From Mitsuokella jalaludinii DSM 13811 (GTDB taxonomy: Bacteria > Bacillota > Negativicutes > Selenomonadales > Selenomonadaceae): a stretch of 57,718 bases of DNA. The translations under genes were made by a program, and so were the position numbers. The notes beneath the pieces are model-generated. The model was given only the letters and a program-made list of their open reading frames with translations. It had not been told where the DNA came from and did not search any database. The stretch is from NCBI RefSeq assembly GCF_000702905.1, contig NZ_JNKR01000014.1:1-57718 (forward strand). Direction: 5' to 3'. Positions 1-57,718 of the stretch are shown piece after piece (the stretch's first letter is position 1; the number at the start of each line of letters is the position of its first letter).

Positions 1-1
1 C

Positions 2-241
2 GTGTCTAATTTTATGGGCTTTTTGAAGGGGAAGAGCAGTTTGATGATTTACGAGAAATGGGGGAATATGAAGTACAAATATAGAAATCGAAGCTTTTGG
101 TGTCGAGGGTACTATGTAAGTACGGTAGGCAAGAACGAAAAGAAAATAACGGAATACATTCAGAACCAGCTGAAGGAAGATTACATGTCGGAACAGTTGG
201 TACTGGATATGACAGACCCGTTTACGGGTAGCCGGAAATAG
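2..241 (+). CDS. tnpA: IS200/IS605-family transposase TnpA, C-terminal part
   Basis: HUH/Y1 single-strand transposase that cuts and joins the hairpin ends of its own element. Only the last 79 codons are inside the window; the reading frame is open to the left edge, so the GTG at position 2 is an internal codon, not a start. The visible part has the family's conserved stretch FMGFLKGKSSLMI, then KYKYRNRSFWCRGYYV and STVGKNEKKITEYIQNQL. The last of these holds the C-terminal helix with the catalytic-tyrosine environment. It ends with DPFTG, as many full-length family members do, so the 3' end is not degraded. The call is from recognition of these motifs. The element's left end and the HUH motif are not visible. 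Confidence 0.85.
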   Translation: MSNFMGFLKGKSSLMIYEKWGNMKYKYRNRSFWCRGYYVSTVGKNEKKITEYIQNQLKEDYMSEQLVLDMTDPFTGSRK

Positions 242-317
242 TAAGCGTATGACGGACCGACAAGCGCTTTTAAGCGCAGCTGGTAAGCAGAGGCCTTATA
301 AGGCCGTAAATATAAAA

Positions 318-336
318 CCCCCGGCTATGCCGGGGG
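318..336 (+). repeat. Subterminal hairpin at the IS right end, possible terminator
   Basis: CCCCCGGC (318-325) pairs perfectly with GCCGGGGG (329-336) around a TAT loop, and a T-rich stretch follows (338-353). It could serve as the TnpA recognition hairpin, as a rho-independent terminator, or both. Confidence 0.6.
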
Positions 337-351
337 ATATTTATTTGTTTT

Positions 352-380
352 TTGTCTTTCAAAGGCAGATGTGATACACT
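352..380 (+). promoter_or_regulatory. Putative sigma-A promoter for pth
   Basis: TTGTCT (352-357), a 17-base spacer, then TACACT (375-380) preceded by TGA (extended -10). It lies just outside the IS end and 52 bases upstream of pth. Confidence 0.5.
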
Positions 381-431
381 GGAAAGACGAAGATTAGAGT
401 AAAGAGAACGATACAGGAGATCGATTGCACT

Positions 432-1100
432 ATGAAAATCATTGCAGGTCTTGGCAACCCCGGTGCGGAGTATGCGAAGACAAGACATAATGTCGGCTTC
501 ATGTTCGTCGACGCGCTGGCGGATGCGCTGGGACTCTCGGCGTCAGACTGGAAGGACAAGTTCGACGCAAAAGTCGCGGATGCGCGCATCGGCACCGAGA
601 AGGTCGTGCTCGTCAAGCCGCAGACCTATATGAATGAGAGCGGCCGTGCCATCGGCCTGTTGATGAACTGGTACAAGCTCGAGCCCGAAGACCTCATCGT
701 CGCGCACGACGACATGGACATCCCCGCCGGCACGATCCGCATCCGCAAGAAGGGCAGTGCGGGCGGACACAACGGCATCAAGTCCGTCCTCGCACATGTC
801 GGTGACGAGCACTTCGCGCGCGTGCGCATCGGCATCGGCCGCCCGTTGCCGGGCTGGACTGTCGTCAACCACGTGCTCGCTGCCTTCCCGGAGGAGGACC
901 AGCTGAAGATTCGCGAGGCCATCGACTACCTGATCCCTGCGGTGGAGTGCATCGTGACGCACGATGTCGACATGGCGATGAACCAGTTCAACCCCAAGAA
1001 GAAGAAAAAGGCCAAGAAGGCACAGACCGCAGAAGCGAGCGAAGGAGCAGCCGGAGCAGAAGGAAAGGCAAGGGAGGAACATCATGAGCAAGCAGAATGA
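432..1100 (+). CDS. pth: Peptidyl-tRNA hydrolase
   Basis: Cleaves the ester bond of peptidyl-tRNAs released by stalled ribosomes, recycling tRNA in the cytoplasm. The protein opens with KIIAGLGNPGAEYAKTRHNVG, which contains the family's GLGNPG and the catalytic His in TRHNVG. Further family motifs follow: PQTYMNESG, HDDMDIPAG and GGHNGIKS. The core is about 185 residues, typical for Pth, and is followed by an atypical tail from about residue 186. That tail starts with a run of lysines and becomes Ala/Glu-rich to residue 222. The start at 432 follows AGGAG at 415-419 with a long 12-base gap. The 3' end overlaps the next gene by 17 bases, suggesting translational coupling. The tail may bind RNA or be an unstructured lineage extension; neither is proven. 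Confidence 0.95.
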   Translation: MKIIAGLGNPGAEYAKTRHNVGFMFVDALADALGLSASDWKDKFDAKVADARIGTEKVVLVKPQTYMNESGRAIGLLMNWYKLEPEDLIVAHDDMDIPAGTIRIRKKGSAGGHNGIKSVLAHVGDEHFARVRIGIGRPLPGWTVVNHVLAAFPEEDQLKIREAIDYLIPAVECIVTHDVDMAMNQFNPKKKKKAKKAQTAEASEGAAGAEGKAREEHHEQAE

Positions 1101-2334
1101 GGCCATCACGGCCGTTTACGCCGATGAGGACGGCAACATCCTCGACGCGCCGGGCATGCGTGGCATGGGTCGCACGGGCCGCATGAATGTCCTGCTGAAG
1201 CCTGAGGACCTCATCCCGTTGCCGGAGAGCGCGGACCTCATGTTGCTTCCCGACCGCCTGGCCGTCGGCCAGAGCGCGGACGGTGAGACGATGCCAATCA
1301 GCGGCCTCGCCGTGGCCGCCATCCTGCCGGCAGGCTACACGCGCCTCTACATGCCGGCTTACGAGCGGGCAGAGGAGGCACAGCGCCTACCGCTCTACGG
1401 CTACACGGCTGTTGTCGTCTATCGCGATGAGCTCTACTGTGCGGCCGTCTACACGGATGAGAACGAGAAGTGGGACCCGGTCCACTACAACACGAAGGAA
1501 CTCGCGAAGCTCGTCAAGCGCACGAAGAAGGACCTGCCCGGCAACCGCATCGTCGAGCAGGTCGGCGGCTGCTCTTTGAAGTGGCACTGCTGCACGGCGC
1601 AGAACCTCTTCTACCGCCGCTGGGAGTGCGGCATCCCGACATCGCCGGTCTGCAACGCGAACTGCTTCGGCTGCATCTCACTGCAGCCGGCCGAGTGCTG
1701 CCCGTCGCCGCAGGAGCGCATCAAGTTCCGCCCGACGCCAGAGGAAATCGCCGAGGTCGGCATCTACCACCTCTCGGTGGCGCCGGATGGCATCATCAGC
1801 TTCGGCCAGGGCTGTGAGGGCGAGCCGTCGCTGGCGGCTGACAACATCGCGGCGGGCATCAAGCTCATCCGCGCGAAGACGAAGAAGGGCCAGATCAACA
1901 TGAACTCCAATGCGGGCTGGACCGAGGGCATCAAGAAGATCGTCGATGCCGGTCTCGATTCGCTGCGCGTCTCCATCATCAGCGCGCGCGAGGAAGGTTA
2001 CGACGCTTACTATCGCGCGAGCTACCACCTCGCCGATGTCAAGGCATCCATCCGCTATGCGCTCGACCACGGCGTCTACGTCTCGTTGAACCTGCTCTAC
2101 TTTCCGGGATTCAACGACCGCGAGGAGGAACTCGCTGCCTGGCAGGAATTCTTCCGCGAGCTGCCCGTGCAGATGATCCAGGTGCGCAACCTCAACATCG
2201 ACCCGGATGCCTTCCTCGACATCATGCCGGAGCCGCAGGGCAAGATTCTCGGCACGCGCCGCTTCATCGCTGCGCTCCACGAGGAATTCCCGCAGCTCGT
2301 CATCGGCAGCTTCAGCCACTATGTCGAAGCATGA
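1084..2334 (+). CDS. Radical SAM protein
   Basis: Predicted [4Fe-4S]/S-adenosylmethionine enzyme; substrate unknown. A CNANCFGC motif (CX3CX2C, Cys190, Cys194 and Cys197) would bind the cluster, and downstream GQGCEGEPS and NMNSNAGW fit SAM-binding strands of the radical SAM barrel. The first ~185 residues are unusual: this N-terminal part has no cluster motif and includes a Cys/His-rich stretch CSLKWHCC at about residues 163-170, just before the barrel. At 416 residues it is longer than small pyruvate-formate-lyase-activating types. It overlaps pth by 17 bases, so it is co-translated with it. I recognise the superfamily but not a named subfamily. Family members of this form are usually annotated only as radical SAM protein. 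Confidence 0.85.
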   Translation: MSKQNEAITAVYADEDGNILDAPGMRGMGRTGRMNVLLKPEDLIPLPESADLMLLPDRLAVGQSADGETMPISGLAVAAILPAGYTRLYMPAYERAEEAQRLPLYGYTAVVVYRDELYCAAVYTDENEKWDPVHYNTKELAKLVKRTKKDLPGNRIVEQVGGCSLKWHCCTAQNLFYRRWECGIPTSPVCNANCFGCISLQPAECCPSPQERIKFRPTPEEIAEVGIYHLSVAPDGIISFGQGCEGEPSLAADNIAAGIKLIRAKTKKGQINMNSNAGWTEGIKKIVDAGLDSLRVSIISAREEGYDAYYRASYHLADVKASIRYALDHGVYVSLNLLYFPGFNDREEELAAWQEFFRELPVQMIQVRNLNIDPDAFLDIMPEPQGKILGTRRFIAALHEEFPQLVIGSFSHYVEA

Positions 2335-2370
2335 GAGAGGGCTGTGCCTCACAGGTGTGTAACAAATGGT

Positions 2371-2400
2371 ACGACAAAACGGTGCTTGCTGTACTATACT
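2371..2400 (+). promoter_or_regulatory. Putative promoter for the DUF438 gene
   Basis: ACGACA (2371-2376), an 18-base spacer, then TATACT (2395-2400). It is in the 136-base gap after the radical SAM gene. Confidence 0.4.
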
Positions 2401-2470
2401 AGTCTCATGCATACGGAATCAACATGATGATACGATAGATAATGTACGGATAGTGTAAGGAGCAATCTCG

Positions 2471-3928
2471 ATGAAAGAACTCGATCTGAAGAAAAGCGTA
2501 GCGGAGCTCGTCCGCGAATACCCAGAACTCAAGGAAATCCTCGCGGAAATCGGCTTTCAAGACATCATGAAGCCCGCTGCCCTGAAGCTCATGGGCAGCA
2601 TCATGACGCTGCCGCGCGGCGCTGTCGTCAAGGGCATCCCGATGGAGAAGATTCGCGCGGCGCTCGAGGCGAAGGGCTTTGTCCTGAAGGGCGCTGAGCA
2701 ACAGGCGCGCCAGGCCATGCTGCGCGAGTACATCGCGCGACTCAATGGCGGCGAATCGCTTGAATCGGTGCGCGCCGATTTCGTGCGCCACTTCGAGGAC
2801 GTCAAGGCCGAGGAGATTGCGGAGGCAGAGCAGGACCTCATCAAGGGCGGCGTACCACTGAAGGATGTCCAGCGCCTCTGCGACGTCCACTCCGCGCTGT
2901 TCCACGACTGTGCGGAGAGCGGCAAGGACGAGGAGCAGGCAGCGCTGCGCAAGACGGCTGAGAAGACGCACGCTGCAGCGGCCTTCCTGACGGCAGACGA
3001 CTTGCCCGAGGGCCATCCGCTGAGCCTGCTGCGCCTCGAGAATGACGCACTTGTCCGCCACCTCGACGCCATCCACCACGAGATGGTCGGCGAGGAGGAT
3101 GCGGCAAAGCTCACGGGGCTCATCGCCGCGCTCAACGCTGTGCGCTCGCACTATGCCAAGAAAGAAGAACTCTTGATGCCGTTGCTCTATGACTACGGCG
3201 TCACGGGTCCGTCACAGGTCATGTGGGGCGTCGATGACGAGATCAAGCGCGAGCTCGGCGTCATCACGAAGGCACTCAAGGCGGACAGCGAGAACTATCC
3301 GCTCTACAAGGGCCGTATCGAGCCGCTCTGCGCGCGCATCCGCGAGATGGTCTTCAAGGAAGACCGCATCCTCTTCCCGCTCTCCCTGCGCTATCTGACG
3401 CAGGAACAGTGGTTCATGGTCTACCGCGACCTCTTCGAGATGGGCATGGCCTTCGTCGATGTCGAGACGATGCCGCGCTGGCCAGAGGGAGAGGCCTGGA
3501 TGAAGCAGCAGTCGTCATCGGCCATGAAGCCGGAAATCCTCGAGGGCAAGGTCAAGCTGCCGACCGGTGAGCTGACCTTGCGCCAGCTCCAGGGCATCCT
3601 GAAGCTTCTCGACGTCGACATCACCTTCATCGACAAGGATGATATCCTGCGCTACTTCCTCAACGAGGGCAAGGTCTTCTCGCGTCCGCTCTCGGCGCTC
3701 GGGCGCGAGGTCTACAGCTGCCATCCGCCCGAGATCATCCCCGTTGTGCGCCAGATGATACTCGACTTCAAGGCGAAGAAGCGCACTCAGATGGAGATCT
3801 ATCGCCGCATCATGGGCCGCCCTGTCGGCGTCCGCTACATGGCCGTCTACGATGACGATGGCGAGTACATGGGTACGGTCGAATTCGTCCAGGACTTCCA
3901 GAAGGCTCTCGATAAATTCCAGAAGTGA
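2471..3928 (+). CDS. DUF438 protein with hemerythrin-like and PAS-like regions
   Basis: Probable redox, oxygen or NO-responsive cytoplasmic protein; biochemical role not established. The N-terminal ~70 residues look like a DUF1858 domain (LVREYPELKEILAEIGFQDI). Residues ~80-150 fit DUF438, with GGVPLKDVQRLCDVH. Residues ~175-315 carry a hemerythrin HHE pattern with spaced His and Glu (HPLSLLRLEND, HLDAIHHEM, RSHYAKKEELLMPLL, FKEDRILFPL) that could ligate a di-iron centre. The last ~120 residues resemble a PAS-type sensor domain (IDKDDILRYFLNEG). The start has GGAG at 2459-2462 upstream. The gene stands alone: promoter in front, strong terminator behind. Length 485 aa is normal for the DUF438/HHE/PAS arrangement found in anaerobic Firmicutes. 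Confidence 0.85.
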   Translation: MKELDLKKSVAELVREYPELKEILAEIGFQDIMKPAALKLMGSIMTLPRGAVVKGIPMEKIRAALEAKGFVLKGAEQQARQAMLREYIARLNGGESLESVRADFVRHFEDVKAEEIAEAEQDLIKGGVPLKDVQRLCDVHSALFHDCAESGKDEEQAALRKTAEKTHAAAAFLTADDLPEGHPLSLLRLENDALVRHLDAIHHEMVGEEDAAKLTGLIAALNAVRSHYAKKEELLMPLLYDYGVTGPSQVMWGVDDEIKRELGVITKALKADSENYPLYKGRIEPLCARIREMVFKEDRILFPLSLRYLTQEQWFMVYRDLFEMGMAFVDVETMPRWPEGEAWMKQQSSSAMKPEILEGKVKLPTGELTLRQLQGILKLLDVDITFIDKDDILRYFLNEGKVFSRPLSALGREVYSCHPPEIIPVVRQMILDFKAKKRTQMEIYRRIMGRPVGVRYMAVYDDDGEYMGTVEFVQDFQKALDKFQK

Positions 3929-3965
3929 TTTTCTGATTTCCGCAGACGATAGGGGACAGAAAGGC

Positions 3966-4006
3966 AAAAGCCAGTTTCTCACAGAAGAGAAGCTGGCTTT
4001 TCTTGT
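3966..4006 (+). terminator. Rho-independent terminator after the DUF438 gene
   Basis: A 15-bp stem (3966-3980 with 3987-4001, one G-T wobble) around ACAGAA, ending in TTTT. The next promoter starts at its 3' edge. Confidence 0.8.
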
Positions 4007-4031
4007 AATTTTCACACATTTCTTGTATAAT
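4003..4031 (+). promoter_or_regulatory. Promoter for hsp20
   Basis: TTGTAA (4003-4008), a 17-base spacer and a consensus TATAAT (4026-4031). No CIRCE inverted repeat is visible between it and the gene. Confidence 0.7.
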
Positions 4032-4082
4032 GGGGATAACGATAGAACATGTATATCGATTCAAAAGAATCTGGAGGCGATT

Positions 4083-4532
4083 ATGATGATCAGACCGATT
4101 CCCTTCAATATCCGTGAGAATGCTGAGCGAGGCCGTGAGGTCCTCGAGAAGGCACTCGACTTCATGACGGAGCAGCCGTGCAATCCGCTCGGCCGCGTCA
4201 GTGGGGCACTTTCGTCGTTCCGCGTCGATGTCATCGACACGCCGGACCGCTATGAGATTTTCGCCGAGCTGCCGGGATTCCACAAGGAGCAGATCACGGT
4301 GTCGTATGACGATGGCACGGGCTACCTGACGATCAAGGCAGAGCGCCCGGAAGTGGACATGGATGTCAAGTACATCTGCCGCGAGCGCCGCACGGGCACC
4401 TTCGAGCGCACCTTCGAGATCGACGGCATTGTCAAGGATGAAGTCTCCGTCTCGTTCGAGGACGGCGTGCTTCACATCGTCCTGCCGAAAGAGCCGGCAG
4501 AGACGAATAAGACCGTATTCGATATCCAGTGA
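4083..4532 (+). CDS. Hsp20/alpha-crystallin small heat shock protein
   Basis: ATP-independent holdase chaperone that binds unfolding proteins in the cytoplasm. The alpha-crystallin domain runs from about residue 40 to 140. It begins FRVDVIDTPDRYEIFAELPG, continues ITVSYDDGTGYLTIKAE, and ends with the conserved GVLHIVLPK. A short hydrophobic tail (TVFDIQ) replaces the usual IXI motif. GGAGG at 4073-4077 lies 5 bases from ATG 4083 and 8 bases from ATG 4086, so either ATG may be used. It is about 149 aa, a normal size. It has its own promoter and stands 42 bases before a PaaK-like gene, with which it may share a transcript. Confidence 0.92.
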   Translation: MMIRPIPFNIRENAERGREVLEKALDFMTEQPCNPLGRVSGALSSFRVDVIDTPDRYEIFAELPGFHKEQITVSYDDGTGYLTIKAERPEVDMDVKYICRERRTGTFERTFEIDGIVKDEVSVSFEDGVLHIVLPKEPAETNKTVFDIQ

Positions 4533-4574
4533 GATTCCCGCGGGCTGCCCGACGGGACAAGAGGAGAGATATCT

Positions 4575-5558
4575 TTGTTTGCCAATCCATCGATGGAACA
4601 GATTGCGCCCGAGGAGCTGCGGGCGCTGCAGGAGAAGCGCCTGCAGAAGCAGTTGCGCTGGGCCGCGGAGAAGAGCGCGCATTACCGCGAGGCGTTTGCC
4701 GAGCGGGGCGTGAACGGCCAGTCGCTGAAGGAGCTGAAGGAGACGGGTGCGCTTCAGGCCTTGCCGCTGCTCAGCGCCGTTGATTTTGCGGGCCGGAAAT
4801 CATTCGACTTCCTGACGATGCCGCTCTCGAGCCTGCTGCGCATCTCGCAGATGCGGGCGGCAAGCGGCGAGGGGGAGCCGTTCGTCCACTTTGCGACGAA
4901 TGGCGATATCGCACACCGCATCGAACTGGTGACGCGGAGCCTCGTGGCCTGCGGCCTGCACAATGCCGCGCTTGCAGCCGTGCTCGGCGATGGCGCAGAC
5001 AGCCGCATCATGGATGTCCACTATGCGCTCGAGTTCATCGGCGCGGCCACCATGATGCTTGGCACTGAGCCGGAGCGATGGGCAGAGCAGCTGGATCTCG
5101 TGACGCCGGAGACGCTCATCGGTACGCCTGAGCGCCTGCTTGCACTCGATGATGCCCTGCTGCAGCGCGGCAGCGGCCTCAGCGAACTGCCGCTCTCGCG
5201 CATCATCTTCCTGCATGAGAGCGCGCCGAGCGCTGAGCTCGCCGCGTCGCTGCAGGCGATGACGTCGGCCAGGGTCTATCACATGCTAGCCCTGCCGGAG
5301 CTCGGCACGGCGGCGCCTTTTTTGCCCTGTGAGCCTGGTGAGCTGGCCTTTCACCTCCAGGAAGATTTCGTGCTGGGCGAGGTCATCGACCCGCAGACCG
5401 GAGAGCCGGCAGAGGCAGCCGGTGAGCTCGTCCTGACGACTCTGCTGGCGGAGGCCATGCCGCTCGTGCGCCTGCGCACGGGCCTCTATGTCGAGCCGAT
5501 TCCCGCGCCTTGCACCTGTGGCCGCACGATGCGCCGCTTCCGCCTTGTCCTGCCTTGA
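4575..5558 (+). CDS. Degenerate phenylacetate-CoA ligase-like (PaaK/CapK) protein
   Basis: Resembles the N-terminal adenylation part of phenylacetate-CoA ligases (ANL superfamily) but is only 327 aa, against about 430 for PaaK. The N-terminal helix region (LQEKRLQKQLRWAAEKSAHYREAF) and the chain up to LPLLSAVDF fit the family. The ATP-binding P-loop, normally SSGTTGKPT, reads AASGEGEPF here (residues ~95-103). The YGLTE-type motif is replaced by HMLALPELG, and the conserved Asp of RTGD is Leu (LRTGL). A short Cys pair follows (CTCGRT). The C-terminal lid domain is missing. Catalysis is therefore doubtful. The start is TTG: GGAG at 4563-4566 is 8 bases upstream, whereas the later ATG 4593 has no ribosome site. 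No frameshift or stop is seen, so it is a maintained open frame. Confidence 0.7.
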   Translation: MFANPSMEQIAPEELRALQEKRLQKQLRWAAEKSAHYREAFAERGVNGQSLKELKETGALQALPLLSAVDFAGRKSFDFLTMPLSSLLRISQMRAASGEGEPFVHFATNGDIAHRIELVTRSLVACGLHNAALAAVLGDGADSRIMDVHYALEFIGAATMMLGTEPERWAEQLDLVTPETLIGTPERLLALDDALLQRGSGLSELPLSRIIFLHESAPSAELAASLQAMTSARVYHMLALPELGTAAPFLPCEPGELAFHLQEDFVLGEVIDPQTGEPAEAAGELVLTTLLAEAMPLVRLRTGLYVEPIPAPCTCGRTMRRFRLVLP

Positions 5559-5652
5559 GGCAGTCTCTCGAGGTGTTGCATTTTGTGATGAATTCTGATA
5601 AACTGATAGAGAAGCTTGCTTCTGCAGGTAAAAACCGCATAAAAGACGATTC

Positions 5653-5729
5653 ACTAGGGGAGCCATCTGGCTGAGAGGAGTATTCCGACCCTTGGAACCT
5701 GTTGGGTTAAGACCTGCGTAGGGAAGTGA
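5653..5729 (+). promoter_or_regulatory. TPP riboswitch aptamer
   Basis: Contains the thi-box landmarks in order: GGGG, CTGAGAGG, CCGACCC, GGAACCTG and GCGTAGGGAAGTG. Bound thiamine pyrophosphate would favour the terminator at 5743-5774 and shut off thiC. Position directly in front of thiC supports the call. Confidence 0.95.
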
Positions 5730-5742
5730 CAGAGCATATCTT

Positions 5743-5774
5743 GCCGTCCGGTACGCCGGGCGGCTTTTGTTTTT
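5743..5774 (+). terminator. Expression-platform terminator of the TPP riboswitch
   Basis: A 9-bp stem (5743-5751 with 5756-5764, one wobble) with a TACG loop, followed by TTTTGTTTTT. It ends 16 bases before the thiC start. Confidence 0.85.
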
Positions 5775-5790
5775 CAGGAGGTATTGTTAC

Positions 5791-7098
5791 ATGGCGACAC
5801 AAATGCAGCAGGCCCGTGAGGGCCGCATCACCGATGCGATGAAGATTGTAGCACAGGAGGAGCACATCCCTGTCGAGACAATCCGCGAGCGCGTGGCAAA
5901 CGGCACGATTGCCATCTGCGCGAATGTCAATCACGAGAACCTGCGCCCGCGCGGCGTCGGCGAGGGACTGCGCGTCAAGGTCAATGCGAACATCGGCACG
6001 TCGAGCACCTTCCCGGACATCGAGCCGGAGCTCGAGAAGCTCGACGAGGCCGTGCGCTGCGGCGCCGATGCGGTCATGGACCTCTCGACGGGCAACAACA
6101 TCGACATCTCGCGTCAGCGCATCATCGAGCATTCGCCGATCATGGTCGGCACAGTGCCTCTGTATCAGGCGACGGTGCGCTCCATCCGCGAGCACGGCGC
6201 TGTCGTCGAGATGACGGATGATGACATCCTCGAGACGATCGAGCAGCAGGCCAAGGACGGCGCGGACTTCATGACGCTGCACTGCGGTGTCACGCGCAGC
6301 GCCATCGAGCGCATGCGCCGCCAGGGCCGCGTCATGGACATCGTGAGCCGCGGCGGCTCCTTCATCGCGGGCTGGATGCTGCACAACGAGATGGAGAACC
6401 CACTCTACGAGCACTACGACGACATCCTCGACATCTGCGAGAAGTACGATGTGACCATCAGCCTCGGCGACGGCATGCGCCCGGGCTGCACGGCCGATGC
6501 GACGGACCGCGGCCAGCTCACGGAGCTCATCACGCTCGGCGAGCTCGTGGACCGCGCCTGGAAGCGCGGCGTCCAGGTCATGGTCGAGGGGCCGGGCCAC
6601 GTGCCGTACGACCAGATTGAGGCGAACATGAAGCTCGAGAAGCGCCTCTGCCGCCACGCGCCGTTCTATGTGCTTGGACCTCTTGTAACGGATATCGCAC
6701 CGGGCTATGACCACATCACGGCGGCTATCGGCGGCACGCTCGCCGCTGTCTCCGGCGCGGACTTCCTCTGCTACGTCACCCCGGCCGAGCACCTGGCGCT
6801 GCCGACGATCGAGGATGTCCACACGGGCGTCATCACGAGCCGTATCGCCGCCCATGCCGCTGACCTCGTGCGCGGCGTGCCGGGTGCGCGCGAATGGGAC
6901 CTCGAGATGGCCAAGGCGCGTAAGGTCCTCGACTGGAACCGCCAGATGGAACTCGCCATCGATCCGGAGCTCGCCAAGAAGAAGCGCGGCGCCCGCAATC
7001 CGGCAGACGAAGGTGCTTGCTCGATGTGCGGCGACTACTGCGCTGTCGAGATCATCAATAAGTACTTCCACAAAGAGAACTGCCCGTGTCAGGACTGA
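5791..7098 (+). CDS. thiC: Phosphomethylpyrimidine synthase ThiC (short form)
   Basis: Radical SAM enzyme converting aminoimidazole ribotide to hydroxymethylpyrimidine phosphate in thiamine synthesis. At 435 aa it is the short form without the N-terminal domain of the ~600-aa proteins. Typical ThiC stretches are present: [61 protein letters not shown] and [15 protein letters not shown]. The C-terminal cluster motif is ACSMCGDYC (Cys410, Cys413, Cys417). That is CX2CX3C, one residue tighter than the CX2CX4C of long ThiC. The start at 5791 follows AGGAGG at 5776-5781; an in-frame ATG at 5767 lies inside the riboswitch terminator and is rejected. No other thi gene is adjacent. Confidence 0.97.
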
Positions 7099-7149
7099 TT
7101 TGAATCTTCGGTACCCGCTGTGTTCGTTTATCACGATTTACTGCATATG

Positions 7150-7186
7150 AAAAAGCTGCTGCCTGATTGCTGGGCAGCAGCTTTTT
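7150..7186. terminator. Bidirectional terminator between thiC and the M48 protease gene
   Basis: A perfect 14-bp stem (7150-7163 with 7173-7186) with five A on the left and five T on the right. It serves the converging genes on both strands. Confidence 0.85.
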
Positions 7187-7204
7187 CGTAGGTGCATCTG
7201 CAAA

Positions 7205-8287
7205 TTATTTGATTTTGTTGAGGCGGTCGGCGAGTTTCTGGGCCGATTCGTCGTCGTAGGTGCAGGTCATGATGGGCTGTACGCCGAGCATGACCGTCTT
7301 GCCGTCGACATAGGCGGCGTCCTTGTTGTGACCGTTGTGGTAGGCCGCCGCGAGATTGCCGACAACGAAGTAGGAGCGCTCAGCACTAGACATATCACCG
7401 AGGGCAGCTGGCGTGACGAAGTCCTTGCCGTTGACCTTGACCGTGCCGTCCTTGACTGTCACGTGCTTGTTGCTGTACTCGTAGAGCTTCTTAGCATAGG
7501 CGTCGCGGCGGTCGCCGTCCGATGGATGGTCGGAGAGGAATTGCTGCATCACGTTTTCCTGTCCTTTGGACTTATCCATGACGCGCTGCCAGACCGCGGC
7601 ACAGGCACCCGGGTTGTAGTTGGAGTGGGTGATGTACTCGAAGGCCAGCGCATCTGCCTCGCGCTCCATCGGCTTCGTGATGTTGCGGTTGTTGATGACG
7701 TTCGCCACGATGACGCCGAGGTCCGTACCTGTCGCCGCGCCGAGGATCGACATGTTGAGGCTGCGCCGCGCGCCCTTGGCCGGATGGTCCTTCTGGCCAT
7801 GCCCCATTTCATGGCCGAGCACGACGGCAATCTCGTCGTCATTCGTCAGGACGCTGAAGAGCCCTGTGTTGATGCTCATGTTGTGCCCGAGCGTACAGAA
7901 GGCATTGAAGCTCTTGTCCTGATTGATGAAGTAGTTGTAGGGCTTGTCGTAGATCGTCGGATCGACCGCGCCGATTGCTGCCGTCAGGTTCGCCATGATG
8001 GTGTCGATCTTGTTGTTGTAGTAGGTGTTGTAGTTGACGCCGTACTGCTTCTTCATCTCCTCGAAGAACTCCTGGCGGCCTTCTTCGGAGTCATTGTACT
8101 TCTTGAGGAACGCTGTGAGCTGTGCATGCGCTGCCGCGCCCTGAATGCCAGCGCCGATGATGCTTCCCCACCCAAACTCCGCATGGGCGACTGATGCCGG
8201 GGCGAGCCCGTACGCGCCGGGAATCATGATCATACCCGCTGCGAGGACGGAGACGATTCGTTTCTGCAAGGATTTCTTGATTTTCAT
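7205..8287 (-). CDS. Secreted M48-family zinc metalloprotease
   Basis: Membrane-bound or periplasmic peptidase of the Ste24/HtpX/BepA clan. A signal peptide (IKKSLQKR, then a hydrophobic core VSVLAAGMIMIPGAYGLA ending AHA) spans about 33 residues. The zinc site is HEMGH at His159-His163, with the third ligand Glu210 in EREADALAFEY. TLGHNMSINTGLFSVL before it is typical of M48. BepA-like members usually help outer-membrane assembly, but the tetratricopeptide tail of BepA is absent, so the exact role is open. ATG 8287 is preferred: AAGGA lies 8 bases upstream, while an in-frame ATG at 8296 touches the ribosome site. It is monocistronic, with its own promoter and terminator. Length 360 aa. Confidence 0.88.
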   Translation of the reverse strand: MKIKKSLQKRIVSVLAAGMIMIPGAYGLAPASVAHAEFGWGSIIGAGIQGAAAHAQLTAFLKKYNDSEEGRQEFFEEMKKQYGVNYNTYYNNKIDTIMANLTAAIGAVDPTIYDKPYNYFINQDKSFNAFCTLGHNMSINTGLFSVLTNDDEIAVVLGHEMGHGQKDHPAKGARRSLNMSILGAATGTDLGVIVANVINNRNITKPMEREADALAFEYITHSNYNPGACAAVWQRVMDKSKGQENVMQQFLSDHPSDGDRRDAYAKKLYEYSNKHVTVKDGTVKVNGKDFVTPAALGDMSSAERSYFVVGNLAAAYHNGHNKDAAYVDGKTVMLGVQPIMTCTYDDESAQKLADRLNKIK

Positions 8288-8370
8288 AATGCTCATCCTT
8301 CCACTGCTGAGGTGCTATGCCATCAGACTGTCTTGAAAATGTATCCTCTGGATCTTGCTGGTTCACTTTT

Positions 8371-8399
8371 ATTATAGGGAGAATAGTGAGAAAAAACAA
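8371..8399 (-). promoter_or_regulatory. Promoter for the M48 protease gene
   Basis: On the minus strand TTGTTT (8399-8394), a 17-base spacer and TATAAT (8376-8371). The leader to the start codon is about 75 bases. The rest of the 250-base divergent gap shows no clear signal for the CBS gene. Confidence 0.65.
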
Positions 8400-8538
8400 G
8401 ATAAAGGCGGAAGATGCATACCGTGATTTGCAGAAAATTTTATGACAGGAAGGTAAATCGTCGAAAGATAGCGAATCCTTAAGCAAAGAGGGTGATTCCT
8501 CGTGTATTGTGCCATCAATCAGGAATGAGGTGTTTCAT

Positions 8539-8988
8539 ATGCTGGTGAAAGATATCATGACGAAGGATGTCGTTACGGTCAAGAAGGAGGCGTCGATCCG
8601 CGAGATTGCGCAGACGATCGTGGATCACGATGTCTCGGGGCTGCCGGTCATGGACGATGACGGCACGGTCTGCGGCATTGTCAGCGAGGGCGACCTCGTG
8701 CGCAAGGAGTTTGCGCCGGAACTGCCGGATGAGCTCTGCATCCTCGGCGCGGTCATCTACTACTCGGGCCTGCGCGAGTACCAGGACGCCTTCCGCAAGA
8801 TCGCGGCCATCTCGGCAGAGCAGCTCATGACGCAGAAGATCATCTCCGTCAAGGCAGACGATGATGTCAGCGAGGTGGCGAAGATCCTCTACAACAAGCA
8901 TGTCAAGCGCGTGCCTGTGCTCGACGAGAAGAAGCATCTGCTCGGCATCGTCAGCCGCCGCGACATCGTCAAGATGATGCTCGCGTGA
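8539..8988 (+). CDS. Two-CBS-domain protein
   Basis: Small cytoplasmic protein made of two CBS domains, which together bind adenine nucleotides and sense energy state; partner unknown. CBS 1 covers residues ~1-60 (LVKDIMTKDVVTVKKEASIR, then DHDVSGLPVMDDDGTVCGIV and SEGDLV). CBS 2 covers residues ~95-149 (LMTQKIISVKADDDVSEVAK, KRVPVLDEKKHLLGIVSRRD). The insert between them (LCILGAVIYYSGLREYQDAF) is usual for stand-alone CBS pairs in Firmicutes. GAGG at 8527-8530 is 8 bases before ATG 8539, so the upstream in-frame ATG at 8509 is rejected. The gene is single, with a terminator 22 bases after its stop. Confidence 0.92.
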   Translation: MLVKDIMTKDVVTVKKEASIREIAQTIVDHDVSGLPVMDDDGTVCGIVSEGDLVRKEFAPELPDELCILGAVIYYSGLREYQDAFRKIAAISAEQLMTQKIISVKADDDVSEVAKILYNKHVKRVPVLDEKKHLLGIVSRRDIVKMMLA

Positions 8989-9010
8989 TTCCCTCTGCCG
9001 CTTCATCAAG

Positions 9011-9046
9011 GCCGGTCTCCGTGATTTTTGCGGAGGCCGGCTTTTC
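9011..9046 (+). terminator. Rho-independent terminator after the CBS gene
   Basis: An 11-bp stem (9011-9021 with 9031-9041, one wobble) followed by TTTTCCTT. Confidence 0.8.
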
Positions 9047-9126
9047 CTTGTCCTCTCATTTTCTTTGTTGCATGCTCTTCTTGACAGAAATATTTTCACA
9101 GCATCTCTCCAGCGCGATGAGTTTTC

Positions 9127-9155
9127 TTGACACTAAAGGAAAAAATCTGTAAGAT
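9127..9155 (+). promoter_or_regulatory. Promoter for rny
   Basis: A consensus TTGACA (9127-9132), a 17-base spacer and TAAGAT (9150-9155). Its position rules out translation starts before about 9162. Confidence 0.75.
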
Positions 9156-9192
9156 AGAAAGGTATAGTTATGTCACAACTACCGATATAAAT

Positions 9193-10767
9193 ATGCATGA
9201 AAGCAAAAAAACGAAAAGGGGGGTGAATATTATCGTTACAATAATATTAGCGGTAATAGTAGCAGCATTCGTCGGCGCGAGTGTCGGCTACGTCATGCGC
9301 AAGCGCACGGCGGAGTCGCAGATCGGCTCGGCGGAAGCTGAAGCAAAACGGATTGTAGATGATGCAGCCCAGCGTGGCGAGACGAAGAAGAAAGAAGCTC
9401 TGCTCGAGGCGAAGGAAGACATCCATCGCCTGCGCCAGGAACTCGACCGTGAGACGAAAGAACGTCGCTCGGAACTCCAGCGCCAGGAGCGCCGCGTCGT
9501 CCAGAAAGAGGAGAACCTCGACCGCAAGCTCGATTCCATCGAGAAGCGCGAAGAATCCTTGTCGCGCAAGGAAGCGCGCCTCGACAAGAGCCAGGCTGCC
9601 GTCAATGAGATGCACGAGCAGCAGAAGGCAGAGCTCGAGCGCATCTCGGGCCTGACGGCAGAGGAAGCCCGCACGACTCTCATGGCAGAGGCAGAGGAAG
9701 AGCTCAAGCACGAGAAGGCCATGAAGATCAAGGAGTACGAGCAGCAGGTGAAGGATGAGTCGGACAAGAAGGCTCGCGAAATCCTCTCGACGGCCATCCA
9801 GCGCTGCGCTGCCGACCACGTCGCCGAGACGACCGTCTCTGTCGTCGCTCTGCCGAACGATGAGATGAAGGGGCGCATCATCGGCCGCGAGGGCCGCAAC
9901 ATCCGCACGCTCGAGACGCTGACAGGCATCGACCTCATCATCGACGACACGCCGGAAGCTGTCATCTTGTCGGGCTTCGACCCGGTGCGCCGCGAAATCG
10001 CTCGCATTGCGCTCGAGAAGCTCATCCAGGACGGCCGCATCCATCCGGCCCGCATCGAGGAGATGGTCGAGAAGGCGAAACGCGAAGTCGACCAGCGCAT
10101 CAAGGAAGCCGGCGAGCAGGCGACGTTCGAGACGGGCGTCCACGGACTCCATCCGGAGCTCGTCCGTCTGCTCGGCCGCCTGCGCTACCGCACGAGCTAC
10201 GGCCAGAACGTGCTCAATCATTCCATCGAAGTCGCGCACCTCGCCGGTGTCATGGCAGCTGAGCTCGGCTGTGATGTCATGCTCGCGAAGCGCGGCGGTC
10301 TGCTGCACGATATTGGCAAGGCCATCGACCACGAGGTCGAGGGTTCGCATACGACCATCGGTGCCGATATCGCCCGCAAGTACCGCGAGTCGAAAGACGT
10401 CATCAATGCGATCCTCTCGCATCACGGTGATGTCGAAGCGACGAGCGTCGAATCGGTTCTCGTGTCGGCTGCTGACGCTGTTTCAGCAGCGCGTCCGGGT
10501 GCACGCCGCGAGAGCCTTGAGTCGTATCTCAAGCGCCTCAAGAGCCTCGAGGGGATTGCCGAATCCTTCGACGGCGTCGAGCGCTGCTTTGCCATCCAGG
10601 CAGGCCGCGAAATCCGTGTCATGGTCAAGCCGGACAAGGTTGACGATGCGGAGGCCGCAGCACTCGCTCATAACATTGTCAAGAAGATCGAAGACGAGCT
10701 CGAGTATCCGGGGCAGATCAAGGCCACGGTCATCCGCGAGACGCGCGTCGTCGATTATGCAAAATAA
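9193..10767 (+). CDS. rny: Ribonuclease Y
   Basis: Membrane-anchored endoribonuclease that starts decay of many mRNAs. Domains in order: an N-terminal transmembrane helix ([20 protein letters not shown], ~13-32); a long charged coiled coil (~45-200); a KH RNA-binding domain ([15 protein letters not shown] from residue 227); and an HD phosphohydrolase domain with the metal-binding His372-Asp373 in LLHDIGKA. Length about 524 aa matches the family. The start is uncertain: ATG 9193 lacks a good ribosome site, while GTG 9223 sits directly against AAGGGGGG, too close for normal use. A GTG start would give [10 protein letters not shown], close to the usual short N-terminus. It heads the rny/ymdB/spoVS region, an order also known in Bacillus. 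Confidence 0.95.
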
Positions 10768-10780
10768 ACGGTTCTGCTGT

Positions 10781-10814
10781 ACTGAGGGTGCGGGCTTTGT
10801 CCCGGACCCTCAGT
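10781..10814 (+). other. Strong intercistronic hairpin after rny
   Basis: ACTGAGGGTGCGGG (10781-10794) pairs with CCCGGACCCTCAGT (10801-10814) at 13 of 14 positions around CTTTGT. There is no T-run, so it looks more like an RNA processing or stability element than a terminator. It ends 19 bases before the next start. Confidence 0.6.
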
Positions 10815-10833
10815 CTGTTAAGAGGATACTATC

Positions 10834-11379
10834 ATGTTTGGTTTCAGATCACAGCGCAGCAAAGAGGAGGAGAAGGCAGGCATCCAGTTCCTGGCTTCGA
10901 TGCTCGTCTGCTATCCGGAGATCAGCTCTTTGTCGTACGATCCGCGACGCTCGACGCTGACGTTTGAGTTCATCGTACGCGGCGATTACCCCGCACGCGA
11001 GCTCGATGCCTTTGCGCGGCTTCTCTCGGAGAGCATTGAGACATACCACGTGCTGGTCGCCGACGAAGAGGTCGGCGCCAACATCTGGGTCGAGGAAGTC
11101 TCTGCCGAGAAAAAGACGGTCATGTTCCATGTCGAGCGCGATGTCATGACACTCGAGCGCGACGAGCTGACGCTCATCGCACGCCTGTTCACGGAGCGCT
11201 TCGGCAAGGCGCTGCTCGTCGACGAGCACTCGCTGCAGAAGCTCGAAGAGGACTTCGCGACGGTGCAGAGTGAGCTTCTTGACCAGATGCTCGACCAGGT
11301 CCAGCGACGGGAGTTCCGCTTCCGCATGCACATGGTCGGCCTGCGCGAGAACGACCGCGTCGTCGTCTACAATCGCTGA
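10834..11379 (+). CDS. Protein of unknown function between rny and ymdB
   Basis: Not recognised. 181 aa, soluble, no signal peptide or membrane segment. The sequence is rich in acidic and hydrophobic alternation (ISSLSYDPRRSTLTFEFIV, then ANIWVEEVSAEKKTVMFHVE), suggesting an alpha/beta fold with a beta-meander. A helical C-terminal third follows (LQKLEEDFATVQSELLDQML) with the basic end VQRREFRFRMHMVGLREND. AGAGGA at 10821-10826 lies 7 bases upstream of the ATG. It is in the same transcript direction as rny and ymdB, 38 bases before ymdB, so a role tied to RNA turnover or its regulation is possible but unproven. No frameshift or unusual codon use was noticed. Confidence 0.75.
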   Translation: MFGFRSQRSKEEEKAGIQFLASMLVCYPEISSLSYDPRRSTLTFEFIVRGDYPARELDAFARLLSESIETYHVLVADEEVGANIWVEEVSAEKKTVMFHVERDVMTLERDELTLIARLFTERFGKALLVDEHSLQKLEEDFATVQSELLDQMLDQVQRREFRFRMHMVGLRENDRVVVYNR

Positions 11380-11417
11380 CGCGCTGATACGCTGCTGTGC
11401 AGAAGAAAGAGGGAGAT

Positions 11418-12206
11418 ATGTTGAAAGTCATGCTGGTAGGAGATGTCATCGGCCACTCGGGCCGACGGGCATTCTGCAAGATCACGCCGAAGCTGCGCAA
11501 GGAGAAGGCTATTGACGTCGTCATCGTCAATGGCGAGAACTCCGCGGGCGGCAAGGGCTTCACACGCAAGTCGCTCGATGAGCTCTATCGCGGCGGTGCC
11601 GATGTCATCACATCGGGTAATCACGTCTGGGACAAGCGGGATGTGCTCGAGTTCATCGATCAGGAGCCATTCCTGATCCGCCCAGCCAATTATCCAGAGG
11701 GCACGCCTGGCAAGGGCTGGTGCTCGTACCCGTTCAAGGCGAAGAACATCGGTGTCATGAACCTCTCGGGCCGCGCCTTCATGCCGCCACTCGACTGCCC
11801 CTTCCAGAAGGTCGAGGAGCTCCTGCACGAGATGCAGGATGAGTGCGACATCATTTTCCTGGACTTCCATGCAGAGACGACGTCCGAGAAGATTGCAATG
11901 GGCTGGTACCTCGATGGCCGCGTCAACGGCGTCGTCGGCACGCACACACACGTGCAGACAGCCGATGAGCGCATCCTGCCGCAGGGCACGGCCTATATCA
12001 CGGATCTCGGCATGGTCGGTCCGCGCGACTCTGTGCTCGGCGTCAAGACTGACCTCATCCTCAAGAAGTTCACGACGGCCATGCCCGTCCGCTTCGATGT
12101 CGCTGAAGGCCCCTGCGTCTACTCAGCCTTGATCGTCGAGATCGACACGGCGACAAATAAGACCTGCGGCATCGAGCGCATCATGCTGCAGGAAGATGCG
12201 CTCTGA
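11418..12206 (+). CDS. ymdB: YmdB-family metallophosphoesterase
   Basis: Calcineurin-like di-metal phosphodiesterase; Bacillus YmdB hydrolyses 2',3'-cAMP and influences biofilm and sporulation decisions. The metal site motifs are visible: LVGDVIG at the start, VVIVNGENSAGGKG, ITSGNHVWDKRD, IIFLDFHAETTSEK, and VGTHTHVQTADERILP near residues 170-185. YITDLGMVGPRDSVLG closes the fold. Length 262 aa is normal. ATG 11418 is 4 bases from GAGGG (11409-11413); TTG 11421, giving MKVMLVGD, is at a better 7 bases and matches family N-termini, so either may be the true start. It is followed 153 bases later by spoVS, as in Bacillus. Confidence 0.93.
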   Translation: MLKVMLVGDVIGHSGRRAFCKITPKLRKEKAIDVVIVNGENSAGGKGFTRKSLDELYRGGADVITSGNHVWDKRDVLEFIDQEPFLIRPANYPEGTPGKGWCSYPFKAKNIGVMNLSGRAFMPPLDCPFQKVEELLHEMQDECDIIFLDFHAETTSEKIAMGWYLDGRVNGVVGTHTHVQTADERILPQGTAYITDLGMVGPRDSVLGVKTDLILKKFTTAMPVRFDVAEGPCVYSALIVEIDTATNKTCGIERIMLQEDAL

Positions 12207-12359
12207 GCACGGAGTGCAAACACACTTTTGAGAAATAGCGCGGGAAAAGAAGGATTTCCATACTCGATGACGAATAATAGAAACTAGTGATAGTATGAAT
12301 AACAGCATGCATAGCGATTCATATTCCAGCAGTAGGTGAACAAGGAGGTCGTGCTAATC

Positions 12360-12620
12360 ATGGAAGTCTTGAAAGTTTCTGCAAAGTCGAATCCGAATTC
12401 TGTTGCCGGCGCATTGGCTGGCGTAATCCGTGAGAATGGGAGTGCGGAGATGCAGGCCATCGGAGCCGGTGCGCTCAATCAGGCCGTCAAGGCCGTCGCG
12501 ATTGCCCGTGGCTTTGTCGCACCACACGGCGTCGATCTCATCTGCATCCCGGCCTTCACCGACATCAAGATCGACGGGGAAGAGCGCACGGCAATCAAGC
12601 TGATTGTGGAGCCCCGCTGA
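12360..12620 (+). CDS. spoVS: Stage V sporulation protein S (SpoVS/Alba-like)
   Basis: Small Alba-like nucleic-acid-binding protein conserved in Bacilli, Clostridia and relatives; needed for late sporulation in Bacillus but also found in non-spore-formers. 86 aa starting MEVLKVSAKSNPNSVAGALA, then IGAGALNQAVKAVAIARGFV and the C-terminal FTDIKIDGEERTAIKLIVEP. This is a near-textbook SpoVS of normal length. AAGGAGG at 12342-12348 lies 11 bases before ATG 12360. An in-frame GTG at 12351 is too close to it. The 150-base gap in front probably carries a separate promoter, although no convincing -35/-10 pair was found. Confidence 0.96.
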   Translation: MEVLKVSAKSNPNSVAGALAGVIRENGSAEMQAIGAGALNQAVKAVAIARGFVAPHGVDLICIPAFTDIKIDGEERTAIKLIVEPR

Positions 12621-12667
12621 GGCGGCTCTGGTGATGGATCAAGAGACGATTTAGGAGTGAAATCAGG

Positions 12668-13498
12668 ATGCCAAGTGATCTGCATATGCACACGACGTAC
12701 TCGGACGGCAAATTGACGCCTGAGGAACTCGTGGCAAAGGCGAAGGAGGCTGGCCTCACGTACATGGCCATCACGGACCACGATACCGTGGAAGGGATCA
12801 GCCATCTCTACGAGAACGGCCTGTACCCGGCGAGGGGGATACACATCATCCCCGGGATAGAGTTCAGCGCGCATCATCCGACGCGTGAAATCCACATCTT
12901 GGGATACAATGTCGACATCTATTACGGGGAACTCGTCGATAAGCTCAACGATGTCACAGAGGCGCGCTGGACGCGCTTCAGCGAGATGGTGGAGAAGCTC
13001 CAGCATCTCGGCTATGAGATCAGTGAGACAGAGGTCCTGACGATTGCGGGCACGAGCCGTTCCATCAGCCGCTCTCACATCGGCCGCGTCCTCGTCAAGA
13101 AGGGGTATTTCCCGACGGTCCGTGATGCCTTTGAAGCGATGCTCATGAAGGGCAAGCCCGCCTATGTGCCGCATTATCACCTCGAGGTCGAGGACATCAT
13201 CGGCCTCATCAAGGCGGCTGGCGGTACTCCCGTGCTCGCGCACCCGAAGCTTATCGGCGACGACAGGCTTGTCGAGGAGCTCTGTTGCCGCGGCATCGAG
13301 GGTCTCGAGGTCTTCTATCCGCAGCACGATGAAGCTGACACAGCGCGCTATCTCGACATGGCGAAGCGCTATCAGCTGCTCGTGACGGGCGGCTCAGATT
13401 ACCATGGCTTCGCGACGCGCTACCCGCAGGACCTCGGCGTCTTCACCATCGATGACTGCTGGGCGGAGAAACTATACCGCCCGGCCCAGAAACTCTAA
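12668..13498 (+). CDS. PHP-domain phosphoesterase (RNase AM/YciV-like)
   Basis: Metal-dependent phosphoesterase of the PHP family. The E. coli relative YciV (RNase AM) trims 5' ends of RNA and hydrolyses 3',5'-nucleoside bisphosphates. PHP motifs are intact: DLHMHTTYSDG (His6, His8), AITDHDTVEG (residues 37-46), PGIEFSAHH, VLAHP and GGSDYHG near residue 240. Length 276 aa fits. It lies 47 bases after spoVS and 16 bases before the P-loop/Asp23 gene, so it is likely co-transcribed with them. Its neighbourhood with rny and ymdB suggests RNA metabolism, an inference from context. AGGAG at 12652-12656 is 11 bases upstream of the start. Confidence 0.88.
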   Translation: MPSDLHMHTTYSDGKLTPEELVAKAKEAGLTYMAITDHDTVEGISHLYENGLYPARGIHIIPGIEFSAHHPTREIHILGYNVDIYYGELVDKLNDVTEARWTRFSEMVEKLQHLGYEISETEVLTIAGTSRSISRSHIGRVLVKKGYFPTVRDAFEAMLMKGKPAYVPHYHLEVEDIIGLIKAAGGTPVLAHPKLIGDDRLVEELCCRGIEGLEVFYPQHDEADTARYLDMAKRYQLLVTGGSDYHGFATRYPQDLGVFTIDDCWAEKLYRPAQKL

Positions 13499-13514
13499 AA
13501 GCAAGGGGAAAAAG

Positions 13515-14348
13515 ATGGATGTCATTGCCTTAGTCGGTCCGAGTGGGACCGGAAAGAGTCATCGCGCGCTGATTGTCGCGCATAAGAATGGTGCCGATGC
13601 CATCATCGATGATGGCATCCTCATCAAGGACGGCAAGATCTTGGCGGGCCACTCTGCCAAGAAGGAGCAGAGCAAGATCATGGCCGTCCGCCGGGCTATC
13701 TTTGTACTGCCGGGTCATGCAGAGGAGGTGCGCAAGGCCATCGAGAACTCGAAGCCGCACCGCATCCTGATCCTCGGCACCTCGGAGAACATGGTCCAGA
13801 AGATCACGAAGGCCCTGCGCCTGCCGCCCATCGCGAAGATCATCCGCATCGAGGACATCGCGACGCGGTCGGAGATGGAGAAGGCGCGCTTCTACCGCGT
13901 CAAGCAGGGCAAGCACATCATCCCTGTGCCGACGATCGAGCTCAAGCCGCATTTCTCCGGCTATCTCATCGATCCGCTGCAGTCGTTCTTCAAGCGTTCC
14001 TCGACGCGGCGCCGCCGCCTCGGCGAGAAGTCCATTGTGCGGCCGGTCTTCAGCTATTACGGCAAGCTCATCATCGATGATTCGGCCATCAAGGGCATCG
14101 TGCGCCACGTCATCCTCGCAGAGGGGCCTTTCAGCAAGGTCAGCGATGTGGAGGTCAAGCACCTCTTCGTCGGCGATGAGGACCAGGGACTGCGCATCTC
14201 CTGCAACGTCGTGCTGACGTACGGCAACCACATCCCGACGCTCTTGAAGCAGGCGCAGGAGAAGGTCACGAGCCATGTCGAGTTCATGACCGGCATGATT
14301 GTCCACGAGGTGGACATCGTCGTCAAGACACTCTACGTACGAGCATGA
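13515..14348 (+). CDS. P-loop NTPase fused to an Asp23/Gls24-type domain
   Basis: Function unknown. Residues 1 to about 165 form a nucleotide-binding domain with Walker A GPSGTGKS at residues 8-15, followed by IIDDGILIKDGKILAGHSAK and a basic stretch near SFFKRSSTRRRRLGEKS. The last ~100 residues (YYGKLIIDDSAIKGIVRHVI, then VLTYGNHIPTLLKQAQEKV, ending VVKTLYVRA) match the Asp23/Gls24 fold, usually found in membrane-associated envelope-stress proteins. AAGGGG at 13503-13508 is 6 bases before ATG 13515; longer frames extending into the PHP gene are rejected. No membrane segment. It sits 16 bases after the PHP gene and is separated from ftsH by a terminator. How ATP binding couples to the Asp23 part is not known to me. 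Confidence 0.8.
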   Translation: MDVIALVGPSGTGKSHRALIVAHKNGADAIIDDGILIKDGKILAGHSAKKEQSKIMAVRRAIFVLPGHAEEVRKAIENSKPHRILILGTSENMVQKITKALRLPPIAKIIRIEDIATRSEMEKARFYRVKQGKHIIPVPTIELKPHFSGYLIDPLQSFFKRSSTRRRRLGEKSIVRPVFSYYGKLIIDDSAIKGIVRHVILAEGPFSKVSDVEVKHLFVGDEDQGLRISCNVVLTYGNHIPTLLKQAQEKVTSHVEFMTGMIVHEVDIVVKTLYVRA

Positions 14349-14352
14349 TCGT

Positions 14353-14384
14353 GCCCCCGCGAGAGGCTGCGGGGGCTTTTCTTT
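14353..14384 (+). terminator. Terminator before ftsH
   Basis: A perfect 8-bp stem GCCCCCGC/GCGGGGGC (14353-14360 with 14369-14376) then TTTTCTTT. It ends 18 bases before the ftsH start, so it may act as an attenuator. Confidence 0.75.
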
Positions 14385-14401
14385 ATCTGGAGGTGACTAC
14401 T

Positions 14402-16381
14402 ATGAAAGAAGTCAAATCGCCAAAGAAGCCGATGGCTTTTTACTATATCGTCGTCTTGGCCCTGATCCTTCTCTTCAACGAGATGGCCAGGCCTTACATG
14501 GAGCAGGCACAGATCGTGCCGGTCGACTACAGCACGTTCATGCAGTCCATCGACGACAAGACGGTCGACCACGTCGAGATCCAGTCGAACCAGATCCTCT
14601 ACACGGTCAAGGACGACCACAAGAAGTACAAGACCGGCATCATGAACGATCCGACGCTGGCGCAGCGACTGATGGGGTCGGGGGCGACCTTCACACAGGA
14701 TATCAAGGAGGAGACATCGCCGCTCATGAGTTTCTTCCTGGCCTGGATCCTGCCGCTCTTGATTTTCTTCGCCATTGGCCAGTATATGAGCCGCAAGATC
14801 ATGGACCGGGCAGGGGGTAACTCGATGATGTTCGGCGGCTCAGGCAATCAGGCGAAGATATACGTGCCATCGTCGGAGGGCATCCACTTCAGTGATGTGG
14901 CTGGCGAGGATGAGGCCAAGGAGAACCTCTCCGAGATTGTCGACTATCTGCACAATCCTGCGAAGTACACGAGCATCGGCGCCTCGATGCCGAAGGGCGT
15001 GCTGCTCGTCGGCCCTCCGGGCACCGGCAAGACGATGCTCGCGAAGGCTGTCGCCGGCGAGGCCAATGTGCCGTTCTTCTCGATTGCCGGCTCGGAGTTC
15101 GTCGAGATGTTCGTCGGCATGGGTGCTTCGAAGGTCCGCGATCTCTTCAAGCAGGCCAAGGAGAAGGCGCCGTGCATCGTCTTCATCGATGAGATCGATG
15201 CAATCGGCCAGAAGCGCACGGGCGCGGCGATGGGCAATGACGAGCGCGAGCAGACGCTCAATCAGCTGTTGACCGAGATGGACGGCTTTGAGGGCAACAC
15301 GGGTGTCATCATCCTCGCGGCGACGAACCGCCCGGATTCTCTCGACCCGGCGCTACTGCGCCCGGGCCGCTTTGACCGCCGCGTGCCAGTCGAACTGCCG
15401 GACCTCAAGGGGCGCGAGGATATCCTCAAGGTCCATGCAAAAAAGGTCCGCATGGCAGACGATGTCAACTTCCACACGATCGCGCGCATGGCCGCCGGTG
15501 CCTCTGGCGCAGAGCTCGCCAACATCATCAACGAGGGCGCTCTGCGCGCTGTGCGCTCGGGCCGCAGCGAGGTGACGGAGGCGGATCTCGAGGAGAGCAT
15601 CGAGGTCGTCATCGCTGGCTACCAGAAGAAGAACGCCATCCTGTCGGATGCCGAGAAGCGCACGGTCGCCTATCACGAGATCGGCCATGCGCTCGTCGCG
15701 GCTCTGCAGTCGCACTCCGCACCGGTTCAGAAGATCACCATCATCCCGCGCACGTCAGGTGCTCTCGGCTACACGATGCAGGTCGAGCAGCAGGATAAGT
15801 ACATTCTCTCCCGCGAGGAGCTCGAGAACAAGATCGCGACGTTCACGGCCGGCCGCGCAGCCGAGGAGGTCAAGTTCGGCCTCGTCAGCACGGGCGCCTC
15901 GAATGATATCGAGCAGGCGACGAAGCTCGCCCGTGCGATGATCACGCGCTACGGCATGAGCGAGGAATTCGACATGGTCGCCATGGAGACGGTCAATAAC
16001 CGCTACCTCGGCGGCGACACGAGCCTGACCTGCTCTGCTGCCACGCAGCAGCAGATCGACAAGAAGGTCGTCGAGCTCGTGCGCAAGCAGCACGAGAAGG
16101 CCATCGGCCTATTGAAGGCCCACATGGACAAGCTTGACGCGCTCGCCTCCTACCTCTACGAGAAGGAGACAATCACCGGCGAAGAGTTCATGAAGATCCT
16201 CGAAGGTGACAAAGCGGAAGAACCGCAGGTCGAAGCCGCCGAGCAGAAACTCCTCGCAGATGAAGCGAAAGATGACAGGGCGGATGCCGAAAAGGCGAAG
16301 AAGCTCGCTTTCCTGCCGGAAGAGGAGCGTGGCAGCGAGACGAAGCCCAATCCCGATGAAGTGAAGAACGATAACGCATAA
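14402..16381 (+). CDS. ftsH: ATP-dependent zinc metalloprotease FtsH
   Basis: Hexameric membrane AAA+ protease degrading damaged membrane proteins and regulatory proteins. Two transmembrane helices (about residues 11-27 and 108-127) flank an extracytoplasmic domain. The AAA module has Walker A GPPGTGKT (204-211), Walker [12 protein letters not shown], and the second region of homology with RPGRFDRRV. The zinc site is HEIGH (His425, His429), with Asp502 in [10 protein letters not shown] as probable third ligand. A charged, low-complexity tail fills the last ~50 residues. GGAGGT at 14389-14394 is 7 bases before ATG 14402; the in-frame ATG at 14345 precedes the terminator hairpin and is rejected. 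Length 659 aa is normal. The 14353-14384 hairpin may limit read-through from upstream. Confidence 0.97.
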
Positions 16382-16404
16382 AGGATGATGACCTGGATAC
16401 AAAA

Positions 16405-16434
16405 AGGCCGCCCCCTTGTTGATGGGGGCGGCCT
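16405..16434. terminator. Bidirectional terminator between ftsH and the aminotransferase gene
   Basis: A perfect 11-bp stem (16405-16415 with 16424-16434) preceded by AAAAA and followed by CTTTG, between converging genes. Confidence 0.8.
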
Positions 16435-16482
16435 CTTTGTGTCGGGGCTCATTTCATTGTCGGAGATGTGCAGTGAAGCGTA

Positions 16483-17781
16483 TCAGAGCTTCTTCTCGGT
16501 CAGCACCATCTCGAGTGCATTGAGCACGTTGTCGATGTCTTCTGCCGTGATGACGAGCGGCGGCTGGAAGGCCATGACGTTGCGGGCGACGCCGTTCTTG
16601 CCGATGATGAAGCCGCGGTCTTTGAGCGTCTCGAGTACATCGTCGAGCTCTGCGGCAGCAGGGCTCTTGTCGGCGTGAACGAACTCAGCACCCGTCATGA
16701 GGCCGAGGCCGCGGATATCGCCGATGATGGCGTGGCGCTTCTGGATCTCGCGCAGGCCGGCGCGCAGCTGCTCGCCGCGTTCGCTGGCATTCTGGCAGAG
16801 GTCGTGCTTCTCGATGTAGTCGAGCACGGCGAGGCCGGCCGTCGTCGAGACGGGGTTGCCGCCGAGCGTCGAGGCGCCTGGGCGCGTGTAGGTATCGGCA
16901 ATCTCCGCCGTCGAGATGAAGGCCGAGATCGGAGCGCCGTTGCCGAGTGCCTTGGCTACGGCCATGATGTCCGGCACGACGCCGAAGTTCTCGATGGCAA
17001 ACATCCTGCCCGTGCGTCCAAAGCCCGTCTGGACTTCGTCGGCGATGAAGAGCGTGTTGTGCTGTGCGAGGATTTCCTTGACGCGCTGGAAGTATCCCTC
17101 AGGCGGCACGACGATGCCTGCATTGCCCTGGATCGTCTCCGCGATGAAGGCGCCGGGATGACCGGCCGTCGACGTCTGGATGACGTCCTCGACCATGTTG
17201 GCGCAGGCGAGGTCACACGTCTCGCGCTTCTTGCCGAGCGGGCAGCGGTAGCAGTACGGGTTCGGTGCGAAGTGGATGCCGCCGACAGGATTCTCATCCG
17301 TGCGCCACATCTGGATGCCCGTCACGCTCATGCCGAGCTTCGTGCGGCCGTGCAGGCCGTTCCGCAGGGCGATGATCTCGTTGTTGCCCGTGTAGATGGA
17401 GGCGAGCAGCAGCGCGCCCTCCGTGGCCTCTGAGCCGGTCGAGCAGAAGAACGTCTTCTGCAGCTTGCCCGGCGTCACTTCGGCGAGCTTTTCGGCGAGA
17501 TTCACGAAGTTCTCCGTCAGGTAGATGTTGCAGACGTGCTGCAGCGTGCCGACCTGCTCCTGGACTTTCTTCGTGATCTCCGGATTGCAGTGGCCGCAGT
17601 TCATGACCGATACGCCTGCGAAGCAGTCGAGGTACTTGCGCCCCTCGCTGTCGTAGAGGTATTGCATGGAGCCCTTGACGAACTGGCGCGGCTCCTTGTA
17701 GAAGTGGCCGAGGCAGGGCATGATGTACTTCTTCTTCTTCTCGATGATGGCCTTTGGGCCGATGTAAGCTTTCTCTGCCAA
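16483..17781 (-). CDS. Class III aminotransferase (AGXT2-like)
   Basis: PLP-dependent transaminase of the acetylornithine/omega-amino-acid group; amino donor not determinable. Motifs: [67 protein letters not shown], and the PLP lysine Lys277 in [32 protein letters not shown] follows. An insert with four Cys ([20 protein letters not shown]) is like alanine-glyoxylate aminotransferase-2 relatives and may hold a metal. The start codon is TTG: AGGAGGG lies 5 bases upstream and no ATG is nearby. Length 432 aa. It is the second gene of a minus-strand pair, 60 bases after the U32 gene, so co-transcribed from the promoter at 19882-19910. Confidence 0.9.
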
Positions 17782-17841
17782 ATGAAACCCTCCTAATGCA
17801 TGTGATGGATGTATCGTGGTATATGATGAAGCGAGTGCCGG

Positions 17842-19797
17842 TCAGATGGAGTTGCGGCTCTGGCGGAAGCGATAGGTGCCGATTCCCCACTCGCGCGGGC
17901 TCAGGCGCTCTACTTCCTCGAACGCTGCGTGGTCGAAGGCTTCTTCAGCGCTCTTGCCGGCTGCGAGCGCGTCGAGCGCCTCGCGGTAGAGCTTTGTCAC
18001 GCGGCCCGTGAGTTCGGGCGTGTAGTCCTGCGCCTCAATGCGGTAGGAGGCGAGCCCGTTGAACTTCGCGAGGTACGGGTAGAGGCAGAGGTCCTTGGCG
18101 AAGTAGAGATGATTGCGCCCGTACTGGTCAATGCGGATGGCGTGTTTCTCGCCGGCCGTGTCGAGGAGCGCGTAGTGGCGGTCGAGGACCTCCGGGTTGT
18201 CGAGCTCGTTGAATTCCGGCAGGCTCATCGCCGGGAAGTCATGGTCACAGATCATCGACTCGTAGGAGCCGTGTACGACCGTCTCGAGCGGCAGTTCTGC
18301 CGTCTCGACGATTTCGCGCAGCTGCTCGAATGAGAGCTCGTACGATGTCGCGGCCATGGACAGGCCGTTTTCCTTCAGGAACTTTGCGGCGAGCTGGTTG
18401 AAGAGGTTGAACGAGAGGTCGGCCTGCACAGGAAGGTCCGTGAGGCTCTGTGCGAGCTTCAGCGAGCCGAGATTGCTGACCATCAGGCCGTCCGGGCGGA
18501 TGGTCCTGAGAGCGGTGAAGAACTGCTCGAGCTCGCCGCACTCACGGCGCATCGTCGTGCGCGGCGTCGTGACGACAACGCGCGCTTTTCCCTTGGCGTA
18601 GGCGAGGATCTCTGCGTAGTCGCCGAGCTTCCACGGGCGCAGCGGGCGGAAGGCCTCGCCGCCGACGTAGACCGTATCGGCGCCGCTACGGATAGCTGCC
18701 TTGGCCGATTCGACCGTATTGCAGCGCACACTGAGCACGCGGTGTGCCGCATTTTCTTTCTCGATATCGCGTTCCTGGCGCAGTACCTCGTCCTGGAAGC
18801 CTGCTTCCTTGACAGCGTGGCTGAAGAAACGGGGTTCGCGCTCTCCCGTGAAGCCGATGTCTTTCTTGCCCGGCTGGCCGAAGGCAAAGGTCGTCGTGAA
18901 ATCGCGCGCACGGTTGTCGTAGAGCGTCTTCCAGCCCTCTTCATCTGTCGTGTAGCCGTTCGGATCTGCGATGTAGGCATCGATGGCCTTGCGATACGTC
19001 GAGACGATGCGGCGGATGAAGCCAGCCGGGCGCATGCGGCCTTCAATCTTGAAGGAGAAGACGCCTGCCTGGATGAGCTGCGGGATGGCGCGGTACATGC
19101 ACATGTCTTTGAGGGCGAGCTTGTAGGCACCGGGGCCATCTTTGTCGAGGACTTCGCCCGTCTTCTCGTCGATGAGCTTGTAGGCCCAGCGGCACGGCTT
19201 GAGGCAGCGGCCGCGATTGCCGCTCTGGCCGAAGAGCACGCCTGAGTGGATGCACTGGCCCGACTCGCTGATGCACATGTCGCCGTGCATGAAGTACTCG
19301 ACCTCGATGCCCGTGCGCTCGCGGAAGAGGCTGAGCTCGGAGAGCGTCATCTCACGGCCGACGACGATGCGCGTGATACCGTATTCCTTGAGCTTCTCGA
19401 TGGCATGTTCATTGTGGGTGTTCATCATGACCGACGTGTGCAGCGGGATCGTGATGCCCATCTCGTGCACGAGCTCGAGCACCGCGAAATCCTGTACGAG
19501 CAGTGCGTCGGGGTGGATTTCGTTGAGGTAGGCGAGGTATTCGCGCAGCGCCGGGATCTCCTCGTTGCTGATGAGGTTGTTGAGCGTGATGTAGAGGCGC
19601 ACGCCGTGTTCATGCGCGTAGTCGATGGCCTTCTTCAAGAGCGCATCGTCGAAGTTGAACTCGCCCTCGTGCATGCGCATGTTGAAGTGCTTGCCGCCGA
19701 GATAGACAGCATCTGCGCCAGACTCCACGCCAGCGACCAGCGCGTCCCACGTGCCGGCCGGGGCCAGGAGCTCTACCGATTTGCGATTGAGTAACAT
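17842..19797 (-). CDS. U32-family protein, RlhA-like
   Basis: Annotated classically as U32 peptidase. Characterised relatives of this length (E. coli RlhA, ~650 aa) are needed for 5-hydroxycytidine formation in 23S rRNA; shorter ones (TrhP) hydroxylate tRNA uridine. The N-terminal barrel begins LLAPAGTWDALVAGVESGAD. It contains the Fe-S-type cysteine pattern CISESGQCIHS and GNRGRCLKPCRWAY (residues ~170-200). IEGRMRPAGF and a C-terminal DUF3656-like half follow (from about residue 375, VRCNTVESAKAAIRSGADTV). ATG 19797 is preferred, with GGGAG 12 bases upstream; the longer in-frame start reads through AT-rich leader. 651 aa matches the RlhA size. First gene of the operon with the aminotransferase. 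Confidence 0.88.
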   Translation of the reverse strand: MLLNRKSVELLAPAGTWDALVAGVESGADAVYLGGKHFNMRMHEGEFNFDDALLKKAIDYAHEHGVRLYITLNNLISNEEIPALREYLAYLNEIHPDALLVQDFAVLELVHEMGITIPLHTSVMMNTHNEHAIEKLKEYGITRIVVGREMTLSELSLFRERTGIEVEYFMHGDMCISESGQCIHSGVLFGQSGNRGRCLKPCRWAYKLIDEKTGEVLDKDGPGAYKLALKDMCMYRAIPQLIQAGVFSFKIEGRMRPAGFIRRIVSTYRKAIDAYIADPNGYTTDEEGWKTLYDNRARDFTTTFAFGQPGKKDIGFTGEREPRFFSHAVKEAGFQDEVLRQERDIEKENAAHRVLSVRCNTVESAKAAIRSGADTVYVGGEAFRPLRPWKLGDYAEILAYAKGKARVVVTTPRTTMRRECGELEQFFTALRTIRPDGLMVSNLGSLKLAQSLTDLPVQADLSFNLFNQLAAKFLKENGLSMAATSYELSFEQLREIVETAELPLETVVHGSYESMICDHDFPAMSLPEFNELDNPEVLDRHYALLDTAGEKHAIRIDQYGRNHLYFAKDLCLYPYLAKFNGLASYRIEAQDYTPELTGRVTKLYREALDALAAGKSAEEAFDHAAFEEVERLSPREWGIGTYRFRQSRNSI

Positions 19798-19881
19798 AGT
19801 TGTAAAAATCTCCCTTTTTTGAAAAGAATTCGAAAATAGAACCAAGAATAACAACAGCTACGACAAAAGATGACTTCCAAT

Positions 19882-19910
19882 ATTATATCAGGTATTTCCC
19901 ATTCTATCAA
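19882..19910 (-). promoter_or_regulatory. Promoter for the U32-aminotransferase operon
   Basis: Minus strand: TTGATA (19910-19905), a 17-base spacer, TATAAT (19887-19882). It leaves an AT-rich leader of about 80 bases. Confidence 0.75.
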
Positions 19911-19960
19911 TTTCTATCTTTTATATGTGCGATGCATGCGGCAGGGGCAAAGAGGACGAT

Positions 19961-19989
19961 TTGCATTTTCCACGTCATTGTGCTATATT
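19961..19989 (+). promoter_or_regulatory. Promoter for pheST
   Basis: TTGCAT (19961-19966), a 17-base spacer, TATATT (19984-19989). Transcription would begin just before the T-box leader. Confidence 0.65.
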
Positions 19990-19994
19990 AAGAG

Positions 19995-20217
19995 AATCAT
20001 GACGATGATGAAGAAGAGTATCCTGAGCGCGCATCGACAGGGAGTCCTGCCTGGACTGGGAGCAGGATGGTGTGCACGGGTGAAGTTCGCTTCGGAGTCT
20101 CCGCAGGAAAGGGCGGACGCAGAGCTGCGTTAGAGCCGCAAGGAAGCTATAAATCAGGGTGGTACCGCGAATCATACCTTCGCCCCTCGTTTTCGGGGCG
20201 GAGGTTTTTTGTTTTTA
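19995..20217 (+). promoter_or_regulatory. T-box leader of pheST
   Basis: tRNA-sensing leader. The conserved T-box core AGGGTGGTACCGCG is at 20156-20169, and a terminator follows at 20177-20217. Stem I spans about 20008-20100, with AGTA at 20017-20020 on its 5' side. A Phe codon TTC at 20086-20088 (or 20091-20093) on its 3' side is the candidate specifier, agreeing with pheS downstream. Uncharged tRNA-Phe would stabilise the antiterminator. Confidence 0.93.
20177..20217 (+). terminator. T-box-controlled terminator
   Basis: A 10-bp stem (20177-20186 with 20195-20204, one wobble) followed by TTTTTTGTTTTT. The 5' arm follows the T-box core directly, as expected for the mutually exclusive antiterminator. 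Confidence 0.9.
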
Positions 20218-20228
20218 GGAGGTATACA

Positions 20229-21257
20229 ATGGAGGAGAAGATTGAACAGCTGAAGGCACAGGCTGCCGAGGCTATCAAGAACGCTGCAGGGAATCTCTCG
20301 GAGCTCGATGACATCCGCGTCAAGTTCCTCGGTAAGAAGGGCGAGTTCACGACGATCCTGCGCGGCATGGGCGCACTCGCGAAGGAAGACCGTCCGAAGG
20401 TCGGCAAGATCGTCAACGAGGCAAAGGCGGAGATTGCACAGCTGATCCAGCAGAAGAACGAGGAGCTCAAGGCACGCGAGATGCAGCAGCGCCTCGAGCG
20501 CGAGAAGATCGATGTCACGCTGCCGGGCCGCCAGCAGCCGCTCGGCCACCTGCATCCGCTGACGCTGACGCTCGAGCGCATCAAGGACATCTTTTTCCGC
20601 ATGGGCTTCTCTGTCGAGGAAGGCCCGGAGATTGAGAAGGACTACTACAACTTCGAGGCGCTGAACCTGCCGAAGGACCATCCGGCACGCGACATGCAGG
20701 ATTCGTTCTACATCACGGAGGACATCCTCATGCGCTCGCAGACGTCGCCGGTGCAGGCGCGCACGATGCAGAAGAATGAGCCGAACGCGCCGATCCGCAT
20801 GATCGCGCCGGGCCGCGTCTATCGTCGCGATGAGTACGATGCGACGCACTCGCCGATGTTCACGCAGGTCGAGGGCCTCGTCATCGATGAGGGCATCACG
20901 TTCGCTGACCTCAAGGGCACGCTTGAGCTCTTCCTGCGCCAGATCTTCAGCGAGGATGTCAAGGTCCGCCTGCGCCCGAGCTTCTTCCCGTTCACGGAGC
21001 CGTCGACGGAGGTCGATATCTCCTGCGTCATGTGCCACGGCAAGGGCTGCAAGGTCTGCAAGGGTACGGGCTGGCTCGAGATCCTCGGCGCCGGCATGGT
21101 GCACCCGCATGTGCTGGAGATGAGCGGCTATGATCCGAAGAAGGTATCCGGTTTCGCCTTCGGCATGGGCGTGGAGCGCATCGCGATGCTCTCGTACGGC
21201 GTCGACGATCTCCGCCTGTTCTACGACAATGACATGCGCTTCCTGCGCCAGTTCTGA
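20229..21257 (+). CDS. pheS: Phenylalanine--tRNA ligase alpha subunit
   Basis: Catalytic subunit of the (alpha-beta)2 enzyme that charges tRNA-Phe. It has an N-terminal coiled coil (~1-85), then the class II core. [35 protein letters not shown], and motif 2 [19 protein letters not shown] are followed by [16 protein letters not shown]. Motif 3 is [14 protein letters not shown] near the C-terminus. Two CX2C-like pairs ([12 protein letters not shown]) sit at about residues 266-277. Length 342 aa is normal. AGGAGG at 20217-20222 is 6 bases from ATG 20229; frames extending upstream would run through the T-box. It is 15 bases before pheT. Confidence 0.98.
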
Positions 21258-21272
21258 GAGAGGAGATAGAAA

Positions 21273-23708
21273 ATGCAGGTTTCCATTAAATGGTTGAAGG
21301 ATTATATCGATTTTGACTGGTCGGCAGAGGAACTGGCTGATCGCTTCACGATGGCCGGCGTGCCAGTCGAGAACGTCATCCGCGCAGATGAAGGACTCGA
21401 TAAGGTCGTCACGGGCCGCATCGAGAAGCTTACGAAGCATCCGGACTCGGATCACCTCCAGATCTGCCAGATGAATGTCGGCGAGAAGGAGCTCGTCCAG
21501 ATCATCACGGGCGCCCAGAATGTGGCAGAGGGCCAAGTCGTGCCGGTCGCGATGATCGGCGCGCATCTTCCGAATGGCCTTCATATCAAGAAGGGCAAGC
21601 TGCGCGGGCTGCCGTCGAACGGCATGCTCTGCTCGGCCGGTGAACTCCACCTCGACCTCACGAAGCTGACGGAGGAAGAGAAGGACGGCATCTACATCCT
21701 GCCGTCGGACACGCCGGTCGGCGTGCCGGCCAAGGATGTGCTCGGCCTCGACGATGTTGTGCTCGAGTTCGAGCTCACGGCAAACCGCGGCGACTGCTTC
21801 AGTGTCATCGGCCTTGTGCGCGAGATCGCCGTGCTGACGGGCAACAAGCCGAAATGGCCGGTCATCGCCTGCAAGGAGGATGATGAAGCCAAGGCAGCGG
21901 ACATGGTCTCGGTCGGCATCGAGGCGCGCGACCTCTGCGACCGCTTCAGCGCGCGCGTCATCAAGAACGTCAAGATCGGCCCGTCGCCTGAGTGGATGCA
22001 GCAGCGCCTCGAGGGTGCTGGCATCCGCGCCATCAACAATGTCGTCGATGTGACGAACTTCGTCATGATCGAGCTCGGCCAGCCGATGCACGCCTACGAC
22101 TACGATGAGATCACGGGCCACACGCTGACGGCCCGCCTCGCAAAAGCGGGCGAGAATCTCCACACGCTCGACGACAGCTCGCGCCTTGCCAAGGGCACGG
22201 AGCTCGTCATCGCGGATGCAGAGCATCCGGCGGGCCTCGCAGGCATCATGGGCGGCCTTGAGACAGAGGTCACGGAGAAGACGCGGACGGTCGTGCTCGA
22301 AGCTGCGTCGTTCAACGGGCCGAGCATCCGCCGCACGGCGCGCGCCTGCGGCTTGCACTCGGAGGCTTCGGGCCGCTTCGAGCGCGGCGTCGACGTGACG
22401 AATACGCCGCGCGCACTCGAGCGCGCCTGCCAGCTGTTGCAGGACATGGGCGCCTGCACGGTCACGCAGGGCATCGTTGACTGCTACCCGGATAAGAAGC
22501 AGCCGGTGACGATCGACTACACGACGGACGAGATCAATCGCCGACTCGGCACGGCTATCCCGGGCGAGGAGATGGTCAAGATCCTGACGTCGCTGGGCTT
22601 TGAGGTTGAGGCCAAGGGCAATGAGAGCTACCATGTCACGGTGCCGTCGTGGCGCAATGACTGCACGTACATGGAAGACCTCTCGGAGGAAGTCGCGCGC
22701 ATCTATGGGTTCGACAATATTGCGAGCACGACGCCTTTCGGGCGCATGGTCCAGGGCAAGCAGAGCGCGAAGCAGAACTTTGTCGACAAGATCAAGCACA
22801 CGCTTACAAGCCTCGGCATGACGGAAGAGCTGTCGTTCGCCTTTACGAGCACGGATCTCTTCGACAAACTGCTCGTGCCAGAGGATTCGCCGCTCCGCCA
22901 GGCCATCCCCATCCTGAACCCGCTGACGGATGAGGCGCCGCTCGTCCGCACGTGCCTCTTGACCTCCATCATGGAGAATGCCGTGCGCAACTTCTCGCGC
23001 AAGAACAACGACATCAAGCTCTTCGACGTCGCACCAGTATTCCTGCCGAAACAGCTGCCGCTGACGGAACTGCCGGAGGAGCGCCTGATGGTCGCGGGCC
23101 TCATCACGGGCCGCCGCGAGGAAGTCGGCTGGAATCAGGGGAATGAGATGGTTGACTTCTTCGACATGAAGGGCATTGTCGAGGAACTCTTCCGCGCCCT
23201 CGGCATCTCGAAGTACACGGTCGAGGCAGGCGAGCACTTCGCCATGCATCCGGGCAAGACGGCCCTCTTCAAGAAGGGCCGCGAGGTGATTGCTTCTGTC
23301 GGTGAGCTCCACCCGCAGGCTGCCGAGAACTTCGGCATCAAGCAGAAGGTCTATCTCTTCGAGATGGACCTCGAGGTCCTCATGAAGTACACGGGCAAGA
23401 GCTTCCACTTCGAGTCGCTGCCGAAGTACCCGGCCATTGCGCGTGACCTCGCCATCGTCGTCGACGAAGACGTTGCTTCGGCCGATATCGAGCGCGTCAT
23501 CGCGAAGAACGGCGGCAAGCACTTCAAGGATGTCACGCTGTTCGACGTCTACACGGGCGAGCATGTCGCAAAGGGCAAGAAGAGCATGGCCTTCAACCTG
23601 CAGTTCCAGTCGAAGGATAAGACGTTGACGGATGAAGAAGCCGATGCAGCCTTCAAGAATATCCTCAAGGCTGTCGAGAAGCATTTCGCAGCAGAGCTGC
23701 GCGCCTGA
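21273..23708 (+). CDS. pheT: Phenylalanine--tRNA ligase beta subunit
   Basis: Beta subunit providing editing of mischarged Tyr and tRNA binding. Domains: N-terminal MQVSIKWLKDYIDF; tRNA-binding OB domain (~40-150, with HPDSDHLQICQMNVG and KLRGLPSNGMLCS); B3/B4 editing domain (~210-385, with NNVVDVTNFVMIELGQPMHA); B5 DNA-binding-like domain (~400-470); catalytic-like core; and the C-terminal anticodon-binding FDX-ACB domain (~718-811, starting FESLPKYPAIARDLAIVVDE). Length 811 aa is typical. GAGAGGAG at 21257-21264 provides the ribosome site. It is followed 47 bases later by zapA, the usual Firmicute order. Confidence 0.98.
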   Translation: MQVSIKWLKDYIDFDWSAEELADRFTMAGVPVENVIRADEGLDKVVTGRIEKLTKHPDSDHLQICQMNVGEKELVQIITGAQNVAEGQVVPVAMIGAHLPNGLHIKKGKLRGLPSNGMLCSAGELHLDLTKLTEEEKDGIYILPSDTPVGVPAKDVLGLDDVVLEFELTANRGDCFSVIGLVREIAVLTGNKPKWPVIACKEDDEAKAADMVSVGIEARDLCDRFSARVIKNVKIGPSPEWMQQRLEGAGIRAINNVVDVTNFVMIELGQPMHAYDYDEITGHTLTARLAKAGENLHTLDDSSRLAKGTELVIADAEHPAGLAGIMGGLETEVTEKTRTVVLEAASFNGPSIRRTARACGLHSEASGRFERGVDVTNTPRALERACQLLQDMGACTVTQGIVDCYPDKKQPVTIDYTTDEINRRLGTAIPGEEMVKILTSLGFEVEAKGNESYHVTVPSWRNDCTYMEDLSEEVARIYGFDNIASTTPFGRMVQGKQSAKQNFVDKIKHTLTSLGMTEELSFAFTSTDLFDKLLVPEDSPLRQAIPILNPLTDEAPLVRTCLLTSIMENAVRNFSRKNNDIKLFDVAPVFLPKQLPLTELPEERLMVAGLITGRREEVGWNQGNEMVDFFDMKGIVEELFRALGISKYTVEAGEHFAMHPGKTALFKKGREVIASVGELHPQAAENFGIKQKVYLFEMDLEVLMKYTGKSFHFESLPKYPAIARDLAIVVDEDVASADIERVIAKNGGKHFKDVTLFDVYTGEHVAKGKKSMAFNLQFQSKDKTLTDEEADAAFKNILKAVEKHFAAELRA

Positions 23709-23755
23709 CCGTCAAGAGCATGACAGGAATGACAGCATGACTGGAGGTGCATCGC

Positions 23756-24016
23756 ATGGCTGATGTGGAACAAAAGACACCACAGCGCGTCGTCGTCGAG
23801 ATCTTCGGCGACAGCTACCCGCTGCGGACAGATGACCCCGAGCGCCTCAAGAAGCTCGCAGCCGGCCTTGACCATCTGATGAAAAAGATGGCGGGCAGCG
23901 TCAAGAGCTTTGACGGCACGAAGATCGCTGTGCTTACGGCCCTGCAGATCGTCGATGAGTACGACAAGCTCAAGCATGATTACGATGAGCTCGTCGAACT
24001 GCTCGACGAGAAATGA
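23756..24016 (+). CDS. zapA: Cell division protein ZapA
   Basis: Small FtsZ-binding protein that bundles FtsZ filaments at the division site. 86 aa. The N-terminal beta part is RVVVEIFGDSYPLRTDDPERL, followed by KKLAAGLDHLMKKMA and the C-terminal coiled-coil helix KIAVLTALQIVDEYDKLKHD. GGAGG at 23743-23747 is 8 bases before ATG 23756; the in-frame GTG at 23747 overlaps that site and is rejected. Last gene of the pheS-pheT-zapA unit, closed by the terminator at 24037-24066. Confidence 0.93.
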   Translation: MADVEQKTPQRVVVEIFGDSYPLRTDDPERLKKLAAGLDHLMKKMAGSVKSFDGTKIAVLTALQIVDEYDKLKHDYDELVELLDEK

Positions 24017-24036
24017 GGAATCCGCATACGGTCCGC

Positions 24037-24066
24037 AAAGAGGCCGCCCGCAGGGGCGGCCTCTTT
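24037..24066 (+). terminator. Terminator of the pheST-zapA operon
   Basis: A perfect 12-bp stem (24037-24048 with 24055-24066) ending in TTTGTTT. Confidence 0.85.
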
Positions 24067-24105
24067 GTTTGCCTTCCCTTGGATGATGTGCGTAGCTGAA
24101 AAGAA

Positions 24106-24134
24106 TTGAGCGGTCATGGCATCTGTGATAGAAT
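24106..24134 (+). promoter_or_regulatory. Promoter for the PagL-like gene
   Basis: TTGAGC (24106-24111), a 17-base spacer and TAGAAT (24129-24134). The leader to the start is about 75 bases. Confidence 0.65.
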
Positions 24135-24215
24135 GAGGAAAGACTGATTGGGCGCAGAGCATGCGGCCCCTGAAGATAGGAGACAGAAAGAAGATAAAAA
24201 GGATGGTGCATCATC

Positions 24216-25034
24216 ATGTCTGGAGAATGTGACAAGAAGTGCGGTCATCGACACGATCGTGCGATGGAGAAGAGACGTGCGGCGCGTTTCATGCTGCCGA
24301 TGGCTGCTCTCGGACTGATTGCCTGGCAGAGTGCTGCTCTGGCTGCTGTGCCTGCGGTAGCACAGGCGGGGCAGGTTGTACCGGTTGCACAGACGGCAGA
24401 GAAGGGACGGGCGGCAGCAGCACCATCTGCACAGCAGGAAGAGCGTGCAGATGCGATGAAGGGAGAGGCTGCAAGCCCTCATATGCAGCCTCGCGAAGTG
24501 TCTGAGACAACTGTAGCAGCTGAGGCAAAGACTGAAGCTGCCAAGGAGAAGCGCAAGGATGTCGAGGTGCAGCTCGAGTATCTTGACGGCCGCTTCTTCA
24601 AGAAGCGCAACGTCGATCTCTACAATGTGCACGTCTATCGCCAGTACAAAAAGCTTGGCGCGCTCTCGCTGCACTACGGCCTGACGTTCGAACGCGCGAC
24701 GGGCTACACGACAGAGGATGATATCTGGCGCGATGCTGAGGCCGTCGGCTTCGGCCCATCTTACATGATGCGCTGGACGAAGCACGTCTCGGGCAAGCTC
24801 GACGGCTCCGTCGACGCCTCGGGTAGCCTGCTGGCCTACAACCACGCACATCCGGGCAATGGCCGTGCCTACGGTTTCCTCTGGCGCATCGGCCCGCGCC
24901 TGACGTATCACTACACCGACCGCGATTCGTTGAGCCTTGCCTACCTCTTCCATCATTCGTCGAACGGCATGGGCACCCACAATCCGGGCTACAATGGCGT
25001 CGGCTTCTCGCTGGGATTCACGCACTGGTATTGA
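24216..25034 (+). CDS. PagL-like lipid A 3-O-deacylase / acyloxyacyl hydrolase
   Basis: Outer-membrane beta-barrel esterase predicted to remove an acyl chain from lipid A. The first 16 residues are Cys/His-rich, then a signal sequence begins (RRAARFMLPMAALGLIAWQ, Ala-rich cleavage region). A low-complexity Ala/Gln/Glu linker follows (~50-110). The barrel region (~115-272) has alternating strands (VEVQLEYLDGRFFKKRNVDL, GPRLTYHYTDRDSLSLAYLF). The catalytic signature is FHHSSNGMG (His247-x-Ser249-Asn250), followed by NPGYNG and a C-terminal strand ending in aromatic Trp-Tyr, the usual outer-membrane signal. PagL uses the same H-x-S-N arrangement. The linker is much longer than in Pseudomonas PagL (~150 aa mature). 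It implies lipid A and hence a diderm cell. Confidence 0.78.
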   Translation: MSGECDKKCGHRHDRAMEKRRAARFMLPMAALGLIAWQSAALAAVPAVAQAGQVVPVAQTAEKGRAAAAPSAQQEERADAMKGEAASPHMQPREVSETTVAAEAKTEAAKEKRKDVEVQLEYLDGRFFKKRNVDLYNVHVYRQYKKLGALSLHYGLTFERATGYTTEDDIWRDAEAVGFGPSYMMRWTKHVSGKLDGSVDASGSLLAYNHAHPGNGRAYGFLWRIGPRLTYHYTDRDSLSLAYLFHHSSNGMGTHNPGYNGVGFSLGFTHWY

Positions 25035-25060
25035 ATCACATAGCTGTTTGCTATTCTCTG

Positions 25061-25110
25061 AAAGAGCACCTTCTCTTAGAATCGGTATTCTAGAGAGGGT
25101 GCTCTTTTTT
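25061..25110 (+). terminator. Terminator after the PagL-like gene
   Basis: A long interrupted hairpin: AAAGAGCACC (25061-25070) pairs with GGTGCTCTTT (25098-25107). An inner stem is near 25073-25097, and T6 closes the structure. Confidence 0.85.
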
Positions 25111-25137
25111 ACGAATAGCTATTTGTAATAATATAAA
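25108..25137 (+). promoter_or_regulatory. Possible promoter for the pilus cluster
   Basis: TTTACG (25108-25113), an 18-base spacer, TATAAA (25132-25137) in a very AT-rich stretch. Other registers are possible. A small hairpin GCTCCG-GAAGG-CGGAGC lies at 25237-25253, just before the ribosome site of the pilin gene. Confidence 0.35.
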
Positions 25138-25284
25138 TATTTTAAATCTTTGCAGGATTTGGAGGTATCTGCACAGAAAATATAAATATCCGCTGGATGT
25201 AGACAAGTAGGGTGCGGGAATGTGTACACCGTATCAGCTCCGGAAGGCGGAGCAGAGTATTTGATTCGAGAGGAGGATTCTTTC

Positions 25285-25713
25285 ATGCAAACTCGACAGA
25301 ATGAAGCAGGTTTCACCTTGATCGGCATGCTGATTGCCGTGGGCATTGTGGCAATCCTCGCGATGATTGCCGTACCGAAATTCACTTCTGCCATCACGTC
25401 GGCCAATACGGCCAAGATCCAGTCTGACTTGTCCACACTGGACACAGCGATTGCCGTCTATGAGATCGATACGGGCAAGACGCCGGGGGCAATCGCGGAC
25501 CTGAAGGATTATCTGCAGGATACGACGATAGCGCCGCCGAAGGGGAAATGCTACTTAGAGGGTGCAGCTACAGAGATCACGGCTAAAGAGTACACCATCG
25601 ATACGGCGAACAGCAGGGCACTTTGCCAGGGCAAGACCGTCGGTGCATTCACAAAAGAGAAAAGAGCTGCAGATGTGAAACCGGAAAGTGGAAATACTGG
25701 TACAGGTGGTTGA
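25285..25713 (+). CDS. Type IV pilin-like protein, probable major subunit
   Basis: Short prepilin leader MQTRQNEAG, cleaved before Phe, then the hydrophobic alpha1 helix FTLIGMLIAVGIVAILAMIA. The globular part has two cysteines (GKCYLEG and RALCQG), probably the D-region disulfide. It ends in a disordered Gly/Thr-rich tail. The position +5 residue is Gly, not the Glu found in almost all pilins (codon GGC, residue 14 of the preprotein). AGGAGG at 25271-25276 is 8 bases before ATG 25285; a longer in-frame start at 25222 would bury the leader peptide. 142 aa. First gene of a cluster running to 29989 with coupled starts. It may be the major pilin or a ComGC-like pseudopilin. Confidence 0.85.
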   Translation: MQTRQNEAGFTLIGMLIAVGIVAILAMIAVPKFTSAITSANTAKIQSDLSTLDTAIAVYEIDTGKTPGAIADLKDYLQDTTIAPPKGKCYLEGAATEITAKEYTIDTANSRALCQGKTVGAFTKEKRAADVKPESGNTGTGG

Positions 25714-25716
25714 GTA

Positions 25717-26265
25717 ATGGCTAAGCAACTGTCCTTACAGGTATGCATCATTATCATGATGATACTGTTTTTGATGTTTGCCGGACTGTCACTGGTTGAC
25801 ATGGAGTGCCTTGCGATGGCCCGCGGTGGTCTGTTCTGCGTGTTTTTGCTCGCCATGGCAGTCATCGACTTCCGCACAGGACTGCTGCCGGATAAGGGAA
25901 ATCTCTATCTGGCCGCTCTCGGTCTGGTGATGGCTGCAATCGTGGGCAGTCTGCGGGATGCACTCTTGGGCGCTTTGCTCGGCGCAGCCCTGCTCTTTGC
26001 TCTGCGCACGCTGTCGCGCGGCGGCATCGGGCTCGGCGACGTCAAGTATGCGGCGGCCTTCGGCATCTGGCTCGGCTGGCAGGGAACATTATTGGCTCTC
26101 ATGCTGGCCTTTGCTCTCGGGGCCTGCCTGGCGCTCGTCTTGCTCGGCATTGGGCGGCTGGGCCGTCGGGACAGGCTGGCTTTTGGCCCGTTCCTGTCGG
26201 CGGGGGCATACCTGAGCTACATCGGCAGTGCGGCATTCTGGTCTGCCTATGAGGTCCTGCTATGA
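25717..26265 (+). CDS. Prepilin peptidase (A24), methylase domain absent
   Basis: Membrane aspartyl protease that removes the leader of type IV prepilins. 182 aa, almost entirely hydrophobic with about six membrane segments. The catalytic aspartates lie in AVIDFRTGLLPD (residues ~48-59) and in GIGLGDVKYAAAFG (~103-116, GxGD motif). The N-terminal methyltransferase domain with its Cys quartet, seen in PilD and TcpJ, is missing. This resembles the archaeal or TadV-type minimal A24 core. It starts 3 bases after the pilin stop, with a weak site AGGTGG upstream. It is coupled to the next pseudopilin gene by an ATGA overlap. Confidence 0.88.
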   Translation: MAKQLSLQVCIIIMMILFLMFAGLSLVDMECLAMARGGLFCVFLLAMAVIDFRTGLLPDKGNLYLAALGLVMAAIVGSLRDALLGALLGAALLFALRTLSRGGIGLGDVKYAAAFGIWLGWQGTLLALMLAFALGACLALVLLGIGRLGRRDRLAFGPFLSAGAYLSYIGSAAFWSAYEVLL

Positions 26266-26762
26266 AGGAGCATGGCTCTCTGCTCATCGAGGTCATCATC
26301 GCCTGCGCCGTCCTCGCGGTGTTTGCGATGGTGGCGCTGCCGAACGGGCTGGCAATCTACCGCGAAGCGGCAGTGGAGTACGAAGTGCAGTGCCTTCTGA
26401 GCGATATCCGCTACATGCGCGAGGTCTCGCGCACGACGGAACGCTGGCCGAAGAGCATGGAGCGGAGAGATGCGTATCAGCTGCCGCTGCGCCGCCAGGC
26501 GCAAATGCGATTCCGGCGCGGCGGCTACACCATGCTGGCTGGTTCGGCTGTGCACAGCAGCCATGATTTCCTGCCAGGTATCGTGATCACGGGGCGCTTT
26601 GCCACAAGCTCGAGGGACGGCATTGCTCTGACGTTTGGTGATGACGGCCTCTTGGCGACACCGTGCACGATGTTGATCTACATGGAGGGCCATCCGCAGT
26701 CGGCGCGCAAGCTGATCCTGAGTGCGGGCGGCCGCTGCCGCGTGGAGAGGAGTGTAAAATGA
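26262..26762 (+). CDS. Type IV pseudopilin (GspH/ComGD-like)
   Basis: Minor pilin-type protein. Leader MKEHG, cleavage before Ser, then SLLIEVIIACAVLAVFAMVA with the expected Glu at +5. The globular part includes YEVQCLLSDIRYMREVS, as in GspH/ComGD proteins, and a Gly/Arg-rich middle (RRQAQMRFRRGGYTML). A C-terminal beta region with a Cys pair (TPCTMLIYME, GGRCRVERSV) follows. 166 aa. ATG overlaps the stop of the peptidase gene (ATGA) and its own stop overlaps the next start, so translation is coupled through the cluster. Confidence 0.8.
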   Translation: MKEHGSLLIEVIIACAVLAVFAMVALPNGLAIYREAAVEYEVQCLLSDIRYMREVSRTTERWPKSMERRDAYQLPLRRQAQMRFRRGGYTMLAGSAVHSSHDFLPGIVITGRFATSSRDGIALTFGDDGLLATPCTMLIYMEGHPQSARKLILSAGGRCRVERSVK

Positions 26763-27193
26763 CGCGATGGTCGGATGCGAGCGGCTTTTTCCTGCTCGAG
26801 ACAATGGGGGTGGCGGCCGTGCTCATCGTGATGGCCGGTGCCCTGATGCTTTTCCGCCAGGGTGTGCTCATGGAGGAGCAGACTCGTTTCGAGGCGGCGG
26901 CGACTTGCTTGGCGGAGTCAGAACTGGCTCACATCGAGTACCGCGCCGCAGCTGGAACGCTGACAGAAGGCGCGTCTGAGCGCAGGGAATACGTCGTGTT
27001 CTCACCGGCTGCCATTGGATCTGCCACTGAGGATGAAACGGGAGGTGACTTCCTGCTCCGCACGGATATCCAGCGGATGGAGCAGGAGGGCACCTATCTC
27101 GCTGCCGTGACCGTCGCATGGCAGACGCGCGGCGGGCGACAGCACAAACAGTCGTATCAGAGGAGGGTAGGAGTGTATGAAAGGGAGCCGTAA
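26759..27193 (+). CDS. Type IV pseudopilin (GspI-like)
   Basis: Minor pilin-type protein of 144 aa. Leader MTRWSDASG, cleavage before Phe, then FFLLETMGVAAVLIVMAGAL with Glu at +5. The mature part is short, with AATCLAESELAHIEYRAAAG, a helix as in GspI/PilV proteins, and a beta-rich end. ATG 26759 overlaps the previous stop (ATGA), and GGAG at 26748-26751 serves as ribosome site. A longer in-frame frame from 26663 would remove the leader peptide and is rejected. Its 3' end overlaps the next gene by 17 bases. Confidence 0.75.
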   Translation: MTRWSDASGFFLLETMGVAAVLIVMAGALMLFRQGVLMEEQTRFEAAATCLAESELAHIEYRAAAGTLTEGASERREYVVFSPAAIGSATEDETGGDFLLRTDIQRMEQEGTYLAAVTVAWQTRGGRQHKQSYQRRVGVYEREP

Positions 27194-27698
27194 CACATCG
27201 GGATTCATCCTGCTCGACATGCTCGTCTCTCTGCCCATCCTCGTCTTTCTCCTGGCAGCGATGGGGGCCATGGCAGTCATGGCCTTCCGCGCTGCCTTTT
27301 TCATGATGGCGGACAGTGAGCTGCAGCAGGAGGTCCAGATGGCTGTGCGCCAGGTAGCTGAAGACGCGCGGACCTCGTATGTAATCCGAGGCTTCACGAA
27401 GGACGAGAAACCTGGCTACACCTTCTATCAGTACCGCTCGCCGGATGAAGCTTCCTCGAGTACGTTCCGCACGCAATACTGGGTCCATAAGGTGGGGAAT
27501 GTGGACAAGCTCGTCTGGAAGGATGAGATGCGTCCGCTGACGGGCAATCACTCGCTGGCGGGCGTCGACATCACGGCATTCTCCTGTAGCGAGGTCGCAC
27601 CGCGCCTGCACGAGATACGGCTGACGGGCAGGAGTCGCGTGACGCGCCACAGCTACACACTTGCCGTCTGTGTCTACGGGCCAGAGCGGATGGATTAG
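27177..27698 (+). CDS. Type IV pseudopilin (GspJ/PilW-like)
   Basis: Minor pilin-type protein of 173 aa. Leader MKGSRNTSG, cleavage before Phe, FILLDMLVSLPILVFLLAA with Asp rather than Glu at +5, then a long helix. It continues QQEVQMAVRQVAEDARTSYV, typical of GspJ/PilW, and a beta-rich C-terminal half with two cysteines (FSCSEVA, LAVCVYG). The Asp at +5 is a conservative swap. GAGG at 27163-27166 is the nearest ribosome site. Overlaps the gene before it by 17 bases. Confidence 0.78.
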   Translation: MKGSRNTSGFILLDMLVSLPILVFLLAAMGAMAVMAFRAAFFMMADSELQQEVQMAVRQVAEDARTSYVIRGFTKDEKPGYTFYQYRSPDEASSSTFRTQYWVHKVGNVDKLVWKDEMRPLTGNHSLAGVDITAFSCSEVAPRLHEIRLTGRSRVTRHSYTLAVCVYGPERMD

Positions 27699-27715
27699 TG
27701 AAGGAGGGAAAGGCG

Positions 27716-28135
27716 ATGGGACGGGAGGGCCAGCAGGGGTCGGCTGTCATCTGGGCGCTTCTAGTGACAATATTTGCCATGATGCTCGCCACGGCCGTCT
27801 GCTACACAGCCTACAACAGCCGGAAGATGGCGGCCTCATACGAGCGCGAAGTGACACTGCGTTTGGCGGCAGAGGCAGCCTTGCTGGAGGCCTTGCAGCG
27901 TGTCGAGAAGGAGCCTGTTCTCGTCGATACAGGCATGATAATCGCGCCGCGCGAGGTCGAGACGGAGAAGGGCACGCTCGTCGTGCAGGCCGCAGCGGAG
28001 CAGAAAGCGGGCTCTTACTGGCTCGTCGCTGTGGCGCGCGAGAAGTCGGGTGACGTCTGGCAGCGCCATAAGATCGCGCGAGCCCGCTTAGAGAAGAAGG
28101 AGGATGGCTATGTCTGGAAGGGAAGGAGCCGCTGA
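27716..28135 (+). CDS. PilX/GspK-like pilus protein
   Basis: 139 aa. N-terminus MGREGQQGSAVIWALLVTIF: a pilin-like leader ending in Gly and a hydrophobic helix to about residue 28, but without the charged +5 residue. That is also missing in GspK and PilX tip proteins. The soluble part is Glu/Lys-rich (REVTLRLAAEAALLEALQRV) and beta-rich toward the end. AAGGAGG at 27701-27707 is 8 bases before ATG 27716, so the in-frame GTG at 27698 is not used. Overlaps the PilM/PilN-like gene. Assignment is by position in the cluster and the N-terminal helix. Confidence 0.6.
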   Translation: MGREGQQGSAVIWALLVTIFAMMLATAVCYTAYNSRKMAASYEREVTLRLAAEAALLEALQRVEKEPVLVDTGMIIAPREVETEKGTLVVQAAAEQKAGSYWLVAVAREKSGDVWQRHKIARARLEKKEDGYVWKGRSR

Positions 28136-29351
28136 GGCACGCGGCAGGATGGGGAGTCTGCAGGCGCTCTGCCGCGGCCTGCTGGCAGCGTGGCGCAGCA
28201 GAGATGCAGTCCGTGAGAGCAGCTGGCTCTGGGATGGGCGCCGTCGCGTCGTCGGGATTGCCGAGGCCTCCGGAGGCAGGGCTCTGCTCTTTGCCGAGCT
28301 GCTGGCAGAGGGCGAGTCGTATCAGCTCGTGCGCACGGCAAAAGAGCAGCTTGCAGGCGATGTCACGATGGCGGAGGCCGCTGCCATGCGCGCCAAGCGG
28401 GAAGGCTGGCAGGCGCTTGATTTTGCCGTCTGTCTGCCAGATGAGGTGGTCCGCTTCTATGAGATGGAGCTGCCGCCTCACATGGAAGGAGACGAGTGGC
28501 GCGAGGCGGCGCACTGGGAGCTCGATGCGCGCCTGATGGCCGAGGGGCTCGATGCTGATGCGTATGCGATGGCTTATCGCCGCCAGGGCGAGGTTTCTGT
28601 GATGCTCGCCGCTGCTGAGCATCAGTATCTGGAAGGCCTCCAAGCAGGTTTTGCTTCACAGGGCATCGCCCTGCGCGGCATGGCTGCTCTTGCGCCTGAT
28701 GATGGCAGCGGTGAGGCTCTGATGGCCGCGCACGGCCTGGAGCTCTTGCCGGCGCAGCGCATGTTCCTGCCGGCCATCGCCGCTGCCCTTGCTGCGCTTT
28801 CGGACGAGCTGGTTCTGAGCCTGCGGCTTTGGGGCGAGATGATTCCGAGGCGTCACTTCCGCTACCGTCGCTTGGCCGCTCTCTGCTGCGCCGTGACATT
28901 CCTCATTCTCTTTGCCGCGGCTTTTTTTGACACGCGGGCCTATTTCGAGGCAAAGCGTGACTGTGAGCGGGAGGAGCAGGCGCTCGCACTGCTGCAGCGC
29001 GACGAGAAGACGATGAGGATGACGGCGAAGCTGCAGCAGGAAATCCAGCAGCGCGATGCGAAGGCAGCGCGCCTCGTGGAGGGCGCCATGCCCTGGTACA
29101 GCGTGATGGTCCATCTCGGGCGGCCGGAGCTGCAGACGGAAGGCGTCTGGCTCAAGTCCGTCGCGCTGCGACAGGACAAGAAGATCGAGATACGCGGCGC
29201 GGCGCTCAGCTACGGCGCGCTCTCCTCGTTCCTGCAGTCCTTCGAGGCGGACCGGGACTTCTTCCCGCAGGGGCCGATACTCGAGGAGTCAGCAGAGGAA
29301 ACGGAAGCAGAGAAGCCTGGCATCACATTCCGCATCAGCTTGGGCATCTAG
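28110..29351 (+). CDS. PilM/PilN-like (GspL-like) pilus assembly protein
   Basis: Inner-membrane platform protein. Residues ~35-240 are cytoplasmic and read like a degenerate PilM/GspL actin-like domain (SWLWDGRRRVVGIAEASGG; WQALDFAVCLPDEVVRFYEM). One transmembrane helix lies at ~254-274 (LAALCCAVTFLILFAAAFF). The periplasmic part has a coiled coil (QRDEKTMRMTAKLQQEIQQR) and a ferredoxin-like end (WLKSVALRQDKKIEIRGAAL) as in PilN. This looks like the PilM and PilN roles in one chain, the arrangement of GspL. AAGGAGG at 28097-28103 is 6 bases before ATG 28110 and abuts ATG 28104. 413 aa. Overlaps the previous gene by 26 bases. Confidence 0.7.
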   Translation: MSGREGAAEARGRMGSLQALCRGLLAAWRSRDAVRESSWLWDGRRRVVGIAEASGGRALLFAELLAEGESYQLVRTAKEQLAGDVTMAEAAAMRAKREGWQALDFAVCLPDEVVRFYEMELPPHMEGDEWREAAHWELDARLMAEGLDADAYAMAYRRQGEVSVMLAAAEHQYLEGLQAGFASQGIALRGMAALAPDDGSGEALMAAHGLELLPAQRMFLPAIAAALAALSDELVLSLRLWGEMIPRRHFRYRRLAALCCAVTFLILFAAAFFDTRAYFEAKRDCEREEQALALLQRDEKTMRMTAKLQQEIQQRDAKAARLVEGAMPWYSVMVHLGRPELQTEGVWLKSVALRQDKKIEIRGAALSYGALSSFLQSFEADRDFFPQGPILEESAEETEAEKPGITFRISLGI

Positions 29352-29368
29352 CGTAAAGGGGGCTGGGT

Positions 29369-29989
29369 ATGGTGAAGGGAGTAAAATGGCTGAAGCATTG
29401 CGGCGGGGAAGGCCGCTTTTCCCTCGGCTGCTGTCTCACATGCTTCGCGGCACTGTTGCTCTATCTGTTCTTCGTGCACCTGCCGTTGCAGGAGGCATGC
29501 GCTTCGTACGAGGGGCGGCGGGCGGAACTGCGCGGGCGTCTGGCCGCTGTCATGAACTTCAAGAATGTGCACGGCGATATGGCGGCGTACGCCAAAGAAC
29601 TCTCAGATCGGGAGGTGCGCGCGCAGCGCGTGCTGCCGATGAGTCTCGGGCAGGGCGTCTTCTTGCAGGAGCTCCAGCAAAAAGCCCTGCAGAGTCAGGT
29701 GAAGCTCCAGAAAGTCGTACCGGCTGAGACGCGCACGGTGGACGGCGTGCAGCAGATGCCTGTCAGCATATCCTGCAGCGGCTCGTACTTTGCTGTGCTC
29801 GACTTCCTGCGCCGTATGCAGCAGTCAGAGCGCCTGCTCTCTATCCATGAGACACGCATCGAGCAGCGCACGGAAGCGCAATCGGAAGTCGGGGCGCTTC
29901 AGTGTCAGCTTGTTGTCACAGCCTACGCCTGGCCACAGGACGGCGCGCAGGACGGGATGGAAGGCGAGGAAGGAATGTCTCGTGAGTGA
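29369..29989 (+). CDS. PilO-like pilus assembly protein
   Basis: 206 aa. One N-terminal membrane helix (FSLGCCLTCFAALLLYLFFV, ~17-36), a short coiled coil (YEGRRAELRGRLAAVMNFKN), then a ferredoxin-like domain (VFLQELQQKALQSQVKLQKV; MPVSISCSGSYFAVLDFLRR). The last element is the conserved PilO strand-helix that packs against PilN. The C-terminal ~15 residues are acidic and Met-rich. GGGGG at 29358-29362 precedes the start. Last gene of the pilus cluster. Motor ATPases (PilB, PilT), PilC and the secretin PilQ are not in this window and must be elsewhere if the machine is complete. Confidence 0.75.
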   Translation: MVKGVKWLKHCGGEGRFSLGCCLTCFAALLLYLFFVHLPLQEACASYEGRRAELRGRLAAVMNFKNVHGDMAAYAKELSDREVRAQRVLPMSLGQGVFLQELQQKALQSQVKLQKVVPAETRTVDGVQQMPVSISCSGSYFAVLDFLRRMQQSERLLSIHETRIEQRTEAQSEVGALQCQLVVTAYAWPQDGAQDGMEGEEGMSRE

Positions 29990-30015
29990 TGACATCTGGA
30001 TGCTGAAATAAGACC

Positions 30016-30044
30016 TTGATTTATAGGCTCGTATCCTTTACACT
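30016..30044 (+). promoter_or_regulatory. Promoter for aroCKB
   Basis: TTGATT (30016-30021), a 17-base spacer, TACACT (30039-30044). It sits in the 94-base gap after the pilus cluster. Confidence 0.6.
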
Positions 30045-30083
30045 GTAATCAATAATGATTTGAAATACGTGAGGTGTATGAAT

Positions 30084-31244
30084 ATGAGCGAATTGCGTTT
30101 TATGACAGCAGGCGAATCACACGGTCCGTGCCTGACGGCTATCTTAGAGGGCCTGCCAGCCGGTCTCAAGCTAGATCTCGATGCAATCAACAAGGACTTG
30201 GCGCGCCGCCAGCAGGGCTACGGCCGCGGCGGCCGCATGAAAATCGAGAAGGACAAGGTCAACGTCCTCTCAGGCGTGCGCTTCAATGAGACGATTGGCG
30301 GCCCCATCACGCTGCAGGTCGTCAACCGCGATTTCCAGAACTGGGGCGAGCGCATGGCGGCGTTTGGCGAGCCGGCCGGTGAGAAGGTCACGGCGGCACG
30401 CCCGGGCCATGCGGATTTCACGGGCATCCGCAAGTATGACCGCGAAGATGTCCGCGACATCCTCGAGCGTTCGAGTGCGCGCGAGACGACGATGCGCGTG
30501 GCCGTTGGTGCCGTGTGCAAGGAATTCCTCAAGGCACTCGGCATCACAGTCGTCTCACAGGTCGTGAACATCGGCGGGGTGGCTATTGACCCGGCGAAGG
30601 TCGACCGCGCAAAACTTGGCGAGGATGTCGGCTCGGAGCTCAACTGCTACGACGCCGAGGCAGAGGCGAAGATGAAGGCGAAGATCAAGGAGGCGCGCAA
30701 GGCGGGCGATACGCTCGGCGGCATCTTTGAGATCACGGTGCGCGGCCTGCCGGCAGGACTTGGCAGTCATATCCAGTGGGACCGCCGCCTCGACGGCAAG
30801 CTCGCCGGCGCCCTGATGTCCATCCAGGCCATCAAGGGCGTGGAGATCGGCGCAGGCTTTGACTGCGCTATCCTGCCGGGCAGCCAGATCCACGACGAGA
30901 TGTTCCTCGACGAGGCGGGTAAGGTCTACCGCAAGACGAATCGCGCGGGCGGCCTTGAGGGCGGCATGACGAATGGAGAAGAGCTTGTCGTCAAGGCGGC
31001 AATGAAGCCAATCCCGACGCTCATGCAGCCGCTTCATTCGGTCGATATCGAGAGCCATGAGGAAGTGCTGGCCTGCAAGGAGCGCAGCGATACGTGTGCT
31101 GTCTCGGCAGCCTCTGTTGTCGGCGAAGCCATGACGGCTTTTGTCATGGCGCAGGCCATCTGCGACAAGTTCGGCTCGGATGCGATGGTGGACCTCCAGG
31201 CAGCTCTCGCCGCCTACAAGGCGCGCATCGGGAAGGAATGGTGA
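30084..31244 (+). CDS. aroC: Chorismate synthase
   Basis: Last common step of aromatic biosynthesis: 5-enolpyruvylshikimate 3-phosphate to chorismate, with reduced FMN. Family signatures are present: LRFMTAGESHGPCLTAILEG at the start, RRQQGYGRGGRMKIE, GGPITLQVVNRD, RPGHADFTGIRKYDREDVRD with SSARETTMRVA, and GGMTNGEELVVKAAMKPI. Length 386 aa. GAGG at 30071-30074 is 9 bases before ATG 30084; ATG 30078 is too close and the in-frame start at 30060 lacks a site. Its stop TGA overlaps the ATG of aroK. Confidence 0.97.
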   Translation: MSELRFMTAGESHGPCLTAILEGLPAGLKLDLDAINKDLARRQQGYGRGGRMKIEKDKVNVLSGVRFNETIGGPITLQVVNRDFQNWGERMAAFGEPAGEKVTAARPGHADFTGIRKYDREDVRDILERSSARETTMRVAVGAVCKEFLKALGITVVSQVVNIGGVAIDPAKVDRAKLGEDVGSELNCYDAEAEAKMKAKIKEARKAGDTLGGIFEITVRGLPAGLGSHIQWDRRLDGKLAGALMSIQAIKGVEIGAGFDCAILPGSQIHDEMFLDEAGKVYRKTNRAGGLEGGMTNGEELVVKAAMKPIPTLMQPLHSVDIESHEEVLACKERSDTCAVSAASVVGEAMTAFVMAQAICDKFGSDAMVDLQAALAAYKARIGKEW

Positions 31245-31780
31245 TGGCGGTGAAGAACATCGTGCTGATCGGCTTCATGGGGACGGGCAAGACGAGCACG
31301 GGCCGCGTGCTCGCACAGAAGCTCGGTGCCGCCTTCCTCGACCTCGACCAGGAGATCGAGCGCGAGGCGGGCATGGCCATCCCCGACATGTTCGCGCAGA
31401 AGGGGGAGGCGTACTTCCGCGCGCGAGAGCACGAGATGGTCGAGCGCGTTGCAGGGCGCAGGAACGCCGTCATCTCGACGGGCGGCGGCACGGTCAAAGA
31501 TCCCCGGAATGTAGCAGCTTTGCGCGAGAACGGCGTCATCGTCTGCCTGCAGGCAGACGTCGAGACAATCCTCGAGCGCACGGCCAGCAAGGGCGAGCGA
31601 CCCGTTCTCGACAAGGAGGACCAGGGCAACCGCCGCCTGGCAATCGAGAAGCTCATCGAGGAGCGGCGCGAGCTCTACCGCCAGGCGGACTTCTCGGTCG
31701 ATACGAGCAAGCTCTCGCCGCTGCAGGTCGTCGAGGAAATCCTTCATTATCTGAAAGCAAGAGGTGTCGTCCATGCGTAA
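31244..31780 (+). CDS. aroK: Shikimate kinase
   Basis: Phosphorylates shikimate at the 3-OH with ATP. Walker A GFMGTGKTSTG (residues ~10-20), shikimate-binding DLDQEIEREAGM and FRAREHEMV, STGGGTVKDPRN, and the lid Arg in ASKGERPVLDKED. 178 aa, normal. GGAAGG at 31231-31236 is 7 bases from ATG 31244, while ATG 31238 touches it. The start overlaps the aroC stop and the stop overlaps the aroB start, so the three aro genes are translationally coupled. Confidence 0.96.
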   Translation: MAVKNIVLIGFMGTGKTSTGRVLAQKLGAAFLDLDQEIEREAGMAIPDMFAQKGEAYFRAREHEMVERVAGRRNAVISTGGGTVKDPRNVAALRENGVIVCLQADVETILERTASKGERPVLDKEDQGNRRLAIEKLIEERRELYRQADFSVDTSKLSPLQVVEEILHYLKARGVVHA

Positions 31781-32861
31781 GGTACGCGTCGCTCTCGGAG
31801 AAGAGAGCTATGATATCGTGATTGGTTACGGTCTGGAACAGGAACTTCGGGCATTCGTGCAGGGAGCCGGCTTTTCGCGCCAGGCCATGCTCGTAACAGA
31901 CAGCAATGTCGGACCGCTCTACGGCGAGAACGTTCGCGCCATCCTAGAGGCCGGCGGCCTCTCGGTGACGGTCGTGACGATTCCCGCCGGTGAGAGTTCC
32001 AAGAGCCTCGCTGTTGCGGAGAAGCTCTACACGAGGGCTATCGAGCTCGGCCTCGACCGCAAGTCGCCGATCTTTGCGCTCGGTGGCGGTGTCGTCGGCG
32101 ACCTCGCAGGGTTCATCGCGGCGACGTACATGCGCGGCGTTCCGTTCGTGCAGCTGCCGACGAGCCTCCTGGCGCAGGTCGACTCGAGCGTCGGCGGCAA
32201 GGTGGCCGTCAACCACGCGCTTGGCAAGAACCTCATCGGGGCCTTTTACCAGCCTGAGGCCGTATTCATGGACCTCGCCATGATGGAGACGCTGCCGAAG
32301 CGCGAGATCTACACGGGCCTCGGCGAGATCATCAAGTACGGCATCATCTACGATGCGGACTTCTTCTCGTATCTTGAGCAGCATGCCGATGCCGTGCTCG
32401 CGCTCGAGCAGGAAGCTGCCGTCCACATGATCGCGCGCTCGTGCGAGATCAAGGCGGCCGTCGTCAGCCAGGACGAGAAGGAGAGCGGCCTGCGCCGCAT
32501 CCTGAACTTCGGCCACACGATGGCGCATGCCATCGAGAAAGAGACGGGCTATCTCCGCTACAACCACGGCGAAGCCGTTGCCATCGGCATGGTCGGCGCG
32601 GCGGACATCAGCGCGCGCCTCGGCATGATAGAGGAGGCGGATGTCGCGCGCGTCACAGCGCTGATCGAGCGCCTGCACCTGCCGACTGTAGCAGAGGGCT
32701 GCACGGTCGACGCGATGTATCAGGATATCTTCCACGACAAGAAGACCATCAATGGCAAAGTCAACTGGGTCCTCATGAAGGGAATCGGCGAGGTGACCTG
32801 CCGCAACGATGTGCCGGAAGACATCGTGCGCGCTGCGATGGCCGCGCGCATCGGCAAGTGA
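31773..32861 (+). CDS. aroB: 3-dehydroquinate synthase
   Basis: NAD- and metal-dependent cyclisation of DAHP to 3-dehydroquinate, second step of the shikimate pathway. Motifs: PAGESSKSLAVAEKLY, ALGGGVVGDLAGFIAATYMR, PTSLLAQVDSSVGGKVAVNH, GLGEIIKYGIIYD, and metal-binding RRILNFGHTMAHAIEKETGY with NHGEAVAIGM. 362 aa. GAGG at 31761-31764 is 8 bases before ATG 31773, inside the end of aroK. The gene is followed by a terminator at 32884. Having steps 2, 5 and 7 of the pathway together is common in Firmicutes. Confidence 0.97.
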   Translation: MRKVRVALGEESYDIVIGYGLEQELRAFVQGAGFSRQAMLVTDSNVGPLYGENVRAILEAGGLSVTVVTIPAGESSKSLAVAEKLYTRAIELGLDRKSPIFALGGGVVGDLAGFIAATYMRGVPFVQLPTSLLAQVDSSVGGKVAVNHALGKNLIGAFYQPEAVFMDLAMMETLPKREIYTGLGEIIKYGIIYDADFFSYLEQHADAVLALEQEAAVHMIARSCEIKAAVVSQDEKESGLRRILNFGHTMAHAIEKETGYLRYNHGEAVAIGMVGAADISARLGMIEEADVARVTALIERLHLPTVAEGCTVDAMYQDIFHDKKTINGKVNWVLMKGIGEVTCRNDVPEDIVRAAMAARIGK

Positions 32862-32883
32862 CGCCGGATCTAAAAAAATTGTG

Positions 32884-32910
32884 AAGGGCGGTTGAAACCG
32901 CCCTTTTTTT
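32884..32910 (+). terminator. Terminator of the aro operon
   Basis: A 9-bp stem AAGGGCGGT/ACCGCCCTT (32884-32892 with 32897-32905) followed by T's to 32910. The rplS promoter starts inside it. Confidence 0.9.
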
Positions 32911-32920
32911 ATGGTATGCT
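32892..32920 (+). promoter_or_regulatory. Promoter for rplS-lepB, overlapping the aro terminator
   Basis: TTGAAA (32892-32897) forms the loop of the terminator hairpin; a 17-base spacer leads to TATGCT (32915-32920). It leaves a leader of about 65 bases in front of rplS. Confidence 0.65.
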
Positions 32921-32993
32921 ATCTAGGTATATGGACGGTCCTCTGAGTGAGCATCGGGCTTGCCATGAACGTCTGACATCAAGGAGGAAAAAA

Positions 32994-33335
32994 ATGAACA
33001 TCATCGAAACCTTAGAAAAAGAACAGCTCCGCTCGGATATTCCGGATTTCGCACCTGGTGACACGGTCCGCGTCCATGCCAAGATCGTCGAGGGCTCCCG
33101 CGAGCGTATCCAGATGTTCGAGGGCGTCGTCATCAGCCGTCAGGGCACGGGTGTCCGTGAGACGTTCACGGTTCGCCGCATCTCCTACGGTATCGGCGTT
33201 GAGCGTATGTTCCCGGTACATTCCCCGCGCATCGAGAAGATCGACGTTCTCCGCAAGGGTATTGTCCGTCGTGCAAAACTCTATTATCTGCGCAACCTTA
33301 CGGGTAAAGCTGCTCGTATCAAAGAAAAACGCTAA
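32994..33335 (+). CDS. rplS: 50S ribosomal protein L19
   Basis: Ribosomal protein at the 30S-50S interface. 113 aa, normal. It starts [19 protein letters not shown] and contains [40 protein letters not shown] and [20 protein letters not shown], ending [26 protein letters not shown] at 32981-32987 is 6 bases before ATG 32994; the upstream in-frame extension reads through the leader and is not used. It is followed by a hairpin and then lepB. Confidence 0.98.
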
Positions 33336-33346
33336 TCTGCGTACGG

Positions 33347-33375
33347 TAGGGACTGCTTTGGCAGTCCCTATTTGT
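33347..33375 (+). terminator. Terminator or attenuator between rplS and lepB
   Basis: A perfect 10-bp stem (33347-33356 with 33361-33370, loop TTTG) then TTTGTTT. It probably reduces lepB expression relative to rplS. Confidence 0.75.
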
Positions 33376-33395
33376 TTGTGAACAGGAGGAACACT

Positions 33396-33917
33396 ATGAG
33401 TTCATTGGGAGAAGAGGCTAAAGACTGGGTCATATCCATTGTCATCGCGATTGTCCTGGCCTTCATCATCCGTCAGTTCGTTGTCGAGCTCTACATCGTC
33501 GACGGCCCGTCGATGCGCCCGACTCTGCAGTCGCAGGAGAGGCTCGTCGTCAACAAGTTCATCTACGATTTCCGCGCGCCGCAGAAGGGCGAGATCCTCG
33601 TCTTCGAGTATCCGCGCGATACGAGCCGCGACTTCATCAAGCGCGTCATCGCGACGCCGGGTGACACCATCGAGATCAAGGATGGCCGCGTCTACGTCAA
33701 CGACCAGATGCTCGATGAGGACTACATCCTCGAGAAGACGCGCAGCGAGTACCCGAAGGCGACGGTGCCGCAGGGCACGGTATTCGTCATGGGCGATAAC
33801 CGCAACAACTCGGAGGACAGCCGCTTCGCCGATGTCGGCTTCGTGCCCTACAAGCTCATCAAGGGCAAGGCCGTGCTCGTCTTCTGGCCGCTCAGCGCGT
33901 TCAAGACGCTGCCTTGA
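33396..33917 (+). CDS. lepB: Signal peptidase I
   Basis: Membrane serine protease that removes signal peptides from exported proteins. 173 aa. One N-terminal membrane anchor (WVISIVIAIVLAFIIRQFVV, residues ~11-30). The catalytic Ser39 is in VDGPSMRPTL, the catalytic Lys82 in DFIKRVIATPGD, and box E is VMGDNRNNSEDSR. The single-anchor form is typical of Firmicutes. AGGAGG at 33384-33389 is 6 bases before ATG 33396. It shares the rplS promoter unless a separate start lies in the short gap. Confidence 0.96.
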   Translation: MSSLGEEAKDWVISIVIAIVLAFIIRQFVVELYIVDGPSMRPTLQSQERLVVNKFIYDFRAPQKGEILVFEYPRDTSRDFIKRVIATPGDTIEIKDGRVYVNDQMLDEDYILEKTRSEYPKATVPQGTVFVMGDNRNNSEDSRFADVGFVPYKLIKGKAVLVFWPLSAFKTLP

Positions 33918-33934
33918 CGGGGAGGGACGTATAG

Positions 33935-34690
33935 ATGAAGTGCATTTCCTGGAATGTCAATGGCCTTCGGGCCTGCCTCAAGAAGGGCTTCATGGAGTCG
34001 TTCGTGAAGCTCGATGCAGATATCTTTGCCCTGCAGGAGACGAAGATGCAGCCTGAACAGGCCATCCTCGACCTGCCGGGCTACAAGCAGTACTGGAACA
34101 GCGCGGAGCGCAAGGGCTATTCGGGCACAGCGGTCTTTTCGCGCATCGAGCCGCTTTCGGTGACGTACGGCCTCGGCATCGAGGAGCATGACCATGAAGG
34201 ACGCGTGATCACGCTGGAATTCCCTGACTGCTATTTCGTGACGGTCTACACGCCGAACTCGAAGCGCGGGCTTGAGCGCCTTGCCTACCGCATGGAGTGG
34301 GAGGATGCGTTCCGCGCGTATCTCGTGACCTTAGATGCGAAGAAGCCCGTCATCGTCTGCGGTGATCTCAATGTCGCGCATGCGGAGATTGACCTCAAGA
34401 ACCCGAAGACGAATCACCGCAATGCGGGCTTCACGGACGAGGAGCGCGGCAAGTTCACGGAACTCCTGGATGCGGGCTTCATTGATACGTTCCGCGCACT
34501 TTACCCGGACCGCGCGGGCATCTACACGTGGTGGTCCTATCTGCGCAAGGCGCGTGAGACGAATGCGGGCTGGCGCATCGACTACTTTGTGACGTCGGCG
34601 CGGCTGCGCGAGAAGATTGCGGATGCGACCATCCACAACGAGATCTTCGGCAGCGACCACTGCCCGGTCGGACTGGAGCTCAGAGCATGA
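33935..34690 (+). CDS. xth: Exodeoxyribonuclease III / AP endonuclease
   Basis: Repairs abasic sites and trims 3' ends. Exonuclease-endonuclease-phosphatase fold with all motifs: [78 protein letters not shown], and the C-terminal [11 protein letters not shown]. 251 aa, the size of ExoA/Xth. GGGGAGGGA at 33919-33927 is 7 bases before the start. It is 17 bases after lepB and overlaps the NUDIX gene by ATGA, so it is in the same transcript. Confidence 0.96.
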
Positions 34691-35196
34691 TAGCGACAGC
34701 TCTGGAGAAGGGCCGCAAGAAGACGAATCTGACGACGCTCTGTTACATCGAGCAGGACGGCAAGTACCTGATGATGCACCGGGTCAAGAAGGCGCATGAC
34801 ATCAATCACGACAAGTGGATTGGCGTCGGCGGCCACTTTGAGCCGGATGAGACGCCGGAGGAGTGCCTGCTGCGCGAGGTGCGGGAGGAGACGGGGCTCG
34901 TGCTCGACTCGTTCCGGCTGCGCGGCATCATCACGTTCATGTCGGACAAGTGGCAGACGGAGTACATGTTCCTCTACACGGCAGATGCGTTCCACGGGCA
35001 GCTCGTCGGCCGCGACGACTGCCGCGAGGGCACGCTCGAGTGGGTGGCGAAGGATGCGGTCTACAACCTGCCCATCTGGGAGGGAGATAAGATCTTCTTC
35101 CGGCTGATGGAGCAGCAGGAGGCGGTGTTCTCGCTGAAACTCCGCTATGTGGGAGATGCGCTCGTCGAGAAGGCGCTGGATGGAAAGGCGTTCTGA
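34687..35196 (+). CDS. NUDIX hydrolase (8-oxo-dGTPase-like)
   Basis: Pyrophosphohydrolase, probably sanitising oxidised nucleotides. The NUDIX box is complete: [20 protein letters not shown] followed by ETGL (residues ~46-69). The region before it, [20 protein letters not shown] with HDKWIGVGG, matches Firmicute 8-oxo-dGTP diphosphatases. 169 aa. The start overlaps the xth stop. Pairing of an AP endonuclease with a nucleotide-pool cleaner points to oxidative DNA damage repair, an inference from context. Confidence 0.9.
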
Positions 35197-35226
35197 GGTG
35201 TGAAGAGCGTTTAAAATTGAGATAGG

Positions 35227-35262
35227 AAAACCCGGTACGAGCCAATCCTCGTACCGGGTTTT
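35227..35262. terminator. Bidirectional terminator
   Basis: A perfect 15-bp stem (35227-35241 with 35248-35262) with AAAA on the left and TTTTGTTTT on the right, between converging genes. Confidence 0.92.
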
Positions 35263-35313
35263 GTTTTGCATCGTGTGGGGCGGGCGAGGGCACCTGCTCC
35301 GGCTTCGCCGAAG

Positions 35314-37326
35314 TCAGCCTTTTTCTATCGTTACGCTGACGTCGTAGAAGGTGCTGCCGCCCTCTTTGTCGGTGAGGCGCATGGAGGTCAGGCGGTTGGT
35401 GTTGCCGTCTTTGGTGTAGCACTGCCACCAGACGCCTTCGGTGACGAGAGTGCCGCGCTTGACGCGGTCGGAGGTCTTGATGGTGAAGTGGGCTTGGCCG
35501 CGCTTATTGCGGGCTCGGACGGGGTCGCCGTCCTGGAGACTGCGTTCGGCGGCGTCGTCTGGGTGGATGAGGAGTGTCATGACGCCATCGCGCGTGAGCT
35601 CTTCGCGTTCGTTGAAGGAACTGTCGAGGATGCGCATGTCGGGGGCGTTGATGAGTGGGAAGGGCTCTGCGTCGCCGTGGGGCGGGAAGTAGTCGGGCAG
35701 GGATGGCTGGCAGGCTGGATTCTCGATCTCGATTCTCTGGGAGGGTGTCTGGAAGTCCATCTTGTAGTCTTTGGGCAGAGGCAGGTTGACGGGGCGGCAG
35801 TCTCGGAGCTGCTGGAGCGCGTCTTCGCCGAGAGGCAGGGGCCAGGCTCTCTTTGTGCTGTCGATGAGCTCTTCGACGAGTTCTTCTTCACTCTTGTCGA
35901 AGATGGGGTCAGCAAGGTGCATGGCTTTTGCGAGCAGGCGGGCGGTCTGCCAGTTGCTCTTGCTCTCGCCGACGGGCGGGATGACGGCCCGGGCGCGCTG
36001 AATGGCGTAGTGGCCGTAGGAGTAGTAGATGTCTTCACTCTCGAGCGAGGTGGTGGCGGGTAGGATGATGTCGGCATAGCGGGTGGTGTCTGTGAGGAAG
36101 CGCTCGTGGACGACGGTGAAGAGATCTTCGCGCTGAAGGCCCCGCAGGACTTGATTCTGGTCGGGAGCGGTGCAGGCGGGATTGGAGGAGTAGACGTAGA
36201 GCGCCTTGATGGGCGGTGTCAGGCTCGCATCGTTGAGCGCGCGGCCGAGCTCACACATGTTGATGTGGCGCACGCCGGGACGTTCGAGGTCAGGGCGGCG
36301 GATGATGCTCTTGTCGAAGGCGTGGCTGCCAGAGGCGGAGGTCAGGAGGCCGCCTCCCTTTTTTGCATAGGCGCCGACGAAGGCGGGCAGGCAGGTGATG
36401 AGGCGCGTCGTCATGGAGCCGTTGGTGTAGCGCGACTGGCCGCTGCCGAGACGGATGAAGGGGGCGCGGGCACGTCCGTAGGCGCGCGCGAAGCTGCGGA
36501 TGTCTTCAGCGGGGATGCCGGTGATGTCTGCGGCGGCTTCTGGCGTGTAGCGCGGCAGGATCTTGCGTTCGAGTGCTTCGGCACCCTGCACATGCCTGCG
36601 CAGGAAAGCGCGGTCGCAGAGGCCTTCTTTGGCAAGCACGTGCAGCACGGCGAGGGCGAGAGCACCGTCGGTGCCGGGCCGCGGGCAGAGGAATGCGTCG
36701 GCACAATCGGCCGTCTTCGTGCGGTACGTGTCGATGCACCAGATTTTCGCGCCCCTTTTGCGGGCAGCCTCGATGTCATGGCGGAAGTGGATGTCGGTCG
36801 CGAGCATGCTGATGCTCCAGAGTATGATCATGTCGCTTTCTTGTGCCTCCTGCGGGGCAGTCGGCAGAGTCGCGCCCATGACATCGCGGTAGCCGCGGCT
36901 CTTAGCCGGCGCGCAGATGGTGCGGTCGAGACTCGTGGCGCCGAGCGCGTAGAAGAGCGCATGACCGGCGCTGTAACCGATCGTGCCCATCGTGCCGGCA
37001 TAGGAGTAGGGCAGGATGGCCTCGGCGCCGAAGTCATCGATGATGGACTGCCAGTGCTCGGCGATCTCAGCGATGGCTGCATCCCAGCTGATGGGCTTGA
37101 AACGTCCTTCCCCCTTCTTGCCGATGCGCTTCAAGGGTGTCATGATGCGTCCCTTGGCGTGGACGGTGCGCTCGTAGTGGGCCATCTTGGGGCAGAGCGT
37201 GCCGCGCGTGAAGGGGTGATTGGGGTCGCCTGCAATGTGGACGGCGCGGCCATCCTGCACGGTGACGAGCAGACCGCAGCAGTCGGGGCAGTCGTAGGGG
37301 CAGACGGACGGCTTGATTTCGTTCAT
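35314..37326 (-). CDS. Molybdopterin oxidoreductase (DMSO-reductase family), cytoplasmic
   Basis: Mo/W-bis-MGD enzyme; substrate unknown. The N-terminal [4Fe-4S] site is C9-P-Y-D-C13-x3-C17 with a fourth Cys45 in TRGTLCPKM. The bis-MGD core follows: WDAAIAEIAEHW, SYAGTMGTIGYSAGHALFYA, RDVMGATLPTAPQEAQESDM, GSGQSRYTNGSMTTRLITCL, YVYSSNPACTAPDQNQVLRG and HERFLTDTTRYADIILPATT. The C-terminal molydop-binding domain has HPDDAAERSLQDGDPVRARN. There is no Tat signal, so it works in the cytoplasm. AGGAGG lies 5 bases before ATG 37326. It is 670 aa and monocistronic, with no iron-sulfur or membrane subunit beside it. Relatives are often annotated as formate-dehydrogenase-like or thiosulfate/polysulfide-reductase-like. 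Confidence 0.9.
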   Translation of the reverse strand: MNEIKPSVCPYDCPDCCGLLVTVQDGRAVHIAGDPNHPFTRGTLCPKMAHYERTVHAKGRIMTPLKRIGKKGEGRFKPISWDAAIAEIAEHWQSIIDDFGAEAILPYSYAGTMGTIGYSAGHALFYALGATSLDRTICAPAKSRGYRDVMGATLPTAPQEAQESDMIILWSISMLATDIHFRHDIEAARKRGAKIWCIDTYRTKTADCADAFLCPRPGTDGALALAVLHVLAKEGLCDRAFLRRHVQGAEALERKILPRYTPEAAADITGIPAEDIRSFARAYGRARAPFIRLGSGQSRYTNGSMTTRLITCLPAFVGAYAKKGGGLLTSASGSHAFDKSIIRRPDLERPGVRHINMCELGRALNDASLTPPIKALYVYSSNPACTAPDQNQVLRGLQREDLFTVVHERFLTDTTRYADIILPATTSLESEDIYYSYGHYAIQRARAVIPPVGESKSNWQTARLLAKAMHLADPIFDKSEEELVEELIDSTKRAWPLPLGEDALQQLRDCRPVNLPLPKDYKMDFQTPSQRIEIENPACQPSLPDYFPPHGDAEPFPLINAPDMRILDSSFNEREELTRDGVMTLLIHPDDAAERSLQDGDPVRARNKRGQAHFTIKTSDRVKRGTLVTEGVWWQCYTKDGNTNRLTSMRLTDKEGGSTFYDVSVTIEKG

Positions 37327-37360
37327 AAGAACCTCCTGTAGGCAGATGTGAGATGTCTCT

Positions 37361-37369
37361 ATTATACCA
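37361..37369 (-). promoter_or_regulatory. Extended -10 promoter for the molybdopterin oxidoreductase gene
   Basis: Minus strand TGGTATAAT (37369-37361), a TGn-extended consensus -10; no convincing -35 is seen. Confidence 0.55.
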
Positions 37370-37407
37370 TAGCTCATGGCCGGACGCCTCATGCAGGAAA
37401 AATGGGA

Positions 37408-37437
37408 TTGCAGGAGGAGAAGGCTCTATGATAGAAT
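37408..37437 (+). promoter_or_regulatory. Promoter for prfC
   Basis: TTGCAG (37408-37413), an 18-base spacer, TAGAAT (37432-37437), 56 bases before the TTG start. Confidence 0.55.
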
Positions 37438-37492
37438 GGTAAGCAGTGCAATTTGACCTGTATCATTCATATATATTGGGAGGAAAAGGATT

Positions 37493-39118
37493 TTGTCAGC
37501 TTTAAGCGAAGAACTCGATAAGGAAATCAAGAAGCGCCGCACGTTTGCGATCATCTCGCACCCGGATGCCGGTAAGACGACGCTGACGGAGAAACTCTTG
37601 CTCTACGGTGGTGCCATCCACCTCGCGGGCTCCATCAAGTCGCGCAAGACGCAGCGCCATGCGGTGTCGGACTGGATGGAGATCGAGAAGCAGCGCGGTA
37701 TCTCGGTCACGTCGTCGGTGCTGCAGTTCGACTACGCGGGCTGCCGCATCAACATCCTCGATACGCCGGGCCATCAGGACTTCTCGGAGGACACGTACCG
37801 CACGCTCATGGCCGTCGACAGTGCCGTCATGGTCATCGATGTCGCGAAGGGCGTCGAGGCGCAGACGAAGAAGCTCTTTAAGGTCTGCAAGCAGCGCGGC
37901 ATCCCCATCTTCACGTTCGTCAACAAGCTCGACCACTACGGCAAGCTGCCGATCGACATCATGGACGAGATCGAGAACGTGCTCGGCATCCGCTCGTATC
38001 CGATGAACTGGCCAATCGGCCAGGACGGTCAGTACATGGGCGTCTATGACCGCCGCAACAAGAAGGTCCTGCTCTTTGCCGCTGATACGACGCACGGGCA
38101 GGAGGCGCGCATCGCCGATGTCTACGAGCCGGATGACCCGGCTGTCATCGAGCGCATTGGCGAGGATACGTGGCAGGCCCTGCAGGACGACATCGAGCTG
38201 CTCGACGAGGCCGGCGAGGCGTTCGACATGGAGAAGGTCAATTCAGGCGAGCTCACGCCGATGTTCTTCGGCTCGGCCATGACGAACTTCGGCGTGCAGG
38301 ACTTCCTCGAGGGCTACATCCGCATGGCGCCGACGCCGCAGCCGCGTCTGTCGAGCGATGGCCTCATTGCGCCGGACGACGAGAAGTTCTCGGGCTTCGT
38401 CTTCAAGATCCAGGCCAACATGAATCCGGCACATCGCGACCGTCTGGCCTTCATCCGCATCTGCTCGGGCAAATTCGAGCGCAACATGAGCGTCTGGCAC
38501 GAGCGCTCGGGCAAGATCATCAAGCTCGCGCAGCCGCAGCAGTTCCTCGCGCAGGACCGCCAGATCATCGACACGGCCTACCCGGGCGACATCGTCGGTC
38601 TCTTCGACCCGGGCATCTTCGGCATCGGCGATACGATCTGCGACGAGAGCCACAAGTTTAAGTACGCTGACTTCCCGGTCTTCCCGCCCGAGAAGTTCGC
38701 GCGCGTACAGGCGAAGGATACGATGAAGCGCAAGCAGTTCGTCAAGGGCATCGAGCAGCTGACGCAGGAAGGTGCTATCCAGCTCTTCCAGCAGGCAGGT
38801 GCCGGCATGGAGTCGTACATTGTCGGCACAGTCGGCACGCTGCAGTTCGAGGTCCTCGAATACCGCCTCAAGAACGAGTACAACGTCGACATCACGATGA
38901 ACATGCAGCCGTATGAGGTCGCGCGCTGGCTCGCCTTCAAGGACGGCCGTGAAGTCACGCCGGCTGCTCTCAAGGGCGCCGACCGCGGCATGTTCGTCTA
39001 CGACCGCAAGGGCAACCCGGTGCTGCTCGTCAGCAACGAGTGGGCACTCGGCTGGATCATGGACAACAACCCGGACCTCATCCTCAATCACGTGCCGTTT
39101 GATCGCAAAGAGGCCTGA
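37493..39118 (+). CDS. prfC: Peptide chain release factor 3
   Basis: Translational GTPase that removes RF1/RF2 from the ribosome after peptide release. GTPase motifs: G1 SHPDAGKTTLTEK (residues ~20-32), G2 in RGISVTSSVLQF, G3 DTPGHQDFSEDTYR, G4 FVNKLDHYG. Further RF3 features are NWPIGQDGQYMGVYDRR, PVFFGSAM-like TPMFFGSAMTNFGVQDFL, and the C-terminal VGTVGTLQFEVLEYRLKNEY. 541 aa. The start is TTG, with GGGAGG (37478-37483) 9 bases upstream and no alternative ATG. It stands alone between its own promoter and terminator. Confidence 0.97.
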   Translation: MSALSEELDKEIKKRRTFAIISHPDAGKTTLTEKLLLYGGAIHLAGSIKSRKTQRHAVSDWMEIEKQRGISVTSSVLQFDYAGCRINILDTPGHQDFSEDTYRTLMAVDSAVMVIDVAKGVEAQTKKLFKVCKQRGIPIFTFVNKLDHYGKLPIDIMDEIENVLGIRSYPMNWPIGQDGQYMGVYDRRNKKVLLFAADTTHGQEARIADVYEPDDPAVIERIGEDTWQALQDDIELLDEAGEAFDMEKVNSGELTPMFFGSAMTNFGVQDFLEGYIRMAPTPQPRLSSDGLIAPDDEKFSGFVFKIQANMNPAHRDRLAFIRICSGKFERNMSVWHERSGKIIKLAQPQQFLAQDRQIIDTAYPGDIVGLFDPGIFGIGDTICDESHKFKYADFPVFPPEKFARVQAKDTMKRKQFVKGIEQLTQEGAIQLFQQAGAGMESYIVGTVGTLQFEVLEYRLKNEYNVDITMNMQPYEVARWLAFKDGREVTPAALKGADRGMFVYDRKGNPVLLVSNEWALGWIMDNNPDLILNHVPFDRKEA

Positions 39119-39140
39119 CGCGCCGTTTTTGGCATCAGAA

Positions 39141-39180
39141 AACCCCAGACAGGGCGAAAGCCTTGTCTGGGGTTCTTTTA
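39141..39180. terminator. Bidirectional terminator after prfC
   Basis: A 15-bp stem with one wobble (39141-39155 with 39160-39174) around a GAAA tetraloop, then TTCTTTTA. Between converging prfC and marR genes. Confidence 0.88.
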
Positions 39181-39624
39181 TTCTCCTGAGGATAAGTTCC
39201 GCTGGATGCGCAGCATCACATCGTTGAGGCCCTGCAGCATTTCGGGTGAAAGGCCCTGCAGAGCCTTGCGGCGGTGTTCGGCCACGGCGCTGGACAAGTC
39301 GCGGTGGGCTTGTGCGCCCTTTTCCGTGAGCTCGATGAATTTGCCGCGGGTATTGGGATGGGCGACGCGCGTAATCAGGCCTTTCTTCTCCATCTTCGTC
39401 AAGGTCTTGGAGATGGCCGCGGGCTCTACGCCCAGGTATTGGCTCAGTGCGGTCTGTGCACAGTCCTCGCGGTGATGGATCAGGTTCAGGATGGTCCATT
39501 CGGAGCTATAGATGCCAGTGTCGGCAATCTCCTGATTCAGCGTCTTGGAGAAGAGCCGCATCGTCTGGTAGAGCTGGTGAATCAGGCGGTCACTGTCGCT
39601 CTCCTGCCAGATGGTCTTGTCCAT
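39178..39624 (-). CDS. MarR-family transcriptional regulator
   Basis: Winged-helix dimeric repressor of 148 aa. The DNA-binding part is CAQTALSQYLGVEPAAISKT (recognition helix) followed by LTKMEKKGLITRVAHPNTRG (wing). Flanking helices (RLIHQLYQTMRLFSKTLNQE and the Gln/Leu-rich C-terminus) form the dimer interface. It lies 3 bases after the MFS gene in the same operon. That suggests it represses its own operon through the TTAACTAGTTAA dyads at 40845-40881 and is released by a transported compound. The ligand is unknown. Confidence 0.9.
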   Translation of the reverse strand: MDKTIWQESDSDRLIHQLYQTMRLFSKTLNQEIADTGIYSSEWTILNLIHHREDCAQTALSQYLGVEPAAISKTLTKMEKKGLITRVAHPNTRGKFIELTEKGAQAHRDLSSAVAEHRRKALQGLSPEMLQGLNDVMLRIQRNLSSGE

Positions 39625-39627
39625 GGT

Positions 39628-40815
39628 TTACTCCTCTGCTTCTTCTGGCTGGCGCACCTGGCGGGACAGGCGGTGCGTCAGCAGGCCGAATAACACGAAG
39701 GCGGCCATGATGGCGAGGACATAGCGGTACATGGTGATGTAGCCGACCGTGTCGGCCAGGCTCCCGAGCACGACGATGCCGGTGCTCGTGCCGATGTCCA
39801 GCATGTTGTAGAAGGTGGCACTGGCAGCGCTGCGGCGGTCTGCCCGGACGACATTGAGCATCCAGGTCATGAGTGCCGGCAGCAGGAGGCCGGCACCGAG
39901 GCCGTAGAAGACGGAGGCGGTGAGCAGCATGGGCAGACTGCCTGCTGCGAGGATCAGGGCAAGGGCCACGCAGTAGAGCAGGGCTCCTGGAATCACGACG
40001 GCAAAGGCGCCGTAGCGGTCGAGAAGGCGACCGCCGAACGGGCGGGACAGGAAGATGAAGACGGTTCCCACGATGAAGAACAGGCCGGCACTGCTGATGC
40101 CGGCCTCAGCGGCCATCATCGCGATGAACGTGTTGACGCTGCCGTAAGCGGCGCCGAAGAGGATGGTCAGGATGGCGGGGACGCCAGTCCCTGACTCATA
40201 GAGGCGGTTGCGGAAGGAGAGGTGCACGGCCGGCACGGGGAGCGCCGGTTCCCTCTCGGCTGTGCGGTCCTGGCGGGCGGCAAGAAGCGCTGCGAGCGTC
40301 GCGACGCCAGAAGCGATAAACAGGGCCCAGGGGCTGATGTCGGAAAGCAGCACCAGGCCGAATGCCGGAGCCAGTGCCATCGCGATCGTGCTGCCAAGGC
40401 CGAAGTAACCGATGCCCTCACCGCGGCGCGAGGCAGGGATGACGTCAGCGACCAGCGCTGCGGCGAAGGTCGTGCTGAGCCCAAAGCCGAAGCCGTGGAT
40501 GACGCGGGCGATGACGATGGCACCGACGGAATCCAGCAGTGCGTATCCCGCCGTTGCCAGCAGGGAGAAGAGAAGACCGGCATAGAGACAGGTCTTCTTG
40601 CCGAAGGCACGCACGCCGGTGTCGGTGAACAGGCGGATGAAGATGGCGGAATACCCAAAGATGCCGGCAATCAAGCCGATCTCTGAGCCAGATGCACCCA
40701 AGCTTGCCACGTAGATGGGCAGCGTCGGGAGCAGGATATGGAATCCGGCAAACAGCAGGCCATTTGCCGCAGTCAAAGCAATGAAATCTCGGGACCAAAG
40801 TTTTTCTGTTGTCAT
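39628..40815 (-). CDS. Major facilitator superfamily efflux-type transporter
   Basis: Inner-membrane transporter with about 12 helices, 395 aa. It starts MTTEKLWSRDFIALTAANGL; the inter-helix loops include RLFTDTGVRAFGKKT after helix 2 and ASRRGEGIGYFGLGSTIAMA in helix 5, as in YfcJ/arabinose-efflux-type drug exporters. SRPFGGRLLDRYG marks the symmetric motif of the second half. ATG 40815 is used with AGGAG 11 bases upstream; the in-frame GTG at 40827 overlaps that site. First gene of the operon with marR. Gene order and the dyads suggest an inducible multidrug or metabolite exporter. Confidence 0.9.
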   Translation of the reverse strand: MTTEKLWSRDFIALTAANGLLFAGFHILLPTLPIYVASLGASGSEIGLIAGIFGYSAIFIRLFTDTGVRAFGKKTCLYAGLLFSLLATAGYALLDSVGAIVIARVIHGFGFGLSTTFAAALVADVIPASRRGEGIGYFGLGSTIAMALAPAFGLVLLSDISPWALFIASGVATLAALLAARQDRTAEREPALPVPAVHLSFRNRLYESGTGVPAILTILFGAAYGSVNTFIAMMAAEAGISSAGLFFIVGTVFIFLSRPFGGRLLDRYGAFAVVIPGALLYCVALALILAAGSLPMLLTASVFYGLGAGLLLPALMTWMLNVVRADRRSAASATFYNMLDIGTSTGIVVLGSLADTVGYITMYRYVLAIMAAFVLFGLLTHRLSRQVRQPEEAEE

Positions 40816-40844
40816 GAAGACGACCACTCCTTTTCGATATGAAT

Positions 40845-40903
40845 ATTAACTAGTTAATTTAAGTTGCGTTAACTAGTTTAATCTATTTGGCGCACTTTGT
40901 CAA
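40845..40903 (-). promoter_or_regulatory. MFS-marR promoter with twin MarR-type operators
   Basis: Minus-strand promoter TTGACA (40903-40898), a 17-base spacer, TAAACT (40880-40875). Dyad O1 is the perfect palindrome ATTAACTAGTTAAT (40845-40858), and dyad O2 is TTAACTAGTTTAA (40869-40881). Centres are 23 bases apart, about two helical turns. O2 covers the -10, so a bound dimer would block RNA polymerase. Autoregulation by the MarR protein is inferred. Confidence 0.8.
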
Positions 40904-40945
40904 AGGATAAATGTTGACATATCCCTGGCTGGAGTGCGTGGGTGT

Positions 40946-41710
40946 TCAGAAATAGCGCTGCCGGATGGCGTGGATGGCTTCATCGAGGCTGCTCGGGCGG
41001 AAGTGGATGCCGTAGCCAACGAAGATCGGCGGCGTGGCGAAGCGCGGCAGGAGCTTGACGGCGATACGCCCGCCGAGGTCGTAGAAGAAGATGTTGTAGC
41101 TCTGCGTCTGGCTGCCGAAGTGATGCGTGAGGAAGTCGACGATGATCTGGATGAAGTCTGCCGTCGTGTCGATGGCAGCTGACGTGAGCTTCTTTGGCAG
41201 GATGTTGAACTCCCAGAAGCCGATGCGCGGCACATCGGAGACATTGAGGGTGACGCCGTCGCGCTCGCAGATGACGGGGCCTTCGAACTCTTCCGGGTGG
41301 CAGAGCAGCTCCTTCTTCACGTGTGGAAGGCCGACGAGCTGCATGTGGGGGTGGCGGATGGTGCCGCCGGAGAGCGGTCCGTAGTTCTTGAAGAAGAGCA
41401 CGGCCTCATAGCGGCAGCTTTCTCTGAGCTCCTGCCACATGCGGAGCCCGAAGCGGATGAGCGCGTGCATGTGCTCCTTCGTGTAGGCGGGCATGTCGCT
41501 CTTGCATTCGCGCCCCTCGATGAGCACGAACTGGTCGGCGCCTTCAATGACATTGTATTTGTTGCGCAGGAAGATCATGTCGCCCTCCGTTGCGATGACA
41601 TCCGTCAGGTTCGCGCGGTCGCAGAACGGGCAGGCCTGCTCGCTGTGGCGTATCGTTTCGGGTTTATGGCGGGCTGCGCTGACGTCGAAGCCCATGAGAT
41701 TGATGTCCAT
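40946..41710 (-). CDS. DUF4931 / GalT-like HIT-superfamily protein
   Basis: Distant relative of galactose-1-phosphate uridylyltransferase; reaction unknown. CPFCDRANL (residues ~27-35) provides a zinc-type CxxC pair. The nucleotidyl-transfer signature reads RHPHMQLVGLP (~118-128), an H-P-H-x-Q match to the GalT/HIT active site. FKNYGPLSGGTIRHPH is close to the GalT core. 254 aa, shorter than GalT (~340). GAGAGG precedes ATG 41710 by 8 bases. No galactose gene is adjacent; downstream is the MFS operon, transcribed separately from its own promoter. Confidence 0.8.
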   Translation of the reverse strand: MDINLMGFDVSAARHKPETIRHSEQACPFCDRANLTDVIATEGDMIFLRNKYNVIEGADQFVLIEGRECKSDMPAYTKEHMHALIRFGLRMWQELRESCRYEAVLFFKNYGPLSGGTIRHPHMQLVGLPHVKKELLCHPEEFEGPVICERDGVTLNVSDVPRIGFWEFNILPKKLTSAAIDTTADFIQIIVDFLTHHFGSQTQSYNIFFYDLGGRIAVKLLPRFATPPIFVGYGIHFRPSSLDEAIHAIRQRYF

Positions 41711-41764
41711 GCTGCTTTCCTCTCTATATTTGTCAAGAAACTACTGGATTGATTCGTCCAATAA

Positions 41765-41773
41765 TGATATAAT
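41765..41773 (+). promoter_or_regulatory. Extended -10 element upstream of the flippase gene
   Basis: TGATATAAT (41765-41773) with no good -35. It leaves a leader of about 120 bases that holds no obvious conserved RNA. Confidence 0.4.
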
Positions 41774-41903
41774 CTCAATGTTGAGTACCATTATAGCGGT
41801 ATACGGACGTTTTTGCAATTTGAGAGAGGCGGGGGAACCTGCCTTTCTTCTTTCCTAGTTCCAGCTGGTTCCAGCAGTTTTCGCAAATCTATGCACGTAG
41901 GCG

Positions 41904-43604
41904 GTGTTTTCCATTAGCAAGCAAGATGTAGAGGCAAATGTGCAGTCGGTGCAGCAGCCTCAGAAGTCCCCGGAAGCGGGGAAGAAGTCCAGTAAGGGAG
42001 AGTCCTTCCTCAAGGGCACGTTCATCCTGACGATTGCCGGCTTTGTCGTCAAGGTCATCGGCTCCCTCAACTGGATCTTCGTATCGCGTATCCTCGGCGG
42101 TGAGGGTATCGGCCTTTACCAGATGGCCTTCCCAATCTATTTCTTCGCGATGACGGTCTCACAGGCCGGCGTGCCGGTGGCCATCTCCATCATCACGGCG
42201 GAGCGCGTGGCGCTCAAGGATATCTATGGCGCCAAGCGCGTCTTCCGCATCTCGATGGGACTGATGCTCGTCACGGGCCTTTTATTCTCCATCCTGACGT
42301 ATTTCGCAGCGGACTGGCTCATCGAGTGGCACTTCATCCGCGATGCGCGCGCGTACCTCTCGATGGTCGTGCTCGCGCCGACGGTATTCTTCGTGACCTT
42401 CCTCGCGGCTTCGCGCGGCTACCTGCAGGGCTGGCAGCGCATGACGCCGACGGCCGTCTCGCAGATTGTGGAGCAGATCTTCCGCGTCATCACGATGATC
42501 CTCCTCGCGCAGCTCTTCCTGCCCTGGGGACTCGAGTACGCTTCGGCCGGCGCTTCGCTCGGCGCACTCGTCGGCGCGGTCACGGGCCTCATCGTGCTCG
42601 TCTACTACCACTGGAAGCTCGACCGCGATATCGAGCGCGACTACGGCCACGACATAAAGCCCTTGCCGGGCACGGAGCACGAGTCCATCCTCAAGATCAT
42701 GCGCCGCATCTTCATGTTGTCGCTGCCAGTCTCGGCGGCGAGCATCATGCTGCCGGTCGTCTCGAACCTCGACCTCATGATTGTGCCGCAGCGTCTCGAG
42801 GTCGCGGGCTACAGCGTCAATGAGGCGACGGAGCTCTTCGGTTACCTGACTGGCATGGCGGTGCCGCTCGTCAATCTCTCGTGCATCATCACGGCTTCGA
42901 TGGCCATGAGCATCGTGCCGGCCATCTCGGAGGCGCGGGCCCTGCGCGACATGAAGCGCGTCTACAATCAGACAGCGGCTTCGGTGCGCATCTCGAACTT
43001 TGTTTGCTTCCCGGCCTTTGTCATCGTCTTCGTGCTCGCGACGCCAATCTCGTCGCTCATCTACAATGCGCCGGGCGCCGGCCCGGCCGTCATGATCTCG
43101 GCCTTCAGCATCGTGCTGCTCGGCCTGCATCAGGTCTCGACAGGCATCCTGCAGGGCCTTGGCCATCCGACCATCCCGATGGTCAACATGATCCTCGCGG
43201 CGGCCGCTAAAGTCATCCTCAACTGGGAACTCACCGCTCTGCCGTGGCTCGGTATCATGGGTGCGGCCTGGGCGACGGCGGCGGACATGGGTGTCGCAGC
43301 CATCATCAACCTGTTCTTCATCTACAAGTTCATCGGTTACCGCATGGAGATTCCGCAGCTCTTGAAAACGCTGTTTGCCGCGGCAGTCATGGCGGTCGCC
43401 GTCTACTTCTTCTATGACTGGACGATGGCCTGGTGGAATATCGGTGCCATCTCGACGTTCGGCGCGGTGTTCTTCGGCTGCTTTGTCTACATCGCGGTCA
43501 TGCTGCTCGTCGGCGGCCTGCTCGAGGATGACCTCGCACGCATGCCGATGATCGGCCGCATCGGCATCCGCATCCTGCGCCGCATCGGCGTATTCAAATC
43601 GTGA
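41904..43604 (+). CDS. SpoVB/MurJ-like polysaccharide flippase (MOP superfamily)
   Basis: Integral membrane protein of about 14 helices, probably flipping a lipid-linked glycan precursor. After a basic, Gln/Lys-rich N-terminal tail (~1-33), the first helices read FLKGTFILTIAGFVVKVIGS and WIFVSRILGGEGIGLYQMAF, typical of the SpoVB group. GYLQGWQRMTPTAVSQIVEQ and VSTGILQGLGHPTIPMVNM are family landmarks. 566 aa from GTG 41904. The start is uncertain: only TAGG is close upstream, and GTG 41940 has GAGG (41931-41934) 5 bases away. It is followed 35 bases later by a lipid kinase gene. The role (peptidoglycan, O-antigen or another glycan) cannot be told. Confidence 0.88.
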   Translation: MFSISKQDVEANVQSVQQPQKSPEAGKKSSKGESFLKGTFILTIAGFVVKVIGSLNWIFVSRILGGEGIGLYQMAFPIYFFAMTVSQAGVPVAISIITAERVALKDIYGAKRVFRISMGLMLVTGLLFSILTYFAADWLIEWHFIRDARAYLSMVVLAPTVFFVTFLAASRGYLQGWQRMTPTAVSQIVEQIFRVITMILLAQLFLPWGLEYASAGASLGALVGAVTGLIVLVYYHWKLDRDIERDYGHDIKPLPGTEHESILKIMRRIFMLSLPVSAASIMLPVVSNLDLMIVPQRLEVAGYSVNEATELFGYLTGMAVPLVNLSCIITASMAMSIVPAISEARALRDMKRVYNQTAASVRISNFVCFPAFVIVFVLATPISSLIYNAPGAGPAVMISAFSIVLLGLHQVSTGILQGLGHPTIPMVNMILAAAAKVILNWELTALPWLGIMGAAWATAADMGVAAIINLFFIYKFIGYRMEIPQLLKTLFAAAVMAVAVYFFYDWTMAWWNIGAISTFGAVFFGCFVYIAVMLLVGGLLEDDLARMPMIGRIGIRILRRIGVFKS

Positions 43605-43639
43605 GAATATCATTTCGGAATAGATAGGGGGAACGCATC

Positions 43640-44518
43640 TTGAAGAAGCTCGTGCTCTTCTACAATCCTGTTTCAGGGCATGCGGCGTTCAAGAATAAGC
43701 TCGACTGGATGGTCGAGGCTTTTCAGCGCCGCGGCATCCTCGTCGTCTTTTACCGCACGCGCAAGGAGGGCAATGAGGCCTTCATCCCGTTCGTGCGCGA
43801 GGTGAATCCTGACGGCCTGCTCGTCGCAGGCGGCGACGGCACGGTCCATGAGATCGTCAACCTCATGATGAGGGGCCATCTCGACTTGCCGCTCGGCATC
43901 ATCGGCAGCGGCACGTCGAATGACTTTGCGACGTATCTCGGCGTCAATGCGGACCTTGAGGCGTACCTCGATACCATCGTCTCGGGCCGCTCGCGCCGCG
44001 TGGACCTCGGTCTCGTGGACGGCACGTACTTCATCAATGTCGCGAGCGGCGGCGCGATGGCCTGCATCGCGCACGAGGTCAATGTGCGCATCAAGAATTC
44101 GCTCGGCAAGATGGCGTACTACCTCAAGGGTATCGGGGATCTGCCGAAGTTCCGCTACTTTCCGCTCAAGATTGAGGCGGATGGGGCGCATTATGAGCTC
44201 GAGACGTTCCTCTTCGTCATCATCAATAGTCCGGTCGTCGGCAGCATGAAGAATGTGGCGCGCGGTGTGGCGGTCGATGACGGCAAGCTCGATCTGCTGT
44301 CAATCGGCAAGTGCAGCATCCCGAAGCTCATGAGCATCACGGCAGACCTCATCGCGGGCAAGCCGGTGTCGGAGCGGGAGAACGTGCTGCATGTGCAGGC
44401 GAAGTCGTTCCACATCGAGTCGGGCATCTCAGTCGAGAGCGACATCGACGGTGAGTGCGGGCCGATGTTGCCGCTGCGCATCGAGACCGTGCCGCGGGCA
44501 GTGGCGATTTACTGCTGA
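43640..44518 (+). CDS. Diacylglycerol-kinase-like lipid kinase (YegS/DgkB group)
   Basis: Phosphorylates a lipid such as diacylglycerol or undecaprenol-type substrates, at the membrane. NAD-kinase-like fold: LVLFYNPVSGHAAFKNKLD at the start, the nucleotide-binding GGDGTVHEIVNLMM (~64-77), IGSGTSNDFATYLG, DLGLVDGTYFINVASGGA, and the C-terminal IESDGE-like VESDIDGECG. 292 aa. The start is TTG, 8 bases after AGGGGG (43626-43631). Likely co-transcribed with the flippase gene; both would act on lipid carriers. A hairpin terminator follows at 44542. Confidence 0.92.
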   Translation: MKKLVLFYNPVSGHAAFKNKLDWMVEAFQRRGILVVFYRTRKEGNEAFIPFVREVNPDGLLVAGGDGTVHEIVNLMMRGHLDLPLGIIGSGTSNDFATYLGVNADLEAYLDTIVSGRSRRVDLGLVDGTYFINVASGGAMACIAHEVNVRIKNSLGKMAYYLKGIGDLPKFRYFPLKIEADGAHYELETFLFVIINSPVVGSMKNVARGVAVDDGKLDLLSIGKCSIPKLMSITADLIAGKPVSERENVLHVQAKSFHIESGISVESDIDGECGPMLPLRIETVPRAVAIYC

Positions 44519-44541
44519 AACACACCTACAACTGCATATAA

Positions 44542-44583
44542 AAAGGCTGCGCATCATGGTTACGATCGATGCGCAGTCTTTTT
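44542..44583. terminator. Bidirectional terminator between the lipid kinase and AAA ATPase genes
   Basis: A 14-bp stem with one wobble (about 44542-44555 with 44568-44581, core CTGCGCATC/GATGCGCAG), A-run on the left and TTTTT on the right. Confidence 0.85.
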
Positions 44584-44640
44584 CAGTATGGAATGGGTGT
44601 GCGTTCCGGCTTCAGCGTTCAGCCGAATGGTACCCCGGTA

Positions 44641-45888
44641 TTATGCATCGTGATCATCGAGCTGGCCGAGGTAGTGGGCGACGAACTGCTGGGCGGTGCG
44701 GCCGCTGCGGCCGCTGTGGGTCATTTCCCAGCGGACGCCTGCGATGCGCAGTTCTTCTGGCGTCAGCTTGATGCCCTCTTTGCGCAGCATGTGGTCGATG
44801 ATGGCGAGGTACTCTTTCTGGTCGGGAGCGTAGTACTGGATGATCAGGCCGAAGCGGTCGGAGAGGGAGATCGTCTCGTTCATGCTGTCGTCGCGGTAGA
44901 CGTCGTCCTGGCTCTCGCTGCGGTCGCGCCAGCTCTCGCGGATAAGGTGGCGGCGGTTGGAGGTAGCGTAAATGAGGACGTTCTCGGGGCGCGATTCGAC
45001 GCCGCCCTCGATGGCGGATTTGAGGTACTTGTACTCGGCATCGGATTCCTCGAAAGAGAGATCGTCGAGGAAGATGATGAAGCGCTTGCTGGCGAAGTAG
45101 CGCAGGGCGTCCATGATGTCGGGCAGGTGGCTGAGCTGGGGCTTGGTGAGCTGTAGGATGCGCAGGCCGCGGCTGTAGTAGACGTTGGCGAGGGCCTTGA
45201 CGGCGGAAGACTTGCCGGTGCCGCGTGCGCCGACGAGCAGGACGTTGTTGGCGGGCTTGCGCTGGACGAAGGCTTCGGTATTGTCAATCAGCTGCTCTTT
45301 CTGGTGCGCGTAGCCGATGATGTCTTCCATCTGCATGGCCTCGAAGTGGCGGATGCCGATGAGGCGCTGGAGCTTCGCATCCCAGCGGAAGGCTTTGAAG
45401 GAGGCGATGTCGCCGTAGCCGAAGCTCTGGTAGTAGCGCAGCAGGGCCTCGGCGAAATTTTCGGCAGTGCGGGCGTTCTTGAGCAGCTCTTCGAGTGCGG
45501 TCGAGGCCTCTGTGTGGAGCGGCACGGTCGGCTTGTAGGCGTCGAGTAGCGTCAGGTCGAGGTAGAGGCTCGCTGGCTCAGTCAGGAAGGGCAGGAGCAG
45601 CGTGAGGTCGTGCAGGAAGGCCTGCTTGAGGCTCGTCCCGACGGGGCTGTCGTGCATCTCGATGGTCTGGGCAGCGAGGTTGGGGTCGTGCACGAGCAGG
45701 TAGATGATGTAGCTGCGCAGCAGGTTGCCGTGCAGGCCGACATCTTCAGCCGTCTCGATGATTTTCGCGGCGCACGGCCCTGTCTGGCGCTTGTCGCCGT
45801 CGAGCACGGCCATCAACGATTGGATGGCCGTGTCATCGAGCAGGCTGCGGCAGATCAGCAGTTTGTGCAGATTCGGGTATTCAGACAT
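44641..45888 (-). CDS. DUF815 AAA+ ATPase
   Basis: ATP-binding protein of unknown role, 415 aa. The N-terminal ~180 residues are helical and unmarked. The DUF815 AAA domain has Walker A GARGTGKSSAVKAL (~220-233), Walker B RFIIFLDDLSFEE, an SRH-like ENVLIYATSNRRHLI, and the sensor region SDRFGLIIQYYAPDQKEYLA. The C-terminal end RSGRTAQQFVAHYLGQL is typical. AGGAGG lies 7 bases before ATG 45888. It has its own promoter (45936-45964) although it follows tmcAL by only 91 bases. Confidence 0.9.
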   Translation of the reverse strand: MSEYPNLHKLLICRSLLDDTAIQSLMAVLDGDKRQTGPCAAKIIETAEDVGLHGNLLRSYIIYLLVHDPNLAAQTIEMHDSPVGTSLKQAFLHDLTLLLPFLTEPASLYLDLTLLDAYKPTVPLHTEASTALEELLKNARTAENFAEALLRYYQSFGYGDIASFKAFRWDAKLQRLIGIRHFEAMQMEDIIGYAHQKEQLIDNTEAFVQRKPANNVLLVGARGTGKSSAVKALANVYYSRGLRILQLTKPQLSHLPDIMDALRYFASKRFIIFLDDLSFEESDAEYKYLKSAIEGGVESRPENVLIYATSNRRHLIRESWRDRSESQDDVYRDDSMNETISLSDRFGLIIQYYAPDQKEYLAIIDHMLRKEGIKLTPEELRIAGVRWEMTHSGRSGRTAQQFVAHYLGQLDDHDA

Positions 45889-45935
45889 GGTAATTCCTCC
45901 TGATAAAATGCATGTGTTAGTGAGATAGTCTCCTC

Positions 45936-45964
45936 ATTATACTCTGTATCGGCATGATTGTAAA
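45936..45964 (-). promoter_or_regulatory. Promoter for the DUF815 gene
   Basis: Minus strand TTTACA (45964-45959), a 17-base spacer, TATAAT (45941-45936). Confidence 0.75.
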
Positions 45965-45979
45965 CATGTAAACTGAGAT

Positions 45980-47251
45980 TCAGGCATGTGAGGCGTTCGT
46001 GAGGAAGTGCGGTGAGCTGGTGAAATCGCTCTGCTTGAGGCTCGCGAGCGGCGCTTCTGCGGGCAAGGCCAGGGCGCGCAGTTCGGTGGCCTTGGTGTCG
46101 AGGGCGAGCATCGCCTGCAGCGGTGTCAGGCAGCCTTCGAGGCGCTGGCGGGAGTTGAGTGCGGCGCTGACCTTGGTGATGAGGGGGAGCGTGCTGCGCT
46201 TCTTGATCTCGTGCAGGAGCTCGCGGCCTGTCTCGTCAAAGGTGAGCACGCGCGCGTATAGAGGGCCTGTCTCATCGGCGGTACGGGCAGCATGCTCCGT
46301 CGAACCGAGCAGCAGATGCGGGATGATGCGGCTGATACGGCTCGCGGGATAGCGGCTGGTGACCATCTTGGCGAGGAGTCCTGCAAGTGAACGGCTCTGT
46401 GCGCTTTTGGCGAGCAGCCGGTTCGCAAGCCCTTCCTGCAGGCCGAAGACCGCCTTGAGTTCGCCTTCCTGCATCGTCAGCAGCCGCGCGAGCAGGGGGG
46501 CAAAGAGACGCTCCGTCGAGGCAATCTCCGCGGGGCACGCCTGACGGATGGCAGCGTACGTCGCCTCGGGCAGGGACTCCTCCAGTGCCGCGAAGTCGGG
46601 CTGCGCTTTTGCGAGCTCTCTGCGGATAGCCGAGGCGCTGGCAAAGTGGCCGAGTGACGGCGCATGGTAGCCCGCGCCGCGCCGCGCGACTAGCAGCGGC
46701 TCGATGCCCGGTGCATAGTGCTGCAGTGCGCGCAGGTACTCGATGGCGAGGATGTTGTTGGGCTGCCGCAGAAGATCTGCCGCAAGGCCACTCTCCTGCG
46801 CTAAGATCGCAGTCAGGGCCTTTGCGTATGAAGCGCCTGCGCGCAGGGCTTCATGGAGCTTTGCCTGCGTCTCTGGTGCGTCGATGGCGCGGGCTGCTGT
46901 CATGAGCGGCGTGAGTTCGGGGCATTCCGCGCCAAAGGAAAGCGTCTCGACACAGCCAAGCCCCTGTAGCAGCCGCACGCCCCCGCGCGCAAAGTCCTGG
47001 GCGCTGCGGCAGGCAAAGAGGAAGGGCAGTTCGAGGACGAGCTGGCAGCCGCCGCGCACGGCGAGGTCCGCGCGTTGCCACTTGTCAAAGATTGCCGCCT
47101 CGCCGCGCTGCGTGAAACTGCCGCTCATCACCGCGATGATAGCCGCATCATCGTCAAAGCGGGAGCGCACGGATTCGCGGATGGCACGGAGCTGATAGGC
47201 GTGGCCCTGATGGAAGGGATTGTATTCGGCGATGATGCCAACGACATGCAT
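45980..47251 (-). CDS. tmcAL: tRNA(Met) cytidine acetate ligase
   Basis: Activates acetate with ATP and forms N4-acetylcytidine at the wobble base of elongator tRNA-Met. The nucleotidyltransferase start is VVGIIAEYNPFHQGHAYQL (HxGH-type motif), followed by AVMSGSFTQRGEAAIFDKWQ, LELPFLFACRSAQDFARGGV, LSFGAECPEL, and later PNNILAIEYLRAL. 423 aa, as in Bacillus YlbM/TmcAL. ATG 47251 is chosen, with AAGGAG 9 bases upstream; a longer in-frame start runs through the structured leader. The C-terminal part is Ala/Leu-rich and variable. Confidence 0.92.
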   Translation of the reverse strand: MHVVGIIAEYNPFHQGHAYQLRAIRESVRSRFDDDAAIIAVMSGSFTQRGEAAIFDKWQRADLAVRGGCQLVLELPFLFACRSAQDFARGGVRLLQGLGCVETLSFGAECPELTPLMTAARAIDAPETQAKLHEALRAGASYAKALTAILAQESGLAADLLRQPNNILAIEYLRALQHYAPGIEPLLVARRGAGYHAPSLGHFASASAIRRELAKAQPDFAALEESLPEATYAAIRQACPAEIASTERLFAPLLARLLTMQEGELKAVFGLQEGLANRLLAKSAQSRSLAGLLAKMVTSRYPASRISRIIPHLLLGSTEHAARTADETGPLYARVLTFDETGRELLHEIKKRSTLPLITKVSAALNSRQRLEGCLTPLQAMLALDTKATELRALALPAEAPLASLKQSDFTSSPHFLTNASHA

Positions 47252-47414
47252 AAGGAAGAGCTCCTTTCGTGTGATAACTAGATACGAATGTATGGCATGT
47301 ACCACGATCGATTCGATGTATGAGGTACTTGCGACAAGGGCCGGAACATATCCCCCCGCTCCCTTGCTGATGCACCGAGCCCCCAAGAATCAGCGGTGGG
47401 AATCATTTATTATA
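47252..47414 (-). promoter_or_regulatory. Structured leader of tmcAL with possible pseudoknot
   Basis: Minus-strand TATAAT (47414-47409) starts a leader of about 150 bases. CACCG (98-94 of the 473xx numbering, 47398-47394) can pair with CGGTG (47377-47373). GCTGAT (47394-47389) can pair with ATCAGC (47371-47366), giving interleaved stems like an H-type pseudoknot. A second stem AAGGG/CCCTT follows closer to the gene. No known riboswitch consensus was recognised. The rest of the 354-base gap (47415-47605) holds the mnmA promoter. Confidence 0.35.
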
Positions 47415-47474
47415 CAGACGTTTGCTGGATTCTTTATCTAGTCTAGCAGAAGCCCCCTTCCGCGTCCAATCTGT

Positions 47475-47503
47475 TTGGGCTTTTCCTGCGGATATGGTAT
47501 ACT
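47475..47503 (+). promoter_or_regulatory. Promoter for mnmA
   Basis: TTGGGC (47475-47480), a 17-base spacer and TATACT (47498-47503) preceded by TGG (extended -10). Confidence 0.6.
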
Positions 47504-47605
47504 AGGATATACGGGCAGTCATCGGGCTGTCTTTTTCATAGAAGGGAATCGGCTTGACCGATGTGTATAGATACGAAAGAAGAGAAGAAAGGATATGATA
47601 ACAGA

Positions 47606-48706
47606 ATGACGAAAAAGAAGGTAGTCGTCGCGATGAGCGGCGGTGTGGACAGCTCGCTTACGGCGGCGCTGCTCAAGGAGCAGGGCTATGAGGCCATCGG
47701 TGTGACGATGCGCCTGTCGGAGGAGAGCCGTGATTTTGATGAGAATGACCGCGGCTGCTGCAGTCTCAGCAGTGTTGACGACGCGCGCCGCGTGGCGGAG
47801 ATCATCGGCATCCCGCACTATGTCATGAATTTCAAGGAGATGTTCCAGGAGAAGGTTATCGACTACTTCCTGGCGGACTACGCGAAGGGATGGACGCCGA
47901 ATCCTTGCATCGCCTGCAACCGCTATGTCAAGTTCGAAGGCCTCCTGCAGAAGGCGATGGAGCTCGGCGCGGAATACGTTGCGACGGGGCACTATGCGCG
48001 CATCGGGCAGGATGAGACGGGCCGCTATGTGCTCAAGAAGGGCATCGACACACACAAGGACCAGTCGTACGCGCTCTACCACCTCAACCAGCAGTCGCTT
48101 GCGCACTTCCTGATGCCGCTCGGCGACTACACGAAGGTGGAGACGCGCGAGCTGGCGGAGCGCTACAAGCTGCCCGTCGCCCACAAGCCGGACAGCCAGG
48201 AGATCTGCTTTGTGCCGCATGATGACTACAAGGCATACCTGCGCGCGAAGAACCCCGCCTGCCTGCATCCGGGCGACATCGTCGACACGGAAGGCCATGT
48301 ACTCGGCCATCACGAGGGCGTGCCGCTCTACACGATCGGCCAGCGCAAGGGACTCGGCATCGCGCATCCGGAGCCGCTCTACGTCGTGAACCTCGACATG
48401 GCGCACGACCGCGTCATCGTCGGCGGAGCAAAGGATGTCTATGCGGACGGCCTCATAGCGGGCGACCTTAACTGGATTGCCATCGATGCACTCGAGGCGC
48501 CCATCGCGGTCACGGCCAAGGTACGCTACGGCCGTCGCGAAGGCCGCGCGCATGTCGAGCCGCTTGTGGGTGGCAAAGTGAAGGTTCGCTTTGAAGAGCC
48601 GCAGCGCGCGGTGACGCCGGGGCAATCGGTCGTCTTCTACGACGGCGATACGGTCGTTGGCGGCGGCATCATCGAGAAGGCACTGCGGAAGGGGGAAGAG
48701 GTATGA
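47606..48706 (+). CDS. mnmA: tRNA 2-thiouridine synthase MnmA
   Basis: Thiolates U34 of tRNA-Lys, -Glu and -Gln. The ATP pyrophosphatase loop is AMSGGVDSSLTAALL (residues ~9-23); the first catalytic Cys is in TPNPCIACNRYVKF and the second in DSQEICFVPHDDY. ATGHYARI, KDQSYALYHL and YTIGQRKGLGI are family landmarks, and the C-terminal barrel ends FYDGDTVVGGGIIEKAL. 366 aa. The preferred ATG is 47606, with a weak AAGGA 12 bases upstream; the in-frame GTG at 47561 has no site. The stop overlaps the ATG of the NYN gene. Confidence 0.97.
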   Translation: MTKKKVVVAMSGGVDSSLTAALLKEQGYEAIGVTMRLSEESRDFDENDRGCCSLSSVDDARRVAEIIGIPHYVMNFKEMFQEKVIDYFLADYAKGWTPNPCIACNRYVKFEGLLQKAMELGAEYVATGHYARIGQDETGRYVLKKGIDTHKDQSYALYHLNQQSLAHFLMPLGDYTKVETRELAERYKLPVAHKPDSQEICFVPHDDYKAYLRAKNPACLHPGDIVDTEGHVLGHHEGVPLYTIGQRKGLGIAHPEPLYVVNLDMAHDRVIVGGAKDVYADGLIAGDLNWIAIDALEAPIAVTAKVRYGRREGRAHVEPLVGGKVKVRFEEPQRAVTPGQSVVFYDGDTVVGGGIIEKALRKGEEV

Positions 48707-49713
48707 CACTGGAATCCAGCAATACGACGGTCGGCATCCTCTACGACATTGAGAATGCGCCGTTTGAGATGCTCAACTACACACTCGGTAAGGCGCGCCG
48801 ATTCCAGCCGTGCCGCACGATCGTGATTTCGGATTGGGAGGAGCGCCCCGAACAGAAGCGCTGGGAGAAGCTCCTGCGCCGTCCGGGCTTCACGTTCCGC
48901 CAGATCAGCAGGACCTTCCTCGGCAAGAACTCGCTGGACTCGGCCCTCTACGATTCGGCAAAACTGCTCTACGAAGAGGGCGTGCGCCGCTACTTCATCA
49001 TCACGACGGACTCGGATTTCGTGCGCATCGCGCAGATGCTCAACTCGAAGGAGAAGTCCTATATCATCGGTGTTGGCACGAAGCAGGCCAGTGAGACATT
49101 GCGCAATGCCTACGATGAATTCATCGTGTATCCAGCGGAGGAGAAAGAGACTGTGAGAAAGAAACACGCGCGCAAGGGCGCAGAGGCGGGCGAGAAGGCT
49201 GAAGTGGCTCTCGAGCAGACTGATACCAAGAAAGCCGAGCCGAAAAAGGATGCCAAGTCCAAGAAGGCCAAGGCAAATAAAGCCGAGAAGAACGAGAAGG
49301 AAAAAGCGGTGAAAGCCGAGAAGCAGGAAAAAGCGGCCAAGGCCGCAAAAGCTGCAAAAGAAACGAAGAATACAAAAGAGGTAAAAGAAGCAAAGGAGGC
49401 AAAGCCTGCCAAGGCTGCAAAGCAGGTGAAAGCCGCAAAACCGGCTAAGAATGCGAAGCCGGGCAAAGCGGTGAAAGCCGAGAGCGCCGAGAAAGCAGAG
49501 CAGGCCAATCATCAGGAAGCTGCGACTGCACCGGTGCCATCCCCTGCGGTCCAGCATGAGCACAAGAGCAAGGCGGCCGCACTGCCGGAAGGCACGTTTG
49601 TCGTGCGCCTGCCGAAGACGCTTCGCAAGCAGCTCGAAGCGCGCATGCAGGAAGAGGAAGTCACGATGGATGAACTCATCACGTATCTTTTGACGCGCGG
49701 TCTCTCCCGATGA
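48703..49713 (+). CDS. NYN nuclease with Lys/Ala-rich linker and RHH-like C-terminus
   Basis: Three-part protein of 336 aa. Residues ~8-148 are a NYN/PIN-like domain: VGILYDIENAPFEMLNYTLG with acidic Asp-Glu-Asn, DSALYDSAKLLYEEGVRRYF and TTDSDFVRIAQML, giving the usual acidic metal site. Residues ~150-270 are low complexity, dominated by Lys, Ala and Glu in heptad-like KA repeats, like histone H1 tails. The last ~45 residues (GTFVVRLPKTLRKQLEARMQ, then EVTMDELITYLLTRGL) look like a ribbon-helix-helix DNA-binding domain. The start overlaps the mnmA stop (ATGA). A predicted RNase on a DNA-binding tail is unusual. The target is unknown; its neighbour suggests a link to tRNA. Confidence 0.82.
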   Translation: MTLESSNTTVGILYDIENAPFEMLNYTLGKARRFQPCRTIVISDWEERPEQKRWEKLLRRPGFTFRQISRTFLGKNSLDSALYDSAKLLYEEGVRRYFIITTDSDFVRIAQMLNSKEKSYIIGVGTKQASETLRNAYDEFIVYPAEEKETVRKKHARKGAEAGEKAEVALEQTDTKKAEPKKDAKSKKAKANKAEKNEKEKAVKAEKQEKAAKAAKAAKETKNTKEVKEAKEAKPAKAAKQVKAAKPAKNAKPGKAVKAESAEKAEQANHQEAATAPVPSPAVQHEHKSKAAALPEGTFVVRLPKTLRKQLEARMQEEEVTMDELITYLLTRGLSR

Positions 49714-49758
49714 TAGCGATGACAGATGGACAATGATTGATGGAAAGGATATATACAA

Positions 49759-50202
49759 ATGAAACGAGAAGAACTGGTCCTGTTCTACCAATTCCGTGAT
49801 GACGAGAAGCTCGCGCTCGCACAGAAGACGCTGCACCGCCTCGGCATACACACAAAAGTGCTGCCGGAAGAGGCGTGGCGCGAGAAGATCGGCTATTTGC
49901 TGGGCCTCAAGGGCTTCCGCGCGGCCAATCCAGAGGATTACGAAGGCGACCCGTTCGTCTTCCCGCATGAGGTCATGGTCCTGCAGCACATCCGCAACAA
50001 GCGCCTCGACGCCGTTCTCAAGGCCCTTAAGGACGCCGGTGTGCCGCAGGTCCACTACAAGTCGGTCGTCACGCCGTTCAACACGCTCTGGACACTGCGC
50101 CGCCTTTGCGAGACGATGCAGAAGGAGCATGCGGCGATGATCGAGATGGAAGAAGTGAAGGAAAAGAAGAAGCAGGAGGCTGCAGGCGACGGCGATGAAT
50201 GA
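49759..50202 (+). CDS. DUF3783 protein
   Basis: Unknown function, 147 aa, soluble. It begins MKREELVLFYQFRDDEKLAL and has the DUF3783-like core VMVLQHIRNKRLDAVLKALK, then DAGVPQVHYKSVVTPFNTLW, and a charged helical C-terminus with many Glu and Lys. GGAAAGG at 49742-49748 lies 10 bases upstream of the start. It is 45 bases after the NYN gene and overlaps the next gene by 8 bases, so the group mnmA-NYN-DUF3783-coiled-coil gene looks like one operon. Confidence 0.8.
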   Translation: MKREELVLFYQFRDDEKLALAQKTLHRLGIHTKVLPEEAWREKIGYLLGLKGFRAANPEDYEGDPFVFPHEVMVLQHIRNKRLDAVLKALKDAGVPQVHYKSVVTPFNTLWTLRRLCETMQKEHAAMIEMEEVKEKKKQEAAGDGDE

Positions 50203-51142
50203 CACGAAACGCGATCTGAGCAAGGGCGCAGGCGGGAAGCCGGAGAGACCCGGTGCGGCGGGAAAAGCTGAACCAGTGGATCGGACAGCAAGCCGTGGCC
50301 GCACGGCCTCGCTCGACAAGACAGCGCGCCTCGACGATACGCAGGAGTTGCCACCTGACCTTGCAGTTTCGGCAGCGACTGAGGAAGAGCCCATCCAACA
50401 GCCCTTCCCGCAGGCGGGCGGATCTGCAGCTGGCGGCGATGTGCGCGAGCTCGCACCCGACAAGGATCTGCGGGAACAGGCAAAGGAGCAAGCAGAGGGC
50501 AGGAAAAAACAGCAGAGCTGGCCCGTGCGCCACAAGAAGGCGCTGCTGCTCGGCGTCGGCTTCCTCATCGCTGTCTTCATCGGCTTTGCGCTCGCTGGCT
50601 ATCGCCAGGACCAGGCCGACCTCCAGAACAACGAGCGCCAGCATCAGGAACAGCAGATGCAGGAGCGCGCACAGAAGCTCGATGCACAGGAAAGCGACCT
50701 GCAGAAACAGCGCCAGGCTCTCGAGGCCAAGAAGAAGGCGCTCGAAGAGAAACAGCGCAGTCTCGAGCGTGAGCAGGGCCGCATTGAAGGGCGCGGTCAG
50801 GCCCTGCAGGACAGCGCCGATGGTGAATCGGGTGTCCAGAAGTTCCTCGACAAGGTGACAGGGCAGGCAGAGAAGAAGCAGAAGGCCGCAGAGGAGAACC
50901 GGCGGCAGGGTGCTGATGCCGCCGCATCAGCTGCCAGTGTGCAGCAATCCCTCGACGATGCCCAGTCGATGCTCGACGACGTCCAGCAGAAGCTCGACGA
51001 TGTGCAGTCCATGAAGAATGAGGCTGGCAGGGTCAAGGACAAGGCGGCGAGTGCGTATGCGGAAAACAAGGACACGATCGACACTGTGCTCTCCTATGCC
51101 AAGGAGGGCGCCGCGATGCTCGGCAATCTGCTGCTCCCGTGA
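50195..51142 (+). CDS. Single-pass membrane protein with long coiled coil
   Basis: Not recognised. 315 aa. The N-terminal ~110 residues are disordered and rich in Gly, Arg, Glu and Lys. A single membrane helix lies at ~115-134 (ALLLGVGFLIAVFIGFALAG). A long Gln/Lys/Glu coiled coil (~138-205) follows, then an Ala/Gln/Asp-rich helical part with repeats (SLDDAQSMLDDVQQKLDDVQ). The C-terminus is amphipathic (TIDTVLSYAKEGAAMLGNLL). Topology suggests N-in with the coiled coil outside the cytoplasm, perhaps spanning the periplasm. The start overlaps the DUF3783 gene. It could be a cell-envelope spacer or stress protein; no function is claimed. Confidence 0.7.
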   Translation: MNDTKRDLSKGAGGKPERPGAAGKAEPVDRTASRGRTASLDKTARLDDTQELPPDLAVSAATEEEPIQQPFPQAGGSAAGGDVRELAPDKDLREQAKEQAEGRKKQQSWPVRHKKALLLGVGFLIAVFIGFALAGYRQDQADLQNNERQHQEQQMQERAQKLDAQESDLQKQRQALEAKKKALEEKQRSLEREQGRIEGRGQALQDSADGESGVQKFLDKVTGQAEKKQKAAEENRRQGADAAASAASVQQSLDDAQSMLDDVQQKLDDVQSMKNEAGRVKDKAASAYAENKDTIDTVLSYAKEGAAMLGNLLLP

Positions 51143-51202
51143 GCCTGTGACAATGCGATACAGGTGTTGTGCAGGCATACTGGATAGAAAGGAAATGTGA
51201 AA

Positions 51203-52162
51203 GTGAAGATGAAGATTTGGAAACGAGTAGGCTGCCTCGCACTTGCAGCCGCGGCGATGCTCGCAGTCGCTGGCTGCGGCACGGGCAGCCAGTCGGCCGG
51301 CTCGGGCAAGATGCAGGAGCTTTCCATCGGCCTGATGCCGGATACGGACTCCCTGCCATTCCTGATTGCCGAAGAGAAGGGTTACTTTGCAGACGAAGGC
51401 GTCAAGGTCAATCTCAAGCCGTTCAAGAGCGCGATGGATCGTGATTCTGCCATGCAGAGCGGCCATCTCGACGGCGCTGTCTCCGACATGCTCGCCGCTG
51501 CCTTTGCCAAGGACGGCGGTTTCGATGTCAAGGTCACATCCTCGACGGACGGCAGCTACAAGCTCATCGCCGGCAAGGCAGAGCCTGCCGCAGATGTCAA
51601 GGGCCTGCGTGGCAAGGATGTCAGCGTCTCGCGCAATACGATCATCGAGTACGTGACGGACGAGATCCTCGCGAAGGATGGCCTGAAGGGCGATGACATC
51701 AACAAGGTCATCATCCCGCAGATCCCGACGCGCCTCGAGATGCTGCAGAACGGCAAACTCGCTGCCGCAACGCTGCCTGAGCCGATGGCCAGTATCGCCA
51801 TCTATAATGGCGGCCGCCTCCTCAAGAGCTCCGATGACCTCGGCATCAACCCGGGCGTCATCCTCTTCACGGATAAGGCCACCAAGGACAAGCAGAAAGA
51901 GATCCAGGCGATGTACCGCGCCTACAACCGTGCCGTCGATTACCTCAACAATGCGCCGCGTGAGGAATACATTGACTTCGTCATCGAGAAGGCCGGTTTC
52001 CCGCCTGCCGCCAAAGAGGCACTGAAACTGCCGACGTACCACAAGGCAGCACTGCCGAAGGAGCAGGACGTGACGGACTGCATCAAGTGGCTCAACGACA
52101 AAGATTTGGTAAAGGAGACGTACGGGTATGATGACCTCGTCATCAATCTGCTCGGCGAATGA
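51203..52162 (+). CDS. ABC transporter substrate-binding lipoprotein (NMT1/THI5-like)
   Basis: Receptor of an importer for nitrate, sulfonate, taurine or pyrimidine-type solutes; ligand unknown. Lipoprotein signal with lipobox LAVAGC (Cys at residue ~25). The NMT1/SsuA fold follows: LSIGLMPDTDSLPFLIAEEK, GYFADEGVKVNLKPFKSAMD, SGHLDGAVSDMLAAAFA and TLPEPMASIAIYNGG. The start is uncertain: GTG 51197, GTG 51203 (9 bases from AAGGA, chosen) or ATG 51209. Length ~319 aa. Its stop overlaps the ATPase gene (ATGA). There is no TPP riboswitch in front, so a thiamine-precursor role is not supported. Confidence 0.9.
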   Translation: MKMKIWKRVGCLALAAAAMLAVAGCGTGSQSAGSGKMQELSIGLMPDTDSLPFLIAEEKGYFADEGVKVNLKPFKSAMDRDSAMQSGHLDGAVSDMLAAAFAKDGGFDVKVTSSTDGSYKLIAGKAEPAADVKGLRGKDVSVSRNTIIEYVTDEILAKDGLKGDDINKVIIPQIPTRLEMLQNGKLAAATLPEPMASIAIYNGGRLLKSSDDLGINPGVILFTDKATKDKQKEIQAMYRAYNRAVDYLNNAPREEYIDFVIEKAGFPPAAKEALKLPTYHKAALPKEQDVTDCIKWLNDKDLVKETYGYDDLVINLLGE

Positions 52163-52974
52163 AATGGCATATGAATCCAACTGACATGATTGCATTCGAC
52201 CACCTGACGGTGCGCTACCGGAGTGCAGAGTGCGCTGCAGCTGCTGCGATTGCCGATGTCAGCCTGACCGTTCCGCAAGGAACGGTTTGTGCTATCATCG
52301 GCCCTTCAGGCTGTGGCAAGTCGACGCTCCTGCGGGCAGTGGCGGGGCTCGTGCGGCCTGAGGGCGGCTGCGTGAAGATTGCAGGCGGCAAGGCGGACCC
52401 GAAGAAGTACCGCATCGGCTTCATGCCGCAGAACTACGGCCTGCTGCCGTGGCAGACAGTGCGCGAGAACATCGTGCTGGGCTGCCGCATCCGCCACGAC
52501 TGGCACGCGGGCCGCGAGGAGGATGAAGCGAGGCTGGCGCGGCTCATGGCAGCACTCCACATCGAAGGGCTCGCCACGCGCTACCCGCATGAGCTCAGCG
52601 GCGGCCAGCAGCAGCGCGTGAGCCTCGCACGCTCTTTCCTGCTGCAGCCGGACATCCTGCTGATGGACGAGCCCTTCTCAGCGCTCGATGCCATCACGCG
52701 CGAGGAGATGCAGGATGTTTTCCTAGCGCTCTGGCAGGAGCAGCATGTCACGACGCTGCTCGTCACGCATTACGTCGAGGAGGCGCTCTACCTCGGGCAG
52801 AAGATCGCGCTGATGGCGGCAGATCCAGGCCGCATCGCTCGCGTCTTCGACAATTCGCTCGGCGGTTGCCCGGAAAAGCGCGGCAGCCGGGAATTCTTTG
52901 AGATGAGCCGTGCCCTGCGCGAAGAGATACGGGGCATCAGCGCACAGCATGCAGGAGAGGGGGCGGCGTCATGA
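52159..52974 (+). CDS. ABC transporter ATP-binding protein (SsuB/TauB/NrtD type)
   Basis: Energises the importer. Walker A GPSGCGKSTLLRAVAG (~48-63), Q-loop FMPQNYGLLPWQTVRENI, signature LSGGQQQRVSLARSFL, Walker B DILLMDEPFSALD, H-loop LLVTHYVEEALYL. 271 aa, usual for the taurine/sulfonate/nitrate group. It starts MKWHMNPTDM at 52159, overlapping the receptor stop by ATGA; the later in-frame ATG at 52171 is an alternative. Overlaps the permease gene by 4 bases. Confidence 0.95.
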   Translation: MKWHMNPTDMIAFDHLTVRYRSAECAAAAAIADVSLTVPQGTVCAIIGPSGCGKSTLLRAVAGLVRPEGGCVKIAGGKADPKKYRIGFMPQNYGLLPWQTVRENIVLGCRIRHDWHAGREEDEARLARLMAALHIEGLATRYPHELSGGQQQRVSLARSFLLQPDILLMDEPFSALDAITREEMQDVFLALWQEQHVTTLLVTHYVEEALYLGQKIALMAADPGRIARVFDNSLGGCPEKRGSREFFEMSRALREEIRGISAQHAGEGAAS

Positions 52975-53720
52975 AGGGCATCTCGCACACCCTGCTCTCA
53001 TACCTTACTGCAGCTGTCTTCCTGCTCGCAATCTGGTGGGGGCTCGCGCTGCTGCTCGAGCTGCCCATCGTGCCGACGCCCGATAAGGTGTTCGTGCGCT
53101 TGACAAACGTCTTCGCGCGCGACATCCTCGAGCACGCGGCCTACAGCCTCTGGCGCATTGCAGCAGGCCTCGGTTTGGCTGTCTGCATCGGCTATCCGCT
53201 CGGCGTCATCATGGGCTACTTCCGCCAGGCCGACCGCTTCCTGTCCCCGTTCGTCTACCTGACGTACCCCATCCCGAAGATCGCGCTGCTGCCAATCCTC
53301 ATGCTGCTCGCCGGTGTCGGCGAGCTATCGAAAATCCTCATGATCTTCCTGATCATCGTCTTCCAGGTCGTCGTGGCGGTGCGCGACGCCATCCGCACGC
53401 TGCCGGAGGAGCGCTATTATCCGCTCTACTCGCTCGGCGCCTCGCTTGGCCAGATCTTCCGTTTCGTCATCCTGCCGGCCTCCCTGCCGAAGTTCATCAC
53501 GGCCATCCGCGTCGCGATGGCGACGGCCGTCTCTGTGCTGTTCTTCACGGAGACGTTCGGCACGCAGTACGGCATGGGCTACTACATCATGGATGCCTGG
53601 CTGCGCGTCAACTACTTGGAGATGTACGCGGGCATCCTCGTCCTCAGCGTCATGGGCCTCCTGCTCTTCGGCATCATCGATTGCTTTGAGCATGTGGCTT
53701 GCCGCTGGCAGCGGAAGTGA
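52971..53720 (+). CDS. ABC transporter permease (SsuC/TauC type)
   Basis: Inner-membrane channel subunit with about six helices, 249 aa. The EAA loop region reads IRTLPEERYYPLYSLGASLG then QIFRFVILPASLPKFITAIR, close to SsuC/TauC. YPLGVIMGYFRQADRFLSPF and FLSVLFFTETFG-like SVLFFTETFGTQYGMGYYIM are also typical. Its start overlaps the ATPase stop (ATGA). The next gene starts 11 bases after it and seems to be part of the same transcript. Confidence 0.94.
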   Translation: MKGISHTLLSYLTAAVFLLAIWWGLALLLELPIVPTPDKVFVRLTNVFARDILEHAAYSLWRIAAGLGLAVCIGYPLGVIMGYFRQADRFLSPFVYLTYPIPKIALLPILMLLAGVGELSKILMIFLIIVFQVVVAVRDAIRTLPEERYYPLYSLGASLGQIFRFVILPASLPKFITAIRVAMATAVSVLFFTETFGTQYGMGYYIMDAWLRVNYLEMYAGILVLSVMGLLLFGIIDCFEHVACRWQRK

Positions 53721-53730
53721 GGCGCTTGGC

Positions 53731-55392
53731 TTGAAGAAATTTGTTTTTGTGGTGCTCATGCTGATCGTCGGCGCGGGCTGGGCCGGCTTCCATGCGCCTG
53801 AACTCTTGCCGCAGGCGCAGCGGTTGGCAGATGATGCGTTGAGTCACTTCGAGCGCGATGACGGGGCCATCCACGTCGAGGGCAGCGGCGCGGCCCTGCC
53901 GGATGTCAAGAAGGCGGCTTCTGCCTTTGACGGACTGACACAGGAAAAACTCAGCGCCGTGCGCCATCATTCTGTCCGCGTATTCGTGGCCGCTTCCGAT
54001 GCGGATTACCGCCGCATCCTCAAGGAAGAGTTCTCGCTCTCCGACGAGGAGGCGCAGGAGGTCGCCGCCATCTCGGGCGGCTGGTCGGGTGGGCGCCTGC
54101 ATGTCACGGCGGTCAACGCGAAGGCCGGCGTCATGGACAGCCATAGCGACCGCTATGCGACGACGGCGCACGAGCTCTTCCACCAGCTCCAGTACGAGCT
54201 GAGCCGCGGGCGCGACACGGACAAGGAAGCCTTGTTCTGGCTGGAAGAGGGCTCTGCTGACTATGTCGGCGCCATGATGGCCGAGCATCTCGGCGGCCGC
54301 AAGCTCGCGCGTTGGCAGAATGATGTGCTCGACAATCTCTTGGGCGCGCCGCACGCCGCGCGCCCCGACCAGCTCATCCACCTGGAATTTGCCGAGCGCA
54401 AGGCCATCATGGCAAAGGAATACCACGCCTACGAGATGGCCGACATGATGACCGTGCAGCTGCTTGCGCGCTTCCCCGAAGAGCAGCGCGGCCAGATACT
54501 CGCTGCTTACTTCACCGCTCTCGGTGAGGGAAAGTCAGGGGAGGAGGCGTTTGCGCAGACTTTCGGCCTGACGCTCGACGATTTCCTCCAGGAGTTTGCC
54601 GCCTGGTGGCAGGCGCAGAAGAGCGAGCCGGCCAAGATACAGATTGAGACAGGTGAAGGCGTGACCAACGCCCAGGCAGACGCCTACGCCGCCGAGGCCG
54701 AGGCCGTGCAGTCGCTCTTGCAGCGCCGCTTCGGCCAGACGCTGCGCGGCAGCTACACGCTCGTGCTCGCCAGTGGCAAAGAAGAGCTCGCACAGGCTGT
54801 CAGCGCGCGTTCTGATATGACGATCGATGAAGCGCGGAAGAATGTCGGCGAGAGCCTCTGGCTCGAGAACGGCAGCACGGTCTTCCTCGATGCGGCAGCA
54901 CTAGACTCGCGCCGCCAGCAGATCTTCAGTATGGGCGTCATGCTCACGCGCGTCATGGAGGCACAGGCCATGGGCGGCACCGAGCAGGAAGTCGCCTGGC
55001 TTGCGCGCGGCACGGCCTATCTCATCGGCACGCTGCGCCTCAGCGAGGAAGGGCTCGGCGGCTTCGAGGATTACCGCCGCAGCTGGCTCAGTGTGCTCCA
55101 GGAGAAGGGGCGCTTCCCCGATGGCGCAGACTTGACCGCGCCGAAATCGTATGAGCAGTCCGTCGCTTCATTTGGCGACGAGTCGTGCTCGCTCGTCGCG
55201 GAGCTCACGGCATACGATCTTCTGGCGCGCCGGGGCTGGGGCAGCTTTGCCAAGTGGATGCGCGCCACAAGTCTAGCGGGCGGCGACGGCGAGAAGGCCT
55301 TCCGCAGCACTTACGGGGAAGGCGCATCCGTCTACGCGTCAGCAGCGTCCACGAGGCTGCTCCGCGAGGTGCAGGACATGTATACACGCTAG
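53731..55392 (+). CDS. Exported gluzincin-type metallopeptidase with degenerate internal duplication
   Basis: 553 aa. An N-terminal signal or anchor (KKFVFVVLMLIVGAGWAGF) is followed by two related halves. Half 1 (~80-310) has HELFH (His147-His151) and WLEEGSADY (Glu172/Glu173), 24 residues apart, the pattern of gluzincin (peptidase MA-like) zinc sites. Half 2 (~335-553) repeats the layout: VMLTRVMEAQ in place of HELFH, WLARGTAYL (423-431) for WLEEGSADY, LTAYDLLARRG for MTVQLLARF, and GEKAFRSTYG for GEEAFAQTFG. Both zinc motifs are lost in half 2, so it is probably structural or substrate-binding. The start is TTG, with GAGG (53719-53722) 8 bases upstream. It sits in the ABC transporter operon; a functional link is possible but unproven. 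Confidence 0.8.
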   Translation: MKKFVFVVLMLIVGAGWAGFHAPELLPQAQRLADDALSHFERDDGAIHVEGSGAALPDVKKAASAFDGLTQEKLSAVRHHSVRVFVAASDADYRRILKEEFSLSDEEAQEVAAISGGWSGGRLHVTAVNAKAGVMDSHSDRYATTAHELFHQLQYELSRGRDTDKEALFWLEEGSADYVGAMMAEHLGGRKLARWQNDVLDNLLGAPHAARPDQLIHLEFAERKAIMAKEYHAYEMADMMTVQLLARFPEEQRGQILAAYFTALGEGKSGEEAFAQTFGLTLDDFLQEFAAWWQAQKSEPAKIQIETGEGVTNAQADAYAAEAEAVQSLLQRRFGQTLRGSYTLVLASGKEELAQAVSARSDMTIDEARKNVGESLWLENGSTVFLDAAALDSRRQQIFSMGVMLTRVMEAQAMGGTEQEVAWLARGTAYLIGTLRLSEEGLGGFEDYRRSWLSVLQEKGRFPDGADLTAPKSYEQSVASFGDESCSLVAELTAYDLLARRGWGSFAKWMRATSLAGGDGEKAFRSTYGEGASVYASAASTRLLREVQDMYTR

Positions 55393-55397
55393 CCCTC

Positions 55398-55426
55398 TTT
55401 ACAAATGGATGAGGCTGTGCTAACAT
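55398..55426 (+). promoter_or_regulatory. Promoter for glnA
   Basis: TTTACA (55398-55403), a 17-base spacer, TAACAT (55421-55426). Transcription would begin near 55433, giving a 140-base leader. Confidence 0.6.
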
Positions 55427-55433
55427 AGGGATT

Positions 55434-55543
55434 GTTCAAGCGGGTGCGCTCGAACGAGACGAATAGTCATATGGCAATGGCGCCATGCAGAGGTGATACT
55501 TCCGATTCGTATGATCTGGATGTTTTTTCTGCATGGCTTTTTT
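55434..55543 (+). promoter_or_regulatory. glnA leader: two hairpins and an overlapping terminator
   Basis: Hairpin 1 (55434-55455) pairs GTTC/GAAC and AGCG/CGCT. Hairpin 2 (55471-55486) is ATGGC/GCCAT around the hexaloop AATGGC, with A at loop position 1 and G at position 4, as in ANTAR-protein target hairpins. A terminator uses the 3' arm of hairpin 2: GCCATGCAG (55482-55490) pairs with CTGCATGGC (55529-55537), followed by T6. An inner stem lies near 55491-55517. The two structures exclude each other. The DNA ATGGCGCCAT (55477-55486) is also a perfect palindrome. Confidence 0.6.
55529..55543 (+). terminator. 3' arm and T-run of the glnA leader terminator
   Basis: CTGCATGGC followed by TTTTTT, pairing with 55482-55490; read-through is needed to express glnA. 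Confidence 0.6.
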
Positions 55544-55574
55544 GTTGCTTAATTTTAAAAAGGGTGGTATAAAC

Positions 55575-57461
55575 ATGGACGAGTTACTTTATGTGATTCC
55601 TGCAAACTCCGAAAAAGAAGAAATCCTGAACACGCTCAAAGCACATCCCGAGATCAAGTTCGTATCGTTGGTCGGCATCGATATGGCCGGCAACGATACG
55701 GATGAGAAGATCCCGATGCGCATCTTCCTCAAGGATATCGATGAGTTCTATGCTGGCACGGCTGTCCAGACGGATGGTTCTTCCGTCGTACTGACGGGCA
55801 TCGCCACCCTGAACAACGCGAAAGTCGATATGCCGGTCGATCCTTCCGTCAACTGGTTCGTCGACTACAACATGGAGAACTACGACGAGGAGACGGGCAA
55901 GCCAATCGGCACGCTGCGTATCCCGTCCTTCCTGATCCACGAAGGCAAGCGCGTCGATTCGCGCGCTGTCCTCGCTGACACGCTCGCCTATGTCAAGAAA
56001 GAGCTGATGGCCCTCTTCAAGGAGCACCCGCAGATCTCCGGCATCGAGAGCGTCAACGGCACGGATGTGACGGACATCCAGTTCACCTCCGCTACGGAGC
56101 TCGAGTTCTGGGTCAAGACGCCGCTTGAGGATGCTGCCATCGAAGAGATGTCTGCTTCGCAGGTTCTGCAGGAGCAGTACTGGGAGCGCACGCACGGCAT
56201 CGTCCGCACGGCTATGGAGCAGTGCCTGCTCGTCCTCGATAAATACGGCTTCAAGGTCGAGATGGGCCATAAGGAAGTCGGCGGTCTCAAAGCACAGATT
56301 GACGAGAGCGGCCGCATGACGCATGTCTGCGAGCAGCTCGAGATTGACTGGCGCTTTGCAGATGCCCTGCAGGCTGCCGACAATGAGCTCTTCGTCCGCA
56401 CGATCGTAAGAGAAGTCTTCCGCGGCATGGGCCTCGAAGTCAACTTCAAGGCAAAACCGATGATCGGCCTGGCTGGCAACGGCGAGCACACGCACATCGG
56501 CATGGCTGCCATCACGAAAGACGGCAAGCTCCACAACCTCTTCACGGCTGACGATCAGAAAAAAGACTTCATGAGCGCCATCGGCTACGGCTCCCTCATG
56601 GGCCTGCTCAAGAACTACGAGGTCATCAACCCGTTCGTCTCCGCTACGAACGATTCCCTCAACCGCCTCAAACCGGGCTTCGAGGCTCCGGTCTGCGTCG
56701 TCACGTCCCTCGGCCATACGCCGGAGATCCCGTCGCGTAACCGCACGATCCTCGCTGGCCTGATCCGCGATCTCAGCAACCCGTATGCAACGCGCTTCGA
56801 GCTGCGTGCATGCAACCCGTACACGAATACGTACCTCGTCCTCGCAGCCATCTACTCGGCTTGCCTCGACGGTGTCAAGGCCTGCGCTACGCATACGACG
56901 GCAGAATGCCTCGCCGAGATCTCCAAGGATGCCGGTGAAGAGGGCTTCTACCTCGAGAAAGACCGCGCATACCGCAGTGAAGACGATGTCTTCGAAGATT
57001 ACACGGAAGAAGAGCGCACGCGCCTCTTCGGTGCTCCGCCAGCTACGGTCTGGGAGAACATGCAGAACTTCGAGAACTACCCGGCAAAGCTCGCCGTCAT
57101 CACGGCTGGCGGCGCACTGCGTGACCAGATTATCGAAGCCTTCCGCGCTGGTGCTCTGACGCGCTGGAAGACCGAGCTCATCGCCCGCATCATCCCGGAG
57201 AACCGCGACATCGTCCGCGCAGCCAAGGAAGCCAAAACGGACTTCGTCACCGACCTCGATTCCTACAACTGGAACAAGATCAACGGCATCCGCAGCTACC
57301 TTGCCAAGGACAGCATCGATGAGAAGTCCCTCTTCACGCTCCTCATCAACGCCCTCAACGATGGCGATTACGCAACGGCATCCGGCCTGCAGGTCGAGAT
57401 GTACGACAAAGTCGAAGAGCTCAAGAGCCTCTACGACTCCTACGTCAAGAACATGATCTGA
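55575..57461 (+). CDS. glnA: Glutamine synthetase, long form
   Basis: Makes glutamine from glutamate, ammonia and ATP. 628 aa, longer than the ~445-aa Bacillus GlnA; relatives of this size occur in Clostridia and Negativicutes. N-terminal part: VSLVGIDMAGNDTDEKIPMR (beta-grasp region, ~35-100). Catalytic core: ATELEFWVKT with the metal-binding Glu, GHKEVGGLKAQID, GLAGNGEHTHIGM, NDSLNRLKPGFEAPVCVVTS, and NRTILAGLIRDLSNPYATRF as the glutamate/phosphate-binding part. The last ~120 residues are an alpha-helical extension. AGGGTGG at 55561-55567 is 7 bases before ATG 55575; the in-frame ATG at 55533 lies in the terminator. Likely nitrogen-controlled through the leader. Confidence 0.95.
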   Translation: MDELLYVIPANSEKEEILNTLKAHPEIKFVSLVGIDMAGNDTDEKIPMRIFLKDIDEFYAGTAVQTDGSSVVLTGIATLNNAKVDMPVDPSVNWFVDYNMENYDEETGKPIGTLRIPSFLIHEGKRVDSRAVLADTLAYVKKELMALFKEHPQISGIESVNGTDVTDIQFTSATELEFWVKTPLEDAAIEEMSASQVLQEQYWERTHGIVRTAMEQCLLVLDKYGFKVEMGHKEVGGLKAQIDESGRMTHVCEQLEIDWRFADALQAADNELFVRTIVREVFRGMGLEVNFKAKPMIGLAGNGEHTHIGMAAITKDGKLHNLFTADDQKKDFMSAIGYGSLMGLLKNYEVINPFVSATNDSLNRLKPGFEAPVCVVTSLGHTPEIPSRNRTILAGLIRDLSNPYATRFELRACNPYTNTYLVLAAIYSACLDGVKACATHTTAECLAEISKDAGEEGFYLEKDRAYRSEDDVFEDYTEEERTRLFGAPPATVWENMQNFENYPAKLAVITAGGALRDQIIEAFRAGALTRWKTELIARIIPENRDIVRAAKEAKTDFVTDLDSYNWNKINGIRSYLAKDSIDEKSLFTLLINALNDGDYATASGLQVEMYDKVEELKSLYDSYVKNMI

Positions 57462-57484
57462 TTGCCACCGGCAACCAGCGATAA

Positions 57485-57513
57485 AAAGGCACCGCCACGG
57501 CGGTGCCTTTTCT
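57485..57513 (+). terminator. Terminator of glnA
   Basis: A 12-bp stem AAAGGCACCGCC/GGCGGTGCCTTT (57485-57496 with 57499-57510) ending in TTTTC. Confidence 0.88.
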
Positions 57514-57685
57514 GTATGTCAAAATGGCAGGAGTTTGAAACGTCATGGCGAATACAGATAATGTATTAAGTCGCAGCTGCGACAAACGAATAAACAAGAT
57601 GAGATATCCGGTAAGAATACTTAAAAGTGAATGATTCTAGGAGCCAAAGGAGTAGGGAATGGCGTAGTTGTTGGGATTTTTTAGT
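57514..57685 (+). promoter_or_regulatory. Putative CRISPR leader
   Basis: AT-rich non-coding stretch between the glnA terminator and the first repeat. It carries two adjacent perfect dyads: AATACA-GATAA-TGTATT (57551-57567) and GTCGCAGCTGCGAC (57570-57583). It ends in a T-run (57677-57682) just before the repeat. Promoter and protein-binding sites are expected in such leaders, but the factors are unknown. Confidence 0.55.
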
Positions 57686-57714
57686 GTGAGCCCCGCACCC
57701 GCGGGGATGATCCC
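57686..57714 (+). CRISPR. First repeat of a type I-E-like CRISPR array (array continues past the window)
   Basis: A 29-base unit begins GTGAG, has the stem CCCCGC (57691-57696), loop ACCC and GCGGGG (57701-57706), and ends ATGATCCC. Length, stem and tail match type I-E repeats (the E. coli form also ends GATCCC-like after a CCCCGC/GCGGGG stem). Only four bases of the first spacer are visible, so repetition itself is not seen. No cas gene is present in the window; in type I-E they usually lie near the array, here possibly to the right. Confidence 0.75.
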
Positions 57715-57718
57715 AGCA

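Follow-up and report, generated by a model that had tools for sequence, protein, structure and literature searches.

Introduction

M1 aminopeptidases (PF01433) and other gluzincins, M61 among them, carry an HExxH motif followed 16-21 residues on by a glutamate, and a tyrosine lies further downstream. HExxH and a WxxEG region likewise occur together in PF13485, PF07607 and PF18958 of the Peptidase MA superfamily. Active peptidase domains are also known to be combined with inactive relatives. In M16 peptidases (pitrilysin, insulin-degrading enzyme and MPP) an active and an inactive homologous half are found in one chain or as a pair, and the M16 fold differs from the M1-like kind of the protein described here. 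According to PMC11266112 and PMC12731061, M16 enzymes carry the motif HxxEH and depend for their function on the inactive half. Carboxypeptidase D is a membrane-anchored chain that likewise combines active domains with an inactive homologue; it differs in belonging to family M14 and in being an animal protein with two active domains and an inactive third (PMC11266112). Both are precedents of principle.

Here we analyse a gene in a 57,718-nucleotide stretch of the Mitsuokella jalaludinii DSM 13811 genome (the window), for which the original prediction proposed a metallopeptidase made of an active half and a dead copy of itself. The protein shares with M1 enzymes and gluzincins the spaced HExxH and glutamate, the downstream tyrosine and, in models, the fold of its half 2. 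Unlike M1 proper, it has no M1 N- or C-terminal domain, falls below the Pfam cut-offs and pairs an active with a dead domain, and the GxMEN exopeptidase motif is absent from its family (0/46 family proteins and 0/66 domains). The HExxH and WxxEG region is shared with the three Peptidase MA families, whereas the window's best score against them is 16.1 bits (DUF5700, PF18958; cut-off 25) and half 2 is unmatched. The open-licence literature that we searched yielded, among the matches listed, no paper on the tandem protein, no biochemistry on its family, and no useful paper on TAF2 as a dead M1 protein. The principle of joining an active domain to a dead one is known; those matches contained no description of this family, its age or its graded decay.

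Results

The tandem gene and its product

The features of the gene are as follows.

53713..53722, + strand: purine-rich GGAAGTGAGG before the start, a candidate ribosome-binding site with the same letters in M. multacida
53731..55392, + strand: tandem peptidase/pseudo-peptidase gene, 553 aa, TTG start at 53731, stop codon 55390-55392
53731..53793, + strand: residues 1-21, a hydrophobic N-terminus read from the sequence as a probable anchor or signal sequence
53878..54618, + strand: half 1, putative catalytic domain (residues 50-296 as compared)
54169..54183, + strand: HELFH, zinc-binding and catalytic motif by sequence, residues 147-151; H147, E148 and H151 invariant in 41/41 full-length relatives
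54247..54249, + strand: E173 within WLEEGSADY (170-178), third zinc ligand by position; 41/41
54430..54432, + strand: Y234, candidate catalytic tyrosine; 41/41 full-length relatives
54625..55353, + strand: half 2, putative pseudo-peptidase domain (residues 299-541)
54937..54951, + strand: VMLTR (403-407), counterpart of HELFH, with R407 at the place of the second histidine (39/41)
54997..55020, + strand: WLARGTAY (423-430), counterpart of WLEEGSAD, with R426 at the place of the zinc glutamate; W423, G427 and Y430 in 41/41
55189..55191, + strand: S487, at the place of Y234 by alignment

Re-reading the sequence bore out the coordinates and motifs originally given, namely HELFH, WLEEGSADY, TRVMEA (406-411), WLARGTAYL (423-431), LLAR (at 244 and 497) and GEKAFRSTYG, the last of which lies near the end of half 2 just as GEEAFAQTFG lies near the end of half 1. 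The prediction of two domains also stood; its limits for them (80-310 and 335-553) place each start about 35 residues too late, and the domains extend over about 45-296 and 299-541. The catalytic role of Y234 is one that we assume by analogy with M1. Because residues 1-21 are hydrophobic, the protein is probably exported or membrane-anchored; a similar N-terminal stretch is seen in many relatives, whose starts were picked by a script that itself preferred such starts. The nearest named relative found is a protein of Mitsuokella multacida DSM 20544, which is 80-81% identical and has GTG at the aligned start, and the single match in the window's own genome is the tandem gene itself.

Homology of the two halves

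Compared as single sequences, the halves gave a Smith-Waterman score of 65 against 36.6 +/- 6.0 for shuffles (0/1000 as high in 1000 shuffles) and a weak blastp match (E 0.08). Since this similarity is modest, relatives were gathered. Of 151 genomes from the window's taxonomic family, 48 gave a match at E 0.001; in the class, 70 of 380 genomes did so at E 0.01 in a profile search, a count that includes stand-alone domains. The family alignment comprises 46 proteins, of which 41 are full length and five end early in half 2; it leaves out L001 (the window's own copy), L031 (on the same contig as L002) and L048, L049 and L050 (contig-end or two-frame pieces), and its L002 row is ~110 residues too long at the N-terminus, outside the compared parts.

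With these profiles the similarity became decisive. Aligned by hhalign, the 41 half 1s and 41 half 2s matched in register over 230-233 columns (probability 99.0, E 4.9e-18); with half 2 reversed the probability was 0.1, and none of 40 column shuffles exceeded 11.6. Furthermore, a profile of 14 single-domain active peptidases from other families matched both half 1 (E 4.0e-39) and half 2 (E 3.4e-24), which points to an active peptidase domain as the ancestor of half 2. Sequence comparison therefore supports two homologous domains, the second descended from a once-active zinc-peptidase domain whose ligands have been lost.

Two further explanations were considered and rejected. Chance similarity of the halves is ruled out by the shuffles, the reversed control and the stand-alone profile that matches both; a pseudogene or frame artefact is ruled out by the open reading frame and because dN lies far under dS in each half.

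Catalytic residues are kept in half 1 and replaced in half 2

H147, E148, H151, E173 and Y234 are all invariant in the half 1 of the 41 full-length relatives. The spacing is HExxH-X21-E in 44 of 46 family members and X19 in the other two, and HExxH with a glutamate shortly downstream, the mark of a gluzincin, is present in 41/41. No family protein has HExxH in half 2 (0/46). In the window the five catalytic places of half 2 are occupied by V403, M404, R407, R426 and S487, two arginines and two hydrophobic residues among them; at the R426 position the 41 half 2s read R in 32, H in six, N in two and Y in one. Half 2 is thus homologous to a catalytic domain and lacks its catalytic residues, as pseudo-peptidases do.

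The same division holds in the 66 domains of the tree set described below, where a complete H-E-H-E-Y was found in 21/23 half 1s and 15/17 stand-alone domains, as compared with 0/22 half 2s and 0/4 outgroup domains. In the four outgroup domains and the remaining two single domains H-E-H-E is retained and the aligned column has no Y; in the two failing half 1s (L084 and L085) HExxH and the tyrosine are gone and the glutamate is still present. Among the 22 half 2s, which extend beyond the core clade, the R407 place is also filled by S, K or Q, and the R426 place by N, A, L, Y or E beside R or H.

Individual half 2s retain further residues. That of the tandem L087:4942-6591 reads WLYEGTA and keeps the glutamate and a tyrosine, HExxH being lost, and that of L082 still has a tyrosine.

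Family assignment and fold

The window protein stays below the cut-off of every Pfam and NCBIfam model. Half 1 has sub-threshold Pfam matches only: PF01433 scores 14.1 bits for the protein against a cut-off of 27.7 and DUF1570 scores 14 against 22, with no match to PF13485. For half 2 of the window, relaxing the threshold to E 10 still brought up no Pfam family. When hits with E as high as 1 are counted, 12, 13 and 20 of 24 members match PF13485, PF07607 (DUF1570) and PF18958 (DUF5700), respectively. In sequence searches of solved structures the tandem profile found nothing credible, and the stand-alone profile found M1 aminopeptidases (best E 0.00025). Judged from its sequence, half 1 is most likely an M1-like (gluzincin) zinc peptidase.

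The structure predictor was given the window and L031 (M. multacida) proteins only. Its full-length model is poor (mean pLDDT 48.0, pTM 0.37), with residues 110-240 of half 1 below pLDDT 50. This model was built without any alignment of half 1 to half 2, and its region 298-516 aligned in VIA with 6oiu (Z 9.1, rmsd 4.7, 168 residues). The top VIA row was 1oz9 (Z 9.4), which we take to be a YbeY-type protein, and the matches of the half-2 region comprise M1 aminopeptidases and other zinc peptidases. Foldseek returned nothing at E 0.001 for the full-length model and no peptidase among the best 50 rows. A model of half 2 from a four-row alignment (pLDDT 67.9, pTM 0.60) aligned in VIA with the M1 structure 4qhp (Z 10.8, rmsd 4.3, 191 residues), and its best Foldseek match was an M61 enzyme at E 0.021, with nothing at E 0.001; because its alignment includes half 1, these matches are not independent of the homology between the halves.

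The best VIA Z values expected by chance are 7 to 8, and values below about 13 for mostly helical models may reflect a common arrangement only, so that support for an M1-like fold of half 2 is moderate. The M1-like matches cover half 2, and half 1 is the poorly modelled part. Of the two outcomes that would have spoken against the original prediction, a lack of statistical similarity is contradicted by the profile comparison, and different folds of the two halves are not indicated by these models, weak as they are.

Spread and decay of the tandem

Proteins with both halves were found in six other families of the class, and a full half 2 is kept at 7/8 tandem-type loci there. A tandem whose second half is dead too was also found outside the class, in one genome, with the stand-alone profile (L135). 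The active-plus-dead arrangement is old. Single-domain relatives in other families have HExxH with WxxEG or WxxEA and match both half profiles; most of their open frames span 273-324 residues, with 425 for L101, 458 for L107 and a 192-residue piece for L106. No relatives were seen on viral contigs (34 pattern matches, none of them a relative), and the plasmid search gave no match.

Loss has occurred repeatedly. Half 2 is cut short in five of the 46 family proteins (L032, L039, L041, L042 and L043), which belong to two genera. L086:4989-5762 consists of half 1 alone, has no half-2 remnant downstream, and groups in the tree with the half 1 of the tandem L083. In L084:4828-6519 and L085:4856-6577, both of one genus, HExxH is absent from both halves and the proteins look wholly dead from their sequences; some descendants therefore appear to manage without the proposed catalysis.

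Selective constraint differs between the halves. Against M. multacida (Nei-Gojobori), dN is 0.081 and dS 0.60 in half 1, as compared with 0.167 and 0.61 in half 2 (dN/dS about 0.27), indicating purifying selection on both halves, the stronger on half 1. Column entropy is 1.93 bits in half 2 versus 1.61 bits in half 1. Five half-2 residues, W423, G427, Y430, A368 and S375, do not vary over the 41 members, and R407 and Q412 hardly do; ranked by entropy among 243 half-2 columns, R407 is 13th and R426 46th.

Origin of half 2

The tree set holds 66 domains; L106, L108, the near-copies L092 and L102, and seven of the 21 family members that had been cut into domains were dropped from it. A single branch separates all 22 dead halves from the other domains (93/90, not starred; recovered in 96% of 200 bootstrap trees), and their single origin is therefore likely. 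In the same tree the active halves come out with the five single domains that carry HEIFHQ or HELFHQ (93/91, not starred) and the dead halves with eleven other stand-alone domains (92/84, not starred). In the 66-row tree the active halves fail to form one clade (two changes), and a single clade of them is not rejected (p 0.568).

Constraining both halves together costs 17.9 log units in the 66-row set, at a borderline p-AU of 0.0545. The same constraint gives p-AU 0.0252 with 56 rows, a set from which ten long or odd rows were removed post hoc, after the first tree; in the 56-row tree the grouping of dead halves with single domains is starred (99/97). A clade of both halves together with the five HEIFHQ/HELFHQ domains is not rejected (p 0.508), the tree held to it being 0.85 log units higher, and we therefore do not claim a fusion of paralogues. 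Internal duplication and fusion of two paralogues are both compatible with the tree tests. Of the predicted "dead copy of itself", then, the homologous half without zinc ligands holds; "of itself" fits a duplication, yet fusion of paralogues fits too.

The ABC importer is a common neighbour

Three importer genes precede the tandem gene.

51197..52162, + strand: NMT1/SsuA-like substrate-binding protein (PF09084, E 3.5e-19; TIGR01728, E 4e-25, below cut-off)
52159..52974, + strand: ABC importer ATPase (PF00005, E 2.6e-33)
52971..53720, + strand: ABC importer permease (PF00528, E 1.7e-22), ending 10 bases before the tandem gene

Further upstream (48703-51142) lies a recurrent block made up of genes for an NYN-domain protein, a DUF3783 protein and a coiled-coil-like protein that fits no clear family; another gene upstream of the importer is presumably mnmA, and glutamine synthetase lies downstream of the tandem gene. 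A search for a riboswitch upstream of the importer gave no Rfam match at the gathering score anywhere in 44000-57718.

Flanks were read in 38 of the 48 matching family genomes (nine others and the window's own stand outside the count), and G081 has no upstream sequence, leaving 37 informative genomes. The permease lies upstream in 29 of these, adjoining the tandem gene in 28 and 1.5 kb off in one. Of the eight family genomes without the linkage, five have a binding-protein homologue elsewhere and three have none at E 1e-20; in those three (L119, L120 and L123) the tandem gene comes after the coiled-coil-like gene, and no importer genes separate them. Conversely, the binding protein is still present in 9/14 checked family genomes without the tandem gene. 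At tandem-type loci in other families the same permease was found upstream in 0/8 (2.6-4.9 kb read). The linkage on which the original prediction remarked is thus real and common in the family, and it is separable: the importer is a common neighbour and not a necessary partner.

Some loci have surroundings of their own. About 1.5 kb separates the permease from the tandem gene at L114 (G092), and the genes after L084 encode a PnrA-like binding protein together with an ABC ATPase, a different importer type. The sole common theme among ten neighbours of tandem genes in other families or outlying genera is a purple-acid-phosphatase-like gene after L080 and L082.

Discussion

On balance we lean, by a little, towards an exported or anchored M1-like zinc peptidase in which half 1 cuts and half 2 is a working pseudo-subunit. 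Half 1 would bind zinc and cleave peptide bonds outside the cytoplasm, as its conserved motifs suggest. Half 2, in the same chain, may line the substrate cleft or hold half 1 in its working shape, by analogy with the inactive half of M16 peptidases, and the upstream importer genes would be usual neighbours that the protein does not need for its work. The original prediction likewise suggested that half 2 might be used for substrate binding or regulation. Against a working half 2 stand its shortening in 5/46 proteins and its absence from L086, and the two-half model (mean pLDDT 48.0) is too poor to reveal contact or a shared cleft. Because half 2 has been lost naturally in some lineages, its role can evidently be dispensed with.

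The same losses would fit a slowly eroding remnant with no function of its own, tolerated because part of it gives half 1 a surface to fold against, and so would the dN of half 2, double the half-1 value while dS is the same, and its higher entropy. Yet its dN/dS is still about 0.27, five of its columns are invariant over 41 members with R407 and Q412 nearly so, and a full half 2 is kept in 41/46 family proteins and 7/8 tandem-type loci elsewhere; we consider a mere remnant unlikely, while giving it real weight. A new binding job for half 2, as a sensor or substrate clamp in which R407 and often R426 hold an anionic ligand or peptide carboxylate, is suggested by the arginines at the former ligand places (39/41 and 32/41), near the invariant W423, G427 and Y430. 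Pseudo-active sites are used for binding in other metallopeptidase homologues, according to PMC11266112. However, R426 ranks only 46/243 by entropy, both positions vary among the tree set's 22 half 2s, and the side chains may merely fill the hole left by zinc, so that we regard this explanation as quite doubtful. A half 2 that still catalyses, with different metal ligands or by a different mechanism, is compatible with the sequence alone; with all five catalytic positions replaced in the window (V403, M404, R407, R426 and S487) it is scarcely credible.

NMT1/SsuA-type binding proteins take small molecules rather than peptides, which counts against the proposal that the tandem protein serves the importer by trimming peptides or the binding protein for uptake. 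A permease upstream in 29 of 37 informative genomes, 28 of them adjoining, is what such service would lead one to expect; its absence from all eight tandem-type loci elsewhere, the PnrA-type importer downstream of L084, the three of eight unlinked genomes without the binding protein and the 9/14 genomes that keep it without the tandem gene make the proposal very improbable.

A more specific idea for the core clade, which we offer as a long shot, is that the zinc site was remade into an anion or carboxylate pocket of two arginines, at two of the three zinc-ligand places, with the invariant W423 and Y430, which would hold the substrate end while half 1 cuts. If true, a metal site would have turned into an organic-anion site inside one chain, and the doubly dead members could be pure receptors.

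The proteins of this one bacterial family form a graded natural series: stand-alone active domains, active-plus-dead tandems, L087 with its glutamate kept, proteins with a part-lost half 2, L086 with half 1 alone, and L084 and L085 with both halves apparently dead. The purpose and the retention of a pseudo-enzyme half are therefore testable by comparing relatives.
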